Shown here: positions 1 to 64,000 of the stretch, piece after piece
Numbering within the stretch: position 1 is the stretch's first letter
Layout of the letters: the number at the start of each line of letters is the position of its first letter
NCBI RefSeq assembly: GCF_018141545.1
Contig: NZ_CP064356.1
Span: 930,001-994,000 of the forward strand
Direction of reading: 5' to 3'
Source of the DNA: Miltoncostaea oceani
GTDB lineage: Bacteria > Actinomycetota > Thermoleophilia > Miltoncostaeales > Miltoncostaeaceae
Length of the DNA: 64,000 bases
Translations under genes and position numbers: made by a program
The notes under the pieces: model-generated
The model's database searches: none
What the model was told of the DNA's origin: nothing
What the model saw: the letters and a program-made list of their open reading frames with translations, nothing else

Positions 1-1556
1 TCGCCGAGGACCAGGCCCCCGCCAACCTGAACGTGCTGCTCGCCGACGGGGTCTCCGTCACGGGCCAGCGCATCGCGACCAACGTGCTGCAGAACCTGCT
101 GACCGTCGACGAGACCGGCGCCTACGTGCCGCAGCTCGCCGAGAGCGTCCCGTCGGGGGACGACCTCGTCGAGGGCCCGCTGCGGGTCACCTTCCGCATC
201 CGCTCCGAGGCGCGGTGGTCCGACGGGCGGCCCGTGACGGCCGCCGACGTGGCGTTCACCTGGCGGACGATGACCGACCCGGACAACGAGGTCGCGAGCC
301 GCACCGGCTGGGACCGCATCACCGCGGTCACCCCGGGGCGGACGGCCACGGGCGCCGCGTGCGCGCCGGCGACGTGCGTGACGGTCGCCTTCGACGGCGA
401 CTACGCCCCCTGGCGCGAGGTCTTCAGCGTCTCCGGCGCGAACTACGTCCTCCCCGAGCACGTCCTGCGGGGGAGGGACTTCGACACGGCCTGGAGCGAC
501 GGGGGCATCGTCGGGTCGGGGCCGTTCACCCTCGAGAGCTACCGCCCGCGGGTGCGGGCCGTGCTCGCCGCCGACCCGGACTGGTGGGGCGCCGACGACA
601 CCGGCGGCGGGCCGTTCCTCGACCGGATTGTCGTCGACTTCCTCGACTCGTCCGGCGCCGCGCTCACCGCGCTGCGCCAGGGGGAGGCCCAGCTCGCCAG
701 CCCGCCGCCCGACCCCGCCCTGATCCGGCGCGCCCGCGGCGTCGACGGCGTCGAGGTCCAGGCGGTCCCCTCGTCCTTCTTCGAGTACATCATCCTCAAC
801 ACCGCGCAGCCGCCGCTCGACGACCCCCTCGTGCGCCGCGCGCTCGCCCACGCGATCGACCGCCAGCAGATCGTGGACGTCCTCCTCGAGGACTCGGCGC
901 CGGTGCTGCAGAGCATCCTCCGGCCGTTCCAGCTCGGCTTCACGCCGGCGTTCGCGCGCTACGACCACGACCCCGCCGCCGCGGCCGCCCTGCTCGAGCA
1001 GGCGGGCTGGGAGCGCGGGGACGACGGCATCTTCGCCAAGGACGGCCGCCCCCTCGAGATCCCCCTCGTCACCACCTCGGAGGGCGAGCTGCGGACGTCG
1101 ACCGCCCGGCTGATCGCCGAGCAGGCGGCCGCGGCCGGCATCCGCGTGCGGCCGCAGCCCCTGTCGTCGGACCGCGTGTTCGGCCAGGTCCTCGGCTCCG
1201 ACGACTTCTCCGCCGTCATGATCGCGAGCGGCGGCCCGGTCGACCCGAGCGTCACCGGCCAGCTCGCGTCGGATCAGATCCCCTCGGAGGAGAACGGCTT
1301 CGCCGGCCAGAACGTGTACCGGTGGAGCGATCCCGAGGCCGACCGGCTCATGCGCCTCTCGGACCGCCAGGTCGACGACGCCGCCCGCGCCGCGAGCCTG
1401 GAGCGCGTGCAGGAGATCGTCGCCGAGGGGGTCCCCCTGATCCCGCTCTACCAGCAGCCCAACACCGTCGCCTACGCGTCGGGGCTGAGGGGGGTGCGCC
1501 AGAACCCCAGCCAGGCGGAGGTCTTCTGGAACAGCGGGGAGTGGTCGCTGGGCTGA
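1..1556 (+). CDS. Oligopeptide/dipeptide ABC transporter substrate-binding protein (SBP_bac_5), 5' truncated by window edge
   Basis: Captures peptides or related solutes outside the cell and hands them to the permeases encoded next. The reading frame is open from base 3, so the true start and the lipoprotein signal peptide lie to the left of the window. About 517 residues are visible, close to a whole mature SBP_bac_5 protein. The frame opens with the usual mature beginning (NLNVLLADG, then a Q-N-L-L-T-V element) and ends with the conserved block around IPLYQQPNTVAY. The next gene follows after 16 bases on the same strand, giving the order SBP-permease-permease-ATPase typical of Dpp/Opp/App systems. 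The substrate cannot be told from sequence; dipeptide, oligopeptide or glycoside import are all possible. Confidence 0.93.
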   Translation, partial: AEDQAPANLNVLLADGVSVTGQRIATNVLQNLLTVDETGAYVPQLAESVPSGDDLVEGPLRVTFRIRSEARWSDGRPVTAADVAFTWRTMTDPDNEVASRTGWDRITAVTPGRTATGAACAPATCVTVAFDGDYAPWREVFSVSGANYVLPEHVLRGRDFDTAWSDGGIVGSGPFTLESYRPRVRAVLAADPDWWGADDTGGGPFLDRIVVDFLDSSGAALTALRQGEAQLASPPPDPALIRRARGVDGVEVQAVPSSFFEYIILNTAQPPLDDPLVRRALAHAIDRQQIVDVLLEDSAPVLQSILRPFQLGFTPAFARYDHDPAAAAALLEQAGWERGDDGIFAKDGRPLEIPLVTTSEGELRTSTARLIAEQAAAAGIRVRPQPLSSDRVFGQVLGSDDFSAVMIASGGPVDPSVTGQLASDQIPSEENGFAGQNVYRWSDPEADRLMRLSDRQVDDAARAASLERVQEIVAEGVPLIPLYQQPNTVAYASGLRGVRQNPSQAEVFWNSGEWSLG

Positions 1557-1572
1557 GCGCGGGGCCGCGGCC

Positions 1573-2721
1573 GTGAGGACCGTGGCCGCGGTGGCCGGGC
1601 GCCGCCTGCTGACGGCGATCCCCCTGCTCGGGGTCGTCAGCGTCGTCACCTACCTGCTGCTGTCCCGGGCGGCCGACCCGGTCGCACGCCTCCGGAGCAT
1701 CCCGACCGTCCGGGAGGAGGACCTCCGCCGGCTGATCGAGCAGCAGGGGCTCGACGAGCCGTGGTACGTCGGGTACTGGCGCTGGCTGAGCGGGTTCGTG
1801 CAGGGCGACTGGGGCGTCAGCGCGACCAACTCCGGGGTCAACGCGATCGAGCCGGTCCGCGACGCGCTGCCGGCGACGCTCGAGCTGATGCTGCTCGCGC
1901 TCGTCGTCTCCGCCGTCCTCGGCGTCGCCCTCGGGGTGGTGTCGGCGACGCGCGCCGGCCGGCCCGCGGACCACGTGCTGAGCGGCCTCGCCTACGTCGG
2001 CTTCGCCACCCCGACGTTCGTCGCGGGCGTGCTGCTGCAGCTCGGCGCGGTGTGGATGCGCGACCACGGGTGGGCCGTCATCCCCTTCGCCGCCGGGACC
2101 GTGGTGGCCCTCGCCGCGCTCGCGCGGGTCCGCCGCGGCGGGACCGCGTCCCGCGTCGCCCTCGCCGGCGGCGTGGCCCTCGCGGTGGTGTCGGTGCTGC
2201 TCTGGGACCGCCTCGGCGGCGACGGCACCACGGTGCTCCACACGTCGCAGCGGTTCTCGTTCGAGAACGAGGGCGACGTCCTCTCGCTCGACCACCTGCA
2301 GCACCTGGTGCTGCCGGTCCTGACGCTGGCGCTGGTCAACGTCGCGGTGTGGAGCCGCTTCCAGCGGGCGGCGCTGCTGGCCGAGCTCGACTCGGACCAC
2401 GTCGCCGCGGCCCGGGCCCGCGGCCTCTCCGAGCGACGCGTCGTGCTCGGGCACGCGCTGCGCAACTCCCTGACGCCGATGGCCACCCTCGTCGCCCTCG
2501 ACCTTGGGGCGGTCCTCAGCGGGGCCGTGGTGACGGAGTCGGTGTTCTCCTGGCCGGGGATGGGGCTGCTGCTGCGCGACTCTGCCGAGGCGCGCGACAT
2601 CAACGTGGCGATGGCGATCGTGATGATCGGCGCCGTCGTGATGGTGGTCGCGACCCTGCTGGCCGACCTGCTGCAGGCCGCCCTCGACCCGCGGGTCACG
2701 CTCGGACGGGGACGCCGGTGA
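1573..2721 (+). CDS. Peptide ABC transporter permease, DppB/OppB type
   Basis: Inner-membrane channel subunit. The GTG start gives 382 residues: an N-terminal transmembrane helix, the family's periplasmic segment, then the permease core with the cytoplasmic EAA loop (AARARGLSERRV followed by GHALRNSL) that docks onto the ATPase. It is longer than the roughly 310-340 residues usual for DppB. The extra length is an insertion at about residues 165-235 that carries an additional hydrophobic stretch and a polar loop. The stop overlaps the GTG start of the next permease in a GTGA, which indicates translational coupling. Confidence 0.94.
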   Translation: MRTVAAVAGRRLLTAIPLLGVVSVVTYLLLSRAADPVARLRSIPTVREEDLRRLIEQQGLDEPWYVGYWRWLSGFVQGDWGVSATNSGVNAIEPVRDALPATLELMLLALVVSAVLGVALGVVSATRAGRPADHVLSGLAYVGFATPTFVAGVLLQLGAVWMRDHGWAVIPFAAGTVVALAALARVRRGGTASRVALAGGVALAVVSVLLWDRLGGDGTTVLHTSQRFSFENEGDVLSLDHLQHLVLPVLTLALVNVAVWSRFQRAALLAELDSDHVAAARARGLSERRVVLGHALRNSLTPMATLVALDLGAVLSGAVVTESVFSWPGMGLLLRDSAEARDINVAMAIVMIGAVVMVVATLLADLLQAALDPRVTLGRGRR

Positions 2722-3578
2722 CCCGCCTCCGGGGGATCGCGGCCCGCCTCGGCCCGGCCGGGGTCGCGGGGCTGGTCGTGCTCGCCCTCGTCGCCCTGGC
2801 GTGCGTGATCGGCCCGGTCGTGTCGCCCTACGGCCCCGGGGAGATCGACCTCGGGGCGCGCAACCAGGGGCCGAGCGCCGCGCACCCGTTCGGCACGGCC
2901 GACCTCGGTCAGGACGTCCTCACCCGCGTGCTGGTCGCCGGCCGGGTGTCGCTCGTCATCGGCCTCGCGACGGCGGCGGTCGCGACGCTCGTGGGGGCGG
3001 GCCTCGGCCTGACGGCGGGGTGGTTCCGGGGGCCGGTCGACGCCGCCCTCTCGCGGATCACCGACATGTTCCTGATCGTCCCCGCGTTCGTCGTGCTCAT
3101 CGTGCTCAGCCTCACGTTCGAGAGCGTCGGCGTGCCGCAGGTGGTCCTGATCCTGTCGTTGCTGTCCTGGCCCCCGCTCTTCCGGCTCGCGCGGGCATCG
3201 GCCCTGCGGACCGCCGAGCTGCCGTACGTCGCGGCGGCCCGGGTCGCCGGGGCGGGTGGCGCGCGCATCGTCGGCCGCCACCTGCTGCCGGCCGCCACGC
3301 CCGAGATCGCGGCGTTCGCGGCCCTCGCCGTGGGGACGGCGATCCTCTCCGAGAGCGCCCTGTCGTTCCTGTCGCTCGGGCTCGACCCGGAGAAGACGCT
3401 CTCGTGGGGCGGGTTGATGATCGGCGCGCCCGACACGATCGAGGAACGCCCGTGGCTGACGGTGTTCCCCGGCCTGATGATCATCGTGACGGTGATCGCG
3501 GTCGGCCTCGTCGGCGACGCGGTGCGCCGCGCCGGCGAGCCGCGCGCCCGCGTCGTGCGGGGGGTGCGGCCGTGGTGA
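2718..3578 (+). CDS. Peptide ABC transporter permease, DppC/OppC type
   Basis: Second membrane subunit of the importer, 286 residues from the GTG at 2718. That start is chosen because it forms a GTGA overlap with the preceding stop and places one transmembrane helix before the conserved HPFGTADLGQDVLTRV block of OppC proteins. The EAA loop reads AAARVAGAGGARIVGRHLLP, and about six transmembrane segments are visible. A longer open frame running upstream from 1761 overlaps the previous permease gene in another phase, is arginine-rich, and is not real. Confidence 0.95.
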   Translation: MTRLRGIAARLGPAGVAGLVVLALVALACVIGPVVSPYGPGEIDLGARNQGPSAAHPFGTADLGQDVLTRVLVAGRVSLVIGLATAAVATLVGAGLGLTAGWFRGPVDAALSRITDMFLIVPAFVVLIVLSLTFESVGVPQVVLILSLLSWPPLFRLARASALRTAELPYVAAARVAGAGGARIVGRHLLPAATPEIAAFAALAVGTAILSESALSFLSLGLDPEKTLSWGGLMIGAPDTIEERPWLTVFPGLMIIVTVIAVGLVGDAVRRAGEPRARVVRGVRPW

Positions 3579-5155
3579 GCCCGCCGGCCCTCGCGGCCCG
3601 CGGCCTGCGGGTCGAGGGACCCGGCGGGGAGGCCCTGATCGACGGCGTCGACCTGGAGCTGCGCGCGGGCGAGGTGCTCGCCCTCGTCGGGCCGAGCGGC
3701 GCGGGCAAGAGCCTCACCGCCCTCTCCCTGATCGCGCTCGTCCCCCCGCCGGCGCACGCGGCGGGTGGGGTCGTCGAGGTCGGCGGGACCCCCCTCCCGA
3801 CGACCGCCGCGGGGCTCCGGGAGGTCCGCGGCGGGCGGATCGGGTTCGTCCCCCAGGACCCGGCGGCGGCGCTCGACCCGGTCCGCCGCGTCGTCGACCA
3901 GCTCGCCGAGACGCTCCGCGCCCACGCGCCCCTGTCCCGGCGGGAGGCGGAGGCCCGGGCGCGCGCGCTGCTCGCGGAGATGGGGGTCGACCGCGACGAC
4001 CACCCGCACCGGCTGTCGGGGGGGCAACGCCAGCGGGCGCTGATCGCGATGGCCCTCGGGCCGGGGCCGGGGGTGCTGATCGCCGACGAACCGACCGCCT
4101 CCCTGGACGCCCCCGTCCGGCTCGGGGTGCTCGACCTGATCGACCGCCGCCGCCGCGACGACGACCTCGCGGTGCTGCTGGTGTCGCACGACCTGGCCGC
4201 CGTCGCGCGGATCGCCGACCGGATCGCCGTGATGGAGGGCGGCCGGATCGTGGAGACCGGCACCACCGCGGAGGTCCTCCGGGCCCCGGGCCCCCGGGCG
4301 CGGGCCCTGCGGGGGGTGGGGCACCGGGCCGCCCCGCGCCCGCCGGCGCCCGGCGCGGATCCGGTCGTCGCCGCCCGCGGGGTCGCGCGGACGTTCGCGG
4401 GGCGGCGGGGGGCGGTCCGGGCGCTCGACGGGGTCGATCTGGTGGTGGGGGAGGGGGAGATCGTCGGCCTGGTCGGCGCCTCGGGCAGCGGCAAGACGAC
4501 GCTGGCGCGGCTGCTGGTGCGGCTCGACGCCCCGACGGAGGGCGCCGTGGAGGTCGGGGGCGTCGACCTCGGGACGGCGGGGGGCGACGCGCTGCGCAGG
4601 GCGCGCCGCACGGTCCAGATGGTGTTCCAGGACCCCTACCTCAGCCTCGACCCGAGGCTGAGTGTCGGCACTACGATCGCCGAGCCCATGGCGATCCACG
4701 GCCTCGGGGGCGCCACCCGTGCGGCGCGCCGCGCCCACCGCCGCGAACGCGTCGCGACGCTCCTCGCGGACGTGGGGCTCGACCCCGGCATCGCCGTCCG
4801 GCGGCCCGCGGAGCTCTCGGGGGGCCAGCGGCAGCGGGTCGCGCTCGCCCGTGCGCTGGCGCTGGAGCCCCGGGCGCTCGTCCTCGACGAGCCCGTGTCG
4901 GCCCTCGACGCCGCCACCGGCGCCCGCATGATCGCCCTGCTCGGCGACCTGCGCGACGCGCGGGGGCTCGCCTACCTGCTCATCTCACACGACCTCGCGA
5001 CGGTGGCCGCCGTGGCGGACCGGGTCGCGGTGATGCACGAGGGGCGGATCGTGGAGGAGGGGCCGCCCGCGGACCTGCTGGCCGCCCCCGTCCACCCCGC
5101 GACGCGCGCCCTGGCCGGGGCGGCTCAGGCGCTCTCGCTCGCGCCGTGGGCCTGA
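3575..5155 (+). CDS. Fused double ATP-binding subunit of peptide ABC transporter (DppD-DppF fusion)
   Basis: Supplies the energy for import. The 526 residues contain two complete ABC ATPase modules. Module 1 (about 1-245) has Walker A GPSGAGKS, signature LSGGQRQ and Walker B IADEPTASLD. Module 2 (about 265-520) has GASGSGKT, LSGGQRQ and VLDEPVSALD. In most bacteria these are two genes, DppD and DppF; here one polypeptide could form the intramolecular ATPase dimer. The GTG at 3575 makes a GTGA overlap with the previous stop; a second GTG three bases earlier is also possible. The 3' end overlaps a convergent small gene by 31 bases. Confidence 0.94.
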   Translation: MSPPALAARGLRVEGPGGEALIDGVDLELRAGEVLALVGPSGAGKSLTALSLIALVPPPAHAAGGVVEVGGTPLPTTAAGLREVRGGRIGFVPQDPAAALDPVRRVVDQLAETLRAHAPLSRREAEARARALLAEMGVDRDDHPHRLSGGQRQRALIAMALGPGPGVLIADEPTASLDAPVRLGVLDLIDRRRRDDDLAVLLVSHDLAAVARIADRIAVMEGGRIVETGTTAEVLRAPGPRARALRGVGHRAAPRPPAPGADPVVAARGVARTFAGRRGAVRALDGVDLVVGEGEIVGLVGASGSGKTTLARLLVRLDAPTEGAVEVGGVDLGTAGGDALRRARRTVQMVFQDPYLSLDPRLSVGTTIAEPMAIHGLGGATRAARRAHRRERVATLLADVGLDPGIAVRRPAELSGGQRQRVALARALALEPRALVLDEPVSALDAATGARMIALLGDLRDARGLAYLLISHDLATVAAVADRVAVMHEGRIVEEGPPADLLAAPVHPATRALAGAAQALSLAPWA

Positions 5156-5292
5156 CCGGGCTCGACGACCCACGCATACGCCTCGGCGAGTCGCAGGAGG
5201 GTCGTCGCGTTCGGGGCCAGGGAGACCTGGGCGCGGATGGCCTCCAGCAGGACCTCGCGGCACTGCCCGGCCGCGTCGGTGGTGTCGCTCAT
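5125..5292 (-). CDS. Small hypothetical helical protein (55 aa)
   Basis: An ATG at 5292 preceded by a GAGGACGAG purine stretch starts a 55-residue frame that begins MSDTTDAAGQCREVLLEAIR and contains TTLLRLAEAYAWV. The composition is that of a short amphipathic helical protein rather than the arginine-rich translation produced by wrong frames in this DNA. It is convergent with the importer ATPase and overlaps its last 31 bases. I recognise no domain. Similar short helical ORFs ending in a LAEAYAW-like helix are common in actinobacteria, but no function is assigned. Confidence 0.55.
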   Translation of the reverse strand: MSDTTDAAGQCREVLLEAIRAQVSLAPNATTLLRLAEAYAWVVEPGQAHGASESA

Positions 5293-5437
5293 CGCCTCGT
5301 CCTCGCTCGATCGGGATGCGGGAGGGCGCAGTCTAGGCGCGCCGGGTCGGGACCTCGCGCCCCCGCAACGGGGTCAGGTGCCCTTTTGCGCGTCCGGCCC
5401 TTCCCGTCGGCCGTGGCGATGGGTAGGGTTCCCGCCG

Positions 5438-5569
5438 ATGAACGTCGCCGCGAAATGGGTCGGGAGCGCGATCTTCGTCCTGGCGCTCGCCGTCGGGATC
5501 TACCTCGGCGCCGTCTTCCAGGTGTACCTCCTGGCCTGGGTCGTCGAGATCATCGGCCGCATCTTCTAG
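5438..5569 (+). CDS. Single-pass small membrane protein (43 aa)
   Basis: ATG at 5438. The 43 residues form one hydrophobic helix (AIFVLALAVGIYLGAVF and following) with a charged N-terminus MNVAAKW, so this is a probable one- or two-pass membrane peptide. A TAGGGT -10-like box ends eight bases before the ATG (5424-5429) and no Shine-Dalgarno sequence is present, as in the leaderless genes elsewhere in the window. The function is unknown. Confidence 0.5.
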   Translation: MNVAAKWVGSAIFVLALAVGIYLGAVFQVYLLAWVVEIIGRIF

Positions 5570-5752
5570 ACGGCGGCGCCCGGCCGGCGGACGCCGGTCG
5601 TGGCGGGAGGGACCGCGTCGGGGACCTGCGCCCGGCGAGCGCAGCGCCCGTGGCGGTGTCCCCGCGGGCCCGCGGTGGCAGGATCCGCGCCCCCGGGCGG
5701 GAAGTGTCCCATCCCGCTCACGCCCCGGCGCGCCCGGGCCGATAGGAGGGAC

Positions 5753-5818
5753 ATGAGACACGCGCTGAACTACCTCGCCGGTGTGCTCGTCCTCTGGCAG
5801 CGCTCCTGCTGGCGCTGA
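5753..5818 (+). CDS. Possible 21-residue peptide with strong ribosome binding site
   Basis: A perfect AGGAGG (5744-5749) stands three bases before an ATG. The frame encodes 21 residues and ends in LWQRSCWR. It is flanked by the small membrane-protein gene upstream and the convergent dipeptidase gene downstream, so it cannot be an attenuator leader for the latter. The middle is hydrophobic and the end is basic with a Cys between Arg/Ser and Trp. It may be a small membrane peptide, a RiPP-like precursor or chance. Only the ribosome binding site supports it. Confidence 0.3.
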   Translation: MRHALNYLAGVLVLWQRSCWR

Positions 5819-5880
5819 GCGCCATGTGACGACCGGGGCCCCGTGGCCCCCTCCCCGGCCGGCCGGGTCGTCCCCCCGGC

Positions 5881-6942
5881 TCAGCCGCCCCAGCAGGCCG
5901 CGAGCACGCGCCGCCAGTTGCCCCACGCGACGGCGGCCACCTCGGTGGCGTCGAAGCCCCCGTCCCGCAGGGCGTCCAGCAGGCGTGGCAGGGCGGCGGC
6001 GTCCAGGCCGGCGGGCATCGTGGCGCCGTCGAAGTCGGAGCCGAGGACCACGTGGGCCACGCCGATGCGGTCGGCGACGTGACGCGCGTGGGCGACGACC
6101 CACGCGAGGGGCGTGTCCGGGTCGGCCCGTCCGTCGGCGCGCAGGAGCTCCACCGCGAAGGGGATGCCGACGATGCCGCCGGAGCCGCCGATCAGGTCGA
6201 GCTGCGCGTCGGTGAGGTTCCGCGACGTGGGGGCGAGGGCGTGCGCCCCGGAGTGCGAGGCGACCAGCGGCGCGCGGTCGAGCCCGGCGACGTCGCGCAC
6301 CCCCGCGGCGTTCAGGTGGCTGACGTCGACGGCGATGCCGAGGTCGGCGCACCGCGACACGAGGCGCCGGCCCGCGTCGGTAAGCCCCGGTCCGGTGTCC
6401 GGCGAGCGGGGGTGCGCGAACGGGACCCCGTGGCCGAACGCGGTCGGGCGGCTCCACACCGGCCCGAGGGAGCGGAGCCCCGCGGCGTGCCAGAGGTCGA
6501 GCGCCTCGAGCCCCGGGTCGATCGCCTCCGCCCCCTCAAGGTGCATCACGGCGGCCATCGGCCCGCCGCCGCGGGCGGCGTCGAGGTCGGCGGCCGACCG
6601 GGCGACCCGCACGTGGCCGTCGCGCTCCCACCGCAGCAGGCGCCCGGCGGCGGCGGTCGCGTACGGGGCGGCGACCGACGCGCCGACCGCGTCGGCGAGG
6701 GGGACCTCCCACCCGCCGTCCCCGTGGGTCACCAGCTCCGCCGCGCCGCCCGGGGACGGCGTGAAGATGGCGAAGACGCCGCCGGCGAGGCCGCCGGCGC
6801 GGGCCCGCGGCAGGTCGAGGTCGCCAGCCGCGCGGCCCACGGCGAACCGGTCGGCGTCGTCGCGGGTCAGCGTGTCGTTGTGCCCGTCGAAGACGACGAC
6901 GCCCCCGCTCCGCATGTGCGGGACGGGGGCGTCGGGATCCAT
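5881..6942 (-). CDS. Membrane/renal-type dipeptidase (peptidase family M19)
   Basis: Zinc dipeptidase that hydrolyses dipeptides, 353 residues from the ATG at 6942. The metal-binding landmarks of M19 are visible in order: DGHND near residue 20, the bridging glutamate in HLEGAEAI, DVSHL, SHSGAHAL, and the GSDFDG element near the C-terminus. An in-frame start 33 bases further upstream would place the first codons inside the tRNA-Leu gene and is rejected. With the peptide importer at the left of the window it fits peptide scavenging, but the two are separate units on opposite strands. Confidence 0.92.
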   Translation of the reverse strand: MDPDAPVPHMRSGGVVVFDGHNDTLTRDDADRFAVGRAAGDLDLPRARAGGLAGGVFAIFTPSPGGAAELVTHGDGGWEVPLADAVGASVAAPYATAAAGRLLRWERDGHVRVARSAADLDAARGGGPMAAVMHLEGAEAIDPGLEALDLWHAAGLRSLGPVWSRPTAFGHGVPFAHPRSPDTGPGLTDAGRRLVSRCADLGIAVDVSHLNAAGVRDVAGLDRAPLVASHSGAHALAPTSRNLTDAQLDLIGGSGGIVGIPFAVELLRADGRADPDTPLAWVVAHARHVADRIGVAHVVLGSDFDGATMPAGLDAAALPRLLDALRDGGFDATEVAAVAWGNWRRVLAACWGG

Positions 6943-6948
6943 CTGAGG

Positions 6949-7035
<87 letters not shown>

Positions 7036-7049
7036 CGAGGGCCGCGGGA

Positions 7050-7055
7050 GTATAG
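7050..7055 (-). promoter_or_regulatory. -10 box of the tRNA-Leu promoter
   Basis: The minus strand reads TATACT here, close to the TATAAT consensus and conspicuous in GC-rich surroundings. It ends 14 bases before the first base of the tRNA. The -35 region is not obvious. Confidence 0.7.
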
Positions 7056-7094
7056 CGGGGCGCGGGGCGGCCCAGGCACGCCACCCGTCGCGGG

Positions 7095-7139
7095 TTCACG
7101 TGGGGCCGAACCTCTGGTAGCGTCACGGAACACCTGTTC
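7095..7139 (+). promoter_or_regulatory. lexA promoter with SOS box
   Basis: TTCACG (7095-7100), a 17-base spacer and TAGCGT (7118-7123) form a sigma-70-type promoter. GAAC-ACCT-GTTC (7128-7139) is a perfect match to the Gram-positive SOS box half-sites GAAC and GTTC with a four-base spacer. It lies over the expected transcription start, so LexA should repress its own gene. Confidence 0.88.
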
Positions 7140-7163
7140 GCATCCCGGAGGGGGAACCCCGGC

Positions 7164-7772
7164 ATGGACGAGTTGACCGAACGCCAGAGCGCGATCCTGA
7201 GCTTCATCTCGCGCCACTGCCGGGACACGGGCTACCCGCCCACCGTCCGCGAGATCGGCCTGGGCGTGGGGCTCGCGTCGCCGTCCACGGTCCACGCGCA
7301 CCTGGCGAAGCTGGAGTCGGGCGGGCACATCCGCCGCGACCCGACGAAGCCGCGCGCGATGTTCGTCTGCCAGGACGCCGTCGAGGCGCCCGCGCCCGTC
7401 GCGGCCGCCCCGCACCCGACGGCCCTCCCGCTCGTCGGCTCGGTCGCCGCCGGCGTCCCGCGCCTCGCGGAGGAGGACGTCGAGGACTGGGTCACCACCC
7501 CGTTCGAGGGCGACTTCATGCTGCGGGTCACCGGCGAGTCGATGATGAACGCCGGCATCCTCGACGGCGACCTCGTCGTCGTCCGCCGTGCGGACACCGC
7601 CCGCGACGGCGAGATCGTGGTCGGCATGATCGGCGAGGAGGCCACCGTCAAGCGGCTCCGCCGCATCGACGGCCGCGTCCACCTGATGCCGGAGAACGAC
7701 GCGTTCGAGCCGATCGTCCCCGACGAGCTGACGCTCGCCGGCGTCGTCGTCGGGGTCCTCCGCAAGCTCTAG
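7164..7772 (+). CDS. lexA: LexA repressor
   Basis: SOS-response repressor and self-cleaving protease, 202 residues. The N-terminal winged helix-turn-helix (1-65) contains the family sequence YPPTVREIG and the recognition region LASPSTVHAHL. The C-terminal S24 peptidase domain has the cleavage site Ala96-Gly97 (SVAAG), catalytic Ser126 (GESM) and catalytic Lys163 (TVKRL). A GGAGGGGG ribosome binding site lies nine bases before the ATG. The SOS box upstream shows autoregulation. Its TAG stop shares the four bases CTAG with the stop of the convergent gene. Confidence 0.98.
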   Translation: MDELTERQSAILSFISRHCRDTGYPPTVREIGLGVGLASPSTVHAHLAKLESGGHIRRDPTKPRAMFVCQDAVEAPAPVAAAPHPTALPLVGSVAAGVPRLAEEDVEDWVTTPFEGDFMLRVTGESMMNAGILDGDLVVVRRADTARDGEIVVGMIGEEATVKRLRRIDGRVHLMPENDAFEPIVPDELTLAGVVVGVLRKL

Positions 7773-8326
7773 CCGGAGGGCGGGTCGAGGGCCGGCAGGC
7801 CGTCGATGCTCCGCGCGTTGCGGGTGCGCCGGTAGGCGGCGAGGCCGTCCGGTCCCTTCCGCGCCGCCCACCGCTCGAGCTGCGTCCGCTCGGCGACGAG
7901 GTCCATGCGCGGGACGGCGTAGCCGCAGGAGTCGGCGATCCGCGCGACCGCGACGCGGATGACCGACCGGACCCCGGGCCGGGTGGTGAACCTCCCGGCG
8001 AGGTCGTCGAAGTCGTCGTCCCCCGGCATGACGACCACCCCCGTCCCGTGGAGGCGGATGATGCGGGGCGGGCCGGTGAAGGCGCAGAACATGAGGCACA
8101 CCCGCCCGTTCTCGCGGAGGTGGGCGATCGTCTCGGCGCCGCTGCCGGTGAGGTCGAGGTAGGCCACCTCGCGGGGACCCAGGACGGCGAACGACCCGGC
8201 GAGCCCCTTCGGCGAGACGTTGACGTGGCCGTCGTGCCCCGCGGGGGCGGTGCCGACGAAGAACACCGGCTGCGCGGCGAGGAACCCGGCGAGGCGGTCG
8301 TCGATCTCCTCGTGGACGGCGCCCAT
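7769..8326 (-). CDS. Pyridoxamine 5'-phosphate oxidase-family protein
   Basis: 185 residues starting MGAVHEEIDDRLAGFLA. The split-barrel flavin-binding fold is suggested by VFFVGTA, VNVSPKG and the segment NGRVCLMFCAF followed by PRIIRLHG, all typical of this broad family. Members bind FMN or F420 and reduce small molecules; the substrate cannot be predicted. No Shine-Dalgarno is visible. A TACCCT box ends eight bases before the ATG, suggesting a leaderless mRNA. Confidence 0.85.
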   Translation of the reverse strand: MGAVHEEIDDRLAGFLAAQPVFFVGTAPAGHDGHVNVSPKGLAGSFAVLGPREVAYLDLTGSGAETIAHLRENGRVCLMFCAFTGPPRIIRLHGTGVVVMPGDDDFDDLAGRFTTRPGVRSVIRVAVARIADSCGYAVPRMDLVAERTQLERWAARKGPDGLAAYRRTRNARSIDGLPALDPPSG

Positions 8327-8355
8327 GACGGGTGAGGGTACCGCGGTCCCCGCGG

Positions 8356-9246
8356 CTACCGCAGGCGCCGCGCCCGCGCCGGGTCGGGCGTCCCCCGGCG
8401 GTCGGGGTGCAGGATCGCCGCGAGGTCCTCGACGCCGTCCACGAGCCGCGGCCCCGGGCGCGCCCACGCGCCGTCGGCGTCGACCGCCCAGACCGGGGCG
8501 TCCGGCGGCAGCAGGTCGCGCGCGAGGAGGTCCCTCCCCGCGCCCTCGGCCGCGTCGAGGCCGAAGCCGCAGGGGGCGCAGACCACCACCTCGGGGCCGG
8601 CGGCGGCCACGTCCTCCCAGGTGACCCGCGACGACCGGCCGCCGGGGACCCCGAGGACGCACCGCCCGCCCGCGCGCTCCACCATCCCGGGGATCCAGTG
8701 GCCGGGCGCGTACGGGGGGTCGGTCCACTCCAGGAGCAGCGTCGCGACCGGGGGTGCCCCGGCGACCCGGGCGGCGACCGCGTCGAGGCGGGCGGTCAGT
8801 TCCGCGACCAGGCGGTCGGCGGCGTCGCCCGCGCCGACGGCCCGGCCGATCTCGGCGATCGACGCCATGACCGTCGGCAGGTCGTGCGGGGCGAGCGTCA
8901 GGACGCGTCCCGTGCCGCCGAGATGGTGGAGCGCCTCCTGCACGTCGGCGGCGTCGATGGCGCACACCGCGCACAGGTCCTGGGTCACGACCAGGTCGGC
9001 GTCGAGCCCCGACAGCGCCCCGGCGTCGAGGTGGTTGAGGTCCTCGCCCGCCGCGACCCGCGCACGGACCGCCGCGTCGATGCCCGCGGGGGTCAGGCCC
9101 TCCGGCAGCGAGCTGCCCGACACGATCCGCCGGGTGCGCGCCTCCGGCGGGTGGTCGCACTCGAAGGTGACGCCGACGACGTCGTCGCCGGCGCCGAGGG
9201 CGAACAGGATCTCGGTGGCCGAGGGGAGCAGCGACACGATCCGCAC
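8356..9246 (-). CDS. Cobalamin-binding BtuF-like periplasmic-binding-fold protein
   Basis: 296 residues with the helical-backbone metal-receptor fold: N-terminal RIVSLLPSATEILFALG, GVTFECDHP, DLVVTQDLCAVC, and a second lobe from GLLLEWTDPPYAPGHW-like sequence to VCAPCGFGLD. The family normally delivers vitamin B12 or Fe-siderophores to ABC importers, yet no signal peptide and no neighbouring permease are seen, so a cytoplasmic or solitary role is likely. Of two adjacent GTG codons I choose the one at 9246, because TAGCCT (9253-9258) ends six bases before it. It is divergent from rnpB. Confidence 0.82.
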   Translation of the reverse strand: MRIVSLLPSATEILFALGAGDDVVGVTFECDHPPEARTRRIVSGSSLPEGLTPAGIDAAVRARVAAGEDLNHLDAGALSGLDADLVVTQDLCAVCAIDAADVQEALHHLGGTGRVLTLAPHDLPTVMASIAEIGRAVGAGDAADRLVAELTARLDAVAARVAGAPPVATLLLEWTDPPYAPGHWIPGMVERAGGRCVLGVPGGRSSRVTWEDVAAAGPEVVVCAPCGFGLDAAEGAGRDLLARDLLPPDAPVWAVDADGAWARPGPRLVDGVEDLAAILHPDRRGTPDPARARRLR

Positions 9247-9263
9247 CACCCCAGGCTACGCGC

Positions 9264-9269
9264 TACCCT
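9264..9269 (+). promoter_or_regulatory. -10 box of rnpB promoter
   Basis: TACCCT lies about six bases before the first paired bases of the RNase P RNA, where a -10 hexamer is expected. It is six bases from the divergent TAGCCT box of the neighbouring gene. Confidence 0.5.
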
Positions 9270-9271
9270 CC

Positions 9272-9616
9272 GGGGGCAGGCCAGGCAGCCGCGGGCCGCT
9301 CCGGCGGTTCGAGGAAAGTCCGGACACCGCAGAGCAGGGTGCTGGTTAACGGCCAGCGGGGGAAACCCCAGGGAAAGTGCCACAGAAAAGACACAGCCAT
9401 CGGCGTCCGCGTCGGCGGCAACGGTGAAAAGGTGCGGTAAGAGCGCACCAGCGGTCTGGTGACAGGCCGGCTCGGTAAACCCCACCCGGTGCAAGGCCAA
9501 ACCGGGACGCCACGGGTTGCTCGCCCAGTCCCAGGTAGGCCGCATGAGGCGTCCCGCGAGGGTCGTCCCAGATGGATGGCTGCCCACGACAGAATCCGGC
9601 TTACGGCCTGCTGTCC
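9272..9616 (+). ncRNA. rnpB: RNase P RNA (bacterial type A)
   Basis: Catalytic RNA that removes 5' leaders from tRNA precursors. Diagnostic conserved blocks are GAGGAAAGTCCGG (from 9311), the P4 partner ACAGAATCCGGCTTA near 9590, and an ACAGAAAAGACACAGCC-like internal segment. The ends are set by the P1 helix, in which GGCAGGCC near 9275 pairs with GGCCTGC near 9605. The exact 5' end may differ by a few bases. Confidence 0.95.
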
Positions 9617-9642
9617 CTGACGCCCACCTCGGTGGGCGTCAG
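9617..9642 (+). terminator. Hairpin terminator of rnpB
   Basis: CTGACGCCCACC pairs perfectly with GGTGGGCGTCAG around a tiny loop, immediately after the RNase P RNA. Only a short run of T (ATTT) follows, so it is a strong stem with a weak U-tract. Confidence 0.75.
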
Positions 9643-9658
9643 GCATTTCCGGGGCCGT

Positions 9659-10381
9659 TCAGCGGGCGGGCGGCGTCCCCTGCGGGCTCGCGCGGAGCAC
9701 CTGGGCCTGCTCGAAGCCGCGGGCGATCGCGGCCTGGGCGTGGTCGACCGCGGACGCGAGGGCGGGGATGGCGAGGCGCTCGATCGGCACTCCCTCGCGC
9801 CGCGCCGACTCCGCCTCCATCATCGCCGCGGCCGCGATGCGGGTGTGCTCCACGATCACCCGCGTGCCGGGGGCGCCCTGCAGGCCGCCGCGCAGGCCCG
9901 CGAGCTCCGCGCGCCCGGTGGTCGCGCCCGGCCGGCCCGTCTCCAGCGACGCGGCGAGGACCCGGATGAAGCGGATGGCGATGCGGCGGATGGCCGGCTC
10001 GCTCGGGGGAGGCAGCGGCGTCGGCACCTCGGCGTCGTAGCCGGCGAGCACCCGCTCGACGATCGACTCGGTGCGGGCGTTCAGCTCCCGCGCGAGGAGG
10101 GGGCAGGCGGGGATGTCCTGGGGGGTGCGCCGCAGGCGCCGCGGCTCCGGGGCGGGCGCCCCGCGTCCGGCGAGCCACTCGCGGAGCTGCTCGAGCTCGA
10201 AGCGGCGGTGCCCGCCGACGGTGCGGTGGGACGGGAGGCGCCCCTGGTCGGCCCAGCCGCGCACCGTCGCGACGCTCACGCCGAGCAGCGCGGCGGCCTC
10301 GCTCGCCGTCAACGTCCGTGGTCCGCGGTCGCGGTCGGCCCGCGCCGTGCGGGCCCTCGGCCAGCCGTCGTCGTCAGTCAT
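9659..10381 (-). CDS. MerR/excisionase-type helix-turn-helix regulator with C-terminal ligand domain
   Basis: 240 residues. Residues 23-65 form a DNA-binding domain of the MerR/BldC type (TASEAAALLGVSVATVRGWA, then the wing GGHRRF). The remaining 170 residues are helical and resemble sensory domains of unknown ligand (a run through TESIVERVLAGYD and AIRRIAIRFIRVLAASLE). Targets are unknown. It is divergent from the sensor kinase gene that starts 115 bases away, so it may control that gene. Confidence 0.82.
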   Translation of the reverse strand: MTDDDGWPRARTARADRDRGPRTLTASEAAALLGVSVATVRGWADQGRLPSHRTVGGHRRFELEQLREWLAGRGAPAPEPRRLRRTPQDIPACPLLARELNARTESIVERVLAGYDAEVPTPLPPPSEPAIRRIAIRFIRVLAASLETGRPGATTGRAELAGLRGGLQGAPGTRVIVEHTRIAAAAMMEAESARREGVPIERLAIPALASAVDHAQAAIARGFEQAQVLRASPQGTPPAR

Positions 10382-10495
10382 TCCGGGTCACGCAGGTCAC
10401 TCCGCGGCCTCCGCCGTCGCGTCGTCCCTCGTGCCGTCCCCCGCGGGGGCGGCGGGGAAGGCTTTCGCCCGCGCGGGGCGAAGCCCTGCCACACG

Positions 10496-12208
10496 ATGCA
10501 TCAGGAAACCCGCCCCCGCCGCCCGTGGCGGGCCGCCATCGCGGCGGCCGCGGCGACGGCCGTGGCGCTCGGGATCGTCGCCGGCCTCGCACTCGGGTTC
10601 GACCTCCGCCGCGAGGTGACGCGCACCGCGGCGCCCCTCGCCCGCACGGCGGACGACCTCGCCCGCACCATCGACCCGGGTCGCACCGCCGCGACCCGCG
10701 CCGCCCTCGCCGCGTCGGGCGCCGACGCGCGCCTCGTCGGTCCCGCGGGACGCGTGCGCATCCAGACCGGCGACGACCCCGGCGTCTGGGACGCCGCGGG
10801 CGCCGCCTGGCCGGGGGCGCTCGCGACGGCGACGGCGTCGGGCTGGACGCTCCGCGACGGCGCGGTCGAGGCGCGCCGGCCGCTGGCCGGCGGCGGCGCC
10901 GTCGTGCTCCGGCAGGGCCTGCGCCCGGGCGCCGGCACCATCGGGGCGTCGGCGCTGCCGGTCGGGATCGCGATCGGCGGCCTCGCCCTGCTCGCCGGCC
11001 TCGCGGCGTGGCTGCTCGGGGCACGGGCGAACCGCCGCCTCCACGACGCGACCGTCGCGCTCGAGTCGATCGCCGCCGGCCGCCCCCCCGGTGACCTGCC
11101 CGGAGGCACCGGTGGGTGGGGGCGCCTCGGCGCCGCCACCGCCGCCGTCTCGGAGCGGGCGCTCGACCTGCGCGCCGCCGCGGAGGCGCGCATGGACGCG
11201 CTCGGCGCCGCGATCGCCCCGCTCGCGCACCCCGTCGCCGCCCGCACCCCCTCCGGCGGGCTGATCCGCAACGACGCCCTCGAGCGCCTCGTCGCCGGCC
11301 TCACGCCCGCCGACGCGGCGCAGGTCGACGACGCCGTCCGCCTCGGCCTCGGCGCGTCCGGCCCCGTCGCGCGCGGCCTGGCGCTCTCCGACGGCCGCGC
11401 GTTCGAGATCGAGGCGTGGTCGGTCCCCGGCGGCCGCGTCGTGGCGGTGGGCGAGCGGACGGAGCAGGCGCGCCTCGCGGCGCTGCGCCGCCAGGTCACC
11501 GGCTCGGCGGCCCGCCACCTGCAGGCCCCCGTCAGCGAGATCCAGGCCCTCGCCTCCGACCTCGCCGGCCACGTTCCACCGACGGCGCAGGCGTCCGTGC
11601 GGCGCATCCAGGTGGCCGGCGACCGGATGGAGCGCCTCGTCGGGCGGATGCTGCGGGGCACCGCCGACGACCCCCGCGCACGTCCCGTGCAGATGCGCCC
11701 CGTCGGTGTGGCGGGCCTCGCCTACGGCCTCGGCGCCGCCTTCGACCGGCGCCTCCGCGACCGCGGCCTGCGCCTCGAGACCGACCTGCCGACCGACCTG
11801 CCGCCGCTGCGCACCGACGCGGCGCTCACGCACGAGATCCTCACGGAGCTCATCGCCAACGCCGCGACCTTCACGCCCCGCGGCGGCACGATCACACTCG
11901 CGGGCCGCGCCCTGCCGGGCGGCCGCGTCGCACTCACCGTCTCCGACACGGGACCGGGGATGCGCGGCGACGAGCTGCACCTGGTCACGGAGCGCTTCGC
12001 CCGGGGCACCGGCTCCAGCGGCTTCCCCGGCGCCGGGCTCGGCCTGGGCGTCGCCGCGGCGCTCGCCGAGCGGCTGGGGGGCAACCTCGAGCTCGCCGCC
12101 GGACCCGGCGGCCGCGCCCGCCTCGAGCTGCCCGCCGCCCTCGCCACGCCGGGCGTGGCGCCGGCGGACACCGGCGTCACGGTCTCCGCGGCAGCTCCCG
12201 CGCCATGA
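10496..12208 (+). CDS. Orphan membrane sensor histidine kinase with displaced phospho-acceptor histidine
   Basis: 570 residues. Two transmembrane helices (about 12-34 and 151-174) enclose an extracellular sensor of some 115 residues. A HAMP-like segment and a linker domain follow. The dimerisation box reads ARHLQAPVSEIQ (339-350): His341 lies four residues before the conserved Pro rather than five, and Arg occupies the usual histidine position. The ATPase domain is intact, with an N-box (ELIANAATFT), G1 DTGPGM and G2 GAGLGLG. No response regulator is adjacent. The ATG is chosen because the longer upstream frame crosses the opposite-strand regulator gene and is arginine-rich. The 3' end overlaps the convergent acetyltransferase gene by 32 bases. 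Confidence 0.85.
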   Translation: MHQETRPRRPWRAAIAAAAATAVALGIVAGLALGFDLRREVTRTAAPLARTADDLARTIDPGRTAATRAALAASGADARLVGPAGRVRIQTGDDPGVWDAAGAAWPGALATATASGWTLRDGAVEARRPLAGGGAVVLRQGLRPGAGTIGASALPVGIAIGGLALLAGLAAWLLGARANRRLHDATVALESIAAGRPPGDLPGGTGGWGRLGAATAAVSERALDLRAAAEARMDALGAAIAPLAHPVAARTPSGGLIRNDALERLVAGLTPADAAQVDDAVRLGLGASGPVARGLALSDGRAFEIEAWSVPGGRVVAVGERTEQARLAALRRQVTGSAARHLQAPVSEIQALASDLAGHVPPTAQASVRRIQVAGDRMERLVGRMLRGTADDPRARPVQMRPVGVAGLAYGLGAAFDRRLRDRGLRLETDLPTDLPPLRTDAALTHEILTELIANAATFTPRGGTITLAGRALPGGRVALTVSDTGPGMRGDELHLVTERFARGTGSSGFPGAGLGLGVAAALAERLGGNLELAAGPGGRARLELPAALATPGVAPADTGVTVSAAAPAP

Positions 12209-12797
12209 ACGCCGCCCCCGGGGAGCCGAACACCAGCCGCCCCGTGATCCAGCGCCGCCGCCGCCGCTCCATGAAGCCGGCGGTCGCGTAGAGCCGCAGG
12301 GCCGGGGCGTTGTCGAGGGTGACCCACAACGTCAGCCGGGTCCTCCCGGCGGCGGCGGCCTCCTCCTCGCAGCGGCGCAGCAGCGCACGCGCCACGCCGC
12401 GGCGGCGCGCCCACGCGGCGACGGCCAGCTCGTCGATGTAGGCCTCCTCCGGCTGGATGCGGCCGTGGCCGAGGAAGCTCAGGACCATCACGGCGCGCAG
12501 CGCCCGCCACGCGCCGATCGCCGACCGCACCGCCCGCAGGTAGTCGAGGCCCGCGTCCTCCTCGAGCACCAGGTGGACGGCGCCCGCGACGCGCCCGTCG
12601 AGCTCTGCGACCCAGTGGTGCGAGGTCCCGCCGCCGTCCACGTCGCTCAGCAGCAGCGCCGCGATCCCGCGCTCCGCGTGCCGCCCGAAGGCGGGCCGGT
12701 ACTTCGCGGCGAGGGCCTCCGCGGTCAGGGCGGCGACGGCGTCGGCGTCGCCGGGACGGGCGGGGCGCACCAGGGGGACGGTCGGGTCGGCGGGCAT
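12177..12797 (-). CDS. GNAT-family N-acetyltransferase
   Basis: 206 residues starting MPADPTVPLVRPARPGDADA. The GNAT fold is shown by a VAELDGRVAGAVHLVLE strand pair, the acetyl-CoA loop after IDELAVAAWARRRGVARALL (R/Q-x-x-G-x-A pattern), and the C-terminal LDNAPALRLYATAGFMERRRR motif. The substrate is unknown. A TACCAT box ends eight bases before the ATG, suggesting a leaderless start. Divergent from the bcp operon. Confidence 0.88.
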   Translation of the reverse strand: MPADPTVPLVRPARPGDADAVAALTAEALAAKYRPAFGRHAERGIAALLLSDVDGGGTSHHWVAELDGRVAGAVHLVLEEDAGLDYLRAVRSAIGAWRALRAVMVLSFLGHGRIQPEEAYIDELAVAAWARRRGVARALLRRCEEEAAAAGRTRLTLWVTLDNAPALRLYATAGFMERRRRRWITGRLVFGSPGAAFMARELPRRP

Positions 12798-12873
12798 CAC
12801 GACCGATGGTAGGCGCCCGCCGGGTCCCGGTCGCTCGCTAGCCTGGGGGCGTGCCCCCACGACGGAGGTGACC

Positions 12874-13338
12874 ATGGCGCGACTCGAGGCCGGACAGCCG
12901 GCCCCCGACTTCTCCCTGCCGGCCGACGACGGCTCCACCGTGAGCCTGTCCGACCTCGCCGGGACGACGGTGGTCCTCTACTTCTACCCGAAGGACGACA
13001 CCCCCGGCTGCACCACCCAGGCCTGCGGCCTGCGGGACATGAGCGCCGACTACGACGCCGCCGGCGTCCGCGTGATCGGCGTCAGCCCCGACCCCGTCGC
13101 GAGCCACGTCAGGTTCCGCGACAAGCACGACCTGCCGTTCACGCTCCTCAGCGACGCGGACCACGCCGTCGCCGAGGCGTACGGCGTGTGGGTGGAGAAG
13201 TCGATGTACGGCAAGACGTACATGGGCGTCGAGCGCAGCACGTTCGTGATCGGGCCCGACGGGGTCCTGAAGGACGCGCTCTACAAGGTGAAGCCGAAGG
13301 GACACGCCGCCTCCGTGCTGGAGCTGGCCACCGCCTGA
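12874..13338 (+). CDS. bcp: Thioredoxin-dependent peroxiredoxin, Bcp/PrxQ type
   Basis: Reduces hydrogen peroxide and organic hydroperoxides using thioredoxin. 154 residues with the thioredoxin fold and the PrxQ signature TPGCTTQAC: peroxidatic Cys46 and resolving Cys51, five residues apart. The ATG at 12874 is chosen over the GTG six bases earlier because GGAGG sits five bases in front of it. A TAGCCT -10 box lies upstream (12839-12844). It heads an operon with the next two genes; the gap to the next is one base. Confidence 0.95.
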   Translation: MARLEAGQPAPDFSLPADDGSTVSLSDLAGTTVVLYFYPKDDTPGCTTQACGLRDMSADYDAAGVRVIGVSPDPVASHVRFRDKHDLPFTLLSDADHAVAEAYGVWVEKSMYGKTYMGVERSTFVIGPDGVLKDALYKVKPKGHAASVLELATA

Positions 13339-13339
13339 C

Positions 13340-13939
13340 GTGCTCACGGACCCCGTCCCGCAGCGTCCCATCGGGATCCTCGCCTACGGGTCGCTGCTCC
13401 ACACCCCGGGTCCCGAGCTGGCGGCGCTGATCGTGGAGCGGCGCCCCTGCCGCACGCCCTTCCCCGTCGAGTACGGGAGGGCGTCGCGGCGGTGGGGCGG
13501 GGGACCGGTGCTCGTCCCCCACCCGCGGGGCGCCCCCGTGGACGGGGCGCTGCTCGTGCTCGGCGCCGGCGTCGGGCTGGGCGCCGCCGTCGACGCCCTC
13601 GCCGAGCGCGAGGGGCTGCCCTCGGGACGCGGGGTGCTCCAGGTCGAGATGCCGGGTGACCTGCTGGTCCTCGTCGCGGGCCTGCCCCGCAACCTCCCGG
13701 CCCCCGACATGACCCCGGACGCCCTCGCCCTGCGAGCCGTCGCGAGCGTCGGCACCGGGCCGCGCAACGGCATCGGCTACCTGCGGGGCGCGATCGAGGC
13801 GGGTGTCCGCACCCCCCTCACCGACGCGTACGCGGCGCGGGTGCGGGACCTCGCCGGCGCGACCTCCCTGGAGGAGGCGGAGCGGCTGGTAGCGTTGGCC
13901 GCATCGACGCGGACCGGGGGGTCGGATGGGCTGGGATGA
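13340..13939 (+). CDS. Hypothetical protein with a gamma-glutamylcyclotransferase-like start
   Basis: 199 residues from a GTG one base after the bcp stop. The N-terminus IGILAYGSLLHTPGPEL carries the YGSL loop that binds the substrate in gamma-glutamylcyclotransferase (GGCT)-fold proteins. The rest has no recognisable motif and is longer than a bare GGCT domain. Co-transcription with a peroxiredoxin and a rhodanese would suit a thiol-metabolism role, but that is inference. The end overlaps the next gene by 14 bases. Confidence 0.75.
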   Translation: MLTDPVPQRPIGILAYGSLLHTPGPELAALIVERRPCRTPFPVEYGRASRRWGGGPVLVPHPRGAPVDGALLVLGAGVGLGAAVDALAEREGLPSGRGVLQVEMPGDLLVLVAGLPRNLPAPDMTPDALALRAVASVGTGPRNGIGYLRGAIEAGVRTPLTDAYAARVRDLAGATSLEEAERLVALAASTRTGGSDGLG

Positions 13940-14270
13940 CGTTTCGCGCTGGCAGCCGGTGGACCTCGCCGCCGCCTTCAAGATGGGCGACGCGGTGCAG
14001 CCCGTCGACGTCCGCGACATCGGCTACCGGGACGCGGAGGAGCAGATCCGCGGCGCGATCCGCATCGACCCGATGGAGTTCGAGTCCCAGATCGGCGACC
14101 TGCCCACCGGGCGGGAGCTGATCTTCTACTGCGACCGCCCGGGCGAGGCGACGAGCCTCAAGATCGCCATGTGGTCGTTCGACAACGGGCGCTCCCGGGT
14201 CGGCGTCCTGGTCGGCGGTTGGTCCGCCTGGCAGGACGCCGGTTACCCGGTCGAGCCGAAACCCGCCTGA
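13926..14270 (+). CDS. Rhodanese-domain sulfurtransferase
   Basis: 114 residues forming one rhodanese domain: VQPVDVRDIGYRDAEEQIRG, the catalytic loop FYCDRPGEAT with Cys69, and the C-terminal VLVGGWSAWQDAGYPVE typical of the family. Such proteins carry persulfide sulfur. Third gene of the peroxiredoxin operon, translationally overlapped with the second. Confidence 0.9.
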   Translation: MGWDDVSRWQPVDLAAAFKMGDAVQPVDVRDIGYRDAEEQIRGAIRIDPMEFESQIGDLPTGRELIFYCDRPGEATSLKIAMWSFDNGRSRVGVLVGGWSAWQDAGYPVEPKPA

Positions 14271-14276
14271 GCGGAG

Positions 14277-14603
14277 CTACTCGGCGCTGCCCCGCGGGCG
14301 CAGGCCGTAGGTCGTCTCGAGCCACTCGGGGAGCACGGCGGCGATGCCGCGGCACAGGAGCTCGCGCTCCGAGATGGCGACCCGGGCGGCGACCTCGAGC
14401 GCGAGGCGGGCGTCGTCGCTGCGGATGCCGCTGACGCCCTCGACGGTCTTGTCGGCCTCGGCGCGGTTGTAGACCATCGCGCGGGCCGCCATCGGCCAGT
14501 GCTCCTTGGTCCACTCGATCAGCGCGGTCTCGAGCGTGGTCGGGTCGTACTCCAGCAGCGCCTTCTGGAGGGCGTTCGGAGTGGCGTCGTCGTCGCGCAG
14601 CAT
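14277..14603 (-). CDS. Hypothetical protein (108 aa)
   Basis: 108 residues starting MLRDDDATPNALQKALLEYD, helical and acidic, with no domain I recognise. GAGGTGAG directly precedes the ATG as a ribosome binding site. Its stop is six bases from the convergent rhodanese gene. Confidence 0.75.
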   Translation of the reverse strand: MLRDDDATPNALQKALLEYDPTTLETALIEWTKEHWPMAARAMVYNRAEADKTVEGVSGIRSDDARLALEVAARVAISERELLCRGIAAVLPEWLETTYGLRPRGSAE

Positions 14604-14702
14604 GCTCACCTCGGGGCGTGGGGCCTGGCGGGGGGAGTGTAGCCCCCGCCGCGGGACCGGTGCCGTCACGCCCCGCGCCGCCGACGGGCGTAGACTCGGC
14701 GC

Positions 14703-14999
14703 GTGCGGACCTTCCTGCTGCTGGCCTCCCTCAGCCCCCAGGGGCTGCAGACCCTCGCCGCGACGCCCGAGCGCCTCTTCGAGGTGAACCGCGAGATCGA
14801 GCGGCTGGGCGGGCGCGTCGTCCGCCAGTGGGCGCTGCTCGGCGCCTACGACTTCCTCAGCGAGGTCGAGGCGCCCGACGAGCGGGTCATCTCCCGGGTG
14901 ACGACGGAGCTCGCCTCGCGCGGCAGCGCGACGTTCGAGACGATGGTCGCCATCCCGGTCGACGAGTTCCTCGCCTCCCTGGAGTCCCCCGAGCCCTGA
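14703..14999 (+). CDS. GYD-domain protein
   Basis: 98 residues. The arrangement FLLLASLSPQGLQTLAATPERL, LGGRVVRQWALLGAYDFLSEVEAP and a C-terminal TFETMVAIPVDEF strand matches the GYD family (small ferredoxin-like domains of unknown function). Leaderless by inspection: TAGACT (14691-14696) ends six bases before the GTG and no ribosome binding site is present. Confidence 0.85.
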   Translation: MRTFLLLASLSPQGLQTLAATPERLFEVNREIERLGGRVVRQWALLGAYDFLSEVEAPDERVISRVTTELASRGSATFETMVAIPVDEFLASLESPEP

Positions 15000-15015
15000 G
15001 GCCCGGGGCGGCGGG

Positions 15016-15186
15016 TCACCCCGCCGCCCGCCAGGACTCCGACGCGCACAGCGGGCACGGCGGCAGCACCAGCACCCCGTCGTTCTCGCGGGGGGAGTGG
15101 ACGAGCAGGTCGCATTCGGCGCAGCGGAACGCGCCCGTGACCTCGTCACCCACGTGGAACAGCTCGGTCGTCTCTCGACTCGGCAC
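15016..15186 (-). CDS. Small zinc-ribbon protein (56 aa)
   Basis: A GTG at 15186 with GGAGGT six bases upstream starts a 56-residue frame containing CAEC and, 23 residues later, CPLC. This is a four-cysteine zinc ribbon. An in-frame stop lies immediately before the GTG, which fixes the start. The function is unknown. Confidence 0.7.
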   Translation of the reverse strand: MPSRETTELFHVGDEVTGAFRCAECDLLVHSPRENDGVLVLPPCPLCASESWRAAG

Positions 15187-15276
15187 TCAGCGACCTCCGT
15201 CGCGCGATCGGCGGGTCCGCGCGCGCAGCGCGGCGGGACCCCTGGGGGATGCACGGCCCGTGGGGCGGTGCGGCGG

Positions 15277-15555
15277 CTAGGTGGCGAGTGCGGCCACGAT
15301 GCTCGCGGCGGCGAGCAGCGTGAAGACCGTCAACCCGACCACGAGGAGTACTCGCTCGGGGACGCCGGCGATGCGGCGGCCCTCGCCGGTCGATCCGGTG
15401 CGGCGCTTGGCGAGTAGGCGCGGGAGCCCGCCCTCGTCCAGCCAGCGCTCGCAGTAGGGGCAGAACTGCGCGTCCGCCAGGAGCGGCAGGCCGCAACGGT
15501 GGCACCCGGGAGCCTCGGAGCGGTGGTGTCCCTGGAGATCGGACTCGGCTCTCAC
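15277..15555 (-). CDS. Zinc-ribbon membrane protein (92 aa)
   Basis: The GTG at 15555 is preceded by GAGGGAG. Residues 17-38 hold two CxxC pairs (CHRCG and CPYCE), a zinc ribbon. The C-terminus is one hydrophobic helix (VLLVVGLTVFTLLAAAS and following). Tail-anchored zinc-ribbon proteins of this layout are common in actinobacteria and uncharacterised. A longer frame starting at 15627 lacks a good start signal. Confidence 0.75.
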   Translation of the reverse strand: MRAESDLQGHHRSEAPGCHRCGLPLLADAQFCPYCERWLDEGGLPRLLAKRRTGSTGEGRRIAGVPERVLLVVGLTVFTLLAAASIVAALAT

Positions 15556-15685
15556 GCCGGGGGCTCCCTCTGCACTGCGTGACCGTACCCGCCGCACGCA
15601 GGCGCACGACGTGCGGTCAGCATACACCCGGCCCCGGGACGATCAACGCCCTCCGAGCCCGGTGTGACACGTCCCACGGCGGTGC

Positions 15686-16105
15686 TCAGGACGGCGGCGG
15701 ACCGTCCCCGAAGAACTTCTCGGCGGCCTCCCACCCGGGGCCGGGCCCGGAGGCGGGGGGCGGGGTGTCGACCATCGGGAACGCCGTGCGGGAGGGGTCC
15801 TCGGCGGCCGCGGGGGTCGCCTCGTCGCCCTCCTCCTCGGTGCGGAGCGCGTCGATCTCGGCGACCTTCGCCTCGATCTCCATGAGCTTCGACTCGACCG
15901 CGCCGATCTCCGTGGCGAGGGGCTCCTCGGGGAGGGCGCCGGAGCGCACGAGCTCGTAGGCCCGCTCGCCGAGCTCCTCGAGCGCCGCGCGGTGCTGGCG
16001 CTGCAGCAGCCGCCGCTCCCCCTCGACCCGGGCCCGCTTGAGCGACGCCTGGACGTCGGTCGCGAGGCGGTTCGCCTGCTTGGCGATGCTGTCCAGGACC
16101 GTCAT
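15686..16105 (-). CDS. Coiled-coil protein of unknown function (139 aa)
   Basis: The ATG at 16105 has GAGGAGG five bases upstream. Residues 1-95 are strongly heptad-like (TVLDSIAKQANRLATDVQAS, then LMEIEAKVAEIDALRTEEE); the tail is proline-rich and disordered. It resembles small coiled-coil proteins that accompany zinc-ribbon domains, but no zinc ribbon is present here. The function is unknown. Confidence 0.8.
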   Translation of the reverse strand: MTVLDSIAKQANRLATDVQASLKRARVEGERRLLQRQHRAALEELGERAYELVRSGALPEEPLATEIGAVESKLMEIEAKVAEIDALRTEEEGDEATPAAAEDPSRTAFPMVDTPPPASGPGPGWEAAEKFFGDGPPPS

Positions 16106-16233
16106 CGTCGCCTCCTCGGGCACTCGGCGTGGCGTCGCCCGTCGATTCTACCCCGGCGGGCGGTGCGGTGACGTGCGCATTCCGGCGCGATCGTGTGCGG
16201 AGTCGTCGCGGGGGTCGCGCCTAGCGTGGCCCC

Positions 16234-16875
16234 ATGGACGCACGACGGGTCGGCGGGCAGGCCGCGGTGGAGATGGTGGGCATCGTGATCGCCCTGGTCA
16301 TCGCGATCGCGGCGACGACGGTCTGGCTCCAGGGGGCCGTGACCGCGCCGGACCACCCGCCCGACGTCATCGGTCACGCGTCCCGCCCGCTCGGGTTCCC
16401 CGACGGGATCCGGTACTGGGCCCTGCCCGCGGTGCCGTACGGGGAGGAGGGCGCGGACGAGCCGATCGGCGACGTCCTCCGCGGCGCGGGGAGCCGCGCG
16501 CGGTCGGCGACCCGGGCGTACCTGGCCGGCCGCCGCGAGTTCTCGGGCGCCTACAACCGCCGCCTCGTCGAGCGGCTGCGCGACCTGGTGCGCGACCCGC
16601 TCGGCCCGCCGACGGTCCCCGGCCTCGACGTCCTCACCCCTGGCGGGCTCGCCCGCCGTGCGCTCGCGCGCGGCGGCGACGCCTACCACTACGTGCAGCG
16701 GCTGCGCCGCATGCCGCCCGGGGAGCGCACCCGGACCGGCCTGCGGGACGCGGGCACGGCCGCCGCCGACGCGACGATCGAGGGCCTGCAGGCGCTCGCC
16801 CGTCGCCGGGTCGGGCAGGGCGCCCGGCGTCCGGCGCCGCGGCCGCCCGCACCCCGTGACGCACCGGCGCCGTGA
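16234..16875 (+). CDS. TadE/Flp-like pseudopilin with long C-terminal region
   Basis: 213 residues. The N-terminus RRVGGQAAVEMVGIVIALVI is a class III prepilin-like signal: a short basic leader, a Gly/Ala cleavage region, a glutamate five residues into the mature part (AAVEM), then a hydrophobic helix. The rest is soluble, arginine-rich and proline-rich at the end. Probably exported and possibly part of a tight-adherence (Tad) pilus. No tad ATPase or secretin genes are in the window. TAGCGT (16222-16227) ends six bases before the ATG, indicating leaderless transcription. Confidence 0.7.
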   Translation: MDARRVGGQAAVEMVGIVIALVIAIAATTVWLQGAVTAPDHPPDVIGHASRPLGFPDGIRYWALPAVPYGEEGADEPIGDVLRGAGSRARSATRAYLAGRREFSGAYNRRLVERLRDLVRDPLGPPTVPGLDVLTPGGLARRALARGGDAYHYVQRLRRMPPGERTRTGLRDAGTAAADATIEGLQALARRRVGQGARRPAPRPPAPRDAPAP

Positions 16876-16974
16876 CGGAGACGGCGCGGGTCCGGCACAC
16901 ACCGGTGTCGCGACCGCGCAGGCCCCGGGCGCACGATCGGGGTGGTCCACACCACGACGGAGGGAGACGGGACG

Positions 16975-17205
16975 ATGGGGTACGTGATCGCGGCATGGCT
17001 GCACGCGGCGGCGCTGGGCCTGACCGACCGGGCGCGGGGCGCGCAGCGGGGTCAGGGGACGGTCGAGTACGTCGGAGTGGTCGTGATGGTGACGTTGCTG
17101 ATCGGCGCGGTGGCCGTCGCGTCGAGGGGGTGGGCGCCGGGCGTCGGCGACGCGCTGAAGAAGGCGATCGGCGACGCGATCAAGAAGGCGTCGGCCGGGT
17201 TGTGA
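16975..17205 (+). CDS. Flp-type pilin-like protein (76 aa)
   Basis: 76 residues. After a basic segment (TDRARGAQRGQG) comes TVEYVGVVVMVTLLIGAVAV, the Flp pilin pattern with Glu at mature position five and a Tyr after it, then a short lysine-rich tail (GDALKKAIGDAIKKA). The ATG at 16975 is chosen over a GTG at 16942 because of the purine-rich GGAGGGAGACGGG just ahead. Likely partner of the preceding TadE-like protein. Confidence 0.75.
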   Translation: MGYVIAAWLHAAALGLTDRARGAQRGQGTVEYVGVVVMVTLLIGAVAVASRGWAPGVGDALKKAIGDAIKKASAGL

Positions 17206-17234
17206 CCTCGGCCTGGATCCGTCGTGACCCAGGC

Positions 17235-18466
17235 TCAGGCCGCCCGCACGACCCGCAACCCCGCGCCGCGGGGCCGGGTCGCGGACGACGCGTCGATGCG
17301 GGCGCCGGTGCGGTCGGCGCCCGTCAGGTCGCATCCGCCGAGCGCGGCGCCAGTGAGGTCGGCGTCGCGCAGCACGGCGGCCAGCAGGCGGGCCCCCGTC
17401 AGCGAGGCGCCGGTCGCGACGGCGCCCGTCAGGTCGGCGCCCGCGAGGGTCGCGCCGTCGAGCCGGGCCCCGGCGAGGTCGGCGCCGGCGAGCAGGGCAC
17501 GGGTGAGGTCGGCGCCGCGCAGGTCGGCCCCGCGCAGGTCGAAGCCGGTGAGGTCGGCGGCCCGCAGGTCGGCGCCGTGCAGGCCGGGGGCCCGGCCGAG
17601 GCTCGCCGGGCCGTGCGTGCGGCCGCGGTTGAATCCGCCGAGCAGGGCGTCCCGCAGGCGCGCGCCGGTGAGGTCGTCGAACCGGGCCGAGCGCAGGTCG
17701 GCGCGGGCGAGGACGGCGTCGGTGACGTCGGCGCCGGTGAGGTCGGCACCGGCGAGGTCCGCCCCGTCGAGGGTGCACGCGGTGAGGTCTGCGCCGCGCA
17801 GCACCGCCCGGGCGAGCAGCGCCCCCGTGAGCCGGGCCCGGAACAGGGACGCCCCGGTGAGGTCGGTGCCCCGCAGGTCGGCGCCGGCCAGGTCGGCCCC
17901 GGACAGGTCCGCCCCCGCGAGCGCGAACCCGGCGAGGTCGGCGCCGGGCAACATCGCGCCGTCCATGCGGTGCGCCCCCGCAGGCGCGGCGACGGGGCTG
18001 CCGCCGTCGCTCCCCCAGTCGGTGCTGGCGAGCGCGGCGCCGCACATGTCGGCGCCCTCCAGGACGGCGCCCGCGAGGCACGCGCCGGTGAGGTCCGTGT
18101 CGCGCAGGCTCGCCCCGGTGAGGTCGGCGTGGGCGAGACGGGCGTCGCGCACCGTCGCCCCGTCGAGGCGCGCCCCGCCGAGCGCGGCCCGCGACAGGTC
18201 GGCGCCGTCGAGCGCCGCGCCGCGGAGGTCCGCGCCGGTGAGCACGGCGCGCTCCAGCGTGGCCCCCCGCAGGTCGGCGCCCCGCAGGTCGCGGTCGCGC
18301 AGGTCGGCGCGCGACAGGTCGACGCCCGCCAGGTCGCCCGCCGGAGCGCGAGCCCCGGCCCGGCGCGTCGCCCGCCGCGCGCGCCGGCCAGCCAGCGTTC
18401 GTGGGCGCGGAGGCCCCGGGTGAGGTCGGTTGCGGCGGCGGGACGTGCGGGGCGGCGTGCGTGCAT
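17235..18466 (-). pseudogene. Pentapeptide-repeat protein gene with apparent single-base frameshift
   Basis: From about 18350 down to 17235 the frame encodes an almost unbroken series of A(D/N)LxG-type pentapeptides, a right-handed beta-helix in which roughly 50 repeats are recognisable. The natural N-terminus lies in a different frame: an ATG at 18466, with GGAGG upstream, encodes LTRGLRAHERWLAGARGGRR, the standard opening of this family. The two frames would join if one G were added to the CCGGGG run near 18352-18357. Either the gene is broken or the run was miscalled. The apparent 461-residue frame from 18620 has an arginine-rich, non-protein-like start. Function unknown; some pentapeptide proteins mimic DNA and bind gyrase. 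Confidence 0.75.
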
Positions 18467-18604
18467 GCGGGCGGTGCCTCCGTCGGGCGCGCGTGGCGCG
18501 GGGGTGCGGTGCGGAGCCGCGTCGGGCCCCGCGGCTCCCACTGTCATCGGCGGCGGCCGCGGATTCCCCCACCGGGCCCGGGCGCTCCCGCCTATCCTCG
18601 GGGG

Positions 18605-19102
18605 GTGAGCGCCGCCGCACCCGGGCCCGTCGAGGTCGTCGCCAGCCCCTCCGCGCCCGCCGGGTCGGCCGACGCCACCCGCCGCTGGGCGCTCGCGATG
18701 CCGGACGGCGCGACGCGGTTCCCGGGGGTGACCCGGACCGAGGGCGCCGCGGCGGCGGAGGCCCTCGCCGCGATGGACGCCGCCGCGTGGGAGACGGCGC
18801 TCGTCGAGATCACCCTCCCCGTGGTCCTCAGCGACGGCGCCGGGCCGTACCTCCTCGACCGGGACGGCCGCATCACGTTGGTGGTGGCGGCCCACCCCGG
18901 CATCCGCGACGTCCACGTCGCGATCGGGGCGCCCTCGCCCGGCCACCGGCTCGGGATCGTCGCCCGGCGGGCCCCCGGGGTCTGGGGCTGGCTCGCGCGG
19001 GTGGAGGCGTCGCCCGGCGACCGGGTCGCGGCGCTCGACGGCCTCGACGCGTGCCCCGACCTCCCCGCGGCGGTGCGGTGGGCACGGGAGTGGCCCGGGT
19101 AG
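18605..19102 (+). CDS. Hypothetical protein (165 aa)
   Basis: 165 residues starting VSAAAPGPVEVVASPSAPAG. Hydrophobic strands alternate with loops (TALVEITLPVVLSDGAGPYL), but I recognise no family. It is leaderless by inspection: TATCCT (18593-18598) ends six bases before the GTG. It precedes another small hypothetical gene by 26 bases. Confidence 0.7.
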   Translation: MSAAAPGPVEVVASPSAPAGSADATRRWALAMPDGATRFPGVTRTEGAAAAEALAAMDAAAWETALVEITLPVVLSDGAGPYLLDRDGRITLVVAAHPGIRDVHVAIGAPSPGHRLGIVARRAPGVWGWLARVEASPGDRVAALDGLDACPDLPAAVRWAREWPG

Positions 19103-19128
19103 GCTGTCGGCGTCCGAGGGGGAGGGGC

Positions 19129-19443
19129 ATGACCGACTACCGCATCAGCTTCACCGCCACGTCGAGCCGGCCGCTCGATGCCGGGGCCGCCGACCTGCTG
19201 TCGGCCGCACTCGGCGGCATGCCGGGCGCGAACGGCGTCGAGGAGTCGACGCAGGACCGCCGCCGCCGGCGCGTCGCGGCGGTCTTCTGGATCCAGGTGC
19301 GGCTCGGGATGGCCGACGCCGCCCGCGACGGCAGCCGCCTCGCGAAGGAGGCGCTGAAGGTCGCGGGGATGGGCGACGCGCAGCTCGTCGAGCTCGCCGT
19401 CTCGATGGAGAAGCGCCCGGCGCGGGCGTCCGGGGGCGCGTGA
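19129..19443 (+). CDS. Hypothetical protein (104 aa)
   Basis: 104 residues starting MTDYRISFTATSSRPLDAGA with GGGGGAGGGG just before the ATG. The pattern of a beta strand, a helix of the LLSAALGGMPGANGVEEST kind and a strand AAVFWIQVRLGM suggests a small alpha/beta sandwich. No family is recognised. Probably co-transcribed with the preceding gene. Confidence 0.75.
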   Translation: MTDYRISFTATSSRPLDAGAADLLSAALGGMPGANGVEESTQDRRRRRVAAVFWIQVRLGMADAARDGSRLAKEALKVAGMGDAQLVELAVSMEKRPARASGGA

Positions 19444-19497
19444 CGGACGGGGCGGGAGCCCCGGGACCGTCCCCTACACTTCTGCGATCGGGCGCCG

Positions 19498-20610
19498 ATG
19501 AGGTGGGCGCACGGCCCCATCGGGAGGATTGCGATTCCGCGCGACAGGCACGACGAGGCCGTCCCCGAGACCGTCGGCGGTAGCGCGCTGCCGGGTGGCG
19601 TGATGATGCGCACCCGGAACCGCGTCGGCGTCGCCGTCCGCCGCGAGGACGACGGGGCCATCGTGACCGAGGCCTTCGACGTCGAGCCGCCCCGCGGACG
19701 CTGGACCCGCCTGCCGCTGATGCGCGGCGTCGTCGCGATCCGCACCGCCCTCAGCACCGGCCAGAAGGCCATGAGCATCGGTGAGCGCCTCCGCTGGGAG
19801 GAGACGCGCCCCGCGCCGTCCCACCCCTCCGCCCTCGTCGCCGCCGAGGAGGCCGCCCTCGCGACCGCCACCGGCGCGCCGGAGGGGGCCACCATCGCCG
19901 GCGGCCCGCGGGAGGAGGAGGTCGAGGGCCTCGGCTTCTGGGGCAAGGTCGCCGTCGGCTTCGGCGCCCTCCTCGGGGCCGGGATCCAGATCGCCGCGTT
20001 CCGGATCGGGCCCATCGTCATCGCGAAGGAGGCGGGGCTCGAGGGCGCGGCGTTCATCGTCGCCGACGCCGCCATCCGCCTGATGCTGCTGCTCGGGATG
20101 CTGATGGTGCTCAGCCTCTTCCGGCCCTTCCGGAAGATCCTCAAGTACCACGGCGCCGAGCACCAGGCGATCGCCGCCCACGAGGCCGGGCACCCCCTCA
20201 CCGCCGCCGCGGCCGCCGGCTTCAGCCGGTTCCACCCCCGGTGCGGCACGTCGTTCCTCGTCGTGTCCGCGATGGTCTCGATCGTGATCTACGGCGCGGT
20301 GCTTGCGATCACCGGGGTCTTCACCTACCCCGCCCTGATCGCGACCCGCCTGCTCGGCGCGCCGATCGTCACCGCCGTTGCATTCGAGCTGCAGCGTCAG
20401 GCGGCGATGCGCGCCGAGGGCCGCCTCCGCTTCCTCTCGTGGCCCGGCATGTGGGCCCAGCGGCTCACGACGCGGCACCCCGACCCCGCGGAGCTCGAGG
20501 TGGCGTGCGCCGCCCTCGCCGTCGCGCTGGAGCCCGCCCCCGCGGCGGCGCCGGCCGCCGCCGGGTCGCGCGACCCGGCGACGATCGGACAGCCCCAGCC
20601 GCTCGCCTGA
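19498..20610 (+). CDS. DUF1385 (YqhQ-like) membrane protein, predicted metal-dependent enzyme
   Basis: 370 residues. The opening GGSALPGGVMMRTRNRVGVAV and the block KYHGAEHQAIAAHEAG followed by FSRFHPRCGTSF are diagnostic of DUF1385. The clustered His, Glu and Cys are thought to bind metal. At least four transmembrane helices lie between residues 150 and 310. About 27 residues precede the usual family start, so translation could begin later. TACACT (19475-19480) upstream is a plausible -10 box. Confidence 0.9.
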   Translation: MRWAHGPIGRIAIPRDRHDEAVPETVGGSALPGGVMMRTRNRVGVAVRREDDGAIVTEAFDVEPPRGRWTRLPLMRGVVAIRTALSTGQKAMSIGERLRWEETRPAPSHPSALVAAEEAALATATGAPEGATIAGGPREEEVEGLGFWGKVAVGFGALLGAGIQIAAFRIGPIVIAKEAGLEGAAFIVADAAIRLMLLLGMLMVLSLFRPFRKILKYHGAEHQAIAAHEAGHPLTAAAAAGFSRFHPRCGTSFLVVSAMVSIVIYGAVLAITGVFTYPALIATRLLGAPIVTAVAFELQRQAAMRAEGRLRFLSWPGMWAQRLTTRHPDPAELEVACAALAVALEPAPAAAPAAAGSRDPATIGQPQPLA

Positions 20611-20695
20611 GGGTCCCCGGCCCCCGCGGGCCCCGGCCGGCCGCGCTGTGCCAGGATGCCGCGCGGTGGGGGCACCCGAGGTCGGAGGTCAGGCG

Positions 20696-21499
20696 ATGCC
20701 CGGTGCTCCCGTGACGGTCGGATCCGTCATGTCATGGACGGCGGACGGACCGGGCAGCGCCCTGCTGCTCCTGCGCGTCGGCGAGGCCGCCGACCAGCAG
20801 ACCATCGCCGACGAGGAGCTCGAGGTGACGGGCGCCGACGTCGAGCGCGGGCCGACGACGCCCCTCGGCGTGCGCCCCCTGCGCCTCCACGCCCCCGGTG
20901 GACCGGTGACGGTGCGGTACTCCACCCAGGTGCGCGTCGACGGCGACGACCGCGCCTGCCCGAGGGACGACGTCGCCCTGCCCGAGCGGGGGCACCTGCC
21001 GTTCGACCTGATCGACTGGACCCTGCCGAGCCGGTACTGCCCCTCCGACGCCCTCGGGCCGACGACGGAGGCGCTCTTCGGCGGGCTGCCGCGCACCCGT
21101 GCGCTCATCCCGGCCGTCGCCGACTGGGTGCGGGACAACATCGCGTACACGTCGGGTGCGAGCGACGGCCTCACCGCCGCCGACGAGACCCTCCTCGCGC
21201 GGGCGGGCGTCTGCCGCGACATGGCCCACCTCGCGGTGACGTTCCTGCGGGCCCTGGAGGTGCCGGCGCGGGTGGTCGCCGCCTACGCGCCGCTGCTCGA
21301 GCCGCCCGACTTCCACGCCCTGCTCGAGGCCCACGACGGCACCGCCTGGCGGCTCCTCGACGTCACCGGCCTCGCGCCGGTGCCGACGATGGTGCGCATC
21401 GCGACCGGCCGTGACGCCGCGGACGTGGCGTGGGCGACGTCCAGCGGCGGGCTCGCCCTGGACGCCGTCGCGGTCACCGCGTTCGGGCCCGCCGGGTAG
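20696..21499 (+). CDS. Transglutaminase-like cysteine protease-fold protein
   Basis: 267 residues. A beta-rich N-terminal region (1-130) precedes a transglutaminase core with the catalytic triad Cys173 (GVCRDMAHL), His207 (DFHALLEA) and Asp222 (LLDVTGL). Bacterial members are usually peptidases or amidases rather than cross-linkers. GGAGGT lies eight bases before the ATG. Confidence 0.88.
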   Translation: MPGAPVTVGSVMSWTADGPGSALLLLRVGEAADQQTIADEELEVTGADVERGPTTPLGVRPLRLHAPGGPVTVRYSTQVRVDGDDRACPRDDVALPERGHLPFDLIDWTLPSRYCPSDALGPTTEALFGGLPRTRALIPAVADWVRDNIAYTSGASDGLTAADETLLARAGVCRDMAHLAVTFLRALEVPARVVAAYAPLLEPPDFHALLEAHDGTAWRLLDVTGLAPVPTMVRIATGRDAADVAWATSSGGLALDAVAVTAFGPAG

Positions 21500-21526
21500 G
21501 CCGGCGGGCCCGGGGACGCGGACGGC

Positions 21527-22387
21527 TCAGCCGCGGGTGCGGTAGAGCCGGGTCGTGAGCGGGGCGAAGATGGCGGCGAGCACCGCCGCCTCGATCAGCA
21601 CCAGGCCGATGTCGCCACCGGACGCGGTGCCGTCCATCAGGCCCCGGACGGCCGTCACGACGTGGGAGATCGGGTTGATCTCCACGATCGTCTCGAGCCA
21701 GTCCGGCAGCGTCTCCTGCGGCACGAAGCCGTTGCTGATGAAGATCAGCGGGAACAGCGCCATGAAGCCCGTGTTCATGACGGCGTTCGGCGCCCGCATC
21801 AGCAGCCCCACCGTCGTGAACACCCACGACAGGGCGACCGAGAAGACGATCAGGAGGAGGAGGGCGACGACCATGCCGCCCCACGACTCCGGCCGGTAGC
21901 CGAGCGCGAGCCCGACGGCGATCACGACGAGGCCCGCGAGCAGGTAGCGCAGGACGTCGCCGAGCACCGCGCCGACCAGCGGGGCGGGCCGCCACGTCGG
22001 CAGCGAGCGGAAGCGGTCGACGACCCCCTTCGTCATGTCCGTGTTGAGGGACACCCCGGAGTAGACCGTCGTGAACAGCACCGACATGACGAGCGTGCCC
22101 GGCAGCAGGAACTGCAGGTACTCGTCGGTCGATCCGGAGATCGCCCCGCCGTACATGTACGTGAAGAGCAGGGTGAACAGGACCGGCGTCAGGGTGACGT
22201 CGATCAGCTGCTCGGGGACGTGCTTGATCTTCAGCATCCCGCGCCAGCCGAACGTGAGGACCGCCGACAGGGGGCTCGCGCCCGACGCCGGGGGGTTCGA
22301 CGCGAGGGCGGTGCGGATGGCGGCGTCCTCGACGGCGGGGGCCGCCGCGGACGCGGGGGGTGCGGATGCCGCCGGTGCGTCGCTCAT
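21527..22387 (-). CDS. ABC-2 type exporter permease (DrrB-like)
   Basis: 286 residues. A disordered Ala/Pro-rich N-terminus of about 40 residues is followed by six transmembrane helices and the ABC-2 signature region around [26 protein letters not shown]. It forms an exporter with the ATPase encoded just upstream, overlapped ATGA. This type (daunorubicin-resistance DrrAB) pumps drugs or lipids. Confidence 0.92.
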
Positions 22388-23373
22388 GCCGCGACCTCCT
22401 CTCGGGTGGCGTCGTCGCCGGCGGGGCCGTCGGCGTGGTGGCCGGTCAGCGCCAGGAAGACCTCGTCGAGGCTCGGCTGCCCCATCGAGAAGTCGGCGAT
22501 CCCGATCCCCTCCTGCGACATGCGGGCGAGCACGCCCGCCGCGCGGTCGGCGTCGGAGCACGGCGCCGACAGCGCCGAGGGGTCGGACTCGCGGTGGGCC
22601 TCGCCGAGCGAGGCGGCGAGGAGCCCCTCCGCCCGGTCGCGGTCGTCGGGGTCGAGCAGCCGCACGTGCAGCGTCCCGCCGCCGACGGACGACTTGAGCC
22701 GCGCCGGCGTCCCCTCCGCGATGACGCGGCCGCGGTCGATCACCGCGATGCGGTCGGCGAGCTGGTCGGCCTCGTCGAGGTACTGGGTGCAGAGCAGGAT
22801 GGTGGTGCCCTCGGCGGACAGGGCGCGGACGATGTCCCACACCTGGTTGCGCGACCGCGGGTCGAGGCCCGTCGTCGGCTCGTCGAGGAACATCAGGCGG
22901 GGTGTCACGACGATGCTCGCCGCGATGTCCAGCCGGCGGCGCATGCCGCCCGAGTAGGTCTTCACGAGGCGGCCGCCGGCCTCCTCGATGCCGAACGCGC
23001 CGAGCAGCTCGTCGGCGCGGGCCTTCGCGTGGGCCCGCGAGTGGCCGAGCAGGCGCGCGATCATCACCAGGTTCTCCCGCCCGGTGAGGTCCTCGTCGAC
23101 GGACGCGAGCTGCCCGGTCAGGCTGACCTGGGCGCGGACCGCGCCGGCGTCGGTGACGATGTCGTGGCCCAGCACGCGCGCGGTGCCCGCGTCGGGGCGC
23201 AGCAACGTCGCGAGCATGCGGATGGTTGTCGTCTTGCCGGCCCCGTTGGGACCCAGCACGCCGTAGACGGCGCCGCTGCGGACCTCGAGGTCGACCCCGT
23301 CGACGGCGCGGGTGGAGCCGAACGACTTGCCGAGGCCGGTGGCCTCGATCGCGAGGGTGTCTGTGGTCGTCAC
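22384..23373 (-). CDS. ABC exporter ATP-binding protein (DrrA-like)
   Basis: 329 residues from the GTG at 23373, chosen because AGGAG lies five bases upstream; the longer frame from 23463 is not protein-like. Walker A GPNGAGKT, signature YSGGMRRRL and Walker [13 protein letters not shown] are present. The C-terminal extension of about 90 residues, including [16 protein letters not shown], marks the DrrA subfamily. Confidence 0.94.
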
Positions 23374-23518
23374 CTCGCTCCTCTCCTCTGTGAACGTGGT
23401 CGGTGAACGATACGACTGCCACCGGGCGTCGAACTCATCGCCGGTGGGTCGTGGCCGCGGCACCGCCCATGCCGGGGGAGGGTGGGGGGTGTCCCCCGGG
23501 TTGTGCCCTGCGGCCTCG

Positions 23519-23806
23519 TTACCCGTCGAGCCCGAGCAGGTAGCGGGCGCTCTCGAGCCGGGCCGGGTCGTCGGCCCACGTGTGGCCGAGGCGGCCGGTG
23601 AGCTCGGCGACGAGCGCGTCCACCAGGTCGGCCGTCATGGCCTCGAGCCGCTGGAGGTCGCCGGCGGAGCGTCCCTCCCAGCGGGACCCCGCCCGGGTCA
23701 GCTCGGCGCGCCGGATGTCCTCCGCCCGCGCGCGAAACGCGGTGACCACCGCGTCGGTCGTGGGCCGCGGCGTGGTCTGCGGCCCCGCGTCGAAACCGAT
23801 CGTCAT
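23519..23806 (-). CDS. Stand-alone glutamyl-tRNA reductase dimerisation-domain-like protein
   Basis: 95 residues from the ATG at 23806, with GGGAGGTG upstream. The stretch [17 protein letters not shown], then [19 protein letters not shown] and finally the [15 protein letters not shown] tail follows the C-terminal spinal/dimerisation domain of HemA in order and spacing. The catalytic and NADPH-binding domains of HemA are absent and the gene is complete. It may be a derived regulatory or scaffold protein. No HemA gene is in the window. Confidence 0.75.
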
Positions 23807-23847
23807 GTCGTGACACCTCCCGCCGTGGGATGCCGGGAACGGGACCA

Positions 23848-23883
23848 CCCTCCCCCTCCTCCGTCACCGGAGGAGGGGGAGGG
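23848..23883 (-). terminator. 16-bp perfect hairpin downstream of the haem-c protein gene
   Basis: CCCTCCCCCTCCTCCG and CGGAGGAGGGGGAGGG pair without mismatch around TCAC. The hairpin lies eight bases past the stop of the gene ending at 23892. There is no T-run on either strand, so it is a factor-independent terminator only by its stem, or an mRNA 3' stabiliser. Confidence 0.65.
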
Positions 23884-23891
23884 CAGGTGGA

Positions 23892-25931
23892 TCACCGTGC
23901 CAGTGGCGTCGGCCGCATCTGCGCGTGGCCGAGCCAACCGTGCTGGACCTCGTTGTGGATGACGGGGTCCAGGCCGTCGTTGAACCAGAGACCGCGACCC
24001 TTCCAACCGGCCTTCGGGTCGTCGATCCGGCCGTCCAGGCCCCGCTGGTATGCGTTCAGCGGGTACGGCACCCGGAGGGTCGTCCACTTCTTCGTCTTCG
24101 GCTGGAAGATCTGGAGCGAGTCCGAGTTCGTCCCGTTGAGGATGACCACGTCCTTGCCCATGCCGAACGTGCCGTGCACGTCGACGAAGAGGTAGTAGTG
24201 GAGGTCGGCGGTCCGCTGGTCGGCGGGCGTCGACTGGGCCAGCAGGGGACCGGGCGGCTTGTAGAACGTCCAGCCCTGCGGGCACTGCTCCCCGTTGCCC
24301 CACGTCTGCGTGCACTTGGAGCGGTCGAAGCGGCCGAGGTGACCGGAGCCGCCCATGGCCGCCCAGATCATGCCCTTCGAGTCGACGTCCACGCCACGCG
24401 GGCCGGAGCCCGGGGGCGGCGGGATGTACGACTCGAACTTGCCGGTCGCCTTGTCGTAGCGGACCAGGAGCCCACGCGGGCCGGTGCTCGGCTGCGCGGT
24501 CCAGACGCTGTTGTCCACGTCGTTCGGGATGACGCCGTAGTTGAAGCCGACGACGGGCTTGTCGGCGACGCCGTCACCGTTGGTGTCGACCTTGACCTCG
24601 GCGTGGCCCTGGGCCTGCGCCTCGGTCTCGGGGCGCTTCGGGTCGTACTTGCTCGGGTCGAACCACCCGAGGACGTACGAGTCGCCGCTCGTCCAGAGCA
24701 CGCCCTTCTTGTCGAACTGGAGGTGGTGCGTGCCGTAGCAGGTGTCGATCAGCGACCACTTCTTCGCCTTCGGGTCGTAGTACCCGAGCTGGCGGTGGTG
24801 CGACCTGCCGGCGATGGCGGGGTCCGTCTTGCACTGCGCCGGGATGTCCTCCTGCCACTCACGACGGATCTGCGTCGTGACCCACACGTTGCCCTTCGCG
24901 TCCAGCATCGGGTTGTGGGGGTTCGCCGGGTTCTGGTACCGCCCGACGTAGGCGCTCACGCCACCGACCGCCGTGGCGGGGCAACCGAGGGTCTGGAAGC
25001 CGCCCGAGCCGGCGGGGCGTCCGGGACCGCTGGTCGCGTCGCACCAGGAGGTGTTGTAGCCGTTGCGCGTCGGGACCTTGATGGCCGTCGACTTGTTGGT
25101 CTTCGGGTCGACCCGCAGCAGGCGGTCGTTGCCGATGTCGACGCCCCAGACGGGGCCCTCGGCGTTGACGCGCGGGTTGCGCTTGTCGGTCGAGATCTCG
25201 TCGTGGGCGTAGGCCCACTTGTCGCCCCAGTTCCACTGGGTGATGACGATGTTGCGCTCGAGGCCCTTCGGACGCGCCGGGGCGCTCTTCGGGGTCTCGC
25301 CCTTCGCGATCCGCCCGCCCCAGTCGGCGAGCGAGTCGAGGAACGCCTCGCGGCCGAGGCCGAGGCTGGTCCCGTACATCGTGCCGGCCTTCTTGGTGCC
25401 GTGGTCGAAGGCGTCACGGGTGGGGAGCCGGGTCGACTTGATCCCGATCTGGTGGCAGAGCATGCACGAGAGCTTGAACTGCGATGCGTAGTCCGGGCTC
25501 GCGTTCGGGAGGTTCAGCATCGACAGCCAGTAGTTGGCCGGGTAGATCTTCGCGGCCTGCACCTTGGTGCGGGCCGGCTTCACCTTGAGCGAGAGGTCCG
25601 CGCCGAGCTTGGCGGCCGTCTTCCCGGAGTCGACGAGGCCGTAGCCGCGGACCCACACCTTCCAGGTGGCCTTCGGCAGCTCGGGCAGCACGAAGCGGCC
25701 GTTGCGGTCCGTGACCACGATCTTGCGCATGAGCGTGCCGGCCGGCTTCGACTCGGCGATCACCCACACACCGGCCTCGGGCTTCTTCGCGCCCGAGGTG
25801 ACCTGCCCCTCGATGTAGTCCACCGGCGGCCCCTTCGCGGCGACGGACTCGTCGGAGGTGGCGCTCAGCACGAGCGCGCCCCCCGCGAGGACCGAGGCCG
25901 TGGCGAGCAGCGAGACCCATCTCCGATCCAC
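23892..25931 (-). CDS. Secreted haem-c protein with Vgb-lyase-like beta-propeller
   Basis: 679 residues from the GTG at 25931, which follows GGAGGGGGTG and gives a clean signal peptide (MDRRWVSLLATASVLAGGAL). Residues 36-120 are a carboxypeptidase-regulatory-like beta-sandwich. CMLCH at 156-160 is a CxxCH haem-c attachment site. Residues 210-670 form a beta-propeller resembling streptogramin B lyase (blades with GNVWVTTQI, GVLWTSGDS, GMIWAAMGG). This domain order suggests an exported electron-transfer enzyme or a redox sensor, not a lyase. It is divergent from the multicopper oxidase and blue-copper genes; an electron path between them is inference. No haem-c maturation genes are in the window. 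Confidence 0.82.
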   Translation of the reverse strand: MDRRWVSLLATASVLAGGALVLSATSDESVAAKGPPVDYIEGQVTSGAKKPEAGVWVIAESKPAGTLMRKIVVTDRNGRFVLPELPKATWKVWVRGYGLVDSGKTAAKLGADLSLKVKPARTKVQAAKIYPANYWLSMLNLPNASPDYASQFKLSCMLCHQIGIKSTRLPTRDAFDHGTKKAGTMYGTSLGLGREAFLDSLADWGGRIAKGETPKSAPARPKGLERNIVITQWNWGDKWAYAHDEISTDKRNPRVNAEGPVWGVDIGNDRLLRVDPKTNKSTAIKVPTRNGYNTSWCDATSGPGRPAGSGGFQTLGCPATAVGGVSAYVGRYQNPANPHNPMLDAKGNVWVTTQIRREWQEDIPAQCKTDPAIAGRSHHRQLGYYDPKAKKWSLIDTCYGTHHLQFDKKGVLWTSGDSYVLGWFDPSKYDPKRPETEAQAQGHAEVKVDTNGDGVADKPVVGFNYGVIPNDVDNSVWTAQPSTGPRGLLVRYDKATGKFESYIPPPPGSGPRGVDVDSKGMIWAAMGGSGHLGRFDRSKCTQTWGNGEQCPQGWTFYKPPGPLLAQSTPADQRTADLHYYLFVDVHGTFGMGKDVVILNGTNSDSLQIFQPKTKKWTTLRVPYPLNAYQRGLDGRIDDPKAGWKGRGLWFNDGLDPVIHNEVQHGWLGHAQMRPTPLAR

Positions 25932-26168
25932 GTGCACCCCCTCCACTTGTCATCGTTGTCACGAACGGCGCGACGCTACCTCGGGGTGGCCACTTTTATG
26001 GACAGGAGGGGGGCATCCATCTGGGTTACCCGATCGAAAGCCCGCTTTCCACGCGGTCAACGGTCGGATGTGACGAATATTCTGGCCGCGCAGTTGACGG
26101 GGCCCGACGGCCTCCCGATGCTGGCGTCCGCACCGCGCGTGACATCCGCCACGAGTCCCAGGAGGCCC
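25932..26168. promoter_or_regulatory. Divergent promoter region of the haem-c and copper-oxidase genes
   Basis: This spacer is less GC-rich than its surroundings. On the plus strand TATTCT (26079-26084) is a convincing -10 box for the oxidase; a second candidate is TTGACG near 26095 with GATGCT 16 bases downstream. On the minus strand TAGCGT near 25975 is a candidate -10 box for the haem protein. I see no clear operator palindrome. Confidence 0.5.
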
Positions 26169-27116
26169 ATGCCGACGTCCATGTTCCGTGCCCGCCGCGT
26201 AAGTCTCGCCGCCCTCCTCGCGCCGCTCGCGTTCGCGGCGGTGGTGCTGCCGGGACGCGCCGAGGGCGCGACCCGCCAGTACTGGATCAAGGCGGTGAAC
26301 GTCCGCGTGGACGTGGCCCCGAACGGCCTCGACGCCCTCATGGGGCGTCAGGTCCCGCTCGACCAGCGCTTCCTCGACGCCGTCGTCTACCGGGCCTACA
26401 CCCGCGGCTGGCGCAAGCCGCTGCCGAACACCGCCCGCTCGGGCGACAACGACGGCATCCCCGGGCCGGTGATCGAGGCCCGGGTGGGCGACCGCCTGCT
26501 CGTGCACTTCAAGAACGAGGACCGCACGTTCCGGCAGAAGCACTCGATGCACTTCCACGCGTTCACCTACAAGCCGGCGAGCGACGGGGCGTTCATCCCG
26601 CAGATCACCGGCAAGGGCGGCAACGTCCCGGTGGGGCAGTCGTTCACGTACCGGCTGACCGCGGGGCCCCAGAGCCGCGGCGCGTGGCCGTACCACGACC
26701 ACTCGTCGACGATGCACGACAGCATCCCGCGTGGCCTCTACGGCGCCGTGGTGATCATGGGGAGGAAGGAGAAGCCGCCGGACCGCCGCTTCATCGTGGC
26801 GTTCAGCAGCCACAACGGCTTCGACACGATCAACGGCCGCGCGTTCATCGGCAACACGCCGACGTTCCGCGCGAAGGTCGGCGAGACCGTGGAATGGAAC
26901 GTGCTGGCGATGGGCGACACGTTCCACACGTTCCACGTCCATGGGCACCGCTGGCTGAACGACGCCGGCACCCCGAAGGACACGGAGGAGATCGGACCCG
27001 GTGGCTCGTTCCGGATCCGCTGGAAGGAGGACGCGCCGGGCACGTGGTTCTACCACTGCCACGTCGAGTCCCATCAGATGAACGGAATGATCGGACTCTT
27101 CAAGGTGACGAAATGA
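26169..27116 (+). CDS. Secreted two-domain multicopper oxidase
   Basis: 315 residues with a signal peptide (basic FRARR, then a hydrophobic stretch ending near Ala34). All four copper motifs are present: H128-x-H130, H176-x-H178 (PYHDHSS), H253-TF-H256-V-H258, and HCH (296-298) with His302 and axial Met307. The type 1 site is therefore in domain 2 and the trinuclear site lies between domains, which usually requires a trimer. Two-domain enzymes of this kind oxidise phenols, metals or other donors with O2. AGGAGG lies three bases before this ATG and fifteen before a second in-frame ATG at 26181. Overlaps the next gene as ATGA. Confidence 0.9.
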   Translation: MPTSMFRARRVSLAALLAPLAFAAVVLPGRAEGATRQYWIKAVNVRVDVAPNGLDALMGRQVPLDQRFLDAVVYRAYTRGWRKPLPNTARSGDNDGIPGPVIEARVGDRLLVHFKNEDRTFRQKHSMHFHAFTYKPASDGAFIPQITGKGGNVPVGQSFTYRLTAGPQSRGAWPYHDHSSTMHDSIPRGLYGAVVIMGRKEKPPDRRFIVAFSSHNGFDTINGRAFIGNTPTFRAKVGETVEWNVLAMGDTFHTFHVHGHRWLNDAGTPKDTEEIGPGGSFRIRWKEDAPGTWFYHCHVESHQMNGMIGLFKVTK

Positions 27117-27985
27117 CGAAGCGCATCGTGGTCCTGACGGCGATCTCCTCGGCGGCGCTGCTCGCCGGGGCCGCCCCGATACTCGGGCAGATGACCCACC
27201 CCGGTGGGGGGGCGATGGCGCCGGGCGCGACCGCCGTCACCATCAACGACGCGGGGTACAGCCCCGGTGAGACGGTCGTCGCGCCGGGGCAGTCGGTGAC
27301 GTGGACGAACTCGGGGAGCAACCCCCACACGGTCACCTCGGACGTGCCGGGGATCTTCGACTCGGGGACGCTCGGCGCGAAGGCGAAGTTCGTGCTGACG
27401 GCGCCGGCCGCGGCGGGGACGTACACGTACAACTGCACGTTCCACGCCTACATGCGCGGCAGCCTGGTCGTCTCGACGGTCACGTTGATGGGCCCGAAGC
27501 AGGTGCGGGCGGGGAAGACGGCGTCGGTGCACGGCGCCGCCCCGGGGACGCCGCCCGGCACGGCGGTCGCGATCGAGGCGCTCGGCGCGGGCGGGGCCTG
27601 GACGGCCGTGGCGAGCGGGACGGTCGCGGCGGACGGGTCGTACCACGTGGTCACCCGGCCCCTGACGGCCGGCGCGACCCTGCGCGCCCGGGTCGGTGAG
27701 GGCCTCAGCCCGACGCTGACGATCCCGGTGGCCCCGAAGGTGGTCATCAAGCGCTCCGGCAAGCGGGGGATCGCGGTGACCGTGACGCCCGCGAAGGCGG
27801 CGAAGGGCAACCTCGAGCGGTTGAACACGGACACGTTCCGCTGGGTGAAGGCGAAGAAGGTCACCATCAACCGCCGCGGGAAGGCGACCGTCACGGTCCC
27901 GAAGGCCGCCGGGAGGTACCGCGTCACGCTGCTGCCGGCGAAGGGCCTGGCGGCGGCCAGCTCGGCGGGGTTGTCGTTCCGGTAG
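27113..27985 (+). CDS. Secreted blue-copper (cupredoxin) protein with beta-sandwich tail
   Basis: 290 residues. The signal peptide is followed by a plastocyanin-like domain (about 38-122) with type 1 copper ligands His72 (NPHTV), Cys108, His111 and Met114 (NCTFHAYM). Residues 125-290 are an Ig-like or surface-binding beta domain rich in Lys and Ala. Probably a soluble electron carrier for the coupled multicopper oxidase. It is translationally overlapped with the oxidase gene, which strongly implies joint function. Confidence 0.9.
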   Translation: MTKRIVVLTAISSAALLAGAAPILGQMTHPGGGAMAPGATAVTINDAGYSPGETVVAPGQSVTWTNSGSNPHTVTSDVPGIFDSGTLGAKAKFVLTAPAAAGTYTYNCTFHAYMRGSLVVSTVTLMGPKQVRAGKTASVHGAAPGTPPGTAVAIEALGAGGAWTAVASGTVAADGSYHVVTRPLTAGATLRARVGEGLSPTLTIPVAPKVVIKRSGKRGIAVTVTPAKAAKGNLERLNTDTFRWVKAKKVTINRRGKATVTVPKAAGRYRVTLLPAKGLAAASSAGLSFR

Positions 27986-28008
27986 GGCCCTCCACGCGGG
28001 CCCGGGCG

Positions 28009-28611
28009 TCAGGTGCGCCCGGGCCCCGCGGTGGGCGGGCTCGACACCCAGACGACGAGCGCATGCCCGTCGCCGGCGTTGCGCACCTCGGTGACGGGCT
28101 GCTCGCCGCAGTAGGCGGAGTCGCCGGCGCCGAGCCGCAGCGGCTCGTCCCCGCCGTCGAGGACCATCTCCACGGTGCCGCGGACGACGAACAGGAAGTG
28201 CTGGGTCCCGTCGGTGGTCGCGGGGCGGGGGATGCGGGCGCCGGGGGCGTACTCGTAGATCACGGGGGCCATGGCGAGGTCGTCGTGGCGGTCGGCGACG
28301 GGGTGGGCGCGCATGCCGTCCCGTGGTGGGCCGCCGTCCATCCGCTCCTCGGCGCGCAGGATCGTCGCCTCCCGCACGGCCCCGGTGTCGAGCAGCTCGT
28401 CGATGCCGACCCCGTAGAAGCGCGCGAGCCGGTAGAGGCGGCCGGTGCTGATGTCGCTCCGTCCGTTCTCGACGAGGGAGAGGAAGGAGGGGGAGAGGTC
28501 GGTGCCGGCGGAGACGTCGCCGAGCGAGTGCCCCCGTTCGGTGCGGAGGCCGCGGAGCGTCTCGCCGAGTGTCCGGAGGCAGAGCTCGGTGTCGCTGTCG
28601 GGCTGGGGCAG
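28009..28611 (-). CDS. XRE-family regulator with C-terminal cupin, apparent CTG start
   Basis: 200 residues: a helix-turn-helix (about 15-70, with LGDVSAGTDLSPSFLSLVENG) and a cupin sensor domain (about 115-190, PATTDGTQHFLFVVRGTVEM). Such regulators bind a small ligand through the cupin. No ATG, GTG or TTG exists in frame ahead of the helix-turn-helix. A CTG at 28611 with AGGAG five bases upstream is the only well-placed start; an ATG at 28633 is out of frame. It is convergent with the copper operon and divergent from the next gene. Confidence 0.8.
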   Translation of the reverse strand: MPQPDSDTELCLRTLGETLRGLRTERGHSLGDVSAGTDLSPSFLSLVENGRSDISTGRLYRLARFYGVGIDELLDTGAVREATILRAEERMDGGPPRDGMRAHPVADRHDDLAMAPVIYEYAPGARIPRPATTDGTQHFLFVVRGTVEMVLDGGDEPLRLGAGDSAYCGEQPVTEVRNAGDGHALVVWVSSPPTAGPGRT

Positions 28612-28684
28612 TGGTACTCCTCGCGCGACGCATCGATCGTCCGGACCGAAGGGTGTTCTATCGCAGCCGGGGGACGGCCGACAG

Positions 28685-29539
28685 ATGGTCGGTCGGGGGC
28701 CCGTGGCTGACGAGGTCCCGACGACCCCGCCCGCCGGCGACGCCGCGTCGTCGCCGCCGCTGGCCGGCCCGGAGTCGGATCCGCGGCGCCGTCTGCGGAT
28801 CCCCCCGCGGCGCCTGGCGTTGATCCTCGGCGTGTGGCTGCTGGCGACGGGGGCGGCGATCGGCCTGGCGAGCGCCCTCGACTCCCCCGTCGGGGCGGGC
28901 GCGGTCGACGAGGCGCGGCCCGTCGCCCCCGAGGGCGTCGGCGTCCCCGACTCCGCCGCGGCGGCCACCCCGGACGACGCCCCCGCGGGCGAGGCGCCGG
29001 CGGCGGGCGACGGGGCGGCGGCGGGCGATGACGAGGCGGTGGCGCTGCCGGCGTTCGCGATGGTCCTCGGCCGGGCGCTCCCCGACGACATCGCCCGCCT
29101 CGACCCGGTGCAGCAGGCGGTGAAGCTGCGGGAGAGCGCGATGGGGACGGGGAACCCGGACCGCCTCGTGGAGCTGGGGTCGGTCCTCCAGTTGCTCGGC
29201 AACGCGGAGAGCGCGCGGTTCTCGTACCAGTCGGCCCTCGACCGGGACCCGGGGAGCCTCGCCGCCCGCCTCGGCCTGGTGATGGTCGCCGGCACCGCCG
29301 GCGGCCCCGACGCCCTCCCCGCGGTCGCGCGCCGCATCGACGCCCTCGCCGCCGCGAACCCGGACAGCCAGCTCGTCGCGTTCAACCAGGGTTGGGTCGC
29401 CCTCTACCGCCGCCAGGTCGACGTCGCCCAGGGGGCCTTCGAGCGCACCGCGCAGCTCGGCCCGGACACCCGCCTCGGCCGCACCGCCCGGGCCCTCCTC
29501 GCCGCCACCGAGCAGGTCGAGTTCGACGCCACCCCCTGA
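28685..29539 (+). CDS. Membrane-anchored TPR-like protein
   Basis: 284 residues. A basic segment (DPRRRLRIPPRRL) precedes one transmembrane helix (about 41-60). An acidic Ala/Pro linker then leads to an extracytoplasmic helical region with two or three TPR-like repeats (ERLVELGSVLQLLGNAESARFSYQSAL-like, then VAFNQGWVALYRRQVDVAQGA). Probably a scaffold in the envelope. A GTG at 28703 is an alternative start. The last codons lie 47 bases from the CAU tRNA. Confidence 0.75.
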   Translation: MVGRGPVADEVPTTPPAGDAASSPPLAGPESDPRRRLRIPPRRLALILGVWLLATGAAIGLASALDSPVGAGAVDEARPVAPEGVGVPDSAAAATPDDAPAGEAPAAGDGAAAGDDEAVALPAFAMVLGRALPDDIARLDPVQQAVKLRESAMGTGNPDRLVELGSVLQLLGNAESARFSYQSALDRDPGSLAARLGLVMVAGTAGGPDALPAVARRIDALAAANPDSQLVAFNQGWVALYRRQVDVAQGAFERTAQLGPDTRLGRTARALLAATEQVEFDATP

Positions 29540-29586
29540 CGCCCCCCGGGACGCCGCCCCCGTCCACGCGGCATGATCCGCCCCGA

Positions 29587-29660
29587 GGGCGCGTAGCTCA
29601 GCTGGTCAGAGCAGGGGACTCATAATCCCTGGGTCGCAGGTTCGAGTCCTGCCGCGCCCA
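29587..29660 (+). tRNA. tRNA with CAU anticodon (elongator Met or Ile2)
   Basis: 74 bases with acceptor GGGCGCG/CGCGCCC, anticodon loop CTCATAA (anticodon CAU), and TPsiC arm GCAGG-TTCGAGT-CCTGC; discriminator A, CCA not encoded. CAU is shared by initiator and elongator Met and by the lysidine-modified Ile2 tRNA. The acceptor and anticodon stem resemble elongator Met or Ile2 rather than initiator. CATGAT at 29572-29577 is a likely -10 box. A degenerate copy of the 3' two-thirds lies at 31576-31622. Confidence 0.93.
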
Positions 29661-29949
29661 CTTCGCCGGACCGGCTTCGTCTCGGCGATCTCACCGGCTA
29701 GCGGATCAGGCTTCTCGGGCCCCCACCGACCAAACCGCACCAATCACGGAACGTGTTGTCGCGACGGCCGTGCTCCCGATGCCGAATGCGTCAGTCATCG
29801 ATCGGAACAGCAGTGCTGCTACCGGGGACCAACCGCAGGTGCCCGGTCGCCCCGACTCGCGGATGCTCCCGGCGTGGACCCGCGCCGTCACCTCTGTCGC
29901 ATCGGCTCGCAGTGACCACCCCTGAAGGGCCCGCGGTCAGCCCAGCCGG
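29661..29949. other. Gene-poor spacer inside the putative tRNA-bounded islet
   Basis: I find no credible gene here. The short open frames on both strands lack ribosome binding sites and have mixed composition. The DNA is visibly less GC-biased than the neighbourhood, consistent with acquired sequence. Confidence 0.5.
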
Positions 29950-30402
29950 TCACGGGCCCCACCGTGACGGACGGTCCGGAGTCTCATCTGCGGTGGTCCC
30001 CTGCCGTCGCCCCGGGGCGTGGTGTGGGCGTGTCGTGAGGATGCCGGCCGTCCATCCGAGAAGCAGTAGCACCGCGCCGAACGCGAGGACGACGCCCGCG
30101 TTCCACCTCGTGCTCGGCGCCAGAGGCGCGAAGGCCACCGGGAAGAGTGACGCTCCTCCAAGCGCCGCGACCAGCCGGCGCGTTACGGGCGACGGACGGA
30201 GCACTAGGCAGGCTCCCGCTAGGCACGCTGCCATCGTTGCCAGGTAGACGCCGCTACTCCAGATGACTTCGCCCCGTGGGGTCGTCCCGTCGTGGCCACC
30301 GCACGTCCGTGTCGTGCAGGAGGCGAACGCCCCCACCATGACACCCGCCACGACGGCGAGGGCGGTGAGTGCCGCCGCCGGGGCCATCCGGGCGCCGTTC
30401 AT
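29950..30402 (-). CDS. Small multi-pass membrane protein (150 aa)
   Basis: 150 residues starting MNGARMAPAAALTALAVVAG. Four hydrophobic segments span about residues 8-28, 50-68, 80-95 and 100-118; the C-terminus is polar. No family is recognised. The ATG lies five bases after the stop of the RTX-repeat gene, so the two form an operon. It lies within the tRNA-flanked islet. Confidence 0.65.
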   Translation of the reverse strand: MNGARMAPAAALTALAVVAGVMVGAFASCTTRTCGGHDGTTPRGEVIWSSGVYLATMAACLAGACLVLRPSPVTRRLVAALGGASLFPVAFAPLAPSTRWNAGVVLAFGAVLLLLGWTAGILTTRPHHAPGRRQGTTADETPDRPSRWGP

Positions 30403-30407
30403 TCGTC

Positions 30408-31301
30408 TCAGCCCGGGCGGCGGCTCGGGACGTCCACCTGACGGCCCCCTCCGCGCGCGACGACCCTGCCGAGGTCGGGTCCACCGGCGAAGACGGCGAC
30501 GCCGCCACGGACCGTGACCGTCCGCCCACCGACGTCGAGGCGGGTCGCCCACCCGGGGACGAAGGCAAACCACCGGTAACGGTCACCCTCGATCCGGCGG
30601 GGCCGCAGGTGGGGGCGCCCCCCGAACCCACACTCGGAACGGATCCCGCCCCCGGGCTCGACGGCGATGAAGCACGCGTCGGTGCGGCGGAAGGGCGCCG
30701 AGAAGTACAGGAACCCCTCGTTCACCCACAGGAGACGCAGCGGATCGGACGCCGGGGTGGCGGTGCGGAGGAACGTCGAGCCGAGCGGCTCACCCAGGAA
30801 CGAACGCACGCGGCGCTCCCGCGGGCCGTCGGGTGTCGGGGCGGGCTCTCGGACGACGACCTCGCCGTCGTCGGCGACGACGTCGGAGAGGCCGGCCGTC
30901 ACCGAGTCGCGGCCGGGGCCGCAGCGAACGCGGTCCATACCGCGCCGACCCGAATCGATCGTGTCGTCCCCCGGTCCACCGTCGAGCAGGTTCGACCCGT
31001 CGCTCGCGTCGCTGATGAGGTCGCCGCCCGGGCCGCCGAAGAGCCGGTCGTAACCGGGGCCGCCGACGAGAGAGTCACGGCCCGCGCCGCCGATGATGAG
31101 ATCGTCGCCGCGGCCGCCGCCGAGGATGTCCCCTTTCGCGGTCCCTGTGATGCGGTCATCTCGGGGGCTCCCCGAGGTGGCGGGTGGAACGGGCGCCGAC
31201 AGGGCTGATCCACCCAAGACGGCGACTGAAAGGACGGCCGCCCAGAGTGCGACCAGCAGATTCGGCGGCGTGCTTCGCCGGTTCCGGCCGTGGTTGGTCA
31301 C
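30408..31301 (-). CDS. Secreted RTX-type calcium-binding repeat protein
   Basis: 297 residues from a GTG with GAGGAGG upstream. An N-terminal signal anchor (NLLVALWAAVLSVAVLGG) is followed at about 48-130 by glycine/aspartate nonapeptide repeats (GGGRGDDLIIGGAGRDSLVG and similar), the hemolysin-type calcium-binding parallel beta-roll. The C-terminal half has no recognised domain. Probably exported and folded by calcium outside the cell. First gene of a two-gene unit in the islet. Confidence 0.85.
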   Translation of the reverse strand: MTNHGRNRRSTPPNLLVALWAAVLSVAVLGGSALSAPVPPATSGSPRDDRITGTAKGDILGGGRGDDLIIGGAGRDSLVGGPGYDRLFGGPGGDLISDASDGSNLLDGGPGDDTIDSGRRGMDRVRCGPGRDSVTAGLSDVVADDGEVVVREPAPTPDGPRERRVRSFLGEPLGSTFLRTATPASDPLRLLWVNEGFLYFSAPFRRTDACFIAVEPGGGIRSECGFGGRPHLRPRRIEGDRYRWFAFVPGWATRLDVGGRTVTVRGGVAVFAGGPDLGRVVARGGGRQVDVPSRRPG

Positions 31302-31971
31302 GATCCTCCTCGGTAGGCCGTGTGCAGCGCCTCGGTCGCGACACTAGATGCCGCGGGTGACGGGAAGGGAGTGAGAGGCCGTGGTTCCGGTGGCGGGGAG
31401 CACTCCGTTGGGGCTCGCCCGGCACCGGGGACGGTGGCCCGCAGCCGACGGTCCCAAGGGCCTCGGGGAAGAGCGCTGCGCCGGACCCGGCGCTGGCGCG
31501 CAGGAGCCCAGGGTGGCAAACCATTGATCTGCAGGTAAGAGATCCGCTCGCCCGAGATACACCGAAGCCCCGGGCTGCCTCTCATGAGGCTTGGGTCCTG
31601 GGTTCGAGTCCTACCGCGCCCATTCGTTCAGAACGTATGCGCGGTGGCAATGCGAGCGGTTCGCTCCGTAGGCCGGCTCAGCTTGCCGGGTGGGAACGAA
31701 GGGGGGAACACCGTCTTCGTGGCCGCCCCCTTGGTCCGGACGTCGGTGCCCGGCATCCATCGTCGCGGCGGTCGATGCGTCGTGACCTACCGACCCCACC
31801 GGGAAGTGACGCAAGCGGTCCGCGGCGACGATGGCCGAGGCCAGGGTCCCGGCGGGTCAGAGCGCGAAGCCAGGAGCTCGCTCCGTGCGGGAGGCCGCAC
31901 GGTTCATGTGTCAAGGACGGAGGGGACTCGAGAGCACCGGGTACCGGTCAACGCGCCTGTGACGACGAGCC
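31302..31971. other. 670-base gap without credible genes
   Basis: Open frames here are short, overlapping and low quality on both strands, and none has a start signal. The one recognisable element is the degenerate tRNA copy at 31576-31622. Base composition is less GC-extreme than the chromosome around it. Confidence 0.55.
31576..31622 (+). repeat. Degenerate copy of the 3' part of the CAU tRNA (possible att remnant)
   Basis: Aligned without gaps to 29614-29660 of the tRNA, 35 of 47 bases match, and 21 of the last 22 match (GGTTCGAGTCCT then CCGCGCCCA). The loop bases CTCAT of the anticodon survive but the anticodon stem no longer pairs. This is not a functional tRNA. A 3'-tRNA duplication about 2 kb away is what an integrase that targets tRNA genes leaves as the far attachment site. 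Confidence 0.75.
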
Positions 31972-32901
31972 TCAGTCGAAGCGCACGGGCGCCTGAGGTG
32001 CGGTGTTCACGTGGAGCTCGAAGATGTCCGGTCGCGCATAGTGACCGACGACGTCGAGGTCGTAGCGAGCCGCCGGGATCGCCGCGAGGTCGAGGTCGGC
32101 GACGAGGACCGCCGGTGCGTCGAACACGGGGCCGGCGAGCAGTTCGCCCAGCGGACCGATGATGCAGCTCCCGCCTCGGATCATGATCGTCGTGGGATCG
32201 TCGCCCTGGACCGGGGCGTAGTCGTCCGGGTAGTCGCTGCGGTGGCAGAACTGGACCGCAGACAGCACGAAGCAGCGCCCCTCGACCGCGATGTGGCGCA
32301 TCGTCGACGCCCACGTGTCGCGATCATCGATGGTGGGGGCACAGTAGATGTCGACCCCTTGGGCGAACATGGCCGCGCGAAGCAGCGGCATGTAGTTCTC
32401 CCAGCAGATCACCGTTCCGATGCGCCCGATCGGGCTCGAGACGACGCCGAGGGTCGATCCGTCGCCGAACCCCCAGATCAGGCGCTCGGACGCCGTCGGC
32501 ATCAGCTTGCGCCGTCGGCCGAGCAGCGTCCCGTCCGACCCGAAGGTCAGGGCGGTGCAGTAGAGGGTCGAGCCGGCGCGCTCGACGACCCCGATGACGA
32601 GATGCAGGCCGTGGGCGGCGGCGATCTCCCCGAGGCCGTCGCACACCGGCCCGGGGACGTCGATGGCACCGCGCCAGTAGCGGGCGAAGAGCTTCCGCCC
32701 GCTCGGCTCGCGCACGCCCACCTTCGTGCCGAAGTCGACCCCCTTCGGGTACCCACCGATGAAGGCCTCCGGGAAGACCGCCAGCTGGGCCCCCCGTCCG
32801 GCGGCATCCGCTGCCAGGCGGCGCACGACCGCGAGCGTCGCCTCGCCGTCGAATGCGATCGGCGCGGCCTGGACGACCGCTGCCCGGACGGTCTCCGTCA
32901 T
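31972..32901 (-). CDS. Nitrilase / carbon-nitrogen hydrolase
   Basis: 309 residues with the complete catalytic triad: Glu45 (VFPEAF), Lys132 (RRKLMPT) and Cys166 (VICWENYMPL). The CWENYMPLLR context is typical of true nitrilases (nitrile to acid plus ammonia) rather than amidases, but substrate class cannot be fixed from sequence. TAGGCT (32908-32913) ends six bases before the ATG, so the mRNA is probably leaderless. It lies between the islet and the decayed transposase, so it may be an acquired gene. Confidence 0.92.
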   Translation of the reverse strand: MTETVRAAVVQAAPIAFDGEATLAVVRRLAADAAGRGAQLAVFPEAFIGGYPKGVDFGTKVGVREPSGRKLFARYWRGAIDVPGPVCDGLGEIAAAHGLHLVIGVVERAGSTLYCTALTFGSDGTLLGRRRKLMPTASERLIWGFGDGSTLGVVSSPIGRIGTVICWENYMPLLRAAMFAQGVDIYCAPTIDDRDTWASTMRHIAVEGRCFVLSAVQFCHRSDYPDDYAPVQGDDPTTIMIRGGSCIIGPLGELLAGPVFDAPAVLVADLDLAAIPAARYDLDVVGHYARPDIFELHVNTAPQAPVRFD

Positions 32902-33009
32902 GGCGCCAGCCTAGAGAACCGCGGGCGCGGTCGCTCGGGCCGCTGCGAGGCCCGTGAAGCGCCGCCCGGCGCCAGCCGGGACGGGCGAAGCGAGGAGACC
33001 GGCCCTTCC

Positions 33010-33300
33010 CATCTCAGTAGGGCGAGCGGGTTCGGATCGCGGAGCCGGGGGTGCTGAGCGGGCCCGTTGGCGCCCCCGGCGTGCGGCAGGATCCGTCGCC
33101 GGTGGCCGGCGAAGAACGAAAGCCGTGGCCGGCGCGCTCGACCTGCCAGGTCAGTCGCTTCCGCGTCTCGGTGGGCCCGTTGAAGCCCCGTTGGCGTGGT
33201 GGGCGAGAATCCCGGTGCGCCAGCGGGCGAGCGTGCGCCCGAGCGAGCGGACCTCGTCGACCGGGTCCAGGACGCAGCAGCTCGATCGCCTCGTCCACGA
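33010..33300 (-). pseudogene. Decayed ISL3-family transposase fragment (C-terminal part)
   Basis: On the minus strand, pieces of an ISL3 transposase C-terminus appear in order but in different frames. They are DEVRSLGRTLARWRTGILAH, then NGPTETRKRL and VERAGHGFRS, then FAGHRRRILPHAGG. Intact ISL3 proteins have R-W-R..ILA, NGPTE, VKRVGxGFRNF and a YR-R-LL motif in this order. At least two frameshifts separate the pieces, and the N-terminal half and inverted repeats are not recognisable. The remaining bases from 32902 to 33349 hold nothing else I can identify. Confidence 0.7.
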
Positions 33301-33349
33301 GGAGTCCCCCCGGACGGCCTCGGCCGTCCGGGCGCCCGCACCGCCGACC

Positions 33350-33625
33350 TCAGGGGCGGAAGCCGCCCCCGCGCATCGGAGCGGTCATCGGCGGCATGCC
33401 CGGCATCCCGCCCGGGGGGCCACCACGGCCGGGGGGCGCCGCGATCGGCGTCATGCCGCCCGGGCCGCTCCTGTCGAGCGTGATGGGGGTCATGAGTGGC
33501 GCCGAGAAGCTTCGCGCGGAGTCCTTGCCGCACTCCGGGCACTTGGCGTCCGTCGGTGCGGTTCCGATCGGGAAGGACAGCTCGAAGACGCCGTCCGTCT
33601 CACACTTGTAGTCGTAGGCAGCCAT
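33350..33625 (-). CDS. FmdB-family zinc-ribbon regulatory protein
   Basis: 91 residues: MAAYDYKCETDGVFELSFPI, then CPECGKDSARSFSAP, the FmdB zinc ribbon with a third Cys in the first strand. The C-terminal third is a Gly/Pro/Met-rich disordered tail. FmdB proteins are thought to act in gene regulation. The ATG at 33625 follows TAGGGT by seven bases (leaderless). Confidence 0.88.
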   Translation of the reverse strand: MAAYDYKCETDGVFELSFPIGTAPTDAKCPECGKDSARSFSAPLMTPITLDRSGPGGMTPIAAPPGRGGPPGGMPGMPPMTAPMRGGGFRP

Positions 33626-33866
33626 GGGCGACACCCTACCCTCCCGTCGCGTCCACCGCCGACGACCCGCCCCGCGCGCTCCGCGTCCACGGCGATCTCC
33701 GCCGACGACATCGCCGAGGTCATCGCGTTCGCCGTCCCCCGCCCGTCCCGCGTGTCGCCCGACGAGATCCTCCTGCGCCCCACGGCGCGGACCCTCCGAG
33801 GCGCCCGCCGGTCACGCCGGCACCCACCCCGGCCGATGCGCCGGACCCGCGACATATGCTCCGGCC

Positions 33867-34307
33867 ATGGGCCTGCAGCGGATGGACAACGTCCTCATCG
33901 TCGTCGAGGACCTCGAGGCGGTGAAGGCGTTCTTCGCCGAACTCGGCATGGAGCTCGACAGCGAGACGACCGTCGAGGGGGACTGGGTCGGCGCCGTCAT
34001 CGGCCTCGAGGGCGTCCGCGCCGACATCGCCGTCATGCGGACCCCCGACGGCCACGGCCGCGTCGAGCTGTCGCGGTTCCACACGCCGGCGGCGGTCCGG
34101 CCCCAGCCGACGCCGGCGCCGGCCAACACCCTCGGCATCCGCCGCGTCATGTTCGCCGTCGACGACATCGACGACGTCGTCGCCCGCCTCCGCGGCCACG
34201 GGGCCGAGCTCGTCGGCGAGATCGCGCGGTACGAGGACGTCTACCGGCTCTGCTACCTCCGCGGCCCCGAGGACATCGTCATCGGCCTCGCCGAGCGGAT
34301 CGGCTGA
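33867..34307 (+). CDS. VOC-family protein (glyoxalase/bleomycin-resistance fold)
   Basis: 146 residues built of two beta-alpha-beta-beta-beta units: MDNVLIVVEDLEAVKAFF begins the first and IRRVMFAVDDIDDVVARL the second. Members bind a metal and catalyse isomerisation or ring cleavage or sequester drugs; the substrate is unknown. Leaderless: TATGCT (33855-33860) ends six bases before the ATG. Confidence 0.9.
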   Translation: MGLQRMDNVLIVVEDLEAVKAFFAELGMELDSETTVEGDWVGAVIGLEGVRADIAVMRTPDGHGRVELSRFHTPAAVRPQPTPAPANTLGIRRVMFAVDDIDDVVARLRGHGAELVGEIARYEDVYRLCYLRGPEDIVIGLAERIG

Positions 34308-34443
34308 CCTCCGGCGGCCGGCGGGGGCACCCCGCGCGGCCGTGGAAAGCCGAACGCCCCGATGCGCCCCGCCCCGGATGCGGCGCCGCCACGCCGCAGG
34401 GGATGCTGCCACCGACCCGTGGACGTCCCGTGGGGGAGGACAG

Positions 34444-35736
34444 GTGAAGGCCCGCAAGCGACCGCTCATCGACGGCACCGTCCACCCCGGGTTCGAGCGC
34501 GTCCGGGACGCGTTCGTCGAGAATTTCGCCCTCCGCGGCGAGCTCGGGGCGGCCTGCTGCATCCACGTCCACGGCGAGCGGGTCGTCGACCTGTGGGGCG
34601 GGGTGCGCGACCGCCGCAGCGGGACGCCGTGGCGCCCCGACACCATGGCCGTCATCCACTCCACCACCAAGGGCCTCGCCGCGATGGTGATGGCGCTCGC
34701 CCACTCGCGGGGATGGCTCGACCACGACGAACGCGTCAGCGCCTACTGGCCGGAGTTCGCCGGCAACGGCAAGGAGGCCATCACCATCCGTCAGCTCCTC
34801 GCCCACCAGGCGGGGCTCCACGCGTTCGACGAGCCCGTCGACCGCGACGTCGTCGCCGACCTCGACCGCCTCGCCGGGGTGATGGAACGCCAGCGGCCGG
34901 CGTGGCCCCCCGGCGAGCGGCAGGCGTACCACGCGATCACCCTCGGCTTCTACGAGGGGGAGCTGATCCGTCGCGTCGACCCCGCCCACCGCACCCTCGG
35001 CCGGGTCTTCGCCGAGGACATCGCGGCGCCCCTCGGGCTCGACGCCCACATCCGCGTCCCCGACGCGATCCCCGACGCGCGCATCGCCCCGCTCGAGCCG
35101 CCCCGCCTCTGGCGGCGCCTCACCGGCATGCCGCCGCGCATCACGCTCGCCGCCCTCGACCCCCGATCCGCGCTCCACCGGGCGCTCGTCGCCAACCCCG
35201 GGACCGGCTTCTACCTCGACCCCGCCCGGGTCGTCGTCCGCGAGCTCGAGGTCCCCTCCGGCGGCGGCGTCGCGTCCGCCCGCGCCCTCGCCGCCGCGTA
35301 CGGGGAGTTCGCGACCGGCGGCGCCGCCCTCGGGCTCACACCCGCCACCATCGCGGCGCTCACCGCGCCCGCGACCCCCGCCCGCCACGGCTTCCACGAC
35401 GAGTGCTTCGGGGGGCCCGCCGCGTTCTCCCTCGGGTTCATGAAGCCGAGCGTCACCTTCCTCTTCGGTCACCCCGGGGCGTACGGGGCGCCCGGGGCGG
35501 GCGGCTCCATGGGCTACGCCGACCCCCGCGTCGGCGTCGGGTACGGCTACGTCACCAACCGCATGGGGACGTCCCTCCAGGGCGACCCGCGGGACCTCGC
35601 CCTCCGCGAGGCGCTCGACGGCGCGCTGCGCCGGAGGGTCGCCGCCGGGGCGCCGGCGCCGGCCGCCGCGGCTACCGCTTCCGCGCCCCCGACCGGGAGT
35701 GGTTCTCCGCGACGGCGGCCCGCACGAGCTCCGTGA
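34444..35736 (+). CDS. Beta-lactamase-fold serine hydrolase / esterase
   Basis: 430 residues. The catalytic SxxK motif is HSTTKG (Ser near residue 76) and the YxN-type tyrosine is in ERQAYHAITLGF. It belongs to class C beta-lactamase-like esterases (EstB type) that hydrolyse short esters. No signal peptide is present, so it is cytoplasmic. GGGGGAGG precedes the GTG. The last 65 bases overlap the convergent gene and encode a low-complexity Ala/Pro tail. Confidence 0.9.
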   Translation: MKARKRPLIDGTVHPGFERVRDAFVENFALRGELGAACCIHVHGERVVDLWGGVRDRRSGTPWRPDTMAVIHSTTKGLAAMVMALAHSRGWLDHDERVSAYWPEFAGNGKEAITIRQLLAHQAGLHAFDEPVDRDVVADLDRLAGVMERQRPAWPPGERQAYHAITLGFYEGELIRRVDPAHRTLGRVFAEDIAAPLGLDAHIRVPDAIPDARIAPLEPPRLWRRLTGMPPRITLAALDPRSALHRALVANPGTGFYLDPARVVVRELEVPSGGGVASARALAAAYGEFATGGAALGLTPATIAALTAPATPARHGFHDECFGGPAAFSLGFMKPSVTFLFGHPGAYGAPGAGGSMGYADPRVGVGYGYVTNRMGTSLQGDPRDLALREALDGALRRRVAAGAPAPAAAATASAPPTGSGSPRRRPARAP

Positions 35737-36079
35737 AGGCGTCGGCGTCGACCTCGACGCCCTCGGGGATGTCGATCGCCCGGCGCGTGTTGCCCGTCAG
35801 GCTCGAGTTGAAGAGGCCCGCCGGGTCGGGGAGCGACGCGCCGCGGAAGAACGTCAGCTTCACGACCTGTTTGTACGACTCGCCCGTGCAGACGATGCCG
35901 TCGCACTCCCACACGGGGGTGCCCTTCCACTTCCACGACTCCACCATCGCCGGATCGGCAGCGAGGACCAGGGACCTCATGCGGGCGAGGGTCTCCCCGC
36001 GCCACCCCTCCAGCTCGCGGATCCGTCCGTCGATCAGCTCCGACGCCGCCGCCCCCGACGCCTGCCCGTCCGTGCCCAC
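35672..36079 (-). CDS. DUF1801-family protein
   Basis: 135 residues. The conserved DUF1801 pattern is present: ESWKWKGTPVWECDGIVCTG, then VVKLTFFRGASLPDPAGLF and TRRAIDIPEGVEVDADAF. Its structure is known in the family but its role is not. GTG start. Overlaps the convergent esterase gene by 65 bases. Confidence 0.85.
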   Translation of the reverse strand: MGTDGQASGAAASELIDGRIRELEGWRGETLARMRSLVLAADPAMVESWKWKGTPVWECDGIVCTGESYKQVVKLTFFRGASLPDPAGLFNSSLTGNTRRAIDIPEGVEVDADAFTELVRAAVAENHSRSGARKR

Positions 36080-36156
36080 GACCCCGACCTCCCGCTCGTC
36101 ACGCCCGACCCGTCGATCCTAGATCGGACGTGGCGGCGGCCGGTAGCGTCCCCGCG

Positions 36157-36657
36157 ATGACGGAACCGGACGTCCACCACCTCGACGACGCCGGGGGGAT
36201 CCCCAACTCCCGCCTCCCCGTCCTCCGCCACCGCGGCGTCGCGGCGGCACGGGACGCGGGGGAGTGCGTCGCGCTGTTCGCGTCCCACGGATGGCGGGGG
36301 GCGTGGGTGGACGGCGTCTACCCCTTCCACCACTTCCACTCCACCGCCCACGAGGTGCTCGGCGTCGTCGCCGGGACCGCGACGGTGATCCTCGGGGGAC
36401 CCGACGGGATCCACCTCGACGTCGGGCGGGGCGACGTGCTCGTGCTGCCCGCGGGGACCGGGCACTGCAACGCCGGGGCCTCCGCCGACCTCGTCGTCGT
36501 CGGCGCCTACCCCGGCGGGATGGGGTGGGACCTCCGCCGCGGCGACCCCGCCGAACGCGACGAGGTGCTCGCCAACATCGCCGCCGTGCCCGTCCCCGAC
36601 ACCGACCCCGTTCACGGTGCCGGCGGGCCTCTCCCCCGCCTCTGGCGGGGCGACTGA
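36157..36657 (+). CDS. Cupin-domain protein
   Basis: 166 residues. One cupin barrel with FHHFHSTAHEVLGVV (metal-binding His-x-x-His and Glu), GDVLVLPAGTGHCN (third His) and VVVGAYPGG. Likely a metal-dependent sugar-acid or small-molecule enzyme. Leaderless: TAGCGT (36144-36149) ends seven bases before the ATG. Confidence 0.88.
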   Translation: MTEPDVHHLDDAGGIPNSRLPVLRHRGVAAARDAGECVALFASHGWRGAWVDGVYPFHHFHSTAHEVLGVVAGTATVILGGPDGIHLDVGRGDVLVLPAGTGHCNAGASADLVVVGAYPGGMGWDLRRGDPAERDEVLANIAAVPVPDTDPVHGAGGPLPRLWRGD

Positions 36658-36673
36658 GGGGCCGCGCGGCGGG

Positions 36674-38593
36674 TCAGCGGATGCGGGTGCGCGCCACCGC
36701 GACGAGCGTGCCGCCGACCGTCAACTCCGCCCGGTACCGCCCCGTGCCGAGGGGGCTGCCGACCCGGCCGAGGAAGCTCGCCACCGACCGGCCGCGCACC
36801 TTGATCGCCTTCGCCACCCGGTTCCCCGACTGGTACCACGACACGACGATCGGCTGACCCCGGCGCGGCAGCGTCGCGAAGCGGAAGCTCGCGAAGATCA
36901 GGGACGGCCCCCGCGGCACCGCCACCCGCTGCCGCCCGCCCGGGGTCGTGCTCATCACCGCCCGCAGCACCACGCCCTCCCGCGGCGCCACGAGCGTCGC
37001 GAGCCGCTCGCGGGTGGCGAGGCGGGGCGCCGCCGGGCCGACGTCCCGCACGCGGACCAGGTAGCGGCCCGGCAGCAGGCGCGGCGGCAGGGGCACCCGT
37101 GCGGTGAACGCGCCCGCCTTCGTCACCGTCACGCTCCGCGACAGCAGGGCGCCGCCCGCGCCGTTCGCGCGCAGCACCTCGGCCTGCAGGCGCGCCGCGC
37201 GCTCGGCGCGCCCCTGGATGGTCAGCACCCCGCTCAGCCGGCTGACCCGCCACCTCGGGGCGAACCGCGCCGCCGTCAGGGTGAGGCCACCGGGGGGCGG
37301 GGCCGCCGCCGGCGTCGCGGGGGGCGGTGGGGCGGGGACGGGCGGCGGATCGCCCTGCACCCGCGCGACGAGCATCCGGGCGACCCCGAGGGTCAGGCCC
37401 GACACCACGATGCCCCCGTCGGGCTGCAGCGCCACGCCGGTCGCCTGCTCCGCGCCGCCGAAGTCGATCGACGCGCGGCCGTCGCCCCCGCCGAACGACC
37501 CGTCCGGCGTGCCGTCGCCGTTCAGCCGGGCGACGACGATGTCGTCGTCCGCCGACGTCGACCCCGCGACGACGATGCGGCCGTTCTGCTGCACCGCCAC
37601 TCCGTCACCCGACTCGTCGCCGCCCGCGTCGATGCGCGTCGTCCCGTCCCCCGCGAAGCCCGGATCGAACGACCCGTCGGCCCGCAGGCGGGCGACGACC
37701 ATGTCCCCCGGGTCGACGGTCCCCGCCACCACCACCTTGCCGTCGGGTTGCAGCGCCACCGCCGACGCGAACGCCGCGCCCCCGGCGTCGATCTCCTTGC
37801 GGCCGTCGAAGTCGAACGACGTGTCGATGGCGCCGTCCTCCCGGAGGCGCGCGACGACCATGTCGTCACCGCTCGACGTCGAGCCGGCGACGAGGATCCT
37901 GCCGTCGGGCTGCAGGGCGAGGGCCTCCGGCCGGTCCGTCCCGCCGAACCCGATGACGGCGGTCCCGTCGCCGTCGAAGCCGGGGTCGGGCGCCCCGCCC
38001 GGCAGGAGGCGGATGACGACGACGTCGGCGTTGCCCGCGGGCGACTGGACGGCGATGACGATCTTCCCGTCCGGCTGGACGAGGACGGCGCGGGCCTCGT
38101 CGGCGCCGCCCGCGTCGAGGGAGCGACGGCCGTCGCCGTCGAAGGAGGCGTCCGGCGTCCCTCCGGCGGTGAGCGCCGCGACCGCGGTGTCGTCGACGCC
38201 GCCCGACTGCGTGACGCCCGCGAGGGCGACGCCGCCGCCCGGCCGCAGCCCCACCCCGAACGCGAGCTCGTTGCCGCCGAGGTCGACGACGGCCTTCCCG
38301 TCGCCGTCGAAGGCGGGGTCGCCGGCGCCGTTGCCGAGGAGCCGCGCCACCGTGAAGTCGCCGCCGCTCCCGCCGCTGCCGGCGAGCACGATGCGGCCGT
38401 CGGGCTGCACCGCGACGTCCCAGGCGGCGTCGTTGCCGCTCCCGTCGAAGTCGATCAGCAGGCGGCCGTCGCCGTCGAACGACGGGTCGAGGTCACCCGG
38501 CGCCGCGAGGGCCGGGGCCGCCGTCAGGGCGAGGGCGACGGCGGCCACCGCCGCGTTCCGCGCCACCCGCCCGCCTGTCCGTTGAACCGCCAT
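36674..38593 (-). CDS. Secreted delta-60-repeat beta-propeller protein
   Basis: 639 residues from the ATG at 38593. A signal peptide (ARNAAVAAVALALTAAPALA) is followed by about eight delta-60 (DUF5122) repeats, each with DPSFDGDG, VALQPDGKIVVAG and a VARLxxDG strand. Residues about 430 to 639 are a proline hinge and beta-sandwich domains. Exported, probably surface-bound. The repeats bind no known ligand. The repeated DNA is codon-level, not a CRISPR or transposon. Confidence 0.9.
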   Translation of the reverse strand: MAVQRTGGRVARNAAVAAVALALTAAPALAAPGDLDPSFDGDGRLLIDFDGSGNDAAWDVAVQPDGRIVLAGSGGSGGDFTVARLLGNGAGDPAFDGDGKAVVDLGGNELAFGVGLRPGGGVALAGVTQSGGVDDTAVAALTAGGTPDASFDGDGRRSLDAGGADEARAVLVQPDGKIVIAVQSPAGNADVVVIRLLPGGAPDPGFDGDGTAVIGFGGTDRPEALALQPDGRILVAGSTSSGDDMVVARLREDGAIDTSFDFDGRKEIDAGGAAFASAVALQPDGKVVVAGTVDPGDMVVARLRADGSFDPGFAGDGTTRIDAGGDESGDGVAVQQNGRIVVAGSTSADDDIVVARLNGDGTPDGSFGGGDGRASIDFGGAEQATGVALQPDGGIVVSGLTLGVARMLVARVQGDPPPVPAPPPPATPAAAPPPGGLTLTAARFAPRWRVSRLSGVLTIQGRAERAARLQAEVLRANGAGGALLSRSVTVTKAGAFTARVPLPPRLLPGRYLVRVRDVGPAAPRLATRERLATLVAPREGVVLRAVMSTTPGGRQRVAVPRGPSLIFASFRFATLPRRGQPIVVSWYQSGNRVAKAIKVRGRSVASFLGRVGSPLGTGRYRAELTVGGTLVAVARTRIR

Positions 38594-39012
38594 GGTCGCC
38601 GCCACGCCGCTTGGCCGGGTCCCCCTCCGAGCACGGATCATCTGCCCGGTCCCCGGCGCGACGCAAGCCCCCGGGCGGCCCGGGGCGCCGATCGGCGCAC
38701 CGTCCTCGAAGTGGACGAAGGCCTACGACGAACCGGTCATCGGCCCGAACGGCCTGAACCTGCACGGCGGCCATGACGCGGGCCGGGTGAGGCCTCGTCG
38801 TCGGCCTCGACGCCCGCACCGGCGCGACGAAGTGGACGCTCAACACCCTCGTGACCGCGGCGAGCTACCCGGCCGAGCCCGGCCAGGTGCCGCAGATCGT
38901 CGCGTACCGCCTGAAGGACTCGGCGGGGTCAGGCGTGCCGTCCGGGCGGGATCGCCGCCCGGACGGCACGGCACCGCCACGAACCGGCGCGTCGGGCGGC
39001 ATCATTGCGGCG
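38594..39012. pseudogene. Gap with a possible decayed PQQ-like repeat fragment
   Basis: Plus-strand pieces in two frames, SSKWTKAYDEPVIGPNGLNL and then LVVGLDARTGATKWTLNT with a further VPQIVAYRLKDSAG, look like the blades of a PQQ-type beta-propeller in which the frame is lost near 38790. No start codon, signal peptide or ribosome binding site remains. The similarity is weak; the alternative is chance. Confidence 0.35.
38935..38969. terminator. 15-bp perfect hairpin
   Basis: GTGCCGTCCGGGCGG and CCGCCCGGACGGCAC pair perfectly around GATCG. The hairpin stands 44 bases before the acetyltransferase ATG, so it would terminate readthrough from upstream. No T-run follows. Confidence 0.6.
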
Positions 39013-39870
39013 ATGCCCGACGACCTCGTGGTGCGGCCCATGCGACGGGACGAGCTCGACGTCCTCGTCGACTGGGCCGCCGCGGAGGGCTGGAACCCGG
39101 GCCTGAACGACGCCGGCGTCTTCTGGGCGACCGACCCCGACGGGTTCATCGCGGCGGAGGCCGCCGGGGAGCTCGTCGGCGGCGGCTCCACCGTGTCCTA
39201 CGACGGGCGCTTCGGCTTCATGGGCTTCTTCATCGTGGCCCCCCACGCCCGGGGGCGGGGTCTCGGCGGGCGCCTCTGGCGGCACCGCCGCGACGCGCTG
39301 CGCGCCCGCCTCGCGCCGGGCGCGCCGATCGGCATGGACGGCGTGGTCCCGATGCAGGCCTTCTACGCGCGCGGCGGCTTCGCGTCGGCCGGGCGCGACC
39401 TGCGCTTCGCCGGGACGGGGGCGCCGGGTCCCACGCCGCCGGGCCTGGTCGACGCGCGCGAGGTCCCGTTCGACGTGCTCGCGGCATACGACGCCGTCCG
39501 CTTCCCGGCGCCGCGCGCCGCGTTCCTGGAGCGGTGGATCCACCAACCCGGCGCCCGCGCGCTCGCCGCGCCCGGACGCGCCGGGCTGCGGGGCTACGGC
39601 GTCGCGCGCCCCTGCCGCACCGGCGTCAAGATCGGTCCGCTGTTCGCCGGCCACGTCGACGTCGCCGACGCCCTCCTGCGCGGCCTCGCGGCACACGCCC
39701 CGGGGGAACCGGTGTTCCTCGACGTCCCGGAGGCGAACCCGGTGGCCGTCGACCTCGCCCGCCGGCACGGGATGCGCGAGGTCTTCGAGTGCGCGCGGAT
39801 GTACCTCGGCCCGCCACCACCGCTCCCCGTCACCGAGATCTACGGCGTGACGACCCTCGAGCTCGGCTGA
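39013..39870 (+). CDS. Two-domain GNAT acetyltransferase
   Basis: 285 residues. The N-terminal GNAT domain (1-135) has VRPMRRDELDVL, FIVAPHARGRGLGGRLW (acetyl-CoA loop) and QAFYARGGF. The C-terminal half (150-285) resembles the degenerate second GNAT-like domain of YitI-type proteins, ending in NPVAVDLARRHGM and EIYGVTTLELG. The substrate is unknown. CATCAT seven bases before the ATG could be a -10 box. Confidence 0.88.
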   Translation: MPDDLVVRPMRRDELDVLVDWAAAEGWNPGLNDAGVFWATDPDGFIAAEAAGELVGGGSTVSYDGRFGFMGFFIVAPHARGRGLGGRLWRHRRDALRARLAPGAPIGMDGVVPMQAFYARGGFASAGRDLRFAGTGAPGPTPPGLVDAREVPFDVLAAYDAVRFPAPRAAFLERWIHQPGARALAAPGRAGLRGYGVARPCRTGVKIGPLFAGHVDVADALLRGLAAHAPGEPVFLDVPEANPVAVDLARRHGMREVFECARMYLGPPPPLPVTEIYGVTTLELG

Positions 39871-39877
39871 ACCGGGC

Positions 39878-40654
39878 TCACCCCCGCGGCGCGGCGACCT
39901 CGCCGGGGGGGATCCACCGCAGGCGGTCGACCGCCAGCTCGGGCACGAGGTGGTCGTCGTCCCCGGTGGAGCGCCCGGGGAAGTCGAACACGGCGACCAT
40001 CATCTGCATCGGGTAGTCCGGGGGGCGCGGGCAGCGCCGCACCTCCGCGCCGTCGACGGAGAACACGGCCTCCTCCGCCGTCCACCGGACGGCGTAGTCG
40101 TGCGGCGCGGCGACGTCGATCGGCAGGGGGACGGCGGCGAAGTCGTCGGTGACGCGGGGGTCGCGGAACGGGTGCAGGCCCATCCCCACCGCCGCGGAGC
40201 GGCCCGCCTCGACGGCGTCGCCGAACACCTCGAACACGCAGATCTCGGCGCTGCGCTCCGGGCGGTCCTCGAACCCCACCATCCACCAGGCGGCCATCGA
40301 CCGGGGGGAGACCGTCATGCGCGCCCGCATCGACAGCTCGCCGAAGCGGGGGAGGAACCCCTCGAAGCGGGGCTGCTCCTCGCGCACCACCGACCCCCCG
40401 GGCAGCGGCTGCTGGCCGACGCCGCCGCCGACCGGTCCGGAGTGGTTGCCGGACTGGACACCCGAGACGCGCAGCGGCGGGTCCTGCTCACCCGGCATCC
40501 AGAGCCCCTGGCCGGGCGGGATCCACAGCCGCAGGCACGAGTCGGCGACCGCGTACGTCGCGGCGGTCGCGGCGCGGGAGCTCCACGCCGGGAGGTAGTG
40601 CGGCAGCCACACCGACGTGTCGAGCCCGGGCCCGTCGAACTCCTCGAGGAACAC
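39878..40654 (-). CDS. GH16-like concanavalin-fold glycan-binding or hydrolase protein
   Basis: 258 residues. FLEEFDGPGLDTSVWLPHYLP at the start, MRARMTVSPRSMAAWWMVGFE in the middle and HDYAVRWTAEEAVFSVDGAEV near the end form the jelly roll of family-16-type proteins. The canonical ExDxxE catalytic motif is not obvious; the nearest is ERSAEICVFEVFG, so activity is uncertain. No signal peptide. CAGGAT ends six bases before the GTG at 40654, a leaderless arrangement. Confidence 0.75.
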   Translation of the reverse strand: MFLEEFDGPGLDTSVWLPHYLPAWSSRAATAATYAVADSCLRLWIPPGQGLWMPGEQDPPLRVSGVQSGNHSGPVGGGVGQQPLPGGSVVREEQPRFEGFLPRFGELSMRARMTVSPRSMAAWWMVGFEDRPERSAEICVFEVFGDAVEAGRSAAVGMGLHPFRDPRVTDDFAAVPLPIDVAAPHDYAVRWTAEEAVFSVDGAEVRRCPRPPDYPMQMMVAVFDFPGRSTGDDDHLVPELAVDRLRWIPPGEVAAPRG

Positions 40655-40771
40655 GCCGCGATCCTGCCGGACCGTGCCGTCGCCCGCCCCGCGGTGGCTC
40701 GGATGGCGCCCGAGGGGGGATCCTTCGTCCGGGGAGGGCGGGACCGCCCTCCGGACGACGAGGGGACGACC

Positions 40772-41731
40772 ATGGGCGGCACACCGTTGAGGACCACCGC
40801 GCTCGGCGGCACCGGGATGGAGATCACGCGCGTCGGCGTCGGGGCGTGGGCGATCGGCGGCGGCGGCTGGGACTGGGGGTGGGGCGGCCAGGACGACGAC
40901 GACTCGATCGCCGCGATCCACCGCGCCCTCGACCTCGGCGTCAACTGGATCGACACCGCCGCCCAGTACGGGTTCGGCCACTCCGAGGAGGTCGTCGGCC
41001 GGGCCATCGCCGGCCGCCCCGACCGCCCGTGGGTGTTCACCAAGTGCGGGCAGCCGGAGGGTCCGGGGCGCACCACCACGCACAGCCTTCGCCGCGACTC
41101 GATCCGCCGGGAGCTGGAGGGGAGCCTCACCCGCCTCGGGGTGGACGCGATCGACCTCTACCAGATCCACTTCCCCATCCCCGACGAGGACCTCGAGGAG
41201 GGCTGGGCGACGCTCGCCGAGGTCCGCGACGAGGGCCTCGTGCGGCACATCGGCCTCTCGAACGTCGACGTCTCCCAGATCCGCCGGGCCCAGGGGATCG
41301 CGCCCGTCGAGACGCTGCAGCCGCAGTACTCGCTGATCGCCCGCGACGTGGAGGACGGGGTCCTCCCCGCCGCGGCGGCCGACGGCATCGGCGTGATCGT
41401 CTACTCGCCGATGGGGTCCGGGATGCTCAGCGGCGGCATGACGCGCGAGCGGATCGCGGGCCTGCCGGACGACGACTGGCGACGCGGCGACGCCCGCTTC
41501 CGCGAGCCCCGGCTGTCGGAGCACCTCGCGCTGGTGGACCGCCTCGCGACGGTGGCCGCCCGCCACGACGTGACGCCGGGGGCGGTCGCCGTCGCCTGGA
41601 CCCTCCGCAACCCCGCGGTCGACGGCGCGATCACCGGCTTCCGGCGCCCCGCGCAGGTCGACCCGATCGTCGCCGCGGCGGGCCTCGACCTGACCGACGA
41701 GGACCTCGCGACGATCGCGGGCACGCGCTGA
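40772..41731 (+). CDS. Aldo/keto reductase
   Basis: 319 residues, NADPH-dependent TIM barrel. The catalytic tetrad is visible: Asp and Tyr in WIDTAAQYGFGHSE, Lys in VFTKCGQ and His in DLYQIHFP. The C-terminal ITGFRRPAQVD binds the NADPH phosphate. The substrate is unknown. Divergent from the GH16-like gene. Its stop overlaps a CTG that seems to start the next gene. Confidence 0.94.
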   Translation: MGGTPLRTTALGGTGMEITRVGVGAWAIGGGGWDWGWGGQDDDDSIAAIHRALDLGVNWIDTAAQYGFGHSEEVVGRAIAGRPDRPWVFTKCGQPEGPGRTTTHSLRRDSIRRELEGSLTRLGVDAIDLYQIHFPIPDEDLEEGWATLAEVRDEGLVRHIGLSNVDVSQIRRAQGIAPVETLQPQYSLIARDVEDGVLPAAAADGIGVIVYSPMGSGMLSGGMTRERIAGLPDDDWRRGDARFREPRLSEHLALVDRLATVAARHDVTPGAVAVAWTLRNPAVDGAITGFRRPAQVDPIVAAAGLDLTDEDLATIAGTR

Positions 41732-42384
41732 CGCGCCGGCGGGCGGCCCCCACCGACCGCTTCGACGGCTGGATCGCCGGCGTCGGCGCGGAGTCCGGCC
41801 TCCGCGTCGTCGTCGGCCACTGGCGCCGGTCGCCGCTCGGGGCGTTCACCGACGTGATGGTCGAGCGGCCCGACGGCCACCGCGTCCTCCTGGCCCCGAC
41901 GCCCGCCGTCGCCGACTACGTCGCCGCGACGTACCGCTTCGACGAGGTGCGCGTCACCCCGGTCGAGGTCACCGTCGACGGCGTCCGGTGGCGGGTCGAC
42001 GCCGGGCCGCTCGCCCTGCGGTTCGGGGTGGGGCGCCGGCCGGTGCTCGGCGTCGCGCTGCGGGCCGTCCCCCGCGCGCTCGCGACCCGCGTCGGGTGGA
42101 TCCGCGCCGCCGACGTCGTCGCCCGCCGCGTCCTGCCCGGGGTGCGCACCCACGGGTCCGCCCACGGCGGCCGCCGCGAGTACTACGCCGCGCTCGACCT
42201 GCACCGCATCGTCGCGGCGGTCGTGACGTGGGATGGCGCCGACCAGGGCGCCCTCGCCCGGCTCGACCCGCCGGTGCGGTTCGGGTTCGGCTCCGCCCCG
42301 CCCGACCCCGCGCTCGTCCGGATGGTCACCCTCGTGCGGCACCCCGACGCGACCTCGGTCACGCCATCCGCCGCGACGGGCTGA
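41728..42384 (+). CDS. Hypothetical protein with apparent CTG start (218 aa)
   Basis: 218 residues. CTG at 41728 overlaps the stop of the aldo/keto reductase as CTGA, the same four-base coupling seen with GTGA and ATGA elsewhere. The protein-like sequence begins at once (TDRFDGWIAGVGAESGLRVV) and the first GTG or ATG lies too far inside. Beta-rich N-terminal half, helical middle; no family recognised. Probably co-translated with the reductase. Confidence 0.7.
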   Translation: MTRRRAAPTDRFDGWIAGVGAESGLRVVVGHWRRSPLGAFTDVMVERPDGHRVLLAPTPAVADYVAATYRFDEVRVTPVEVTVDGVRWRVDAGPLALRFGVGRRPVLGVALRAVPRALATRVGWIRAADVVARRVLPGVRTHGSAHGGRREYYAALDLHRIVAAVVTWDGADQGALARLDPPVRFGFGSAPPDPALVRMVTLVRHPDATSVTPSAATG

Positions 42385-42465
42385 TCCGGCGGCCGCCGAC
42401 CCGCACCGGGTTGCCGATGGCGCGCACCGGGAAGCGTTGGCGCTCCACCCTCGACGGGAGAGCAC

Positions 42466-43029
42466 ATGTCCGAGAAGAACACGGTCGTCCGCGCACTGCA
42501 CGACATCGGCCTCGCCGCCTGGTTCGGCGGTTCCCTGATGGGGGCCGTGGGCCTGAACGGCGCCGCCGGTGACGTGTCCGACCCGACCGAGCGGGCGCGC
42601 ATCGCGAGCAGCGGGTGGGCACGGTGGACCCCGGTCAACGCCGGCGCGATCGGCCTGCACCTCGCGGGCGGGCTGGCCCTGCTCGCCGTCAACCGCGACC
42701 GCGTGCGCCACCAGCCGGGCGTGGCGGCGTCGTCGGCCGCGAAGACCGCGCTGACGCTCGCGGCCCTCGCGAGCACCGCCTACAGCGGACGGCTCGGCGC
42801 CGAGATCGCGGCCGCGGGTCGCGTGCCCACCGCGAGCGGCACCGTTCCCGGCGCCGCCACGCCCGAGGACACCCGCCGTGCCATGGACCGCCAGCGGGTG
42901 CTCCAGTGGGTCACGCCCGCCCTCACCGGCGCCCTCGTCGTGGTCGCCGCCCTCCAGGGTGAGCAGCAGCGGCCCGTCGCCACCGTCCGCGGCTGGGGAC
43001 GCGCGGCCCGCGGGACGCTCCCCTTCTAG
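42466..43029 (+). CDS. Hypothetical membrane protein (187 aa)
   Basis: 187 residues starting MSEKNTVVRALHDIGLAAWF. Four hydrophobic segments lie near residues 12-30, 57-77, 88-105 and 145-163. GGGAGAG precedes the ATG. Similar helical membrane proteins occur widely in actinobacteria without assigned function. The stop shares CTAG with the convergent flavoprotein gene. Confidence 0.78.
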   Translation: MSEKNTVVRALHDIGLAAWFGGSLMGAVGLNGAAGDVSDPTERARIASSGWARWTPVNAGAIGLHLAGGLALLAVNRDRVRHQPGVAASSAAKTALTLAALASTAYSGRLGAEIAAAGRVPTASGTVPGAATPEDTRRAMDRQRVLQWVTPALTGALVVVAALQGEQQRPVATVRGWGRAARGTLPF

Positions 43030-43976
43030 GGGCCGCCCTCCGCGGGGGCGGTCGTCGCCGGGAGCCCCTCGGCGACGATCGCCTGCACCACCATCGCCGC
43101 CGCCAGTGACCCCGCGGCGACGGCGCTCGCGACCGACGGCATCTGGGTGGTGAGGTCGCCGGCGGCGAAGACGCCGGGTGCGGTCGTCCGCGCCATCGCG
43201 TCGACCGCCACGGCGTCCGTCGCGACGAACCCCGGCGCGGCGGCGACCGCGCCCAGCTGGGCCGCCAGCGGCGAGCGCTGCCGCAGCGTCACGGGCACGA
43301 GCAGGCCCCCGCACGGGCGTGCGGTACCGTCGGCCATCCGCACCGACGTCAGGGTCGCGCCGGGGCCCTCGAGCCCCGCCACCGGGCGCTCGTCCACGGG
43401 GACCCCCGCCGCGCGCAGGCTCGCGGCCTCGCCGTCGTCGAGTCCCGCGGGGCCGTCGGCCAGGAGCGTGACGTCGTCGCTCCACATCCGCAGCAGCAGC
43501 GCCCGGTGCACCCCCGAGGCGCCGCGGTCGAGCACCGCGAGGGGCCGGTCGCGCACCTCCCACCCGTGGCAGAACGGGCAGTGGAACACCGTGCGCCCCC
43601 AGCGCTCGGCGACGCCGGGCAGGGTGGGGGGCACGTAGTCCATCCCGGTCGCGAGCACCACCCGCCGGGCGGTCACCCGGTCGCCGTCGGACAGCGTCAG
43701 GGTGATCCGGTCGCCGGCGCGGGCCCCCGCGACGACCTCGCCGGCCCGGAGGGCGACCGAGGGGTAGGCCGCGAGCTCGCGGCGGCCGGCGGCGTAGAAG
43801 TCGGCGGGGGGCCGCCCGTCGTTGCCGAGCAGCCCCCCGATGCCGTGCGCGGGCGCGTTGCTCGGCGCCCCCGCGTCGATCACGAGCGTCGAACGGCGGG
43901 CCCGGCCGAGCACGAGCGCCGCGCTCAGGCCCGCCGCCCCACCGCCCACCACGATGCAGTCACGGATGTCGTCCAT
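43026..43976 (-). CDS. Thioredoxin-reductase-like FAD-dependent oxidoreductase
   Basis: 316 residues. FAD site VVGGGAAGLSAALVLGRA, NAD(P)-binding middle domain with a redox CPFC pair (Cys133, Cys136; FHCPFCHGWE), and the C-terminal GVFAAGDLTTQMPS. Most similar to bacterial thioredoxin-reductase-like proteins that act on unknown disulfides. The ATG at 43976 is preferred over one 57 bases upstream, which would overlap the divergent gene. CACCAT ends six bases before it. Confidence 0.9.
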   Translation of the reverse strand: MDDIRDCIVVGGGAAGLSAALVLGRARRSTLVIDAGAPSNAPAHGIGGLLGNDGRPPADFYAAGRRELAAYPSVALRAGEVVAGARAGDRITLTLSDGDRVTARRVVLATGMDYVPPTLPGVAERWGRTVFHCPFCHGWEVRDRPLAVLDRGASGVHRALLLRMWSDDVTLLADGPAGLDDGEAASLRAAGVPVDERPVAGLEGPGATLTSVRMADGTARPCGGLLVPVTLRQRSPLAAQLGAVAAAPGFVATDAVAVDAMARTTAPGVFAAGDLTTQMPSVASAVAAGSLAAAMVVQAIVAEGLPATTAPAEGGP

Positions 43977-44006
43977 GGGGCCATGGTGGCGCGACCCGCC
44001 CCGTTC

Positions 44007-44024
44007 TGGCAAGCTCACATGCCA
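44007..44024. promoter_or_regulatory. TGGCA-N8-TGCCA inverted repeat at the start of the XRE-cupin gene
   Basis: TGGCA (44007-44011) and TGCCA (44020-44024) form an inverted repeat across the expected transcription start, touching the ATG of the regulator gene and 30 bases from the divergent flavoprotein start. The position suits an autoregulatory operator. Confidence 0.45.
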
Positions 44025-44602
44025 TGACGGCAAAGACCCCCGAGGAGCCGCTCGACCTCCGGGTGCGCCGCCGGCTGCGCGAGCTGCGCACCGCGCGGGG
44101 GCTGACCCTGCAGCAGGTCGCGGAGCGCGCGCGCATCGACGTCTCCACGCTCAGCCGCCTCGAGGCGGGCAAGCGGCGCCTCGCGCTCGACCACATCCCC
44201 GCGCTCGCCGGCGCCCTCGGCGTCAGCGCCGACGAGCTCCTGCGCGCCACGCCGCCCCAGGACCCGCGGGTCCGGACCCGGCCGCGGACGGTCGACGGGC
44301 TCACCATGTGGCCGCTCACCCACCGAGGGCCGGCAGGGGGCCTGCACGCCTTCAAGATCCGCATCGCCCCGGAGCGGGACACGCCGCCCGAGACCCTCGG
44401 CGTGCACGAGGGGCACGACTGGATGTACGTCCTCGACGGCCGGATGCGGCTGCTGCTGGGCGACGAGGACCTCGTCATCGCCCCCGGCGAGGCCGTCGAG
44501 TTCAGCACCTGGACACCCCACTGGTTCGGGACGGTCGAGGGTCCCGTGGAGCTGATCGCGATCCTCGGCCCCCAGGGCGAGCGCCTGCACCTTCACACCT
44601 GA
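44024..44602 (+). CDS. XRE-family regulator with cupin domain
   Basis: 192 residues. Helix-turn-helix at 12-68 (RRRLRELRTARGLTLQQVAE, then STLSRLEAGKRRLAL) and cupin at 110-190 (GVHEGHDWMYVLDGRMRLLL, LVIAPGEAVEFSTWTPHWFG). Likely controls itself and the divergent thioredoxin-reductase-like gene through the inverted repeat between them. The second XRE-cupin gene of the window. Confidence 0.92.
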   Translation: MTAKTPEEPLDLRVRRRLRELRTARGLTLQQVAERARIDVSTLSRLEAGKRRLALDHIPALAGALGVSADELLRATPPQDPRVRTRPRTVDGLTMWPLTHRGPAGGLHAFKIRIAPERDTPPETLGVHEGHDWMYVLDGRMRLLLGDEDLVIAPGEAVEFSTWTPHWFGTVEGPVELIAILGPQGERLHLHT

Positions 44603-44650
44603 CGGGCCGCCGGGCGCGCGCGGCGTGGCGCGCGCCCCCGGCCCCGTGCG

Positions 44651-45010
44651 TCAGCCCTCGCCGCCCCAGCGGTGGGCGCCACCCCAGTCGATCGCGACGG
44701 CCGGCTCGTCGCCGACCACCCACGCGTCGTGTCCGGGTGGCAGCACCGAGACGTCGCCCGGGCCGATGTCGAACTCCTCGCCGTCGGCCATCACCACGTG
44801 GACGACACCCGACAGCACGTACTGGAAGTGGGGCGCCTCGCAGAGCTCGGTGCCCGCCACCTCCCTCATGTGCGTGGTCCACCGCCAGCCGGGCTCGACG
44901 GTGATCCTCCCGACCTGCCCCCCGCCGATCTCGACGAGCTCGAGGCGGGCCTTCTCGAACGTCCGGACCTCGTCCGGCGCGTCGAACCCCTTGTGCTCCG
45001 CAGACGCCAT
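44651..45010 (-). CDS. Small cupin protein (119 aa)
   Basis: 119 residues from the ATG at 45010. Cupin motifs: RWTTHMREVAGTELCEAPHF, FQYVLSGVVHVVMADG and GDVSVLPPGHDAWVVGDEP. A single-domain cupin of unknown substrate. Its end is 48 bases from the convergent XRE-cupin gene. Confidence 0.88.
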   Translation of the reverse strand: MASAEHKGFDAPDEVRTFEKARLELVEIGGGQVGRITVEPGWRWTTHMREVAGTELCEAPHFQYVLSGVVHVVMADGEEFDIGPGDVSVLPPGHDAWVVGDEPAVAIDWGGAHRWGGEG

Positions 45011-45098
45011 GGCTCCTCCGATGCGCGCGGGTCGTGGGAGCGCCATCATCCGCCCGCCCGCGCGGGGCGGTCAACCGGCCGGCGGTCCCGCCCCGCGC

Positions 45099-45584
45099 TC
45101 AGTCGCCGCCCGCGATCGCGTCCTCGAGGCGGTCGAACGACACCTGCATCCCGTGCTCCATCCCCGAGGCGATGTGGCCGTCGCGGTGCTCGGGGAGCTG
45201 GTGGAGCACCGTGATCGTGAGCGTGGTGACGCCGTCCCGCTCCTCGAGCACCAGGGTGTCGAGGGCCTCCGCGTCGGGGAAGCCCTCGAAGACCTCGGTC
45301 GAGACGAGGCGGACGGGCGCGTCGATCTCGCGGTACTCGCCGTGGAAGCCGACCTCGACGCCGTCCTCGCGGGTCACGTACCGCCACGTGCCGCCGACGC
45401 GCAGGTCGATGTCGCACACCACCCACTCGGAGGTCGGGAAGCCCCACCAGCGGCGGACGAGGTCGGGCGTCGTCCACGCGCGGAAGACCGCGGCGGCGGG
45501 GGCGTCGAAGGACCGCGTGATCACGATCTCGCGGTCGCCGGAGAGGGTCACCACGGCGGATCCGTGGCGGGTGGCGGGGGTCAT
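45099..45584 (-). CDS. SRPBCC / AHSA1-family protein
   Basis: 161 residues of the START-like fold: IVITRSFDAPAAAVFRAWTT, then RRWWGFPTSEW and GTWRYVTREDG. It binds hydrophobic ligands in this family. It overlaps the upstream ArsR gene by ATGA; ArsR plus AHSA1 is a frequent actinobacterial pair in which the regulator controls the operon. Confidence 0.93.
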   Translation of the reverse strand: MTPATRHGSAVVTLSGDREIVITRSFDAPAAAVFRAWTTPDLVRRWWGFPTSEWVVCDIDLRVGGTWRYVTREDGVEVGFHGEYREIDAPVRLVSTEVFEGFPDAEALDTLVLEERDGVTTLTITVLHQLPEHRDGHIASGMEHGMQVSFDRLEDAIAGGD

Positions 45585-45922
45585 GGTGTCTCCTCGGGGT
45601 CGTCGAGGCCGGCGAGCAGGTCGTCGAGCCGGTCGAGTCGGGCGTTCCACGTGCGCTCGAACGAGCGCACCCAGTCGTGGACCGGCTTGAGGGCGGTCCC
45701 GTTGACGCGGTAGAAGCGGCGGCGGCCGTCGGCACGGACGTGGACCAGGTCGACCGCGCGCAGCACGCCGAGGTGCCGGGACACCTGCGGCTGGGTCAGC
45801 CCCACCCGCTCGACCAGCTCGCCGACGGTCACCTCGCGGGCGCCGATGGCGGCGAGCAGGTCGCGCCGGCCGCCCTCGGCGAGGGCGGCGAACGCGTCGG
45901 TCGTGGCGGGGGTGGGGGGCAC
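45581..45922 (-). CDS. ArsR-family transcriptional regulator
   Basis: 113 residues: a winged helix-turn-helix with AFAALAEGGRRDLLAAIGAR, VTVGELVERVGLTQPQVSRH and a C-terminal helix WNARLDRLDDLLAG. The metal-binding ELCV motif is absent, so this is not a metal sensor. I choose GTG 45922 rather than the upstream ATG at 45934, because that ATG lies inside the -10 box. TATGAT then ends seven bases before the GTG, a leaderless start. Confidence 0.9.
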   Translation of the reverse strand: MPPTPATTDAFAALAEGGRRDLLAAIGAREVTVGELVERVGLTQPQVSRHLGVLRAVDLVHVRADGRRRFYRVNGTALKPVHDWVRSFERTWNARLDRLDDLLAGLDDPEETP

Positions 45923-45929
45923 GGCGACA

Positions 45930-45957
45930 ATCATATGACGATTACGACATATGTCAA
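45930..45957 (-). promoter_or_regulatory. Near-consensus promoter and likely ArsR operator
   Basis: The minus strand has TTGACA (45957-45952), a 16-base spacer and TATGAT (45935-45930). Two CATATG palindromes overlap the two promoter elements and are separated by ten bases. A dimeric ArsR protein bound there would block the polymerase. This is by far the closest match to a sigma-70 consensus promoter in the window. Confidence 0.75.
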
Positions 45958-46074
45958 CGGTGCGGGGAATCCGAAGCCCGGGACAGGCGGCGCCCCGATT
46001 GCCCGCGACCGGCGTCGCGCGAGCGTCGGGGGAGGGCGGGAGCGACCCGCCGGGCGAGTCACGGGAGGGTGGCG

Positions 46075-46251
46075 ATGGGCGAGCAGCAGCCGGGATCCGA
46101 GGGTGCGGCGACGGAGGTCCGGTGCGCGTCCTGCGGGGCGATCCCCGCGGCCGCCACCACGCCCGCGACGTCCACCGCGGGCGCTGACACGCCGACGGAG
46201 ACGCACTGCGAGTGGTGCGGGGCGGAGTACCCGGTCCCCGGCGCTCCGTGA
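46075..46251 (+). CDS. Small two-CxxC zinc-ribbon protein (58 aa)
   Basis: 58 residues. CASCG near residue 17 and CEWCG near residue 46 make a zinc-ribbon-like pair. GGGAGG stands six bases before this ATG, better than for the in-frame GTG at 46069. It is coupled to the exporter ATPase by a GTGA overlap. Confidence 0.7.
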   Translation: MGEQQPGSEGAATEVRCASCGAIPAAATTPATSTAGADTPTETHCEWCGAEYPVPGAP

Positions 46252-47153
46252 CGTACGCCGTCGAGGCCGACGGCCTCGGCAAGACCTACCGGGGTGGCGC
46301 GCGCGGCGTCATCGACCTGACGTTCCGGGTCGAGCGGGGCGAGGTCTTCGGCTTCCTCGGCCCGAACGGCGCGGGCAAGTCCACCACCATCCGGATGATG
46401 CTCGACCTCATCCGGCCGACGACCGGCACCCTGCGCCTGCTCGGCCGGGACCCCCGGCGCGACGGGCCGGAGGTGCGCGCCCGCATGGGGTACCTGCCGG
46501 GTGACCTGCGGCTGTACCCGCGGATGACCGGCGCCGCCATCGTCGCGTGGGCCGCCCGCCTGCGGCGGATGACCGGGACGGGCGACGCCGCCGCCCTCGC
46601 CGAGCGCCTGCGGCTCGACCTCGGCCGCCCCGTCGGCGACCTCTCGCGCGGCAACCGCCAGAAGGTCGGCCTCGTGCTGGCGTTCATGGCCCGCCCCGAC
46701 CTGCTCGTGCTCGACGAGCCGACGAGCGGGCTCGACCCGTTGATGCAGCAGGAGTTCGCGGCGATGGTCGGCACGGCGACGGCACGCGGTGCGACGGTCT
46801 TCCTGAGCTCCCACGTCCTGTCGGAGGTGCAGCACGTCGCCGACCGCGTCGCCGTGGTGCGGGAGGGCCGCCTCGAGCTCGTCGCGTCGGTCGACGACCT
46901 CCGCGCCCGTGCCTCGCAGCACGTCGAGGTCACGTTCGCGGAGCCCCCGCCGCCCGGCGCGTTCGGCGACGTCCCCGGCGTGCGGGAGGTCCGCCGCGAC
47001 GGCGCCGTCGTGCTGATGTCGCTCGACGGCCCGGCCGACCCGCTCGTGAAGCGGCTCGCCCGGTTCGACGTCGTGCGGATCGACAGCCACGAGGCCGACC
47101 TCGAGGACGTCTTCCTCGGCCTCTACGGCGACGCGGGCGCCCGTGCGGCCTGA
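46248..47153 (+). CDS. ABC exporter ATP-binding protein
   Basis: 301 residues from the GTG at 46248 (GTGA overlap). Walker A GPNGAGKS, signature LSRGNRQKVG (a variant with RGN in place of GGQ) and LLVLDEPTSGLD. The C-terminal extension of about 80 residues is typical of ABC-2 exporters. The partner permease follows with an 11-base overlap. Confidence 0.94.
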   Translation: MTYAVEADGLGKTYRGGARGVIDLTFRVERGEVFGFLGPNGAGKSTTIRMMLDLIRPTTGTLRLLGRDPRRDGPEVRARMGYLPGDLRLYPRMTGAAIVAWAARLRRMTGTGDAAALAERLRLDLGRPVGDLSRGNRQKVGLVLAFMARPDLLVLDEPTSGLDPLMQQEFAAMVGTATARGATVFLSSHVLSEVQHVADRVAVVREGRLELVASVDDLRARASQHVEVTFAEPPPPGAFGDVPGVREVRRDGAVVLMSLDGPADPLVKRLARFDVVRIDSHEADLEDVFLGLYGDAGARAA

Positions 47154-47949
47154 CGTCGCGATCGCGACGCTGCGGGGTCTGCGGCGGAGCCTGACGTGGT
47201 GGGCGATCGGCCTCGCCGCGCTCGTCGCCGTCCAGGTGTCGGTCTACCCGACGGTCCGCGACGACAGCGGGTTCGCGGACCTGACCGAGCAGTACCCGGA
47301 GGTCCTGAAGGACCTGTTCGGGTTCGGGGAGGCGGGGTTCGACTACACCAGCGCCGCCGGGTACCTCGGCGCGGAGCTGTTCTCGCTCATGGTGCCGCTG
47401 CTGCTCATCATCGCCGCCGTCGGCACCGGGGCGGGGGGGATCGCCGGCGAGGAGGAGCGGGGGACCCTCGACCTGCTCCTCTCGCTGCCGGTGAGCCGGG
47501 GCCGCGTCGTGGCGGAGAAGCTCGTCGCGATGGCGGCCGAGGTGCTGCTCCTCGGGCTCGTCGTGTGGGTCGCGCTCGCGGTCGGCGTCCGGGCCGTCGA
47601 CATGGACGTCTCCGTGGCGCACCTCGCCGCCGCCGCGTTCTCCGCGGCCCTGCTCGCGATGACGTTCGGCGCGCTCGCGATGCTCGCCGGCGCGGCGACG
47701 GGGCGGCGGGCGACCGCGATCGGCGCCGCGGCGGCCCTCGCCGTCGCCGCCTACCTCGTGAACTCGCTCGGCGGCCTCGTCTCGTGGCTCGAGCCGCTGC
47801 GCCCCCTCACGCCCTTCCACCACTACGAGGCGCCCGACCCGTTGCGACACGGCCTGGAGGCGGGTCACCTCGCCGTGCTGATCGCCCTGCCGCTCGTCGT
47901 CGCCGTCGTCGCCGTGCTCGCCATCGACCGCCGCGACCTCGGCTCCTGA
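47143..47949 (+). CDS. ABC-2 type exporter permease
   Basis: 268 residues from GTG. Six transmembrane helices and the intracellular GEEERGTLDLLLSLPVSRGRVV element of ABC-2 permeases that remodel or export from the membrane. Substrate unknown. The last 85 bases overlap the convergent APH/AAA gene. Confidence 0.92.
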   Translation: MRPDVAIATLRGLRRSLTWWAIGLAALVAVQVSVYPTVRDDSGFADLTEQYPEVLKDLFGFGEAGFDYTSAAGYLGAELFSLMVPLLLIIAAVGTGAGGIAGEEERGTLDLLLSLPVSRGRVVAEKLVAMAAEVLLLGLVVWVALAVGVRAVDMDVSVAHLAAAAFSAALLAMTFGALAMLAGAATGRRATAIGAAAALAVAAYLVNSLGGLVSWLEPLRPLTPFHHYEAPDPLRHGLEAGHLAVLIALPLVVAVVAVLAIDRRDLGS

Positions 47950-49406
47950 GGCGCCGCGGCCAGGCGCCGCGCGCGGGCGAGCACCTCGTCGGGCGGCGCA
48001 CCCGTCGGCAGGTCCCGGGCCTCGGGCCACGGGTCCTCCGCCGCCGCCATGCGGGCGGCGACGGCGGGCGTCGCGTCGGAGGCCCCCTCGTGGGCGGCCC
48101 GGCGGCGGAGGATGCGCGCGGCGGCGACCTCCGGGTCGAGCGCGCAGCGGATCTCGGTGAGCCGCGCGCCGCACGACCGCGCGAGCGCGCGCGCCGCGCC
48201 GCGGCGGCCCCCGTCGCCCCACGACGCGTCGAGCACGACGGACTCGCCCATCCGCAGCAGCACCCGGGCGCGCCGCAGCATCTCGTCGTACACGGCCCCC
48301 ACCGCGGCGGGCGCGTAGGCGCCGGCGCCGAACGCCCCGGGGTCGGCGGGGACGTGGGGACGCCCGGCCAGGTCCTTGCGGATGGGGTCCGTGCCGAGCA
48401 CGACCCAGCCCGCCGCCTCGGCGAGTCCCCGCGCGACCGTCGTCTTCCCGGTCCCCGGAGGCCCCCCGACGAGCGTCAGCCGCACCTGGGCGCGGTCGAG
48501 GTGGTCGAGGGCGAGGGCGTGCAGCGACCGTGCGTGGGCCGCCGCCGACGGGTCCCCCTGCGTCGCCCGGATCGCCGCGACCTTCGCCCGGACGTGGGCG
48601 CGGTACGCGACGTAGGCGTGCGCGAGCGACGGCGGGTGGTCCTGGCCGAGGGCCGTGCACCACTCGTCGAGCAGCACACCCGCGAGACCGGGGTTGCCGC
48701 GGTCCTCGAGGTCCATCGCGAGGAACGCGATGTCGCCGAGCACGTCGCCGTGCCGCAACCGGTCGGCGAACGCGAGGCAGTCGAGGATGCGCGGTCCGTC
48801 CGGCAGGCAGAAGACGTCGGCGGCGAGCAGGTCCCCGTGGCCGTCGCGCACCCACCCGTCGCGGACGCGGGCGTCGAGCAGGTCGCCGCGGCCCGCGAGG
48901 TACGTCTCCGCGAGGTCCCCGGCCCGCGCGAGGTCGGCGGCCGGGACGACCCCCGGCGCCCCGGCCGCCAGCGCGCCCAGCCCCTCGACCCAGAGGCCGA
49001 GCACGCATCCCGGTGACCCGGCGTGTGCGATCTCCGCGGACGTCGGCGCGGCGGCGTGCAGGCGGGCGACGGCGCGCGCGACCTCACGCACGAGGTCCCC
49101 GGCCGCGGGTCCGTCCAGCAGCGCCGCGAGGCACCGGTCGGCCGGCATCCGGCGCATGTGGACCAGGTGGTCGGCGGGCGTGCCCGTCGGGCCGACGACG
49201 TCGAGCACCCCCAGGTAGACGTCGGGGGCGAACCGCCGGTTGACCTCCGTCTCCCGGTCGCACGACGCCTTCCGGTCCTCCCGCCGCCGGTGGTCGAGGA
49301 AGCCCGTGTCGACCGGCTTGAGGAGCTTGTATGCGTACCCGCCGATCATCGTGATCACCGAGATGTGCGTCTCCACGAGCGCCGCGGGGGCGTCGCGGCC
49401 CGTCAC
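47865..49406 (-). CDS. Bifunctional aminoglycoside-phosphotransferase-like / AAA ATP-binding protein
   Basis: 513 residues. The N-terminal part (1-320) is an APH-type kinase fold with YKLLKPVDTGFLD, VRDGHGDLLAADVF (catalytic loop) and ILDCLAFADRLRHGDVLGDI. The C-terminal part (330-490) is a P-loop kinase with GGPPGTGKTT and VVLDASWGDGGRR. This architecture is that of Rv2004c, a member of the M. tuberculosis DosR dormancy regulon. Start GTG 49406 overlaps the PfkB stop as GTGA. The tail (last 25 residues or so) is low in complexity and overlaps the permease gene, so it may be an over-extension. Confidence 0.88.
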   Translation of the reverse strand: MTGRDAPAALVETHISVITMIGGYAYKLLKPVDTGFLDHRRREDRKASCDRETEVNRRFAPDVYLGVLDVVGPTGTPADHLVHMRRMPADRCLAALLDGPAAGDLVREVARAVARLHAAAPTSAEIAHAGSPGCVLGLWVEGLGALAAGAPGVVPAADLARAGDLAETYLAGRGDLLDARVRDGWVRDGHGDLLAADVFCLPDGPRILDCLAFADRLRHGDVLGDIAFLAMDLEDRGNPGLAGVLLDEWCTALGQDHPPSLAHAYVAYRAHVRAKVAAIRATQGDPSAAAHARSLHALALDHLDRAQVRLTLVGGPPGTGKTTVARGLAEAAGWVVLGTDPIRKDLAGRPHVPADPGAFGAGAYAPAAVGAVYDEMLRRARVLLRMGESVVLDASWGDGGRRGAARALARSCGARLTEIRCALDPEVAAARILRRRAAHEGASDATPAVAARMAAAEDPWPEARDLPTGAPPDEVLARARRLAAAPQEPRSRRSMASTATTATTSGRAISTAR

Positions 49407-50419
49407 GTCGCCGCCGCCCGGGTCGCCCGGCGGGGGAGCACCGCCACGTCGTCGGCGCGCCCCATCGCGGTCAGCATCGCCTCGAGGTCGGCGCGCCGGC
49501 ACGGGGCGGTGCCCGGCGTGAGGAGGGCGGCGGCCGCCGCGGCGACGCCGACGGCGCACGCCCCGGCGGTGTCGCGTGCGGCGGCCAGGGCCAGGACGAG
49601 GCCGGCCATGAAGTTGTCGCCCGCCCCGACGGCGCTGTCGGGGTGCGCGACGGGCGGGGGGTGGATCCGGGTGGGGCCGCCGCCGTCCACCACCAGCGCA
49701 CCGTCCGCGCCGAGGGTGACGATCACGACGTCGGCGCCGCCGCCGCGCACGATCGACGCCGCGAACTCCTCGCGCCCCGCGTCGTCGAGGGCCCGCCCCG
49801 CCAGCTCGTCGAGCTCGCGGGCGTTCGGCTTGATCAGGTGGACGCCGGCGCCGAGGCCCCCACGCAGCCCCGGACCGGCGGTGTCGAGCAGCAGCCGCAC
49901 CCCGCGCGACGCGACCGTGCGGGCGAGGCGCGCGTACGCGTCGGCCGGGACGCCGGGCGGCAGGCTCCCGCTCGCCACGAGCAGGTCCCCCTCCGCGGCG
50001 TCGGCGGCGACGTCGATGCAGCGGCGCCACTCCGCGGCGGTGAGCGCCGGCCCGGGCATCACCAGCCGGTAGAGGCCGCCGCTCGCGCGTTCGTGCACCG
50101 CGACGTTCTCCCGGCTGGTGCCGGCGATCGGGATCACCCGCCGCGGAACGCCCTCGTCGACGAGGCACCGTTCGATCTCGGCCCCCGTCGAGCCGCCGGC
50201 GGCGAGCACCGCGAGGGCGCGTCCCCCGAGACCCGTGACCGCGCGCGCGACGTTGACGCCACCGCCGCCCGCCTCGCGGCGGACGGCGCCGCACCTCAGC
50301 TTCGGTCCCGCGACCAGCTCGGGGACGTCGGTCGTCGCGTCGAGCGCCGGGTTCAGGGTGAGCGTGACGATGTCCGCGGCGCGGGCGTCCGCCGGTGGCG
50401 GGTCCCACGGGAAGCCCAT
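49403..50419 (-). CDS. PfkB-family sugar kinase (phosphofructokinase B-like)
   Basis: 338 residues. Signature 1 REAGGGGVNVARAVTGLGG and signature 2 DSAVGAGDNFMAGLVLAL with the catalytic Asp are intact, and IKPNARELDELAGR matches the 1-phosphofructokinase/6-phosphofructokinase-2 branch. It phosphorylates fructose-6-P, fructose-1-P or tagatose-6-P. It is the middle gene of a three-gene unit (50419-50844, this, APH/AAA), with overlaps at both ends. A PfkB gene also belongs to the mycobacterial DosR regulon. Confidence 0.93.
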   Translation of the reverse strand: MGFPWDPPPADARAADIVTLTLNPALDATTDVPELVAGPKLRCGAVRREAGGGGVNVARAVTGLGGRALAVLAAGGSTGAEIERCLVDEGVPRRVIPIAGTSRENVAVHERASGGLYRLVMPGPALTAAEWRRCIDVAADAAEGDLLVASGSLPPGVPADAYARLARTVASRGVRLLLDTAGPGLRGGLGAGVHLIKPNARELDELAGRALDDAGREEFAASIVRGGGADVVIVTLGADGALVVDGGGPTRIHPPPVAHPDSAVGAGDNFMAGLVLALAAARDTAGACAVGVAAAAAALLTPGTAPCRRADLEAMLTAMGRADDVAVLPRRATRAAAT

Positions 50420-50844
50420 CAGGTGTCCCCGTCCGCGTCCGGTGGATCCTCCCCGAGCCGGCGCAGGAGGACGCGCAGGGTGCCCCCGTGCGCGGACGGC
50501 GCGTCGGCGCGCCCGCGGGCCACCCGCGCCCGGGCGACGGGGTCGGGGTCGAGCCCGTGGCCGAGCTGGATCCGCGCCGCGTCGCGGACGGTGCCGGACT
50601 CCTCCGGACCGAGGTCGGTCGGGGTGTGCGCCTCGTCGGGCCAGCCGAGGGCGTCGAGCAGCCGGACGGCGTCGCGGAGGTCCGTGACCGCGTCATGGCA
50701 GTCGTGGCCCGCGGCCGCCTCGCGCGCCAGGCGCGCCGCCGCCGGGATCAGGCTCCAGGTGAAGACCGCGCGGCCCGCCGCCGCGGCCTCCCGTGGCGAC
50801 AGGTGGGCGGTCCACGCGCCCGTCGTGTCGTGGTGTCCCATCAT
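50419..50844 (-). CDS. Hypothetical protein (141 aa), first gene of the PfkB operon
   Basis: 141 residues starting MMGHHDTTGAWTAHLSPREA, helical, with a mid-section DCHDAVTDLRDAVRLLDALG. GGAGGTGG lies directly before the ATG. No family is recognised. Its stop overlaps the PfkB start by one base. Confidence 0.75.
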   Translation of the reverse strand: MMGHHDTTGAWTAHLSPREAAAAGRAVFTWSLIPAAARLAREAAAGHDCHDAVTDLRDAVRLLDALGWPDEAHTPTDLGPEESGTVRDAARIQLGHGLDPDPVARARVARGRADAPSAHGGTLRVLLRRLGEDPPDADGDT

Positions 50845-50950
50845 CCACCTCCGTCCGCCGAGGAGACCCCAGCATCCCCCGTCGGCCTCCGGCGACCATC
50901 GGGGATGCCGCCCACCCCGCGCCGGGTTTCCCGCAGGGCGGGCGTGGCGT

Positions 50951-51211
50951 TCAGGAGTCGCGCGGCGCGACGCCCTCGTCGTACCCCGACACGTCGGCGA
51001 GCCGCTCCCGGGCCGTCCCCGCGGCGGCGGCCGGTCCCGGTGCGAAGGCGGCGCCCGGGCCGAGCCGCCCCACCTCCCCGAGGTCCACGATCCCGCCGTC
51101 CCGGACGACCCGCCCGATCTCGGCGACCAGCTCCCGCGCGACCTCCCCGGCCACGTCGGCGGTGACGCCCGTGCGCCGCGCCGCGCGCGCCGAGAGCTCA
51201 GCGATGTCCAT
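50951..51211 (-). CDS. HU/IHF-like small protein with reduced DNA-binding arm
   Basis: 86 residues. MDIAELSARAARRTGVTADV, then ARELVAEIGRVVRDGGIVDL and GEVGRLG follow the helical body and first strands of HU proteins. The beta arm with its conserved RNP and proline is missing or replaced by an Ala/Pro stretch. Probably an HU-like nucleoid or accessory protein that no longer bends DNA in the usual way. A longer start at 51271 is less likely. Confidence 0.65.
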   Translation of the reverse strand: MDIAELSARAARRTGVTADVAGEVARELVAEIGRVVRDGGIVDLGEVGRLGPGAAFAPGPAAAAGTARERLADVSGYDEGVAPRDS

Positions 51212-51341
51212 CACGCACCCCCTCGCGATCCACCGGGCGTCCAGGATCGCCGCCGCCGCCGGGTGCGCCATCCGCGCCGCCGCGCACCGTCGCTGCGGGG
51301 AGTCCGCGCCGGCCCCGCGGGGCCGCCCCGGCGCCCCGGGG

Positions 51342-51998
51342 TCACCGCTCCCCGGACCAGCCGTCGCCGGAGCGCATCCCGAGTCGCCCGGGCGCGTCGC
51401 TGATCAACCCGTTCACGCCCCAGGCGCAGATCCGGCGCGCGTCGTCGGGATCGTCGACGGGCCACGTCCACAGCAGGCCGGCGCGCGCGCGGAGCTCCGC
51501 CGCGACGTGCGGGGTGAGCAGCGCGCGGTGGATCGCGACCCCCTCCACCGACCCCGCCCGCCGTCGCAGCAGCGCCCCCAGCCCCCGCCGGCTCCCCACC
51601 GAGAGCAGCGTGGTCACCCCCGGGGCCCCCCGCAGCCGGTCGGCGGTGCGCCACACCCGCGCCGACACGAACACCCCGGGGGAGGGGAGCAGGGGCCGCG
51701 CGGCGTCGAGGGCCCGTCGGCCGAGTCGCGGGTCGGGTCCCTTCAGGTCGAGCATGAGGGGGATGCGCCCCTCCGCGGCGGCGACGATCTCGTGGAGCGA
51801 CGGCCGGGGGGCGTCGCGGTCCAGCAGGTGCCAGCGCTCCCACTGGCGCGCCAGCGGACCGAGGGTCTTGCCGTGCCGGACCTCCAGGCGGCCGCGGAAC
51901 AGGTGGACGTCGGCCTCGGCGACGTCGGCGACGCCCACCGCCGCGCGGACGCCCTCGGCGGTGTTGCCCGCCCGGTGCCCGACGACGACCGCCCTCAC
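51342..51998 (-). CDS. Glycerophosphodiester phosphodiesterase-like protein
   Basis: 218 residues. The start VVVGHRAGNTAEGVRAAV matches the catalytic GHRG..PENT region in form, but reads HRAGNTAEG. AEADVHLFRGRLEVRHGKTLG supplies the ExDxH metal ligands as E-A-D-V-H, and LMLDLKGPDPRLG is the next conserved strand. Hydrolyses glycerophosphodiesters to glycerol-3-phosphate in this family. GTG overlaps the upstream phosphatase stop as GTGA. Confidence 0.87.
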   Translation of the reverse strand: MRAVVVGHRAGNTAEGVRAAVGVADVAEADVHLFRGRLEVRHGKTLGPLARQWERWHLLDRDAPRPSLHEIVAAAEGRIPLMLDLKGPDPRLGRRALDAARPLLPSPGVFVSARVWRTADRLRGAPGVTTLLSVGSRRGLGALLRRRAGSVEGVAIHRALLTPHVAAELRARAGLLWTWPVDDPDDARRICAWGVNGLISDAPGRLGMRSGDGWSGER

Positions 51999-52780
51999 CG
52001 CGACGCCGGAGGCCGCGCCCAGCGGGGCACCGGGATCACCGCGGGCAGCGCCCGGGCCACGGCGAGGCCCGTCAGGGCGACGACCGCCCCGCCGGCGACG
52101 TCGACGACGTAGTGGTTGCCGGTCGCGACGACGGCGAGGCCCATCGCGATCGGCATGGCCACCGCGAACACGCGGAGGAACAGGTTCCGCGTCGACGTCC
52201 ACACGACCACCCCGAGGATCAGGTTCCAGCCGAAGTGCAGGCTCGGCATCGCCGCGTACCGGTTGATGAGGCCGGGCGGCTGGAGCGTCCGGTAGACCTC
52301 CGTCCGCTGGGTGACGGTGTCGACGATGTCGAGGATCCCGAGCCGCGGCGGGGCAACCGGGTACAGCGCGAAGATCACGAGGCCGATGGCGCCCGAGGCG
52401 AACATGGCGTTCCTCAGCAGCCAGTAGCGGTCCGGGGCCCGGGCGAAGAGCACCGCGAGGGTGATCGCGATCACCGGCCAGTGGCCGTACATGTAGACGG
52501 CGTTCGCCGCGTCCACGAGCGTGTCGTGGCCGATCACGGTCTCCTGCAGCCACCGCTCGCGGTCGATCAGCAGGTCACGCTCGAGCGCCAGGATGCCGCG
52601 CGCGTGGTCCTCCGCGGGTCCGGCGCGGGAGCGCGTCAGCCCGCGGACCCCGAAGTAGCAGAGGGCGGCGAGCACGACGAGCAGCGCCTGCAGCGCGAGC
52701 GGCCACCACCCGGGGAACGTCCGGGCGCGGCGCCGCCCGTGCCGCAGCCCGCTGATCCCGTTGAGGCGGACGGCGCGCAT
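51995..52780 (-). CDS. PAP2-family membrane phosphatase (inositol-phosphorylceramide-synthase-like)
   Basis: 261 residues with about six transmembrane helices. The PAP2 active site is split as in AUR1-type enzymes: MPSLHFGWNL carries the general-acid His and GNHYVVDVAGGAV the nucleophilic His. Probably acts on lipid phosphates. CAGGAT (52787-52792) ends six bases before the ATG at 52780, so I prefer this start over one 69 bases upstream. Heads a two-gene lipid unit with the GDPD gene. Confidence 0.9.
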   Translation of the reverse strand: MRAVRLNGISGLRHGRRRARTFPGWWPLALQALLVVLAALCYFGVRGLTRSRAGPAEDHARGILALERDLLIDRERWLQETVIGHDTLVDAANAVYMYGHWPVIAITLAVLFARAPDRYWLLRNAMFASGAIGLVIFALYPVAPPRLGILDIVDTVTQRTEVYRTLQPPGLINRYAAMPSLHFGWNLILGVVVWTSTRNLFLRVFAVAMPIAMGLAVVATGNHYVVDVAGGAVVALTGLAVARALPAVIPVPRWARPPASR

Positions 52781-52951
52781 CCCCGGATCCTGTGCCGCGT
52801 CCGGTCGGCGCGCATCCGTGATCCCCCGCATACCGGCGGGTGGTGCCACGGAGGGGGCCCATCGGGCGGCTTGCTACCCTCGACGGGAGCCCGCACCCTG
52901 TTCCCGCATCCCTCACACCCGGCCGGCACCCGCCGGCGTGGCGTCCGCATC

Positions 52952-54007
52952 ATGGCCGCGGCCGTCGCGGGCATCGCGGTCGCGGGCCTCGCGGCGTGGG
53001 GCCTGACGCAGGTCGACGCGGCCGCCGCCGGCGCCGCTCTCACCGGGGCGGACCCACGACTCGTGGCCGCGGCGCTCGCGCTCTACCTCGTGGGGCAGAC
53101 CGTGTCGGGGGCGATGTGGGCCGTCTGCCAGGGGGCCGGCGGCGTCCACCGGCTCCCGCTCGGGACCGCGCTCGGCATGCACTGGGTGTCCCGCGCCGCG
53201 TGCGAGCTGCTGCCGGCGAGCCTCGGCGAGGCCGTCCGGGTGGCGCTCGTGCGGCGCCACCCGGCCGGAGCCCGGGCGGGTGGCTGGCGCATCGCCGGCG
53301 GCATCGCGGGCTACAAGGCGATCGACGCCGCCGTCACCGGCGCGGCGGTCCTGGTCGTCGCCCTCGCCGTGCCGCTCCCCGGCCCGGCGGGCGGCCTGCG
53401 CTGGACGGCCGTCGGGAGCGTCGCCGTGGTCGCGCTCGCCGCGGTCGCGTGGCGCCTCGTCCCCCGCCGCCCCGCGGAGGGCCCCGGCCGTGTGCGCCGC
53501 GCCCTGGCCCGCCTCGGGGAGGGGGCCGGCGTCCTCGGCCACGGGCCCGCCGCCCGCACGGCGACGGTCCTCGGCGTGGTCGCCCTCCTCGCGCGGGTGC
53601 TCAGCCTCTGCGCGCTCCTCGCCGCCCTCGGCGCGCCGCCGCAGGCCGCCCCGGTGGCGTTCAGCGTCATCGTCCTCGCCGGCATCGTGCCGGCGGCGCC
53701 CGGCGGGGCCGGGACGCGGGAGCTGGTGCTCGTCCCCGCCCTCGTCATGGCCTACGGGATGACCTCCGCCGACGCGTTGGCGTTCAGCCTCGCGGTCCAG
53801 GCGACGGCGCTGGCCAGCTCGCTCGTCGTCGGCCTTGTGGCGCTGGCGTGGCTCGCCACCGGTCCGCTGACGGGCCGCGGCGGCGACCTCGTCGCCGTCC
53901 CCGCCGACGGCGCCGGCGCACCGCTCTCCGCGGCGCTCAGCCCGCGCGCGCCAGGGGCACCGAGGCGCGGGGGGCGTCCGCCGACCACGCCTGCAGGAAC
54001 GGGGTGA
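52952..54007 (+). CDS. Lysylphosphatidylglycerol-synthase-type membrane protein (UPF0104/AglD)
   Basis: 351 residues with seven or eight transmembrane helices. The family patterns appear: LPASLGEAVRVALVRRH, IAGYKAIDAAVTGAAV, and GIVPAAPGGAGTRELVLVPAL. Such proteins move or modify lipids in the inner membrane. The start is uncertain: TACCCT lies upstream (52876-52881) and the frame is open before the ATG. The last 71 bases overlap the convergent flavoprotein gene. Confidence 0.88.
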   Translation: MAAAVAGIAVAGLAAWGLTQVDAAAAGAALTGADPRLVAAALALYLVGQTVSGAMWAVCQGAGGVHRLPLGTALGMHWVSRAACELLPASLGEAVRVALVRRHPAGARAGGWRIAGGIAGYKAIDAAVTGAAVLVVALAVPLPGPAGGLRWTAVGSVAVVALAAVAWRLVPRRPAEGPGRVRRALARLGEGAGVLGHGPAARTATVLGVVALLARVLSLCALLAALGAPPQAAPVAFSVIVLAGIVPAAPGGAGTRELVLVPALVMAYGMTSADALAFSLAVQATALASSLVVGLVALAWLATGPLTGRGGDLVAVPADGAGAPLSAALSPRAPGAPRRGGRPPTTPAGTG

Positions 54008-55100
54008 GGAACCGGCCGGCGACCTTCGCGACCGGCCACCCCAGCGGCAGGTCGTCGCCGTCGGCCGACGCGTCCCGTCCGGCCCGCACGAACCGCTGGC
54101 GGCCGGTGTCGTAGACCCAGCCGCGCAGCGCCGGGCGGTACGCGAGCTCCTCGGCCGGGATGCCGAGGCGCCGCGAGATCGTCGCGGCGACGGCGTCGGC
54201 CTGGCGGCACGCCACCGCCCCCTGCTTGACAGGGTGGGCGGTGCCGTCGCCCACCGCCCACACGTCCGGCGCGCCGCTCACGGCGCCGTCGTCGCCGGTG
54301 GTCACGAACCCGCGGGCGTCGGCCGGCAGCCCCTCGATCGCCGGCCCGCGCAGCACCGGCATCGCGATGACGCGGTCCGCGGGGAGGAGCCCGCCACCGA
54401 CGAGCTCCAGCCGGCCCCAGCGCCACGCCTCCACCTCGCGGCCCGTCTGCACCTCGATCCCGGAGCGGCCGAGCATCCGCTCCACCGCCGCCCCGGCGTC
54501 GGGGCCGAACGCCGCGAGCGGCGTCTCCTCGGCGGTGACGATGGCGATGCGCGCCACGTTGCCCGACGCCGTCAGGTGCTCGTGCGCCATCAGGGCGAGC
54601 TCGTACGCGGCGAGGGGCCACGCGCAGCCGGAGGGGATGACGATCGCGAGGCGTGGCGACGCCCCGCGGGCGACCGACGCCGCGATGTCCTCGACGGCGG
54701 AGCGGATGGCCTCGGTGTCGGCGTGCCCGGCGAAGCGCAGCGCCCCCGGGAGCGCGGGCTCCGCCCATGCGCCGACGGCGACGATCAGGGCGTCGTAGGT
54801 CAGCAGGCGGCCGCCCGCGAGCATCACGACGTGGCGGGGCGCGTCGACCGCGGCGACGGTCCCCCGCGTCAGGGTCGCCCCGGCGCGCGCGGCGACGTCG
54901 GCCAGCGGATGGTCCTCGACGGAGCCGACGCCGAAGGCGCGGCCCGTCGCGGTCGCGGGGATGCGGAACCTGCGCCCCGGGTCGATGAGGCGGGTCCGCA
55001 CGGCGTCCCCGGCGAACGCGCGGAGCGCGAGCGCCGCCTCGACGCCGGCGATCCCCGCGCCGGCGATCAGCACGCGGGTGGGGGTGGTCGGTCCGGTCAT
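53937..55100 (-). CDS. Sulfide:quinone-reductase-like FAD/NAD(P) oxidoreductase
   Basis: 387 residues. FAD motif VLIAGAGIAGVEAALALRAF, IPSGCAWPLAAYELALMAHE (second nucleotide fold) and DVWAVGDGTAHPVKQGAVAC, a pattern close to SQR and NDH-2. The paired cysteines of true sulfide:quinone reductases are not all evident, so the electron acceptor is uncertain. GACCAT ends six bases before the ATG. It sits between lipid genes and the acetate-kinase operon. Confidence 0.87.
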   Translation of the reverse strand: MTGPTTPTRVLIAGAGIAGVEAALALRAFAGDAVRTRLIDPGRRFRIPATATGRAFGVGSVEDHPLADVAARAGATLTRGTVAAVDAPRHVVMLAGGRLLTYDALIVAVGAWAEPALPGALRFAGHADTEAIRSAVEDIAASVARGASPRLAIVIPSGCAWPLAAYELALMAHEHLTASGNVARIAIVTAEETPLAAFGPDAGAAVERMLGRSGIEVQTGREVEAWRWGRLELVGGGLLPADRVIAMPVLRGPAIEGLPADARGFVTTGDDGAVSGAPDVWAVGDGTAHPVKQGAVACRQADAVAATISRRLGIPAEELAYRPALRGWVYDTGRQRFVRAGRDASADGDDLPLGWPVAKVAGRFLTPFLQAWSADAPRASVPLARAG

Positions 55101-55370
55101 GCGGGGATGGTCGGCCAGCGCGGTCGTCGTCCCATCCGCGTCGGCGCGGCCGATGCTGCGGATTCCCCGCACCCCGTCGGCGACCCCCGCCGGTCGCGTC
55201 CCCGCCGCCGCGCAGTACGCTCGCGCCACGCAGGACATCGCTCCCGGCGAGGCCCCGCGCCCGGAGTCCACCCCCGACACGAGGGGCGCATCGTTGCTCC
55301 ACCGCCACATCCCCGGGCACGTGACGGCACCGGGTGGGACCCGCGCCGCGGCGGCCACCGCGTCCTCCGG
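55101..55370. other. Intergenic region between flavoprotein and acetate-kinase genes
   Basis: This 270-base divergent spacer has no credible gene. GCGGGGATGG near 55101 and GGATTCCCCGC near 55162 are loosely inverted, but I cannot define an operator. The promoter of the acetate-kinase operon must lie here. Confidence 0.4.
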
Positions 55371-56444
55371 GTGACCGTGACCGGCACGGACGTCCTCGTC
55401 GTCAACGCCGGCTCGACCGGCGTGAAGCTCGACGTCGTCGACGCGGGCGGGCGGAGCCGGACGCTCCGCGCGCTCGCCGACGCGCCCGGGGGACTCGCCG
55501 GGGTCGGCCACCGCGTCGTCCATGGCGGGGGCCGGTTCACCGCCCCGGTGCGGATCGACGACGACGTGCTCGCCGCCCTCGACGAGGTGGGGGCGCTCGC
55601 GCCGCTCCACAACGGCCCCGCCGTGCGCCTCGCCCGCGAGGCGCGCGCCGCCCTGCCGGACGTCCCCCACGTCGCCGTGTTCGACACCGCCTTCCACGCC
55701 ACGATGCCCGACGAGGCGACGCGCTACGCCGTCCCCGACGCGTGGGTCACCGGCGCGAGCGTCCGGCGCTACGGCTTCCACGGCCTCTCGGTGGAGTGGG
55801 CGTGCGAGCGCGCCGCCGCGGTCCTCGGCGGGCTCCCGTCCCGGACCGTCGTCTGCCACCTCGGCGGCGGCGCCTCCGTCACCGCGGTCCGCGACGGCCG
55901 CTCGGTCGACACGAGCATGGGGATGAGCCCCCTCGACGGCCTCGTCATGGCGACCCGCGCGGGCGCCATCGACCCCGACGTCCCCCTCCACATGATCCTG
56001 CGCCGCGGCGTCCCCGCCGCCGAGGTGGAGGACGTGCTGAACCACGCGAGCGGCATGACCGCCCTGGCCGGCACCGCCGACATGCGGGAGGTGGAGGCGG
56101 CCGGCGCCGCCGGCGACGCGCGGGCGCGGGGGGCGCTCGACGTGCACGACCACCGCCTCGCCGCGGTCGTCGCCGGCATGACCGCGGCCCTCGGGGGCCT
56201 CGACCTGGTCGTGTTCACCGGCGGCGCCGGCGAGGGGTCGTCGCGCACCCGGGCCGCCCTCGCCGGCCGCCTCGCCCACCTCGGCGTGGCGATCGACCCC
56301 GGGCGAAACGCCCACGGGGGCGAGGGCGAGGTGTCGGCGGCGGGGGCGGCGGTGCGGACGCTGGTGGTACACGCCCGGGAGGACGTGGTGATCGCGCGCG
56401 CGGTGCGGCGGGTCACCGGACACGACGGAGGGGAGAGGGCATGA
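55371..56444 (+). CDS. ackA: Acetate kinase, divergent short form
   Basis: Makes ATP and acetate from acetyl phosphate. 357 residues versus about 400 usual. The signature block [37 protein letters not shown] and [13 protein letters not shown] are present. The phosphate-binding start is altered to NAGSTGVKL (commonly NAGSSSLKF), and [10 protein letters not shown] replaces LAPLHNP. A second GTG at 55377 is an alternative start. ATGA overlap with the phosphoketolase gene shows the two work together: xylulose-5-P or fructose-6-P to acetyl-P to acetate plus ATP. Confidence 0.92.
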
Positions 56445-58807
56445 CGCACGACGAGCTCCGGAGGATCGACGCCTGGTGGAGGGCGGCCAACTACCTGTCG
56501 GTCGGGCAGATCTACCTGCTCGACAACCCCCTGCTGCGCGAGCCGCTCGACATCACCCACGTCAAGCCGCGCCTGCTCGGCCACTGGGGGACCTCCTCCG
56601 GCCTGAACCTCGTGTACGCCCACGTGAACCGGGCCATCACCGCCCGCGACCTCGAGGCGATGTACGTCATCGGCCCGGGGCACGGGGGGCCCGCGATCGT
56701 CGCGAACGCGTGGCTCGAGGGGACCTACAGCGAGGTGTACCCCGAGATCGGGCGCGACGAGGACGGCATGCGCCGGCTGTTCCGCCAGTTCTCGTTCCCC
56801 GGGGGGATCCCCAGCCACGTCGCCCCCGAGACGCCCGGCTCGATCCACGAGGGCGGCGAGCTCGGGTACGCCCTCGCCCACGCCTACGGGGCCGCCTTCG
56901 ACAACCCCGACCTGGTCGTCGCGTGCGTCGTCGGTGACGGCGAGGCCGAGACCGGCCCGCTCGCCGCGAGCTGGCACTCGAACGCGTTCCTCGACCCCGT
57001 CCACGACGGCGCCGTGCTGCCGATCCTGCACCTCAACGGCTACAAGATCGCCAACCCCACGGTGCTCGCCCGGATCGCCCCGGAGCAGCTCACCCGTCTG
57101 ATGGAGGGGTACGGCCACGCGCCGATCCTCGTGGAGGGGGACGACCCCGGCACCGTCCACCGGCTGATGGCGGACGCGATGGACCGGGCCCTCGACGAGA
57201 TCGCCCGCATCCGCGTCGCGGCGCGCTCCGGCGGGGTCCGCTCCCGTCCGGCGTGGCCGATGATCGTGCTGCGGACGCCGAAGGGCTGGACCGGCCCGTC
57301 CGTCGTCGACGGCGTGCAGGTGGAGGGCACCTTCCGGTCCCACCAGGTCCCCCTCAGCGGGCTCGCGGACCGGCCGGACCACCTGCGCATGCTCGAGTCG
57401 TGGATGCGCTCCTACCGGCCGGAGGAGCTGTTCGACGCCGACGGCGCCCCCGTCGCGGAGCTGGCGGCGCTGCCCCCGCGCGGCGACCGCCGCATGAGCG
57501 CGAGCCCCCACGCCAACGGCGGCGCCCTGCTGCGGCCGCTGTCGCTGCCCGACTTCCACGACCACGCCGTCGACGTGCCGGCCCCCGGCGCGACGACGGC
57601 GGAGGCGACACGGGTGCTCGGCGGCTACGTCCGCGAGGTGATGGCCGCGAGCGCCGGCGACCGCAACTTCCGCCTCTTCGGCCCCGACGAGACCGCGTCG
57701 AACCGCCTCGGGGACGTCTTCGACGCGACGGACCGCGCGTGGGAGATCGCGACCGTGCCGGGCGACGACCACCTGGCGACCGACGGCCGCGTCATGGAGG
57801 TGCTCAGCGAGCACATGTGCCAGGGCTGGCTGGAGGGCTACCTGCTCACCGGCCGGCACGGCCTGTTCAGCTGCTACGAGGCCTTCATCCACATCGTCGA
57901 CTCGATGTTCAACCAGCACGCCAAGTGGCTGAAGGTCACGCGCGGCCTGCCGTGGCGCCGCCCCGTCGCGTCGCTCAACTACCTGCTGACCTCCCACGTC
58001 TGGCGCCAGGACCACAACGGCTTCTCGCACCAGGACCCGGGCTTCATCGACCACGTCGTCAACAAGAAGGCCGAGATCGTGCGGGTGTACCTGCCGCCCG
58101 ACGCGAACACCCTGCTGTCGGTGGCCGACCACTGCCTGCGCTCCCGCGACTACGTCAACGTGATCGTCGCCGGCAAGCAGGCGGCGCCGCAGTGGCTGAC
58201 GATGGACGAGGCGGTGCTGCACTGCACCCGCGGCATCGGCGTCTGGGAGTGGGCGAGCACCGACGAGGGCCACGACCCCGACGTGGTGCTCGCGTGCGCC
58301 GGCGACGTGCCGACGCTGGAGGCGGTCGCCGCCGCCGGCCTGCTGCGTACGCACCTCCCCGGCCTGCGCGTGCGGCTCGTGAACGTCGTCGACCTGATGC
58401 GCCTGCAGCCCGAGGCGGAGCACCCCCACGGCCTGCCCGACGCGGAGTTCGACGCCCTCTTCACCGTCGACCGGCCCGTGGTGTTCGCGTACCACGGCTA
58501 TCCGTGGCTCATCCACCGCCTGATCTACCGGCGGACCAACCACGCGAACGTCCACGTGCGCGGCTACCGCGAGGAGGGGACGACCACCACCCCCTTCGAC
58601 ATGCTCATGCTCAACGACCTCGACCGGTACCACCTGGTGATCGACGTCATCGACCGCGTGCCCGGCCTCGGGCAGCGCGCGGCGGGCCTGCGGCAGCGGA
58701 TGGTCGACGAGCGCCTGCGCCTGCGTGCCCACACGCGGGCCACGGGGGAGGACCACCCCGACGTGAGGGGCTGGCCGCCGCCGGCCGCGGGTCGCGAGGG
58801 GGGGTGA
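56441..58807 (+). CDS. xfp: Xylulose-5-phosphate/fructose-6-phosphate phosphoketolase
   Basis: Thiamine-diphosphate enzyme that cleaves xylulose-5-P or fructose-6-P with phosphate to acetyl phosphate. 788 residues, full length. [35 protein letters not shown], the ThDP motif starting [24 protein letters not shown], and the [11 protein letters not shown] block in the second half are all present. With acetate kinase and a PfkB kinase nearby it gives an oxygen-independent bypass of glycolysis that conserves ATP. Confidence 0.97.
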
Positions 58808-58826
58808 GGCGGGCTAGAGTCGCACC

Positions 58827-60848
58827 GTGGCCGACGGACACCACGGGGCCGCCGCGACCCCGAGCCCCGCTGATCGGCACATCGACGCCGAGCTCCTGCG
58901 CGTGGTCGCCGAGGTCGCCCACCTCGACGCGGTCGTCCTCCTGGTCACCGACGCCGCGGGATCGGCGGTGCGCGGGTCGTGGCCGGCGGACCGCGCCGGG
59001 CGGGAGGCGGACCTGCCGGGACCCGACGAGCTCGCGGCGCTCCTCGCGGAGGTCGGCGGTGCCGGGGGACCGCTGGTCGGTGCCCGCGCGGCGGTCGACG
59101 ACGGCGTGGAGGTCGGCCTGCACGGCACGTCCCGGCCGGGGGCGGCGCCCCCCGACGAGGCGACGGCCCGGGCGATGGAGGCGTTCGCGGGCCTGCTGGC
59201 GTCGCGGATCGGGCTCGACGCCGCACGCCGCCGCGCCGAGGACGCCCGCGCGCGGATGGCGAGCCTCGTCGACGCCGGCCTGTCGCTGGGCCGCGAGCTG
59301 GCGCTCGACGACCTGCTCACCCGGATCGTCCAGTCGGCCCGCGTCGTGCTCGGGGCGCGCTACGCCGCCCTCGGGGTGCTCGACGCCTCCGGCACCGAGC
59401 TCGCCCGCTTCGTGACGGCGGGGTTGACGGAGGAGGAGCGCGAGGCGATCGGCCCCCTGCCGCGCGGCCGGGGCCTGCTCGGCGTCCTCATCCGGGACGC
59501 CCGCCCCCTGCGGCTCGAGCGCATCGCGGACGACCCGCGGTCCTCCGGCTTCCCGTCCAACCACCCGCCGATGCAGTCGTTCCTCGGGGTGCCCGTCGCC
59601 CTGCGCGGCCAGGCGTTCGGCAACCTCTACCTCACCGACAAGGCCGGCGGCCCCTTCACGGAGGAGGACGAGCAGATCGCGATGACCCTCGCCGCCCAGG
59701 CCGCCGTCGCCGTCGACAACGTCCGGCGCTACGAGAGCGAGCGCCGCCGCGCCGACGAGATCGAGAGCGTCACCGAGGTCGCCCGGGCCATCCTCACGAC
59801 GCTCGACGTGGATGCCCTGCTGCCACTCGTCGCGCGCCGCGCCCGCCGCCTCACCGGCGCCGACACGATCGGCGTCGCGGTGCGCGACGGCGACGAGCTC
59901 GTGTTCCGGTACGCCCACGGCATCGACGCCCTCGGCCTCGAGGGCAGCCGCGGGCCGCTCGCGGTCGAGGACCTCGCGGCGGCGCTGCGCGCGACCCTCG
60001 GGGCCCCCGTCGTCGCCGCGTCGGAGCTCGAGGTGGACGGGAGGACGGCGGGGGCGCTCGTCGCCGTCAGCTGGCAGCCCTTCGACGCGGGCGCGCGGCG
60101 GCTGCTCGACGCGTTCTCCAGCCAGGTGGCCGTCGCCCTCGCCAACGCCCGGCGCGTCGCCAGCGAACGCGACCAGCTCCGCGAGACGGCGCGGCGCGAG
60201 ACGGAGGCGACCGCCGCCCGGGCGTCGGCGGAGGGCCTGCGCCGCGCGGTCAGCGCGCAGGAGGCCGAGCGGGCCCGGATCGCCCGGGAGCTCCACGACG
60301 AGTCGGGCCAGGTGCTGACCGCCTTGGCCGTCCACCTCAAGGCGCTCGAGGACGACGTCGGCCCGGAGGCGCGGGAGCGCATCGTCGAGATGCGGCGGCA
60401 GCTGACGGGGGCGTCGGCGAGCCTGCGCGAGCTCGCCACCCGGCTGCGTCCCGCCGCGGTCGAGGAGCACGGCCTGGAGGACGCGATCGCCGAGCAGGCG
60501 GCCCGGCTGCGGCGCACCGGGGTGCAGGTGGACGTCGACACGCGGGGGCTCGGCGACCACCTCTCGGGCGAGATCCAGACCGTCCTCTTCCGCGTCGTCC
60601 AGGAGTCGCTGACGAACATCGCGCGCCACAGCGGCGCCGCCCGGGCCAGCGTCGTCATCACCGCCTCGGGCGGGCGCCTGCGCCTCGTCGTCGAGGACGA
60701 CGGCTGCGGATTCGACACGCAGGAGCCGACGAGCCGCCTCGGGCTCGCCGGCATCCGCGAGCGCATCGAGCTGCTGGGTGGCGGCCTGCGCATCGAGTCG
60801 TCCCCCGGGGCGGGCACCGCCGTCGTCGTCGACCTGGAGACACCGTGA
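58827..60848 (+). CDS. DosS/DevS-like GAF-domain sensor histidine kinase
   Basis: 673 residues, soluble. An N-terminal region (1-135) precedes GAF 1 (about 146-300) and GAF 2 (about 318-445), then HisKA_3 with His490 (ARELHDESGQ) and an HATPase with EDDGCGF and GLAGIRER. In GAF 1 the segment GFPSNHPPMQSFLGVPV places His246 exactly where DosS has its proximal haem ligand His149, but this motif also occurs in GAF kinases without haem. TAGAGT (58815-58820) ends six bases before the GTG. Stop overlaps the response regulator as GTGA. Confidence 0.92.
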   Translation: MADGHHGAAATPSPADRHIDAELLRVVAEVAHLDAVVLLVTDAAGSAVRGSWPADRAGREADLPGPDELAALLAEVGGAGGPLVGARAAVDDGVEVGLHGTSRPGAAPPDEATARAMEAFAGLLASRIGLDAARRRAEDARARMASLVDAGLSLGRELALDDLLTRIVQSARVVLGARYAALGVLDASGTELARFVTAGLTEEEREAIGPLPRGRGLLGVLIRDARPLRLERIADDPRSSGFPSNHPPMQSFLGVPVALRGQAFGNLYLTDKAGGPFTEEDEQIAMTLAAQAAVAVDNVRRYESERRRADEIESVTEVARAILTTLDVDALLPLVARRARRLTGADTIGVAVRDGDELVFRYAHGIDALGLEGSRGPLAVEDLAAALRATLGAPVVAASELEVDGRTAGALVAVSWQPFDAGARRLLDAFSSQVAVALANARRVASERDQLRETARRETEATAARASAEGLRRAVSAQEAERARIARELHDESGQVLTALAVHLKALEDDVGPEARERIVEMRRQLTGASASLRELATRLRPAAVEEHGLEDAIAEQAARLRRTGVQVDVDTRGLGDHLSGEIQTVLFRVVQESLTNIARHSGAARASVVITASGGRLRLVVEDDGCGFDTQEPTSRLGLAGIRERIELLGGGLRIESSPGAGTAVVVDLETP

Positions 60849-61483
60849 GCGATCCCATCCGCATCCTGCTGGTGGACGACCACGCCGTCCTGCGCTCGGG
60901 CCTGCGCCTGCTGCTCGAGCGCGAGGAGGGCCTGGAGCCCGTCGGCGAGGCGGGGACGGCGGAGGAGGCGCTGCGCGCCCTGCCCCGGCTCACGCCCGAC
61001 GTCGTCGTCATCGACATCGAGATGCCCGGCATGGGCGGCATCGAGGGCGCCGCGATGATCCGGCAGCGCGCCCCCGACGCCCGGATCCTCTTCCTCTCCA
61101 TGCACGACCAGGCCCGCGACGTGCGGCGCGCGTTCGACGCGGGCGCCGACGGCTACCTCCTGAAGTCGGCGGCCGACGAGGACCTCGTGCGGGCGGTGCG
61201 CGCCGTCGCCGCGGGCGATCGCTACGTGCACCCCGCCCTCGGCGCGGTGCTCGCGGCGCCCGCGCCCCACGGCCCCCTCGACGAGCTCACGATCCGCGAG
61301 CGCGAGGTGCTGCGCCTGCTCGCGCTCGGCCACACGAACCAGGAGATCGCCGAGAAGCTGATCGTGAGCGTGCGCACCGTCGAGAGCCACCGCGCCCACG
61401 TGATGACGAAGCTCCGGGTCACGACCCGCGCGGGCCTCGTCCACGTCGCCCTGGAGGCGGGCCTGCTGTCCGAGGAGGACTGA
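60845..61483 (+). CDS. NarL/DosR-family response regulator
   Basis: 212 residues. Receiver domain 1-125 with Asp11, Asp12, phospho-acceptor Asp57 (VVIDIEMPG) and Lys in YLLKSA. LuxR-type helix-turn-helix at 145-205 (LTIREREVLRLLALGHTNQE, then VRTVESHRAHVMTKL). Partner of the preceding kinase. The stop overlaps the apparent CTG start of the ATPase gene. Confidence 0.95.
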   Translation: MSDPIRILLVDDHAVLRSGLRLLLEREEGLEPVGEAGTAEEALRALPRLTPDVVVIDIEMPGMGGIEGAAMIRQRAPDARILFLSMHDQARDVRRAFDAGADGYLLKSAADEDLVRAVRAVAAGDRYVHPALGAVLAAPAPHGPLDELTIREREVLRLLALGHTNQEIAEKLIVSVRTVESHRAHVMTKLRVTTRAGLVHVALEAGLLSEED

Positions 61484-63861
61484 CCGCGCCGGGAGGCGAC
61501 GCGGCGGGGCTCACCTCTGCGGAGGCGGCGCGGCGGAGGGCCGCCCTCCCGCGGCGACCCCGGGCGGCGGGGAGCCGCTCGTACGGCGCCATCGTCTGGG
61601 GCAACACGGCGACGCTCTTCAACGCCGTGCTGGGCGTGCTGCTGGCGCTCACGATCGCGCTCGGCGACCTGCGCGACGCCCTCTTCGGCGGCGTGATCGT
61701 CGCGAACGCCCTGATCGGCATCGTGCAGGAGGTCCGCGCGAAGCGCGTGCTCGACCGCCTCGCCGTGCTCGTCGCGCCCCGGGCGCGGGTCCGCCGCGAC
61801 GGCGCCCTCACCGACCTCGCCGTCGACGACGTCGTGCCGGGCGACGTGGTCCGGCTGGAGCCCGGCGACCAGGTCGTCGCGGACGGCACCGTCGTCGTGT
61901 CCCAGGGGCTGACGCTCGACGAGGCGATCCTCACCGGCGAGAGCGACCCCGTCGCCCGCGGGCCGGGGGAGACGCTCCTGTCGGGCGCGTACTGCGTCGC
62001 CGGGTCCGGGGAGCAGCTCGTCACCGCCGTCGGCGCCGAGAGCTTCGCGGAGCGCCTCGCCGCGGAGGCCCGCGGCACGCGCGCCGTGCGGAGCCCCCTG
62101 CAGGCCGACATCGACCGCATCCTGCGCCTCACCGTCGCCGTCATGCCGGTGCTCGCCACCGCCCTCGTGGTGTCGCTGTGGGCCCGCGACGTGCCCCTCA
62201 CCGAGGGGGCGCGCACGGTGGTGGCGGCGCTGGTCCCCCTCGTCCCGGAGGGCCTGGTGCTGCTCACGAGCCTCACCTTCGCGGTCGCGGCGGTGCGGCT
62301 CGCGCGCCTCGGGACGCTGGCGCAGCGCCTCAACGCCGTCGAGAGCCTCGCGTCCGTCGACACGCTGTGCGTCGACAAGACCGGAACCCTCACCGAGAAC
62401 CGCATCCGGGTGGTCGCCGTCCACCCCGTGGGCGACGCCACCGCCGACGCGGTCCACGACGACCTCGCCGTCCTCGCGGCGTCCGCGGGGAGCCGCAACG
62501 GCACGATGACGGCGATCGCGGAGTGGGCCCCGGGCGACCCCCGGGAGGTGCGCTCCGAGGTGCCGTTCTCGTCGGCGCGCAAGTGGAGCGGGGTGACGCT
62601 GGCCGGCGGCGGGACGCTGATGCTCGGGGCGCCGGACATGCTCGCCCGGGCGGGGGTCGCCGTCGACGCCGCGACGCGCGACCGCGTCGCCGCGCACGCG
62701 GCGGAGGGCCTGCGGGTGGTGCTCCTCGCGGGGTCCGCGGAGCCGCTCGGCGGCGGCGACGACGTCGCGGCGCCGGCGGGCGCGGCGGCGCGGGCCATCG
62801 TCCTGCTGGCGGAGGCGATCCGGCCCGACGCCGCCGAGACCCTCGCGTTCCTCACCCGCGAGGGCGTGACCACCCGCGTCATCTCCGGGGACGACCCGCT
62901 GACGGTGTCGGCCGTCGCGCGCGCCACCGGCGTGCCGGACGCCGGCGCCCTCGTCGCGGGCCCGGACCTCCCCGCCGACGGGCCGGAGCTGGAGGAGCTC
63001 GTCGAGCGCACCGCCGTCTACGGCCGCATCACCCCCGAGCAGAAGCGCGACCTGGTGCGCGCGATGACGCGCAACGGCCGCTACGTCGCCATGACCGGCG
63101 ACGGCGTGAACGACGTCCTCGCCCTCAAGGAGGCCCGGCTCGGCATCGCGATGGGCAACGGCAGCCAGATGGCGAAGGGCGTCGCCGACGTGGTGCTCCT
63201 GACGAACGCGTTCGCCACGGTGCCGCGCGCCGTCGAGGAGGGGCGGCGGATCCTGCGCAACACCCACCGCGTGGCGAAGCTCTTCGTGGCGAAGACGGTG
63301 TACTCCGCCGTCATCCTCGCCACCCTCGGCCTCGCACCGATCGCGTACCCCTTCCTGCCGCGGCACATCACGATCGCGTCGACCCTCACCATCGGCATCC
63401 CCGCGTTCGTGCTGGCGCTCGCGCCGTCGGAGGGGCCGGTGCGCCGGGAGGGGTTCTTCGCGAGCCTGCTGGCGTTCGTGGTGCCGGCCGGGGTCCTCAG
63501 CGCCCTCACGATCGACGCCGCCTACCTCCTCGCGCGCGGCCCCCTCGACGCCGGCGTCGTCGAGGGACGCACCGCGGCGGTGCTCGTCACCACCGGCATG
63601 GGGCTCGCGATCGTCGTGGAGGTCGAGCGGGGGCTGGAGGGGCGGCGCGTGCGTCCGTGGTTGTGGGGCATGGTCGCCGGGTTCGCGCTCGCCCTCGTCG
63701 GGGGCCTGCAGGTCCCGTGGCTCCGCGACTTCTTCGAGCTCGAGGTCCCCGGCCCCGACGTCTGGGCGCTGACCGCCGCGTGCCTCGTGGTGGGCGTCGT
63801 GCTGCTCGCGTCCGTGCGGAGGGTGCCGTGGCTCGCGCGCATCGAAGCCCGCGGGTCCTAG
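61480..63861 (+). CDS. CtpE-like P-type cation ATPase, apparent CTG start
   Basis: 793 residues. From CTG 61480 the frame opens with GLTSAEAARRRAALPRRPR, the normal N-terminus of this family, and the first GTG or ATG lies in the first membrane helix. CTGA overlaps the regulator stop. Landmarks: ILTGESDPVA (actuator), VPEGL (ion site), CVDKTGTLTEN with phosphorylated Asp299, and MTGDGVNDVLALK. Overall layout matches M. tuberculosis CtpE, a calcium pump, so Ca2+ or another divalent ion is likely. Stop shares CTAG with the convergent gene. Confidence 0.93.
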   Translation: MTAPGGDAAGLTSAEAARRRAALPRRPRAAGSRSYGAIVWGNTATLFNAVLGVLLALTIALGDLRDALFGGVIVANALIGIVQEVRAKRVLDRLAVLVAPRARVRRDGALTDLAVDDVVPGDVVRLEPGDQVVADGTVVVSQGLTLDEAILTGESDPVARGPGETLLSGAYCVAGSGEQLVTAVGAESFAERLAAEARGTRAVRSPLQADIDRILRLTVAVMPVLATALVVSLWARDVPLTEGARTVVAALVPLVPEGLVLLTSLTFAVAAVRLARLGTLAQRLNAVESLASVDTLCVDKTGTLTENRIRVVAVHPVGDATADAVHDDLAVLAASAGSRNGTMTAIAEWAPGDPREVRSEVPFSSARKWSGVTLAGGGTLMLGAPDMLARAGVAVDAATRDRVAAHAAEGLRVVLLAGSAEPLGGGDDVAAPAGAAARAIVLLAEAIRPDAAETLAFLTREGVTTRVISGDDPLTVSAVARATGVPDAGALVAGPDLPADGPELEELVERTAVYGRITPEQKRDLVRAMTRNGRYVAMTGDGVNDVLALKEARLGIAMGNGSQMAKGVADVVLLTNAFATVPRAVEEGRRILRNTHRVAKLFVAKTVYSAVILATLGLAPIAYPFLPRHITIASTLTIGIPAFVLALAPSEGPVRREGFFASLLAFVVPAGVLSALTIDAAYLLARGPLDAGVVEGRTAAVLVTTGMGLAIVVEVERGLEGRRVRPWLWGMVAGFALALVGGLQVPWLRDFFELEVPGPDVWALTAACLVVGVVLLASVRRVPWLARIEARGS

Positions 63862-64000
63862 CCTGCGAGGCCGAGCGCGAGCAGCAGGCCGCAGGACGCG
63901 GCGACCGCGAGGATCACCGCGACGCACACGGCGACGCCCGGGCGGGTGAGGCGGTGGGCGCCGAGCACCGCGGGGTCGCGCCCCAGGCGCACCATCACGG
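63858..64000 (-). CDS. Partial membrane protein at window edge
   Basis: The minus strand is open from the TAG at 63858 to the window edge. It encodes at least 45 residues from a possible ATG at 63995, including the hydrophobic helix VAVCVAVILAVAASCGLLLAL. It may start there or extend beyond the window. No family can be named. Confidence 0.55.
   Translation of the reverse strand, partial: VMVRLGRDPAVLGAHRLTRPGVAVCVAVILAVAASCGLLLALGLAG

What the first reader, a model, noticed from the sequence alone, without database searches (positions are those of the whole stretch)
23519..23806. A free-standing glutamyl-tRNA reductase dimerisation domain
The 95-residue protein follows the HemA C-terminal domain from its first helix to the final [15 protein letters not shown], with no catalytic or NADPH domain. 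The gene has its own ribosome binding site and start. It lies just downstream of a haem-c protein gene. It could titrate or regulate HemA, or be a recycled coiled-coil.
Basis: partly seen in the sequence, partly recalled or inferred. Interest (0 to 1): 0.7.

Follow-up and report, generated by a model that had tools for sequence, protein, structure and literature searches.

The report
Free-standing HemA dimerisation domain gene
A small bacterial gene encodes only the pairing domain of the first haem-synthesis enzyme, and in five related genomes it sits right behind the same haem-protein gene, suggesting that it adjusts haem supply to a particular haem protein; this function is not yet tested.

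Summary
The minus-strand gene 23806-23519 encodes 95 residues matching only GlutR_dimer (PF00745, 33.4 bits against a cut-off of 22.9). The model's best structural matches are Arabidopsis GluTR chains, first the isolated dimerisation domain 4yvq_A (Z 8.7). Catalytic, NADPH and spinal-helix parts are absent; a complete hemA lies elsewhere in the genome.

The gene is not a one-off. All four genomes of the genus and one of a second genus carry it 81-102 nt downstream of the same CxxCH beta-propeller haem-c gene. The four genus copies share a GGAGGTG ribosome-binding site. Another haem-c locus in the family (G006) lacks it. One genome holds a second copy between a ccmD-like gene and ccmE, behind a paralogous haem-c gene. 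Substitutions concentrate at third codon positions, which points to selection.

HemA's NKxLH residues are lost in all six copies, while the AE..R core is kept. No other free-standing copy was seen among the matches listed from samples of the class (299 genomes) and phylum (138).

Best reading: a HemA-derived, microprotein-like partner coupling HemA activity or stability to cytochrome c production. HemA binding is inferred, not shown. Rivals are a domain with a new partner, or a slowly decaying leftover.

The parts
23519..23806 (-). Gene for the free-standing GlutR_dimer protein (95 aa, P0002)
   Evidence: Pfam PF00745 33.4 bits; AF2 model best matched by GluTR chains, first 4yvq_A, Z 8.7; orthologues in five loci
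23812..23818 (-). Ribosome-binding site, GGAGGTG upstream of the ATG
   Evidence: Sequence; the same heptamer stands at about this distance in G001, G002 and G003
23848..23883 (-). GC-rich perfect hairpin (16-nt arms, 4-nt loop, no T run) between the haem-c gene and the dimerisation-domain gene; probably the haem-c 3' end signal
   Evidence: the repeat finder; folding z -4.8; hairpins at the same place in the four other copies folded; similar hairpins at other gene ends of the window
23892..25946 (-). Haem-c protein: CarboxypepD_reg-like N-terminus, one CxxCH, virginiamycin-B-lyase-like beta-propeller; conserved upstream partner
   Evidence: Pfam; alignment A2 with CMLCH invariant; AF2 model and Foldseek
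26169..27116 (+). Two-domain multicopper oxidase, divergent neighbour conserved in the same island
   Evidence: Pfam Cu-oxidase_2/_3; present next to haem-c in G003, G002, G009 and G006
27113..27985 (+). Cupredoxin, conserved neighbour
   Evidence: Pfam Cupredoxin_1; tblastn

Best explanation
The gene encodes a HemA-derived single-domain protein that works like a microprotein. It came from the C-terminal dimerisation domain of a duplicated glutamyl-tRNA reductase and became fixed behind a haem-c gene in an ancestor of two genera. Shown: the homology, the absence of the catalytic, NADPH and spinal-helix parts, the conserved position behind the haem-c gene, the ribosome-binding site, and substitution patterns that fit purifying selection. 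Inferred: the small protein is made together with the haem-c protein, at a lower level because a terminator-like hairpin lies between the genes. It then contacts the native HemA through the same dimerisation surface, forming mixed dimers or a cap on the HemA stem. This changes HemA activity or stability, so that the first committed step of haem synthesis is adjusted when this cytochrome is produced. The sign (titration or protection) cannot be told from sequence; titration by mixed dimers is the simpler guess.
For: PF00745 over the cut-off in all six free-standing copies. AF2 model (pLDDT 82) has three helices; its best matches are GluTR chains 4yvq_A (Z 8.7), 5che_B (8.3, rmsd 8.7) and 5yjl_B (7.1), the next chain having Z 5.9. 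Gene pair with the haem-c gene in 4/4 genomes of the genus and in G009 of another genus. G003 second copy: haem-c2, ccmD-like, domain, ccmE with overlapping starts and stops. A separate complete HemA is present in G000, G001, G003 and G009. Third codon positions change most, 0.437 against 0.309 and 0.308, opposite to a GC-biased neutral simulation. Precedent: the isolated GluTR dimerisation domain folds and is bound by the repressor FLU (PMC4726326), and bacterial HemA is controlled after transcription by HemX, annotated as a cytochrome c assembly family protein (PMC5801465).
Against: No interaction data and no complex model. The HemA-conserved N63, K64 and H67 (P0002 numbering) are lost in 6/6 copies, so the surface may have changed. 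Divergence is fast (37-73% identity between copies; NG86 dN/dS 0.44-0.90 against 0.29-0.41 for the neighbour). G006 has the haem-c gene without the domain, so the haem-c protein does not need it everywhere.
Confidence: 0.42

Rival explanations
1. Recycled domain with a new partner. The free-standing protein keeps the helical fold and dimerises with itself, but no longer binds HemA; it serves the haem-c protein, its expression or the Ccm machinery.
For: Loss of the HemA-invariant N, K and H in all copies while core positions (A28, E29, R32, T58, L90, L93) are kept. Conserved linkage to the haem-c gene, and in G003 to ccmD and ccmE, rather than to hem genes.
Against: No signal peptide or membrane helix is apparent in the sequence, so direct contact with the exported haem protein is unlikely. 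The motif AE..R..EL is shared with HemA, so self-type pairing surfaces may persist.
Confidence: 0.3
2. Decaying leftover. A duplication of the ccmD-cysG-hemA segment was followed by deletion, leaving a hemA 3' end that is still open by chance in GC-rich DNA.
For: The native order is ccmA-ccmB-ccmC-ccmD-cysG-hemA, and the G003 cassette has a ccmD-like gene directly before the domain, as an internal deletion would leave. Rapid divergence.
Against: Copies in two genera form one supported clade (97/93). They keep frame, ribosome-binding site, codon-position GC (0.77, 0.58, 0.97 in the window copy) and an excess of third-position changes. Neutral simulation predicts the opposite ranking of codon positions.
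Confidence: 0.17
3. HemA recruiter or stabiliser. The domain pairs with HemA and positions or protects it at the haem export and cytochrome assembly site, raising local haem supply instead of titrating the enzyme.
For: CcmD and CcmE neighbours in G003; native hemA is itself in the ccm cluster; plant GBP is a precedent for a HemA-binding activator or protector (PMC4726326).
Against: No membrane segment is apparent in the protein; the Ccm linkage of the domain is seen in only one of six loci.
Confidence: 0.1

Closest known systems
Glutamyl-tRNA reductase (HemA/GluTR) C-terminal dimerisation domain, Pfam PF00745 (structures 4yvq, 5che, 5yjl; 1GPJ)
   Same: Sequence profile, three-helix arrangement, AE..R..EL motif and C-terminal L-F-x-L
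   Different: No catalytic or NADPH domain, no spinal helix, NKxLH residues lost, separate gene behind a haem-c gene
MicroProteins (plant and animal single-domain regulators derived from larger proteins; PMC5381583, PMC6003976)
   Same: One protein-interaction domain derived from a larger multidomain homodimeric protein that is still encoded in the same genome
   Different: Bacterial, the relative is an enzyme rather than a developmental regulator, and binding to the parent is untested
FLU and GBP, plant regulators that bind GluTR (PMC4726326)
   Same: Would act after translation on HemA; FLU acts at the dimerisation domain
   Different: FLU is a membrane-bound TPR protein and GBP a different fold; neither derives from GluTR
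HemX (Bacillus, Staphylococcus; PMC5801465)
   Same: A bacterial modulator of HemA abundance, in a family tied to cytochrome c assembly
   Different: Integral membrane protein of PF01578, usually encoded next to hemA

Membership tests
GlutR_dimer domain (PF00745) | Profile match over the curated cut-off | tested here: met
   33.4 bits against 22.9; the other five copies 41.9-51.7 bits
GlutR_dimer domain (PF00745) | Fold of the GluTR dimerisation domain | tested here: met
   AF2 model, two-row alignment, pLDDT 82; best match 4yvq_A, TM 0.62/0.69, Foldseek probability 0.98, E 0.43; VIA Z 8.7, next unrelated chain 5.9. The Z is modest for a helical bundle, so the sequence profile carries most weight
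GlutR_dimer domain (PF00745) | HemA-invariant NKxLH segment | tested here: not met
   N, K and H kept in 0/6 copies, present in 90-100% of 40 HemA domains
Glutamyl-tRNA reductase (HemA enzyme) | Catalytic and NADPH-binding domains | tested here: not met
   95 residues, only PF00745 found; NCBIfam HemA models far below cut-off, 18 bits against 429 and 10.7 against 209.55
MicroProtein (works-like class) | Single domain derived from a larger protein that the genome also encodes | tested here: met
   complete HemA P0012 in the same genome
MicroProtein (works-like class) | Binds the parent protein and alters its complexes | not testable with these tools
   No complex prediction or binding data available

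The most novel reading that the evidence does not exclude
A bacterial microprotein made of the HemA dimerisation domain alone forms heterodimers with glutamyl-tRNA reductase and couples the first committed step of haem synthesis to production of one particular c-type cytochrome.
Probability: 0.33. Interest if true: 0.75.

Novelty: new variant of a known kind. Interest (0 to 1): 0.52.

Why it matters
Bacteria must match haem supply to cytochrome demand, and control of HemA after translation is known only through proteolysis, haem binding and HemX, whose mechanism is undefined (PMC5801465). A HemA dimerisation domain kept as a separate gene behind a cytochrome gene would give a simple physical coupling between the two, and one of the first microprotein-type regulators of a bacterial enzyme. 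The prediction is directly testable with two purified proteins. If HemA is not the partner, the case still shows an enzyme dimerisation domain recycled into an independent small protein and kept for the age of at least two genera.

Tried and rejected
(1) Plus-strand reading of the given coordinates: a Pro/Arg/Gly-rich frame without relevance. (2) Frameshifted or truncated complete hemA at this place: rejected, because upstream is a terminator-like hairpin and the haem-c gene, and hemA is intact elsewhere. (3) Direct genome-contig search with the 95-aa protein: none of the 592 pattern matches was confirmed; the genome search and the haem-c query solved this. (4) Viral contigs: no relative. (5) General linkage to this haem-c family: more than 560 relatives were matched, mostly from Gammaproteobacteria and Acidobacteria; among the 79 loci held, only L072 (Thermoleophilia) has the domain. 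(6) The hairpin as a property of the small gene: a GC-rich inverted repeat also follows haem-c in G006, which lacks the gene, and similar hairpins stand at other gene ends of the window, so it is read as the haem-c 3' end. (8) A survey of Pseudomonadota for free-standing domains was not possible: the 'of' option takes only G handles. (9) Single origin of all six copies: five form a supported clade, the G003 cassette copy is unresolved (29/0). (10) The papers found include no report of a free-standing GlutR_dimer protein; coverage of subscription journals is poor. (11) No sigma-70-like promoter was found by consensus scan in 23300-26300, which says little for this phylum.

Full report
What is there. 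The reported coordinates hold a gene on the minus strand: ATG at 23806, stop at 23519, 95 codons. Against Pfam the protein matches one family only, GlutR_dimer (PF00745), with 33.4 bits against a curated cut-off of 22.9, residues 18-92 on profile positions 23-98 of 99. NCBIfam HemA models touch it far below their cut-offs. The catalytic and NADPH domains and the first 22 positions of the dimerisation profile (by knowledge of the family, the end of the spinal helix) are absent; in their place is a short Pro/Thr-rich tail. The same genome has one other PF00745 match, a complete 429-residue HemA about 0.6 Mb away.

Fold. A two-row AlphaFold2 model (the window protein and its relative in L072) reaches mean pLDDT 82 with helices 17-42, 48-77 and 81-90. 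The three best matches in the PDB are Arabidopsis GluTR: 4yvq_A, the isolated dimerisation domain crystallised with FLU (VIA Z 8.7, rmsd 2.9 over 82 residues; Foldseek TM 0.62/0.69, probability 0.98, E 0.43), then 5che_B (Z 8.3, rmsd 8.7) and 5yjl_B (Z 7.1); the next chain has Z 5.9. A profile of five free-standing copies finds the same structures by sequence (4yvq_A E 3.6e-4). Z near 8 is modest for a helical protein, so the sequence profile is the stronger evidence.

Is it a conserved gene? Yes. All four genomes held for the genus, and G009 of a second genus in the same family (the record of L072 names it Thermoleophilia bacterium SJ49), carry a free-standing domain. In all five it lies directly downstream of the orthologous haem-c gene (76-85% protein identity to the window protein), with gaps of 81-102 nt. 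The four genus copies have GGAGGTG just upstream of ATG. Each of the other copies passes the Pfam cut-off (41.9-51.7 bits). A further family member, G006, has the haem-c gene, multicopper oxidase and cupredoxin but no domain gene. In the whole order available (42 genomes) free-standing copies occur only in the two genera. In a phylum sample of 138 genomes at least 95% complete, the only PF00745 matches in short open frames are those of G000 and G003. In the class sample of 299 genomes the listed matches show no further clear case; the list was cut, and a few short frames there (such as G272) were not followed up.

Selection. Substitutions between copies concentrate at the third codon position (mean 0.437 against 0.309 and 0.308), and in the closest pair 0.218 against 0.077 and 0.103. 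A neutral simulation with GC bias predicts the reverse ranking. Codon-position GC (0.77, 0.58, 0.97 in the window copy) is that of a normal gene. NG86 dN/dS values are 0.44-0.90, higher than for the haem-c neighbour (0.29-0.41); saturation and GC bias make these rough. The protein thus evolves fast, with signs of constraint.

Second context and origin. G003 has a further cassette: a paralogous haem-c gene (55% identical), a 62-aa gene related to native CcmD (phmmer E 2e-9), a free-standing domain (P0007) whose GTG overlaps the preceding stop and whose TGA overlaps the next ATG, and ccmE (PF03100), which is 99% identical in DNA to the native ccmE. The native order in this genus is ccmA-ccmB-ccmC-ccmD-cysG-hemA-hemC (names of genes without a profile hit are assigned by order and sequence). 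A duplicate of the ccmD-hemA segment with an internal deletion would leave exactly ccmD followed by a HemA C-terminus; this is an inference. In the tree five copies form one supported clade (97/93), and the cassette copy is unresolved.

What changed. Of positions conserved in at least 85% of 40 HemA domains, A28, E29, R32, T58, L90 and L93 are kept in all six copies, whereas the N, K and H of NKxLH (63, 64, 67) are kept in none. The core is retained and one HemA-specific patch has been given up. Whether that patch lies at the dimer interface could not be examined here.

Surroundings. A 16-nt-arm GC hairpin without a T run separates the haem-c and domain genes. Hairpins stand at the same place in the other copies folded, a GC-rich inverted repeat also follows haem-c in G006 without the gene, and such hairpins stand at other gene ends of the window. 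It is best read as the haem-c 3' end, so that the small gene is reached by read-through or a promoter not seen here. The haem-c protein has a CarboxypepD_reg-like N-terminus, one CxxCH and a beta-propeller closest in fold to virginiamycin B lyase; distant relatives in other phyla lack the domain gene. A multicopper oxidase and a cupredoxin are divergent neighbours in the family.

How it most likely works. Shown: identity, conservation, linkage, signs of constraint. Inferred: the protein meets native HemA through the old dimerisation surface and adjusts its activity or stability when the cytochrome is made. Precedents are FLU binding to the GluTR dimerisation domain (PMC4726326), HemX control of HemA abundance (PMC5801465), and microproteins derived from larger proteins (PMC5381583, PMC6003976). 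The loss of NKxLH and the absence of any interaction data keep a new-partner reading close behind.

Verdict. This is a new variant of a known kind: a known domain turned into an independent gene, with a conserved context that makes a clear test possible.

Noticed in passing
L034 8435-8848 and L181 7669-8086: G003 carries two ccmE copies 99% identical in DNA; one sits behind the haem-c2/ccmD-like/free-standing-domain cassette, far from the native ccmE-ccmF locus.
   Followed up: partly
window 23892-25946: Haem-c protein with CarboxypepD_reg-like N-terminus, one CxxCH and a virginiamycin-B-lyase-like beta-propeller; more than 560 relatives were matched, mostly in Gammaproteobacteria and Acidobacteria, function apparently undescribed.
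   Followed up: partly
window 26169-27985: Two-domain multicopper oxidase and cupredoxin, divergent from the haem-c gene and kept with it in three genera of the family; looks like an extracytoplasmic oxidation module.
   Followed up: partly
window 21484-21512, 23848-23883, 27998-28026, 38934-38970: Strong GC hairpins without T runs in intergenic stretches, mostly at gene ends; possibly the terminator type of this organism.
   Followed up: partly
window 17235-18245: Long protein of A(D/N)LxGA-type pentapeptide repeats on the minus strand (by eye).
   Followed up: no
window 21527-23373: DrrA-like ABC exporter pair directly downstream of the domain gene on the same strand; this neighbour is not conserved in the relatives.
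   Followed up: no
G272:C227:4356-4589: PF00745-type match in an 82-residue open frame in another family of the class; could be a contig-end fragment of hemA or another free-standing domain.
   Followed up: no

Follow-up and report, generated by a model that had tools for sequence, protein, structure and literature searches.

Does the locus described here, in which the gene of a propeller protein (minus strand) is arranged divergently to the genes of a multicopper oxidase (MCO) and a cupredoxin (plus strand), encode one extracytoplasmic path for electrons from haem through copper to O2, or do two modules merely have a divergent promoter region in common? The locus is situated in a stretch of 64,000 nucleotides of Miltoncostaea oceani, which was analysed as a whole and is called the window in the following. 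Its features are (positions in the window, strand in brackets):

23519-23806 (-): stand-alone 95-aa protein similar to the C-terminal dimerisation domain of HemA (GluTR; PF00745)
23892-25931 (-): propeller protein (CarboxypepD_reg, c-type haem and Vgb-type propeller parts) with signal-like N terminus; 679 aa, GTG start
23895-25250 (-): seven-bladed Vgb-type propeller, residues 228-679, by structural match to Vgb lyases
25251-25565 (-): predicted helical haem-c domain, residues 123-227 (AlphaFold2 model)
25377-25379 (-): Met185, candidate distal haem ligand, in helix 183-191; 82/82 homologues
25452-25466 (-): CMLCH, predicted haem-c attachment motif, residues 156-160; 82/82 homologues
25575-25814 (-): carboxypeptidase-regulatory-like beta-sandwich domain, residues 40-119 (PF13620 and model)
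25932-26168 (no strand): divergent intergenic region, 237 bp between the propeller and MCO genes
26169-27116 (+): type B two-domain multicopper oxidase (2dMCO), as judged from its ligands; 315 aa, or 311 aa from an alternative start at 26181
27113-27985 (+): amicyanin-like cupredoxin (residues 40-120) followed by two beta-sandwich domains; 290 aa

A preliminary description of the window had reported three of these genes and their motifs, and inspection of open reading frames, Pfam matches and motifs confirmed their positions; the set of a CxxCH protein with carboxypeptidase-regulatory and Vgb-type propeller parts facing a two-domain MCO is real and divergent. The propeller gene has its stop at 23892; its longest open reading frame begins at 25946, and the GTG at 25931 is preferred as start because of a GGAGG at suitable spacing and the agreement with the starts of homologues. 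The stop codon of the MCO gene (TGA, 27114-27116) overlaps with the start of the cupredoxin gene (ATG at 27113) by four bases (ATGA), such that the two genes may be translationally coupled; the translational fusion that had been claimed on account of this overlap does not exist, as two separate proteins are encoded. As had been proposed, all three proteins appear to be exported, their N termini resembling signal peptides (judged by eye only), and the metal ligands are intact, i.e., the copper ligands of the MCO and the cupredoxin are complete and CxxCH is invariant in the 82 propeller homologues. Elsewhere in the window (17235-18620, minus strand), an open reading frame rich in ADLSGADL-like units resembles a pentapeptide-repeat protein.

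Concerning the propeller protein, the AlphaFold2 model (mean pLDDT 91.8, pTM 0.90) exhibits a beta-sandwich (residues 40-119), a helical domain (123-227), and a seven-bladed propeller (228-679), in this order. The PF13620 match to the first of these reaches 26.0 bits, under the gathering score of 32.3, and the region is all-beta in the model; helices of the second are modelled at residues 123-127, 132-136, 146-155, 172-179, 183-191, 194-209 and 223-227. A CxxCH motif is expected 0.002 times by chance in a protein of this composition. In the alignment, C156, C159, H160 and M185 are each invariant (82/82 homologues), and this conservation points to His160 as the proximal and Met185 as the distal haem ligand. 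The host genome encodes CcmC, CcmE, CcmF and a CcmA-like ATPase, and with the first three of these haem can be attached. The presence of haem c is thus a well-supported prediction, based on the invariant CxxCH and Met, the modelled helical domain, and the Ccm genes. As no cytochrome c model of Pfam or NCBIfam matched the protein at E 0.1, its haem domain lies outside every described cytochrome c family tested. The missing Pfam match would also agree with CMLCH being a metal site or a disulphide, so that the path would do without haem, but the invariance of the four residues across 82 sequences, a confidently modelled helical domain of suitable size, and the presence of the Ccm genes make this reading very improbable. 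Several relatives of the propeller protein begin with lipoprotein-like signals. Two near-equal CcmF-type haem lyases occur in the host genome (L125 and L160; G000:C1, at about 1357 kb and 3157 kb), the second of which (L160) has a tyrosinase-domain gene at a distance of some 6 kb.

The best structural match of the propeller is to the seven-bladed propeller of Vgb (PDB 2z2n, 2z2p, 2qc5), with a VIA Z of 26.7 to the lyases 2z2n/2qc5 (rmsd 2.4, 294 aligned) and of 22.9 to the next unrelated match; structure comparison additionally revealed a resemblance to the propeller lactonase RPA3624. Despite this likeness, there are clear differences from Vgb: the protein of the locus additionally possesses the N-terminal CarboxypepD_reg domain, the putative haem-c domain, long loops, and other residues on the inner strands, and it is not classed as a Vgb lyase, since its score of 16.7 bits misses the cut-off of 50 of the Vgb_lyase family (PF24684). 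According to the model, the inner strands of the seven blades would begin at residues 242, 339, 401, 465, 511, 578 and 629, and at these starts the conserved residues are H243 (82/82), H339 (79/82), H402 (82/82), Y465 (82/82), R512 (82/82), H578 (77/82) and R630 (79/82). The four histidines would thereby open the inner strands of blades 1, 2, 3 and 6, respectively, and blade order would put Arg630 where Vgb has its catalytic His270. Conserved His, Arg and Tyr around a central channel hint at an active site, which may contain a metal; this is regarded as a lead. Neither a PDB profile search with the 82-row alignment (at 1e-5) nor a scan of viral contigs with the propeller gave a match. In Luminiphilus syltensis, a second protein of the Vgb_lyase family (78.7 bits, above the cut-off) is encoded near the propeller gene (L032:11041-13002).

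With a fold closest to virginiamycin B lyase and the resemblance to the lactonase, and with type B 2dMCOs known to oxidise phenols (PMC13151041), the locus might also encode a processing pair, in which the laccase converts a phenolic compound into a radical or quinone, and this product is the substrate of a lyase or lactonase activity of the propeller; the haem would then be redox-sensing or structural, and no electrons would flow from haem to copper. We consider this unlikely in view of the missed Vgb_lyase cut-off, of the arginine that, by blade order, may stand in place of the catalytic histidine, and of a haem motif conserved without exception in 82 homologues, the majority of which lack a laccase as neighbour. 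The possibility of a plain lyase, which had been named beforehand as one that would undo the proposal, is likewise unlikely in view of the invariant haem-c domain and of a score below the Vgb_lyase cut-off.

The MCO contains one Cu-oxidase_3 domain (PF07732, 82.7 bits), one Cu-oxidase_2 domain (PF07731, 89.9 bits), and no third domain. Its conserved T1 ligands (H253, C297, H302, M307) are found in the C-terminal domain only, domain 1 having YHDH without Cys, and all eight histidines of the trinuclear site are present and conserved (H128, H130, H176, H178, H256, H258, H296, H298). With two domains and these T1 and trinuclear ligands, the enzyme is by its sequence a type B 2dMCO as defined in PMC13151041, a type of which the natural roles are poorly understood (PMC13151041). 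It is similar to the small laccases (PDB 3cg8; CjMCO, PMC13151041) in its two cupredoxin-type domains, in a T1 site confined to domain 2, and in the eight trinuclear histidines, and among single PDB chains two-domain laccases match it best; however, it belongs to a separate clade in the tree constructed here, and its gene overlaps with a cupredoxin gene. Furthermore, an N-terminal stretch of this clade, R-x-YWIKAVNVRWDVAPNG, aligned in the PDB profile search with the starts of the A-domains of ceruloplasmin and factor V, not with small laccases. On reading of the MCO alignments by eye, no conserved match to the residues of a ceruloplasmin-type ferroxidase site was apparent. The closest paralogue in the host genome (59% identity) is located in a copper island (L127, G000:C1:3122001-3141000) together with a heavy-metal P-type ATPase, a CopC-CopD protein, a DsbD_TM protein, and a thioredoxin-like protein.

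The cupredoxin matches Pfam Cupredoxin_1 with 42.1 bits, and its ligands H72, C108, H111 and M114 (His-Cys-His-Met with a C-x2-H-x2-M loop) are invariant in five homologues. A phmmer comparison related it to amicyanin (E 5e-10), and the NCBIfam amicyanin model (TIGR02657) gave 35.3 bits, under its cut-off of 110.2. The methylamine dehydrogenase chain likewise unites a propeller enzyme with a cupredoxin and a c-type haem in the periplasm; the propeller of that enzyme carries TTQ, and its cytochrome is a separate protein. The locus has the amicyanin-type C-x2-H-x2-M copper loop in common with this system (PDB 1mda, 2gc4), whereas its haem would be situated inside the propeller protein and a laccase would serve as end oxidase. 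In Nitrosopumilus maritimus (PDB 9cck), an MCO is joined to a C-terminal cupredoxin domain, which matches the cupredoxin domain studied here with Z 13.0 and an rmsd of 1.2 over 80 residues (36% identity). As far as the PDB entry goes, the archaeal protein is one polypeptide and no propeller cytochrome is implied, whereas the locus possesses two overlapping genes; going by this entry, the pairing of MCO and cupredoxin itself was already known.

The HemA-domain gene, which was absent from the preliminary description, follows directly downstream of the propeller gene on the same strand. The PF00745 match of its product (33.4 bits) is above the gathering score of 22.9; lacking the catalytic and NADP domains, the protein is not a GluTR enzyme. 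The sole other PF00745 match in the host genome is HemA itself, the gene of which has a CcmC-like gene at a distance of about 2 kb. Within the family, such a gene is found directly downstream of six of the seven intact propeller genes, i.e., in the window, in G007 (both copies), G073, G109, and G113, and is absent beside the propeller gene of G031; with a profile made here, none was found beside propeller genes outside the family. In the tree, the second propeller of G007 falls among proteobacterial sequences and outside the core clade, yet it is accompanied by a HemA-domain gene. At this second locus (L019, G007:C1:541001-560000), the propeller gene, which begins with a lipoprotein-like signal, is followed by a 62-aa open reading frame and the HemA-domain gene, no MCO being present, and a gene resembling the heavy-metal ATPase of the copper island L127 is situated about 2.4 kb further on.

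The co-occurrence of the three genes was surveyed in 42 genomes of the family, which form a small clade such that the counts are not independent. The cassette is present in 6/42 genomes, belonging to three genera. The window, G007, G109, G113, and G031 exhibit its divergent arrangement, and in G073 a contig end interrupts the copy within the MCO gene. Orthologs of the MCO (E below 1e-180) occur in five genomes, all of them among the six with a propeller gene, the sixth (G073) having the contig-end fragment; the Fisher test for this co-occurrence (2e-7) is given as description only, since the related genomes are not independent. None of the other 36 genomes contains an intact propeller gene. 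In one of these (G043; L024, G043:C80:1-10000), 121 bp of the 3' end of the propeller gene (approximately the last 35 codons) are all that is left between otherwise alignable flanks, and this genome apparently lost the whole cassette block, as if by one deletion. All four relatives whose genes are complete exhibit the ATGA overlap as well. The outer flanks differ among the window, G007, G113, and G031, with G073 and G109 having one regulator-like family in common; apart from these two, general synteny thus cannot account for the linkage. As an intact and exported-looking set is kept as a cassette in one family, a shared function is a fair inference, and the best explanation is a lineage-specific set of extracytoplasmic redox proteins within one actinobacterial (Thermoleophilia) family.

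Outside the family, relatives of the propeller protein are found at no fewer than 560 loci in other genomes, mostly of Proteobacteria and Acidobacteriota. These uncharacterised proteins (e.g., WP_099514940.1 from a Microvirga plasmid) exhibit the full-length architecture and the invariant CxxCH but, unlike the propeller protein of the window, never adjoin an MCO-cupredoxin pair at the loci examined. Of 79 such loci that were fetched, one was that of G113; tblastn searches of the other 78, all from other taxa, at 1e-3 revealed neither MCO nor cupredoxin beside the propeller, except for one 46-residue match (L103), although, with some contigs being short, absence is not proven for each single locus. 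A phylogeny-wide linkage of the three genes is ruled out by these loci. The conserved co-occurrence that had been predicted therefore stands inside the family (6/42 genomes) and fails outside it (0/78 propeller loci beside an MCO); routinely unlinked homologues, which had been named beforehand as speaking against the proposal, are what is found there, and the locus does not represent a general system. The neighbours of the outside propellers are PQQ dehydrogenases, PSCyt/PSD proteins (DUF1592 and related) and glyoxalase-like proteins as well as catabolic genes (AMP-binding enzymes, enoyl-CoA hydratases, FAA hydrolases, flavin monooxygenases), a setting that fits the oxidation of organic substrates. 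In other Thermoleophilia families, conversely, MCO and cupredoxin genes follow each other without a propeller gene; as the two halves occur separately, each is older than their pairing.

This distribution lends itself to another reading, according to which a laccase pair handling copper or oxidising phenols and a separate propeller cytochrome are independent modules with a common divergent promoter region, the cytochrome oxidising an organic compound and passing the electrons to the membrane chain, as presumably in Proteobacteria. The propeller-free MCO-cupredoxin pairs, the paralogous MCO in its copper island, and the outside propellers that never adjoin an MCO all speak for it, whereas the retention of the whole cassette in three genera amid different flanks and the joint loss of the block in G043 speak for one unit; we regard independent modules as the main alternative, somewhat less probable than the electron path.

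Nevertheless, the path from haem through copper to O2 is in our view the best single reading, with a probability of roughly 0.45; the parts and their linkage were observed, and from them we infer every transfer step. The propeller would bind and oxidise a small organic substrate in its central channel, the electrons would pass to the haem of the same protein, from there to the amicyanin-type cupredoxin, and from this to the T1 copper of the (putatively trimeric) oxidase and finally to O2, while the HemA-like protein may tune the haem supply for the cytochrome. This is supported by the retention of the cassette amid varying flanks, by the intact ligands and folds, and by the HemA-domain gene next to the propeller gene. 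Against it stand the separate occurrence of both halves outside the family, the second propeller of G007 without an MCO, and the lack of a common regulatory motif in the divergent region, where no 9-mer is common to at least four of the six relatives and no sigma-70 match was found. A real difficulty is posed by the trimer of type B 2dMCOs, in which the T1 sites face a central tunnel (PMC13151041), such that the docking of a protein donor may be hindered. A more far-reaching proposal, which we consider rather doubtful, is that propeller cytochromes constitute a widespread undescribed class of periplasmic haem-c oxidoreductases with a His-lined, possibly metal-binding site, the electrons of which are diverted in this family, by way of their own blue-copper protein, to a laccase reserved for this purpose and on to O2, the stand-alone HemA-domain protein matching the haem supply to the cytochrome.

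Although each component is of a known kind, we found no description of the haem-c propeller family, of its combination with a laccase and a cupredoxin, or of the HemA-domain companion: open-access literature and family libraries yielded no described function for the propeller family, and the open-access literature held nothing relevant on the gene set or on stand-alone HemA domains. If the independent modules were correct, the locus would still be a useful natural experiment in module linkage. If the electron path is true, a type B two-domain laccase would thereby have a protein as its physiological donor, and the haem-c propeller family, with its more than 560 loci, would gain a first clue to its function. 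A stand-alone HemA domain next to a cytochrome would constitute a new kind of link from haem synthesis to haem use.
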